A DNA stretch of 10,806 bases from Chloroflexota bacterium (GTDB taxonomy: Bacteria > Chloroflexota > Limnocylindria > Limnocylindrales > CSP1-4), in NCBI GenBank assembly GCA_021789355.1, contig JAJYJR010000114.1, forward strand, positions 1,181 to 11,986, written 5' to 3'. A model generated the notes under the pieces. The model did not search any database, had not been told where the DNA came from, and saw nothing but the letters and a program-made list of their open reading frames with translations. A program made the position numbers and the translations under genes. This document shows, piece after piece, positions 1-10,806 of the stretch (the first letter of the stretch is position 1; each line of letters opens with the position of its first letter).

Positions 1-927
1 ACGGCCACGGCCTTCTATCGACTCTACGTCCCGAGCCTCGCCCAGGCCGAGCCCTGGACCCTCGAGCTCGTCGTGCCACTGGTGGGCAACATCCCGACGA
101 TCTTCACGGTGACCGCGGGTGCGCCGGCCACCCTCACCGAGGCCGGCCCGCCGAACAGCGAGTTCACCCTCGAACGCTCGTTCGACGCACGGATCTGGAT
201 GGCGCTCGCGCAGCTCACCACCGACGCGGCAGGCACGGCGACGTACACGTTCACGCCGGACGCCACCGCCTACTACCGCGCGCAGTTCCCGGACGGCACC
301 GCCGCCGCCGGCCTGGGCGTCGTGCTCCCGCCCCTCTCGTCGGGGATCGTCCTCGCCGGGCCGCCGGTCATCACCTGGGGCACCGGCGCCACCCTCCGCG
401 TCTCGGTCGGCACCGGCGGGAACCGCGCGGTCGAGATCCTGGCGACCCGGGACGCCATCGCCTGGACCCGCGTCGCGCTGCTCACCACCGACGGGCAGGG
501 CACGGCGTCGGTCACCATCCGGCCGACCACCACCGCCTGGTATCGGGCGGTGGTCACGGAGGATCACGACCTGCCCGCGGAAACCAGCGCCGCGATCCGC
601 GTCGTGGTCCGCCAGCTCGCGCTGGCGAAGGGTGCCGGCCGGCCGGTGACGGTGCCACGCGGAGCACCGGCGACCTTCTCGGACGTCCTTCGCCCGGACC
701 GGCCCGGGCTGCCGGTCCCGGTCGCCACCTTCCGTCTCCTGCGCTGGACCGGCGCCCGCTGGCAGCTCGTCCGCTCGATCGTCGCGGCGGCCGATGCGTC
801 GGGGGTGGCCCGGCTCACCGCCGCGTTCGACACGAACGGGCCCTGGTCGGGCACGGCGATGGACGAGGCGATCCCGGACCAGGCGACCAGCGCATGGACC
901 GCGGCCTGGCGCCTCGTGGTGCGCTAG
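1..927 (+). CDS. Ig-like repeat protein, C-terminal part (5' end outside window)
   Basis: The reading frame is open from base 1 to a TAG at 925-927, so the gene starts before the window; a GTG at 73 is internal. What is visible is about 308 residues of beta-rich, Thr/Ala/Gly/Val-rich sequence with no cysteine. It carries tandem repeats of a core resembling GTA-T-x-P-x-TA-YRA: one copy at about 235-285, one at about 499-552, and a related fragment (TATAFYRLYV) at the very start. Each repeat also has a W(M/T)-x-(L/V)A-LTTD strand about ten residues earlier. A third, more divergent domain fills 640-900. The pattern fits tandem bacterial Ig-like or fibronectin-like sandwich domains of an exported protein. 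No sorting signal, LPXTG motif or membrane anchor is seen at the C-terminus. Its function beyond an extracellular or surface role is unknown. An IS481-type element has inserted at its stop codon, which is preserved. Confidence 0.7.
   Translation, partial: TATAFYRLYVPSLAQAEPWTLELVVPLVGNIPTIFTVTAGAPATLTEAGPPNSEFTLERSFDARIWMALAQLTTDAAGTATYTFTPDATAYYRAQFPDGTAAAGLGVVLPPLSSGIVLAGPPVITWGTGATLRVSVGTGGNRAVEILATRDAIAWTRVALLTTDGQGTASVTIRPTTTAWYRAVVTEDHDLPAETSAAIRVVVRQLALAKGAGRPVTVPRGAPATFSDVLRPDRPGLPVPVATFRLLRWTGARWQLVRSIVAAADASGVARLTAAFDTNGPWSGTAMDEAIPDQATSAWTAAWRLVVR
924..927. repeat. Target site duplication CTAG, left copy
   Basis: This CTAG is identical to the copy at 1964-1967. Because it is palindromic it holds two convergent stops: TAG at 925-927 on the plus strand ends the Ig-like gene, and TAG at 926-924 on the minus strand ends the transposase. 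Confidence 0.9.
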
Positions 928-1877
928 GTGTGATTCACGGACACGTTGTTGACGAGCACCTGCATCGGCGTGCGTCCTCCGAGGGCGGTGTGGGGACGGC
1001 CGTGGTTGTAGTGGTGGAGCCAGACAGGCAGCGCCGCCAGGCGCTCCTCGTTGGAGCCATAGGCGCGGGCGTACGCCCACTCGTCGAGCATCGTGCGGTT
1101 GAAGCGCTCGGACTTCCCGTTCGTCTGGGGCCGGAAGGGCCGGGTGCGCAGGTGGCGGGCGGAGAGCTCCTGCAGCGCCCCGGCGAAGGCCCGCGAGGCC
1201 GTGTAGTTCCTGGCGTTATCGGTCATCACCCGCTCGATGCGCACCCCGAGACGGGCGAAGTAGGCCCCCGCGTGGCGCAGGAAGCAGGCGCAGGTGACCC
1301 CGCGCTCGTCGTCGAACACCTCGACGAAGGCGACCCGGCTCGCATCGTCGAGGGCCTGGTGCACGTAGTCGTAGCCGGCGTGCGCCCGGGGCGTCCCGTG
1401 GCCCCGGCCCCGGACGCGCCAGCCACCGCCCGCGGGGATGCGCCCGAGCTTCTTGACATCGAGGTGGAGGAGTTCGCCCGGGCGCTCCCGGACATAGCGG
1501 ATGGGAATACCGGTGGGTCGGTCCCGGTCGCGCAGGCGCGAGAGACCCTGGCGGCGCAGCACGTCGCCGATCGTGGAGCGCGGGACATCGAGGATCGGCG
1601 CGAGCCGGTGGGGACCATAGCCCAGCTCGTGGCGGGCGGTCAGGATCGACCGCACGGTCTCGGCCGGCAGGGCTCGCGAGATCCGCAGGGGCCGCGAACT
1701 GCGGTCCTCCAGACCGGCCGACCCAAACTGCCGGTAGCGGCGCACCCACTTCGAGGCGGTCTGGCGCGACACCCCCGCCGCCTCCGCGGCGCGGGCGAAG
1801 GTCCAGCCCTCCAGTGCGACGCGATCGACCAGGAGCTGCCTGCCGAACACGGTCAGCTTGGCCCTACGATGTCCCAC
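924..1877 (-). CDS. IS481-family DDE transposase
   Basis: This 317-residue protein is of normal length for the family. It has an N-terminal helix-turn-helix (about residues 10-60, with the motif AAGVSRQTASKWVRRY) and a second HTH-like region (about 75-115). An rve/DDE catalytic core follows, with Asp140 (LHLDVKK), Asp220 (VMTDNARNY) and Glu257 (GKSERFNRT); the last two are 36 residues apart, as in DD35E-type enzymes. It ends in the usual YNHGRPHTALGGRTP motif. The start is GTG at 1877, preceded by a GGAGGGG ribosome binding site about 5 nt upstream, and fits the usual family N-terminus (MGHRRAKLTVFGR). The stop codon lies outside the IS proper and is supplied by the target duplication. The frame is undamaged, so the element may be active. 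Confidence 0.95.
   Translation of the reverse strand: MGHRRAKLTVFGRQLLVDRVALEGWTFARAAEAAGVSRQTASKWVRRYRQFGSAGLEDRSSRPLRISRALPAETVRSILTARHELGYGPHRLAPILDVPRSTIGDVLRRQGLSRLRDRDRPTGIPIRYVRERPGELLHLDVKKLGRIPAGGGWRVRGRGHGTPRAHAGYDYVHQALDDASRVAFVEVFDDERGVTCACFLRHAGAYFARLGVRIERVMTDNARNYTASRAFAGALQELSARHLRTRPFRPQTNGKSERFNRTMLDEWAYARAYGSNEERLAALPVWLHHYNHGRPHTALGGRTPMQVLVNNVSVNHT
928..953 (+). repeat. IS481 left terminal inverted repeat
   Basis: The outer end begins GTGTGATTCACG and pairs with 1938-1963 at 23 of 26 positions. It encodes the last residues of the transposase on the minus strand (VNNVSVNHT). Confidence 0.9.
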
Positions 1878-1921
1878 GAGAGCCCCTCCCTCGGTGTGAG
1901 CTGGTTACCCACCCCGAGTCT

Positions 1922-1934
1922 GGAGAGGCTCTCC
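1922..1934. repeat. 13-bp palindrome inside IS right end
   Basis: GGAGAG and CTCTCC flank a single G, forming a perfect dyad between the right inverted repeat and the transposase start. It could be a hairpin in transcripts entering the element, or a protein-binding site. Confidence 0.45.
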
Positions 1935-1937
1935 TCC

Positions 1938-1963
1938 GTCAACAACCTATTCGTGAATCACAC
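1938..1963 (-). repeat. IS481 right terminal inverted repeat
   Basis: Read on the minus strand this is the same 26-bp end as 928-953, with three mismatches. The inner part contains TTGACG, which could serve as a -35 element firing into the transposase gene; I see no good -10 partner. Confidence 0.9.
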
Positions 1964-1967
1964 CTAG
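1964..1967. repeat. Target site duplication CTAG, right copy
   Basis: This copy directly abuts the right IS end and is followed by CGC, the other half of the GCGCTAGCGC palindrome present before insertion. Confidence 0.9.
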
Positions 1968-1988
1968 CGCTTCGCCAGCCGCGAGGCG
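1968..1988 (+). terminator. Candidate hairpin terminator of the Ig-like gene, displaced by the IS
   Basis: CGCTTCGC and GCGAGGCG form an 8-bp stem (one G-U pair) around a 5-nt loop CAGCC. No T-run follows, as is usual in GC-rich actinobacteria. Before the IS inserted, this stem directly followed the TAG of the Ig-like gene. Confidence 0.45.
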
Positions 1989-2201
1989 ATGGTGTGGTCG
2001 GGGCGACAGGAGTGGCGACGACGATAACCATGTCATCGCGGGCCAAGGTCTTTGCGCTGCGGCCGTCAGCGTAGTCGCTCTGCCGTTGGGGTCGCGGGAC
2101 AGGTGGTGACGCGTGCCCTCTCTGCCACGCCAATGCGATGTGGCCCAGGGCGAGTCGACTTCAGTTCACCTGCCCAGACAAGGTGCTGTGACCACGGGTG
2201 G
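1989..2201. other. Intergenic stretch without a recognised gene
   Basis: I see no convincing coding sequence on either strand, no RNA gene, and no strong repeat between the displaced hairpin and the end of the membrane-protein gene. Short open frames here have no ribosome binding site or family resemblance. Confidence 0.5.
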
Positions 2202-3914
2202 CTATGGCCGCTGCGTCGAGCCGCCATCTGAGGCTACGGCAGCGGCGCGCACCGTGCGGTTGACCCTCCGTCGAGTAGAGTCCGTTGTCGAATGCGGCCC
2301 ATGGCGTCCACGACTTCGTGCCGGCGTTGACCTTGCCGCGGACCCTGGCTTGGGTGCAACGCCAGCCCGCTGGCCAAGGTCTGCAGGGTCACGGAATTCA
2401 GCGCCATCCTCATCTGCCGACGGAGATGGCACGATGCCAGGCACTAGATCGTCAAGCGCTTCGGATGTGCCTGGCGCCACCAGTCCGCGAGCTCGGCGCA
2501 ATAACAGAGTTGGGGTCAACCCGAAGCTCGCCGCGATGCCGAGCTCAAAGGGATGCGTTTGGAGACTGAAGATGTCCGCCAAGTACGAGGCCGATGCGGT
2601 CGTGCCGACATCCGTTCGTCCGAAGGCCGTGAGGATCCCGACGAGTGCCACGCCGCCGACCCCCGCCACGCCCGACAGAAGAGCAACCTCCAGCAGCACA
2701 GCGGTGGCCAGCCCGTAGTCCTCGACATGTGACGGGCGGACACTTGCGGCACGTCCCTGGTCGTACAGCCTCTTGAACAACCCCACAGCCGCCGCAGTGA
2801 GGAAGTACACCGCGGCAGCAATCACGTACGCGGCTGGCACGTCTGCCATCAAAGCCAACGCCATGAGCAAGTACATGGTCAGGCCCAGGAACGTGGTCGT
2901 CTTCAGGAGATCGTTTCGGCTTCGCACGATCGCGTCAGACTCACCGTCATGCGCCTCGTCAATTCGCTGACGTGCGAGGCGAGCGATTGAGCGACCGCGG
3001 TCTGACCCGGAGCGGCTGACGAGCGCCCACTCCGCGGTACGTAGCCACTCCGCGACGTGGTCTCGCTGACTCGCGGGGATCCTAAGGGTTGCAAGACGGA
3101 ACTGATCGTGCCAGACGCGCATCAGCACAACCTCGCTCCGCTCGAAAAGCATGAGGTCCTGTGCGACGCGATGGAGTGTCTTCTTGATCCAGACGTAGCC
3201 TGTCTGATCGATCCAGTGGCTACCACGCAGCCGCTCTGGGGCCGTCTCGAATAGGATCGCGCGGCAGCGGGTCAGGTGTTCGATCATCCGTTCGAGAGCA
3301 GACTCCTGGATCAGCGACCAGCTTAAGTCTGAGTGGGTCGTCAGGGTCCGAACGGTGCGCTCCAGGGCAGCGCACCGATCCTGCAGCTCTCCGAATTCGT
3401 GGGCGTTGGCCCGGTCAATCTGCGCATTGGTTCGGCCGAGGTAGACCAGGAGCAGCCATACCGGCACGGACACGACCATTCCGACCGGGACTGCGAACTG
3501 GTGCCACCAGGCCGATGGACCGCCGATCAGATAGGCGCCAATCGAAGCCGCGCCCAGAATCCCGGGCATGGGCGGGGAGGTGTGGACAAGCAGTGCGGTC
3601 AGAGTGCCAGTGGTGGGGGATGCGCGAAGCACGAAGTATGCCGCCAGAGCTGCAACCGCGCAGAATGCCAGACCCACCCCATAGATCAGCGCGACCGGAG
3701 CCACGTCACTCGGACTGAGGGTGACATGGAACGCGATGGAGGCGACTACACCGATCGAAGTCACACAGCCGAGGAAGAAGATGAGAAGCAGGGCACGTGC
3801 CCGCCTAACCGCGGGTTCCCGAGCGGCGCCCACGTCCTCTCTCGGGACGGGGACAAGTCCTTCCAAACGCTGGTACCAGCGCCGACTTGGGGGTTGCTCC
3901 TTCGATCCAGTCAT
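2202..3914 (-). CDS. Polytopic membrane protein of unknown function
   Basis: This protein has 570 residues. The ATG at 3914 is chosen because GAGGAGG lies 8 nt upstream; an open extension to 4184 would run across the divergent gene's start. There are four hydrophobic segments near the N-terminus (about 42-64, 72-96, 107-131, 141-160). A charged, mostly helical soluble region follows (about 161-338) that starts with a coiled-coil-like stretch (HEFGELQDRCAALERTVRTL). Four more hydrophobic segments come next (about 339-356, 360-380, 402-430, 452-472), then a Ser/Arg-rich tail of about 95 residues that looks disordered. The first 40 residues are basic with no signal peptide, so the N-terminus, central domain and tail should be cytoplasmic. 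I recognise no family. Two membrane bundles around a cytoplasmic domain would suit a sensor, scaffold or membrane effector, but that is a guess. Confidence 0.75.
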   Translation of the reverse strand: MTGSKEQPPSRRWYQRLEGLVPVPREDVGAAREPAVRRARALLLIFFLGCVTSIGVVASIAFHVTLSPSDVAPVALIYGVGLAFCAVAALAAYFVLRASPTTGTLTALLVHTSPPMPGILGAASIGAYLIGGPSAWWHQFAVPVGMVVSVPVWLLLVYLGRTNAQIDRANAHEFGELQDRCAALERTVRTLTTHSDLSWSLIQESALERMIEHLTRCRAILFETAPERLRGSHWIDQTGYVWIKKTLHRVAQDLMLFERSEVVLMRVWHDQFRLATLRIPASQRDHVAEWLRTAEWALVSRSGSDRGRSIARLARQRIDEAHDGESDAIVRSRNDLLKTTTFLGLTMYLLMALALMADVPAAYVIAAAVYFLTAAAVGLFKRLYDQGRAASVRPSHVEDYGLATAVLLEVALLSGVAGVGGVALVGILTAFGRTDVGTTASASYLADIFSLQTHPFELGIAASFGLTPTLLLRRARGLVAPGTSEALDDLVPGIVPSPSADEDGAEFRDPADLGQRAGVAPKPGSAARSTPARSRGRHGPHSTTDSTRRRVNRTVRAAAVASDGGSTQRP

Positions 3915-3951
3915 CCGCCAGGCCTCCTCGGTCCCGTAACCTGCATGTGCA

Positions 3952-3980
3952 ATGGTGCCCCCACGCAACGTCTCTGTCAA
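3952..3980 (-). promoter_or_regulatory. Candidate promoter for the membrane-protein gene
   Basis: On the minus strand a perfect TTGACA (3980-3975) is followed after 17 nt by CACCAT (3957-3952), a weak -10 with three of six consensus bases. Transcription would start near 3945, leaving a short leader that includes the GAGGAGG ribosome binding site. Confidence 0.4.
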
Positions 3981-4032
3981 GGCTCTGGGTCTTCTCTGGG
4001 ATGCTATTGTCACGCGCGCGGGACTGAGAGTG

Positions 4033-4041
4033 TGGTAGGAT
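4033..4041 (+). promoter_or_regulatory. Candidate extended -10 for the divergent small gene
   Basis: TGGTAGGAT has the TGn extension and a TAnnnT box, about 100 nt before the ATG at 4142. No good -35 is present at 17 nt; TTGTCA at 4007-4012 is too far upstream. Confidence 0.3.
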
Positions 4042-4141
4042 CTAAGTCCGTGGGGAAGGCGATGGATCGCGACCGAAGACAGGATCCGCGGCTCGTCCCC
4101 CCCGTGTGCCGGCCCGCCCACGATGGCAAGCGAGGTAAACC

Positions 4142-4561
4142 ATGGCTGCTCTTGCCGCCCCATGGCTGGACAGCATCGACTCATACGCCAAGCCTGAGTC
4201 GTCGGTCGCCAGCGACCTGACGGTGATCAGCGACTTCTTCGGCATCAAGACAACCGGCAAGACCATGGCGGATCTGGTTGGCTCCACGAGCTCATCGCTT
4301 TGGCGAGGCGCTCGGGCGGGCCTGCCGCCGGGCAGTCGCGTGGCAGCTAGGATCAGCATCCTCGCCGCCTTTGTCCTCGAGACGAGGGGTTACTACAGAG
4401 ACAACGACAAAGCCGTGCCAGAAGCATCGGACGCCTACAGGTGGTTGATGTCCGGCCGGATGGACATCGGCCATGGGCCGGAACGTGTCTTCGATGTCCT
4501 GAAGGACGAAGAGAAGGCGCAGCGTGCCCTCAGCGACATCCGAGCCCGACGGCATGGATAG
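4142..4561 (+). CDS. Small protein, possible HTH / ParS-MbcA-like (DUF2384-type) regulator
   Basis: This 139-residue soluble protein starts at ATG 4142 with GAGG 7 nt upstream. Residues about 25-80 are helical and could form a helix-turn-helix (ISDFFGIKTTGKTMADLVG). The C-terminal third (about 95-135) contains AYRWLMSGRMDIGHGPERVF followed by a helix. This resembles the WL-x-x-P-n-xxL-xG-xPxxL pattern of the toxin-binding domain in Xre/ParS/MbcA antitoxins, though the match is loose. No RES-domain toxin follows, so if it is an antitoxin homologue it is an orphan. It is divergent from the large membrane-protein gene with about 230 bp between starts, which would suit a regulator of that gene. 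It is convergent with the ubiquitin-like operon. It may instead belong to an unrelated family. Confidence 0.6.
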   Translation: MAALAAPWLDSIDSYAKPESSVASDLTVISDFFGIKTTGKTMADLVGSTSSSLWRGARAGLPPGSRVAARISILAAFVLETRGYYRDNDKAVPEASDAYRWLMSGRMDIGHGPERVFDVLKDEEKAQRALSDIRARRHG

Positions 4562-4563
4562 AG

Positions 4564-4616
4564 GCTCGGCCCGAGCGGCGTGTCCTCAAGTCTGACCAAT
4601 CTGCCGGACCCAGACT
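4564..4616. terminator. Candidate stems between convergent genes
   Basis: The 95-bp gap between two convergent genes holds GCTCGG-C-CCGAGC (4564-4576) and AGTCTG...CAGACT (4589-4594 and 4611-4616, 16-nt loop). Either could act as a bidirectional stop, but neither has a T-run. Confidence 0.3.
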
Positions 4617-4656
4617 AGGCCCCGACGCACAGGCACGCGGCGCGAGCAGCCGGCCG

Positions 4657-6144
4657 TCAGCGCAGGCGGTCGGCGAGGTCGTCTGCGATCCGCCCAAGTC
4701 GGACTTGCCATGTTCGGCGGGCGACGCGACGATTGAGGCGTTCCCGGTCGGCTGCATCGTGGGGCGCCGTAACAACGAGACCCGAAGCGTCTCCCACCGC
4801 TTCGAGCGATGGCAAGGAATACGGACAGTCGGGCTCGCACCCACGTTCATCACGCCTGAGATCAGCGCTCGCAAGGTGGAAATGCAACGCGCCGAGATCT
4901 GCGACACCCGAGGGCGCGGCCATCAGGGCCACGAACTGCGCGAGCTCCAAGGACGCCGCACCTAGAGAGAACGCGAAGACGTTCTCGTTCATTCGCAGCG
5001 GATGGTCGGCAGGCAAGCCCTCGATGTATCCCGGCGAGTCGACGTATCCGTCCCGTTCGGCCTGAACAAGTGCGGGATCGTACTGGCCGAGGCACTCCAG
5101 GCAGCGTCGGCCCGGCGCGGCAACGTGGGCACGCCAGTCGGCGTCACGCAACGCGCGTCCGCCCAGGGTCCGAACCTTCACCCCTCCGTCGATCACCGGG
5201 ATGAGGTGGGCATAGGCCGCGAAGTTGAGCACCGCCCGAGGCCACGGACGATCGACGCAGCTGAACAGGAGGTCGCAGTCGAGGGCCGCTCGGAATCCGG
5301 CCTCCTCGACGACGCTCCGCTCGTCGGGGACGATATCGGGCTGGGCCGCGGTGCTACTTCGGCGGAGCGCGCGCGCAAGAACCTCGACCTTCGAGCGGGC
5401 CAGACGGACGTCCCGTTCGGTCGCATGCAGGAGACGGTCGAGGTTCACCTCCTTCACGGTGTCGTAGTCGAAGAGCTCGATGTGTCCGACCCCCGTCCGC
5501 GCGAGCCCCTCGGCGACCATGCTCCCCACGCTGCCAGCGCCGACCACGCCGACCCGCAGTCGGGCGAGCATCGCCTGGACACCGGGGCCCCACGCTGCGA
5601 CCGAGCGCGCCTGGCTTCCGCCCGCAGCCGGAGCCGGCCGGAGCGCGTCGTTGAAGGACACCTCCATGCGCTCACCGACCACCCGCACCGTCTCGCAGTC
5701 GACCCGCTGGTAGTCGTGGGGGCCGCGCCGCTCCCAGAAGCGAGCACTCAACGTCGAGTCACCCGAGAGCGTGAGTCCCACAAGAGGCAGTCCGGTAGCA
5801 GCCAGCACCGCCGGGGCCATCCCATGCTCCGCGCGCTCGTCATCAGGGCTCGTCCCCTGCCAGCCCCGACCACCCGGGTGAGAGTGGATGAAAGCGAGGC
5901 CGCTGCCCGCCTCGAGAGCCGTGCCAATCGACCTCTCCAGGTATGCGGGCTCGAAGCTCGCGTTGCCATGGACGTGTCGGTCCCCCTCGATAGGGCTGAG
6001 AACGTCAGCGACGAGTGCCGTCGTGCGGTTCGCACCGCTGCTGGGATGCCAGAGCAGGAAGGCCAGGTCTTCCTGATGGTCCGCTCGGAGCAGCTGGCCA
6101 CGCAGCCGCGCAAACAGTCCGGTGGTCAGGGCGGCCGATCTCAT
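4657..6144 (-). CDS. JAB/JAMM isopeptidase - ThiF-type E1 fusion
   Basis: This 495-residue protein joins two enzymes. Residues about 1-165 are a JAB (Mov34/MPN-like) metalloprotease with Glu25 and the full JAMM signature H87-S-H89-P...S99-P-D-D102 for zinc-dependent removal of ubiquitin-like proteins. Residues about 185-440 are an E1/ThiF domain with the nucleotide loop VVGAGSVGS (201-208), Asp226, Asp228, Asn234 and Arg237 (FDYDTVKEVNLDR), Lys252, and CVDRPWPR (296-303). Cys348/Cys351 and Cys436/Cys440 probably bind structural zinc. A helical tail ends the protein. It should adenylate the C-terminus of the small modifier encoded two genes upstream and may also trim or remove it. The ATG at 6144 overlaps the E2 stop as ATGA, indicating translational coupling; a longer open frame to 6351 overlaps the E2 gene and is rejected. 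JAB-E1 fusions next to E2-like and multiubiquitin genes are a known bacterial arrangement. Confidence 0.92.
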   Translation of the reverse strand: MRSAALTTGLFARLRGQLLRADHQEDLAFLLWHPSSGANRTTALVADVLSPIEGDRHVHGNASFEPAYLERSIGTALEAGSGLAFIHSHPGGRGWQGTSPDDERAEHGMAPAVLAATGLPLVGLTLSGDSTLSARFWERRGPHDYQRVDCETVRVVGERMEVSFNDALRPAPAAGGSQARSVAAWGPGVQAMLARLRVGVVGAGSVGSMVAEGLARTGVGHIELFDYDTVKEVNLDRLLHATERDVRLARSKVEVLARALRRSSTAAQPDIVPDERSVVEEAGFRAALDCDLLFSCVDRPWPRAVLNFAAYAHLIPVIDGGVKVRTLGGRALRDADWRAHVAAPGRRCLECLGQYDPALVQAERDGYVDSPGYIEGLPADHPLRMNENVFAFSLGAASLELAQFVALMAAPSGVADLGALHFHLASADLRRDERGCEPDCPYSLPSLEAVGDASGLVVTAPHDAADRERLNRRVARRTWQVRLGRIADDLADRLR

Positions 6145-6512
6145 GACAGCGTCGCGAACAAGTGAGCGATGTGCGCCATGTAAGCGCGCGCATTTCGGGC
6201 GCTCTGCCCCCAACCGGGGAACGGCCGGCTCCAATACTCCCAGTCGTCTCCGAACTGAGGCGCCGGATGAACCGCTCCCATCGGGTGCCCCTTGCTGCCA
6301 TCCGGATTGATCGGGAGCAGGCGAGGTCGCACACAAGGCCCGCCCGGGCACGAGAGGTTGTAGTCGCCCGGCACCACGAACCCGAGCGTTACCGCCTCTC
6401 CGGCTCGGGCGCCGACGGGCACCTCGTACGGAAAGGTCACTCGCCCGTCCCCGAGCTCCGTCACTGCAAGACCCAGCGCGCGGAGCTCCGTCACGAAGTC
6501 ACTCGCAGCCAT
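6141..6512 (-). CDS. E2-like (UBC-fold) protein, prokaryotic E2 family
   Basis: This 123-residue protein starts at ATG 6512, three nucleotides after the modifier gene stops, and ends in an ATGA overlap with the JAB-E1 gene. Features seen are PxxYxLSCPGGPC-like residues (VVPGDYNLSCPGGPC, 46-60), a GAVHPAP stretch (79-85), and WEYWSRPFPGW (91-101) followed by a C-terminal helix (AYMAHIAHLFATL). This pattern, small size and position match the E2/UBC family proteins that accompany multiubiquitin, JAB and E1 genes in bacteria (family E-like). The expected role is to accept the activated modifier from the E1 and pass it to a target. The only cysteines are Cys55 and Cys60, so one of these would be the thioester site if the protein is a true E2. 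The assignment rests on motif and context. Confidence 0.8.
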   Translation of the reverse strand: MAASDFVTELRALGLAVTELGDGRVTFPYEVPVGARAGEAVTLGFVVPGDYNLSCPGGPCVRPRLLPINPDGSKGHPMGAVHPAPQFGDDWEYWSRPFPGWGQSARNARAYMAHIAHLFATLS

Positions 6513-6515
6513 CGC

Positions 6516-6782
6516 CTACGACACCGGCGTCGGCCCAGTCGAGACCGAGATGAACTTGGCGTCCTCATGGACGTGGATCGGCGTATCCGGCTCCGCTTCG
6601 TAGGACACGCGGTGGCGACCATCGATCTGCACCAGGTAGTGGGTCGCCGGGTCGATCTTTGCGAGGGTCAGGATCTGACGCGGCGTCAGCTCTCGCGCCG
6701 TGGTCGTCACCTGCTCGCCGTCGACCGTGAAGTCAATGGAATGGTCGTTGTGCTGGTCAGGCACGTCGCTGTGTGTATCCAT
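6516..6782 (-). CDS. Ubiquitin-like modifier, single multiubiquitin-type domain
   Basis: This 88-residue protein comes first in the operon. After a polar, acidic N-terminus (1-15) comes one beta-grasp-like unit. It starts with a strand (SIDFTVDGEQVTT), continues with TARELTPRQILTLAKIDPATHYLV, a pattern typical of the multiubiquitin family, and ends with strands around KFISVST. It has one domain, although many family members have several. It should be the protein tag activated by the E1 and transferred by the E2-like protein. The C-terminus is STGPTPVS: there is no terminal Gly-Gly, and a lone Gly83 is followed by five residues. The ATG at 6782 is chosen because it has GAGG 8 nt upstream and fits the domain. 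An earlier in-frame ATG at 6869 lies inside the regulatory dyad and adds a non-conserved leader. Confidence 0.85.
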   Translation of the reverse strand: MDTHSDVPDQHNDHSIDFTVDGEQVTTTARELTPRQILTLAKIDPATHYLVQIDGRHRVSYEAEPDTPIHVHEDAKFISVSTGPTPVS

Positions 6783-6848
6783 CGCTCGGACCTCGCTGTG
6801 GGTTGCGGCGCGTCGAGCCGCCTCTACGACGGCTCCGTGCCAAGAGAA

Positions 6849-6871
6849 GGATATACCAAATAGGTACATCC
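6849..6871. promoter_or_regulatory. Inverted-repeat operator candidate in divergent control region
   Basis: GGATATACC (6849-6857) and GGTACATCC (6863-6871) form an inverted repeat with 9-bp arms (8 of 9 paired) around 5 nt. It is in an AT-richer patch between the modifier operon and the toxin gene. Related half-sites AATACC (6888-6893) and GGTATC (6913-6918) form a looser second dyad whose centre is about 43 bp away. The spacing suits cooperative binding by an XRE-type repressor such as the HigA-like protein downstream. Confidence 0.5.
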
Positions 6872-6876
6872 TACAA
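6850..6876 (-). promoter_or_regulatory. Candidate promoter for the ubiquitin-like operon
   Basis: On the minus strand TTGTAG (6876-6871) and TATATC (6855-6850) are 15 nt apart. The -10 lies inside the inverted repeat, so a repressor bound there would block it. The spacing is short and the assignment tentative. Confidence 0.25.
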
Positions 6877-6894
6877 GAGGTTGACCGAATACCT

Positions 6895-6900
6895 TATACT
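6895..6900 (+). promoter_or_regulatory. Candidate -10 for the toxin-antitoxin genes
   Basis: TATACT matches five of six bases of the -10 consensus and lies 26 nt before the toxin GTG. It sits between the two dyads. No convincing -35 is found at 16-18 nt; TTGACC at 6881-6886 is too close. Confidence 0.35.
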
Positions 6901-6926
6901 CACCAAGTTCATGGTATCTGACTCAA

Positions 6927-7271
6927 GTGGTACGCGTGGACCTCGCCTTTCGCACGAGACAGCTGCAGCGCCGATGCTCCTCCGAGGGCCTGATGGTCAG
7001 GACCTGGGGAGCGGAGACCGCGCGGCGCCTCGGGCGAGTGCTCCATCAGCTCGAAGCGGCCGAGACACTCGCCGAGATGGCGACCCTTCCACAGCTGCGC
7101 TGCCACGAATTGCAGGGGGATCGTGACGGGCAGATCAGTCTCGATCTGACGCACCCACTCAGGCTGATCGTCGAGGTGGCAATGGATCCCGTCCCCCGCA
7201 AAGTCGACGGCGGGCTGGACTGGAGCCAGGTGTCCGCCGTGATTGTGGTGGAGGTCGCAGATACTCACTAG
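6927..7271 (+). CDS. higB: HigB/RelE-type toxin of a toxin-antitoxin pair
   Basis: This 114-residue protein has the HigB-like (plasmid maintenance killer) layout. There is an N-terminal helical region with WGAETARRLGRVLHQLEAAETL (27-48), typical of the family helix followed by xLDxA-x-L. Then come LQGDRDGQISLDL (62-74) and strands LRLIVEV and VIVVEVADTH, the last matching the family ending VEIVDYH. Such proteins are ribosome-dependent mRNA endonucleases that stop translation when not bound by their antitoxin. The middle (87-100) is slightly longer than usual. The gene lies 30 nt upstream of an XRE-peptidase gene, in the HigBA order of toxin first. The start is uncertain: GTG 6927 is listed and GTG 6936 is possible. 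Neither has a strong ribosome binding site. Confidence 0.8.
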   Translation: MVRVDLAFRTRQLQRRCSSEGLMVRTWGAETARRLGRVLHQLEAAETLAEMATLPQLRCHELQGDRDGQISLDLTHPLRLIVEVAMDPVPRKVDGGLDWSQVSAVIVVEVADTH

Positions 7272-7301
7272 CCCAACAGGGACGGAAAGGAGAGTGTCCG
7301 G

Positions 7302-8405
7302 GTGGCCAACTCTGCGCTGCAGACGACCTACCCCTACCGACCTGACTACGCGATCCCGCCCGGCGAGACGCTGCGGGACACCCTCGAGGCGGTCGACATG
7401 CCCCAGGCTGAGCTCGCCCGTCGTACCGGACTGTCAGTCAAGCACATCAACCAGATCGTGCAAGGCGCCGCACCGATCACACCGGACACCGCGCTCGCTT
7501 TGGAGCGCGTCACTGGCGTGCCCGCCCAGCTGTGGGCGCGGTTGGAGGCCACCTATCAGGCCCGGGAAGCCCGTCGGCGCGAGCGCATGACGCTTGATCC
7601 GAGCCTGTCGTGGCTCGATCGACTACCGATCCGCGACCTGGTACGTCGGGGCTATCTACCCCAAACCCATGATCGCATCGCCCTCCTGCAGGACGTGCTG
7701 ACGTTCTTTGGGATCGCGAATGCGGGTGCCTGGAATGAGGTCTGGATGGCACCCGGCGCCGCCTTTCGCAGGTCCCCCGCGTTCAGCAGCGACCCATATG
7801 CAGTGGCATGCTGGCTTCGGATAGGGGAAATCGAGGCGTCCAAAATCGAGTGCCAACCGTTCGACCGCGCCCGGTTTGTTGCAGCCCTGCGCCGGATTCG
7901 ATCCCTCATGGGGGCCAGTCCCGACGCGTTCGAGCCCGAGCTGGTCGGGCTGTGCCGCCAGAGCGGGGTGGCGGTGGTGTTCGTGGCGGAGATCAAAGGC
8001 GCGCGGACGAGCGGGGCAGCGCACTGGCTAAGCCCCACAAAGGCGCTGATCCAGCTGTCACTGCGCTACCGGTGGGCCGATCATTTCTGGTTCACGTTCT
8101 TCCACGAGGCAGGCCACCTTCTACTACACGGCAAGCGCGAGGCCTTCCTCGACGACGGCAGAGACGACCGAGACGTGCGGGAGCGCCAGGCTGACACGTT
8201 TGCAGCGCGGACCCTTATCCCGATCGAACACGAGCCGCAGCTTGCTCACCTGACCACGCTCGCCGCGATCCGCTCGTTCGCCGACTCCGTCGGCGTCCCG
8301 CCGGGAATAGTTGTCGGCAGGCTCCAGCGTGAGCACGTCATTCCTTTCAACGTCGGCAATCATCTCCGAGTCCAATACCAGCTCCGAGACGACGTGGGGC
8401 GGTGA
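7302..8405 (+). CDS. HigA-type XRE antitoxin fused to ImmA/IrrE-family zinc peptidase
   Basis: This protein has 367 residues, with a GTG start at 7302 and an AAGGAG ribosome binding site 9 nt upstream. Residues about 18-90 are a HigA-like XRE domain with IPPGETLRDTLEAVDMPQAE followed by RTGLSVKHINQIVQGAAPIT and a LERVTGVPAQLW helix. After a helical linker (about 95-210), the C-terminal half is a COG2856 (ImmA/IrrE) metallopeptidase. It has zinc motif H268-E-A-G-H272 (FFHEAGHLLLH) and the downstream ERQADTFAARTLIP segment (294-307), which carries the expected acidic ligand. It should bind and neutralise the HigB-like toxin and repress the operon. The peptidase suggests control by proteolysis, as ImmA-type enzymes cleave phage-type repressors after DNA damage. 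XRE-IrrE fusions paired with RelE-like toxins are common in actinobacteria. Its substrate is unknown. Confidence 0.9.
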   Translation: MANSALQTTYPYRPDYAIPPGETLRDTLEAVDMPQAELARRTGLSVKHINQIVQGAAPITPDTALALERVTGVPAQLWARLEATYQAREARRRERMTLDPSLSWLDRLPIRDLVRRGYLPQTHDRIALLQDVLTFFGIANAGAWNEVWMAPGAAFRRSPAFSSDPYAVACWLRIGEIEASKIECQPFDRARFVAALRRIRSLMGASPDAFEPELVGLCRQSGVAVVFVAEIKGARTSGAAHWLSPTKALIQLSLRYRWADHFWFTFFHEAGHLLLHGKREAFLDDGRDDRDVRERQADTFAARTLIPIEHEPQLAHLTTLAAIRSFADSVGVPPGIVVGRLQREHVIPFNVGNHLRVQYQLRDDVGR

Positions 8406-8682
8406 CGCCGGAGCCGACGTGCGCAAGCGGCGTGCCGCGCAGGGGGCTGCGGCGGTTCACGCACCCAGTATCTTCTCGGATATGGGGACCCTCGCCGGAC
8501 CGCAGCGATCGCGGGAAACGAATTCTGCAGCAGCTCCGTCCGCCCGCACAAGTCGCCTGCTAGTTGCTCACACAGCCTGGGCTAAGTGCCCGGTAGCGCG
8601 GAGCACATCTGACCCCGGACGAGATCACCGCGCTGCTCGACCAGCCGCGGGGTATGCTCGGGCGGTCAGCGAGGGAGAGTCC
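8406..8682. other. Intergenic stretch before the methyltransferase
   Basis: This holds no gene I can support. A short frame at 8609-8650 would read LTPDEITALLDQPRG, which looks protein-like but has no start or domain and may be a relic. The only other feature noted is a GCGATCGC palindrome at 8505-8512. Confidence 0.4.
8653..8658 (+). promoter_or_regulatory. Candidate -10 of the methyltransferase gene
   Basis: TATGCT lies 24 nt before the ATG at 8683, upstream of a GAGGGAGAG ribosome binding site (8671-8679). No recognisable -35 is present. Confidence 0.3.
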
Positions 8683-10137
8683 ATGGTCGAGCCTAGCGCT
8701 AACCTGCTCTACTACGGCGACAACCTGGACGTCCTGCGCCGCCACCTCCGTGACGAGTCTGTGGACCTCGTCTACCTCGATCCACCGTTCAACTCGAACG
8801 CGACCTACAACGTGCTGTTCTCAGAGCACGGCGTCCGCGCCGCGGCGCAGATCCAGGCGTTCGGGGACACATGGGAGTGGAACACCGATTCCGCGAGCGC
8901 CTATGAAGAGGTCGTCGAGCGGGGTGGAGCGGTGGCGAATGCCATGCTTGCCTTCCGTACCCTGCTCGGCGGGTCGGACATGCTCGCGTATCTCTCGATG
9001 ATGGCGCCCCGACTCGTTGAGTTGCACCGGGTGCTCAAGCCGACCGGAACCATCTACCTCCACTGCGACCCGACCGCCTCCCACTACCTGAAGCTGCTCC
9101 TGGATCGGGTGTTCGGGGCCAGGAACTTCCGCAACGAAATCATCTGGTGCTACGCGGGTGGGGGAATCCCTCGCAAGGACTTCCCGCGCAAGCACGACGT
9201 GATCCTGCGGTACACCAAGTCCGATGACTACTTCTACCAGCCGATCTTCCGCCCGTACAGCCCCGGCACTGTCCAGCGAGGACGGACGCAGGTCAAGGGG
9301 GTCTACTTCGATGCCGGACTACGGCCCGAGGGAACTCCGGTCAATGACTGGTGGCCTGACGTATCGAAGATTACGAGCCCGACCGACCCAGAGAAGCTCG
9401 GTTACCCGACGCAGAAGTCCCGGGCACTCCTGGAGCGCATCCTCGTCGCGAGCAGCGAGCCGGGCGGCCTCGTGCTGGATCCGTTCTGCGGATGTGGCAC
9501 GACGATCGATGCCGCGCAAGAGCTGGGCCGTCGCTGGATCGGCATCGACATCACCCACCTCGCCATCGGCCTGATCAAACACCGGCTAGCAGACCGGTAC
9601 GGCCCTGAGATCGCCGCGACATACCGGGTCGTCGGAGAACCCACCACCGTTGAAGACGCGGCCGTACTCGCCCGGGAGGACCCCTTCCAGTTTCAGGCGT
9701 GGGCGCTTGGGCTCGTCGGGGCAAGGGTGGCGGGCAGTGACCGGAGGGGTGCGGATCGCGGGATCGATGGGCGGCTTTACTTTCACGATTCGGCGGGCGG
9801 GGAAACCCGCCAGATCATCTTCAGCGTCAAGGCAGGAGAGCACCTGTCCCCATCCTTCGTCCGCGACCTGCGTGGTGTGATCGAGAAGGAGCACGCGCAC
9901 ATCGGCGTCCTGATCACGTTTGCCGATCCGACTTCAGGCATGGAAGCTGAAGCCGCCAGCGCGGGCTTCTATGCCTCGCCATGGGGTCACCACCCGCGCC
10001 TGCAACTGAGAACGGTAGCCCAACTGCTCGACGGCAGAGGGATCGACTATCCCCACGTCGCGGGGGCCAACGTGACATTCCAGCGAGCCGAGCGGATCAA
10101 GAAAGCGGCCGAGCAGGCCGAGCTGTTCGGGGGTTAG
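8683..10137 (+). CDS. DNA methyltransferase - Mrr-like nuclease fusion (single-chain restriction-modification)
   Basis: This 484-residue protein starts at ATG 8683 with GAGGGAGAG just upstream. The frame is open further upstream, but homologues begin near NLLYYGDNLDVLRRH, at residue 7 here. Residues 1-320 are a beta-class amino methyltransferase: motif IV YLDPPFNSN (31-39) precedes the SAM-binding motif I VLDPFCGCGTT (264-274). The region between them would hold target recognition. Residues about 322-435 form a PD-(D/E)xK nuclease-like domain (PFQFQAWALGLVGA, then GADRGIDGRL with Asp358 and Asp362, then FSVKAG with Lys383), ending in a conserved RDLRGVIEKEHAHIGVLITF stretch. The position usually Glu or Gln before xK is Ser381. 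The C-terminus AEQAELFGG resembles the usual LF tail. It probably methylates adenine or cytosine-N4 in a specific site and may cut unmodified DNA. A small gene follows after 4 nt. Confidence 0.92.
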   Translation: MVEPSANLLYYGDNLDVLRRHLRDESVDLVYLDPPFNSNATYNVLFSEHGVRAAAQIQAFGDTWEWNTDSASAYEEVVERGGAVANAMLAFRTLLGGSDMLAYLSMMAPRLVELHRVLKPTGTIYLHCDPTASHYLKLLLDRVFGARNFRNEIIWCYAGGGIPRKDFPRKHDVILRYTKSDDYFYQPIFRPYSPGTVQRGRTQVKGVYFDAGLRPEGTPVNDWWPDVSKITSPTDPEKLGYPTQKSRALLERILVASSEPGGLVLDPFCGCGTTIDAAQELGRRWIGIDITHLAIGLIKHRLADRYGPEIAATYRVVGEPTTVEDAAVLAREDPFQFQAWALGLVGARVAGSDRRGADRGIDGRLYFHDSAGGETRQIIFSVKAGEHLSPSFVRDLRGVIEKEHAHIGVLITFADPTSGMEAEAASAGFYASPWGHHPRLQLRTVAQLLDGRGIDYPHVAGANVTFQRAERIKKAAEQAELFGG

Positions 10138-10141
10138 ACCG

Positions 10142-10351
10142 GTGGGGAAGAAGGGCCTACAGGCCCGCGAGAGTGGCAAGCCGTACCACACCGACTCGGA
10201 CGAACCGAACCCTGTCTATCACAATAGCCCGCGTTGTCCGGACGGGCTCCAGATCAAGAGGAAGAACCTGCAGCCCGGAGCCGACGGGCGACCGCTCTGC
10301 GATGTCTGCGAGTGTCTGCAGCTGAAGGCGCAGGCGCGGACCGGAACATAG
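10142..10351 (+). CDS. Small protein with possible zinc site, linked to the methyltransferase
   Basis: This 69-residue basic protein starts at GTG 10142, only 4 nt after the methyltransferase stop, with a GGGGG stretch about 8 nt upstream, so it is probably co-translated. It holds YHNSPRCPDG (26-35) and GRPLCDVCECL (49-59), so His27 or a neighbour, Cys32, Cys53 and Cys56 could bind one zinc ion. The pattern CPDG-x-x-I-x-x-x-N...G-x-GRPLC-x-x-C looks like a conserved small family. I know no name or function for it. Its position suggests an accessory, control or specificity role for the restriction-modification enzyme. Confidence 0.6.
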   Translation: MGKKGLQARESGKPYHTDSDEPNPVYHNSPRCPDGLQIKRKNLQPGADGRPLCDVCECLQLKAQARTGT

Positions 10352-10517
10352 GCTCGCACTCCAGGCCTCTAGGCACGGCCAACGGTGAGCGGCCAGTCGC
10401 TAGCAACAACCAGCTAGGAGCCCTCGATCGGGCGAGCGATCCACGTCGAACCCCCGCTCAGGCTGGCTCGCGCGCAAGCCCGACGCCCGCACTGCGGCCA
10501 CGGCGTACGATTCAGAC
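10352..10517. other. Intergenic stretch with a weak stem
   Basis: GATCG (10426-10430) and CGATC (10437-10441) could form a short stem after the zinc-site gene. No gene is seen. Confidence 0.25.
10506..10511 (+). promoter_or_regulatory. -10 box set for a leaderless start
   Basis: TACGAT ends 6 nt before the GTG at 10518. Transcription would begin at or next to the start codon, so the mRNA would be leaderless, which is common in actinobacteria. No ribosome binding site is present and no -35 is clear. Confidence 0.45.
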
Positions 10518-10680
10518 GTGGACGAGAAGGCAGCCGGAGCGGCGGTGACTGCGCTGCAGACACAGCTGGACCGCCACCTGGCAGCGATTGACGGGATGGA
10601 CCAGAAGGCTGCACTGCTGCCACCGGCGCTCGGTCTCGTCGGTGTGCTGGGAGTTGTCACCTCGGGAGCGACTGGCTGGA
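10518..10680 (+). pseudogene. 5' fragment of a membrane-protein gene cut by an IS3 element (possible Pycsar/SLATT-like effector)
   Basis: This opens with GTG 10518, with no ribosome binding site but a -10 box placed for leaderless expression. About 54 native residues remain: an amphipathic helix (TALQTQLDRHLAAIDGMDQK) running into a hydrophobic segment (ALLPPALGLVGVLGVVTSGA). After residue 54 the frame enters the IS3 end and stops at 10784 in IS sequence. The helix-D-x-KA-membrane-segment arrangement resembles the start of membrane effector families such as the Pycsar TM effector (PycTM) or SLATT proteins. With so little left this is only a suggestion. The remainder, if present, lies beyond the IS outside the window. 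It is listed as broken because the insertion is inside the frame. Confidence 0.55.
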
Positions 10681-10806
10681 TGAACCGCCCTGACTTCGAT
10701 GGAGACTCCAACGCTTGGAGGATCATGGAGTCATGGCAGAACAGAGCAGCAGCCCGTTCCAGCGCCGGTATCCGCCCGAGCTGAAAGAGCGGGCGGTCCG
10801 CATGGT
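10681..10806 (+). mobile_element. IS3-family insertion sequence, left end (continues beyond window)
   Basis: The end begins TGAACCGCCCTGACTTCGAT and continues GGAGACTCC, the type of terminal repeat with a TG tip seen in actinobacterial IS3 elements. It lies 52 bp before a typical orfA start. The right end and target duplication are outside the window, so the exact boundary rests on the end motif. Confidence 0.8.
10733..10806 (+). CDS. IS3-family transposase OrfA, N-terminal fragment
   Basis: ATG 10733 is followed by about 24 residues to the window edge, including FQRRYPPELKERAVRMV. This is the standard opening of IS3-family OrfA, the start of its helix-turn-helix DNA-binding domain. GGAGGATC upstream (10716-10723) can serve as ribosome binding site. 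OrfA normally continues to about 100 residues, with a frameshift into the integrase-like OrfB; neither can be checked here. Confidence 0.85.
   Translation, partial: MAEQSSSPFQRRYPPELKERAVRM

What the first reader, a model, noticed from the sequence alone, without database searches (positions are those of the whole stretch)
4657..6782. Three-gene ubiquitin-like conjugation and deconjugation operon
A single-domain multiubiquitin-type modifier, an E2-like protein and a JAB-E1 fusion lie head to tail with a 3-nt gap and an ATGA overlap. The JAMM motif and the E1 nucleotide loop are intact. Related bacterial operons are described from comparative genomics, and some are antiviral (Bil-type and related systems). 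This version is minimal: no E3, no separate DUB and no extra accessory gene of the kind often seen in relatives. Its divergent toxin-antitoxin-peptidase neighbour may be part of the system.
Basis: partly seen in the sequence, partly recalled or inferred. Interest (0 to 1): 0.8.

Follow-up and report, generated by a model that had tools for sequence, protein, structure and literature searches.

The report
Bacterial ubiquitin-like operon with toxin–antitoxin switch
Three neighbouring bacterial genes encode a small ubiquitin-like tag and the enzymes expected to attach and remove it, and they face a toxin–antitoxin–protease gene pair across a likely shared control site, which suggests that the tagging system is switched on under stress such as virus attack.

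The parts
6516..6782 (-). single-domain ubiquitin-like modifier (BubA-like), 88 aa, C-terminus ...STGPTPVS
   Evidence: Multi_ubiq E 1e-4, below cut-off; model pLDDT 81, best PDB matches bacterial multi-ubiquitin 8u38, 9d5b, 9d59 and, further down, BubA 9ea8; 35 proteins in the family incl. this one
6141..6512 (-). E2-like protein (BubB-like), 123 aa, invariant Ser95-Arg96, no conserved Cys
4657..6144 (-). JAB (JAMM) + E1 adenylating fusion (BubCD-like), 495 aa, four zinc-type cysteines (C348, C351, C436, C440)
   Evidence: ThiF E 3e-26; Citrobacter BubCD 9ea4 E 2e-27 over residues 6-405; catalytic positions invariant in 120 listed proteins, S99 in 118
6848..6872 (.). palindrome AGGATATACC-AAATA-GGTACATCCT (one mismatched pair) with core TACCAAATAGGTA (6854-6866): probable HigA operator in the shared divergent promoter
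   Evidence: by itself not significant (35 of 500 shuffles as good)
6927..7271 (+). HigB/RelE-like toxin gene, divergent
   Evidence: Pfam HigB-like_toxin E 0.01, below cut-off; relatives in L021 and L038 pass the cut-off
7302..8405 (+). HigA antitoxin-like HTH fused to M78 (ImmA/IrrE) peptidase, HEAGH zinc motif intact
   Evidence: HTH_3 E 7e-9, Peptidase_M78 E 6e-8, HigA family above cut-off, PADLOC PD-Lambda-2_B E 6e-28, H268 E269 H272 invariant in 9 of 9

Best explanation
The three genes are a minimal Bub-like ubiquitin-like conjugation pathway. The E1 half of the fusion adenylates the Ubl C-terminus (shown: ATP-site residues; inferred: activity). It hands the Ubl to the E2, most likely as an ester on Ser95 rather than a thioester (shown: invariant Ser, no conserved Cys, BubB-like fold; inferred: chemistry). 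The E2 attaches it to target proteins without an E3 (inferred). The fused JAMM domain removes the Ubl and trims tails that extend past the conserved Val-Ser (inferred). The divergent HigA-M78 protein binds the 6848-6872 palindrome and represses both directions (shown: the site and its recurrence; inferred: binding). Damage or infection, probably sensed as single-stranded DNA by the M78 domain as in CapP and PprI, lifts repression, so the Ubl operon and the HigB toxin are induced together in a defence or stress response (inferred).
For: Bub relatives by sequence and fold. JAMM, ATP-site and zinc-type positions kept in 120 listed E1 proteins and E2 Ser95-Arg96 in 52 of 52, with 22 of 52 E2s lacking any Cys. 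Ubl, E2 and E1 together in 17 of 17 loci. Divergent HigB-like + HigA-M78 at ten Ubl operons: window, L003, L004, L019-L023, L038, L039. Operator in 10 of 10, expected 0.07; in 8 of 19 loci not used to define it, expected 0.12; palindromic form in 0 of 9 Ubl loci with other regulators. CapP and PprI are activated by ssDNA (PMC13373217, PMC10904395, passages read).
Against: No function was tested. 0 of 13 genome-derived HigA-M78 loci carry a Ubl-type E1. In this E1 type 9 of 17 loci lack HigA-M78, among them all 7 genome-derived ones. The operator pattern was read off the ten loci first; only the 19-locus set is independent, and 11 of those 19 lack it. No sigma-70-type promoter was found in 4500-8700. 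After residue 300 the E1 shows no conserved Ser or Cys except the four zinc-type cysteines (and Thr459 in 109 of 120), so an E1 covalent step, if any, is unexplained. 11 of 35 Ubl proteins carry residues beyond V-S. No relative in phage records or in a viral-contig scan.
Confidence: 0.55

Rival explanations
1. The HigB/HigA-M78 pair is an independent addiction or abortive-infection module that only happens to lie divergently; the Ubl operon is regulated otherwise.
For: Autonomous in 13 genome-derived loci. PD-lambda-2, with the same A and B gene types, works with a different third gene (PMC9519451, passages read). Among the ten best plasmid hits the pair is present in 7 of 9 examined, in the genome-derived loci of the same E1 type in 0 of 7, which would fit plasmid addiction.
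Against: Ten divergent arrangements with the operator between the two genes; in the HigA-M78 tree the label needs 5 changes and at least 2 are forced by well-supported branches, so the arrangement was probably reached more than once; other Ubl operons carry other upstream metallopeptidase-type genes (23 of 29 loci, HigA-M78 loci included, code an HExxH protein within 4 kb upstream).
Confidence: 0.3
2. The E2-like protein is inactive (a UEV/RWD-like adaptor) and the E1 conjugates alone or with a host factor.
Against: Ser95-Arg96-Pro97 and Trp101 invariant in 52 of 52; Ser seen by eye also in far relatives and in Citrobacter BubB.
Confidence: 0.2
3. The Ubl is a sulfur carrier (ThiS/MoaD/TtuB-like) and the JAMM a processing protease; there is no protein conjugation.
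For: E1 is of the ThiF/MoeB fold; JAMM-carrier pairs exist (recalled).
Against: The Ubl lacks the C-terminal glycine of sulfur carriers; a dedicated E2-like gene is kept; no sulfur-pathway gene seen among the genes annotated or in the window.
Confidence: 0.05

Closest known systems
Bub (bacterial ubiquitination-like) pathway, Citrobacter BubA/BubB/BubCD (PDB 9ea4, 9ea5, 9ea8, 9eae, 9eav)
   Same: Ubl, E2-like and JAB-E1 fusion; BubB-like fold; WSR serine motif in E2
   Different: single-domain free Ubl ending V-S, whereas the Citrobacter multi-ubiquitin chain 9d59_A ends in Gly; four zinc-type Cys in E1 that do not align with Cys in BubCD (for the first pair); no DUF6527 gene; HigB/HigA-M78 instead of CapH+CapP, CapW or CapK+CapS
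Type 6e operons of Iyer, Burroughs and Aravind 2006 (PMC1779556, passages read)
   Same: polyUbl + E2/RWD-like + JAB-E1 fusion; one species with a solo Ubl; an actinobacterium is listed
   Different: a 'metal-binding protein Y' gene is listed there and none was recognised here; E2 called inactive there
PD-lambda-2 (PMC9519451, passages read)
   Same: HigB-like gene followed by HigA-HTH fused to a peptidase (PADLOC PD-Lambda-2_B E 6e-28)
   Different: its third gene is an antitoxin-related C gene, not a divergent Ubl operon; no C gene recognised here
CapH + CapP regulators
   Same: HTH repressor plus M78-type peptidase next to an immune operon; 219 of 544 Bub operons have CapW or CapH+CapP (PMC13373217, passages)
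   Different: here HTH and peptidase are one HigA-type protein with a RelE-type partner and its own operator pattern
Bil (BilA-D)
   Same: Ubl, E2, JAMM and E1 in one operon (PMC11354881, passages)
   Different: Bil has a separate JAMM protein and an E2 with a catalytic Cys in a CEHH motif; neither here

Membership tests
Bub pathway | E1 adenylation domain related to BubCD | tested here: met
   phmmer E 2e-27 over residues 6-405 of 495; profile E 1e-35
Bub pathway | fused N-terminal JAMM with intact motif | tested here: met
   E25, H87, H89, D102 120 of 120; S99 118 of 120
Bub pathway | BubB-type E2 fold with the WSR serine motif | tested here: met
Bub pathway | multi-ubiquitin type Ubl | tested here: met
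   Foldseek's nine best rows are bacterial multi-ubiquitin or BubA, three of them with E under 0.001; Pfam Multi_ubiq below cut-off
Bub pathway | DUF6527 partner (that this is the Bub serine protease BubE is recalled) | tested here: not met
   no match in the window nor in the other 16 loci of this E1 type by a 3-seed profile; the profile missed one annotated DUF6527 (L039), so its sensitivity is limited. Whether the partner defines Bub could not be checked, as the papers are not held; hence 'Bub-like', not 'a Bub'
Bub pathway | oxyester rather than thioester intermediates (recalled, paper not held) | not testable with these tools
   sequence is consistent: no conserved Cys in E2
Bil | E2 catalytic Cys and separate JAMM protein | tested here: not met
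   no conserved Cys in E2; JAMM fused to E1
PD-lambda-2 | HigB-like gene plus HigA-peptidase fusion | tested here: met
   (HigB Pfam match below cut-off)
PD-lambda-2 | third gene C next to them | tested here: not met
   the next gene downstream is a DNA methyltransferase; no C model among the PADLOC families shown for the nine window proteins given (lists capped at 25 for two of them)
Antiphage defence system | protects cells from phage | not testable with these tools
   only defence-type neighbours in some loci

The most novel reading that the evidence does not exclude
A toxin-antitoxin-protease has repeatedly been docked onto ubiquitin-like conjugation operons as their switch: one HigA-M78 protein holds the toxin and the tagging system silent through a single operator and releases both on damage or infection. 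The tagging system uses a modifier with a non-glycine (Val-Ser/Ala) C-terminus and a serine E2.
Probability: 0.35. Interest if true: 0.75.

Novelty: new variant of a known kind. Interest (0 to 1): 0.55.

Why it matters
It would show toxin-antitoxin modules acting as interchangeable stress switches for ubiquitin-like systems in bacteria, with a defined operator that can be tested at once. It also offers a very simple cascade, three genes with neither E3 nor DUF6527 partner, in which serine-based transfer and activation of a non-glycine C-terminus can be tested.

Tried and rejected
Bil assignment: rejected (fused JAMM, E2 without conserved Cys). CBASS Cap2 / 6A-MBL: PADLOC and NCBIfam matches shown cover only the adenylation domain and are weaker than the Bub match. 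'Ubl activated at Gly83 after JAMM cleavage (STG|PTPVS)': not excluded, but Gly is missing near the end in relatives such as L021 (..RQSAQVA) while V-[SA] is kept. 'Glycine ends go with DUF6527, V-S ends with its absence': rejected, since DUF6527-linked L039, L086 and L087 end in Ser and L089 reads to GIRR. Promoter scan of 4500-8700: nothing. Genome scan with one sequence: one weak locus, L001, used only to obtain a genome handle. Phages: no match. Viral contigs: 24 stretches matched two short patterns, none encoded a relative. VIA second look for the Ubl: not run.

Rows left out of the 17-locus count: L037 (fragment at a contig end), L033 and L034 (weak E1 matches, other type), L005 and L024-L027 (other types), L001. 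H4 of the ten best plasmid hits was not fetched; of 144 plasmid records only 30 were listed. Of the 14 genomes with HigA-M78, G159 (two fragments) was not fetched.

Papers by Ye 2026, Gong 2025 and Chambers 2024 are not held; what is said of oxyesters and BubE is recalled. No printed account of HigB/HigA-M78 next to Ubl operons was seen in the listings of searches; the held library lacks those papers, and the listing of one search was off topic.

Full report
WHAT IS THERE. On the minus strand lie a Ubl (6782-6516), an E2-like gene (6512-6141) and a JAB-E1 fusion (6144-4657), with a 3-nt gap and an ATGA overlap. On the plus strand, after 144 nt, lie a HigB/RelE-like gene (6927-7271) and a HigA-HTH fused to an M78 peptidase (7302-8405). 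No whole genome is held for the window. The nearest homologue with a source name is, for the E1 (65% identity) and for the E2 (69%), from a Candidatus Limnocylindrales bacterium.

ACTIVE SITES. Over the 120 E1 proteins listed (query included), E25, H87, H89, D102, G202, G204, D226, D228, R237, K252, D298 and the cysteines C348, C351, C436, C440 are invariant; S99 is S in 118. After residue 300 no other Ser, Thr or Cys column reaches 90% except T459 (109 of 120). Over 52 E2 proteins, Y93, S95, R96, P97 and W101 are invariant; C55 is Cys in 13 and C60 in 9; 22 of 52 have no cysteine at all. A thioester E2 is therefore excluded for at least those 22, if their sequences are complete. The Ser lies in the WSR motif that Citrobacter BubB shares. 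By eye, without a common alignment, the Ser is also present in the far E2s printed; the Arg after it is replaced in L027. That this Ser sits where eukaryotic E2s have Cys is my reading of the motif (H82..S95..W101); no residue-level structural alignment was available.

THE UBL END. Of 35 Ubl proteins, 24 end in V-S, 9 have one residue more, 2 have more, none ends in Gly. In the 17 loci of this E1 type, 16 end in V-S or V-A and one (L030) in V-E. Non-glycine ends also occur elsewhere in the wider family: DDNS in L024, L038, L088, L090; Ser in DUF6527-linked L039, L086, L087. Gly ends occur in L026, L027, L033, L034, L091. So this is not unique to the clade, and its meaning is open.

DISTRIBUTION. 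Plasmids: 144 records match the E1, 68 over at least 80% of it. Genomes, in the phylum of the Rhodoglobus MAG that holds L001 (which I take to be Actinomycetota; the tool does not name it): 7 of 396 at E 1e-30, two of them weak and of another type; a second draw within the class of one of them gave 5 of 399 at E 1e-40, two of these the same genomes; one order gave 1 of 232. Phage records: none. Viral contigs: none.

THE DIVERGENT MODULE. In ten loci a HigB-like gene plus HigA-M78 is divergent to a Ubl operon: window, L003, L004, L019, L020, L021, L022, L023 with this E1 type, L038 with another JAB-E1, and L039 with a shorter E1 in which I see no JAMM motif, no separate E2 gene annotated, and DUF6527. 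L038 and L039 were found through HigA-M78, so they do not count towards frequency. The HigB-like genes of L003 and L004 match no Pfam family and were recognised by similarity and position. Within this E1 type the pair is found in 8 of 17 loci: 7 of the 9 examined among the ten best plasmid hits, 0 of 7 genome-derived loci (one of which, L030, is near a contig end), and the window. Elsewhere there: a sigma factor or sigma-region-4-like protein with an M78 or other HExxH protein (L002, L028, L035, L036; L036 and part of L028 by eye), HTH-M78 fusion (L029), CapH+CapP-like genes (L032), nothing recognised upstream (L018, L030, L031). Over 29 Ubl loci examined, 23 code an HExxH protein of 110 or more residues within 4 kb upstream (22, L032 by profile); the regular expression was loose, and in L035 it struck outside the M78 site.

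OPERATOR. The pattern YACC-N5-GGTR was noticed in the window and nine other shared promoters, so its 10 of 10 is partly by construction (0.068 expected from dinucleotide shuffles). In 19 HigA-M78 loci not used to define it, 8 have it near the toxin or antitoxin start against 0.12 expected (P about 1e-13 on shuffles); 583 of 20000 random 210-bp stretches of the same loci, sites included, carry it. Of 9 Ubl loci with other regulators none has the palindromic form; one has a non-palindromic match. The site thus goes with HigA-M78, and in the window it lies between the two divergent starts. The window's palindrome has 10-bp arms with one mismatched pair; by itself it is not significant (35 of 500 shuffles as good).

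ONE ORIGIN OR SEVERAL. In a tree of 29 HigA-M78 proteins the label 'faces a Ubl operon' needs 5 changes, at least 2 forced by well-supported branches; 12 of 26 inner branches are weak. Against an obligate link: 14 of 396 genomes have HigA-M78, none of them among the 7 with the E1 or the 12 with Multi_ubiq in the same draw; of 13 fetched loci none has an E1, Ubl or E2 match, also not with a wider E1 profile that finds the Ubl loci in hand; 12 of the 13 carry HigB by the profile. One unlinked case, L041, faces an operon annotated as nucleotide cyclase, E2 domain protein and TIR protein, and L043 lies in a group of restriction-modification genes; both have the operator.

MECHANISM. HTH + M78 pairs act as damage switches: CapP is activated by ssDNA and cleaves CapH (PMC13373217, passages); PprI is activated by ssDNA and cleaves DdrO (PMC10904395, abstract and passages). 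Makarova et al. 2009 already proposed a three-component switch of Xre-COG2856 fusions with RelE or PIN toxins (PMC2701414, passages). PD-lambda-2 has the same A and B gene types; there B alone was toxic and A rescued (PMC9519451, passages), the reverse of the usual roles, so which of the window's two proteins is the toxin is open. I infer that HigA-M78 silences both directions and releases them on damage.

VERDICT. A Bub-like pathway in a very small form, with what appears to be a newly recognised kind of switch. The conjugation assignment is supported by sequence and fold; the switch by comparative evidence; defence is inferred from neighbours alone.

Noticed in passing
window 8654-10137, + strand (ORF call 8311-10137): N6/N4 DNA methylase fused to an Mrr-like / NACHT-associated REase-like C-terminal domain, next to the toxin-antitoxin pair: defence-type neighbourhood.
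   Followed up: no
window 924-1877, - strand: IS481 family transposase, a sign of mobility near the locus.
   Followed up: no
window 4142-4561, + strand: 139-aa ORF without a match in Pfam, NCBIfam or PADLOC, convergent with the JAB-E1 gene.
   Followed up: no
L035 4420-7205, L028 3232-5784, L036 4121-6659: Other operons of the same E1 type have a divergent sigma-region-4-like protein with an M78 or other HExxH protein, and in L035 a protein with a zinc-finger-like N-terminus: a different switch in the same place.
   Followed up: partly
L041 2339-6056: HigA-M78 divergent to an operon annotated cyclase, E2 domain protein and TIR protein, with the same operator at 4750: the switch may serve other immune operons too.
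   Followed up: partly
L027 4087-9432: A RES/Xre-type gene pair lies divergent to a Ubl-E2-E1-DUF6527 operon that also holds a phosphotransferase gene.
   Followed up: no
L024, L038, L088, L090: A further Ubl group ends in DDNS; non-glycine ends recur among multi-ubiquitin proteins.
   Followed up: partly
L036 8178-9739; L032 8146-12281: E1 genes broken by a frame change or split with a transposase-like gene between the pieces: decay of the operon in some genomes.
   Followed up: no
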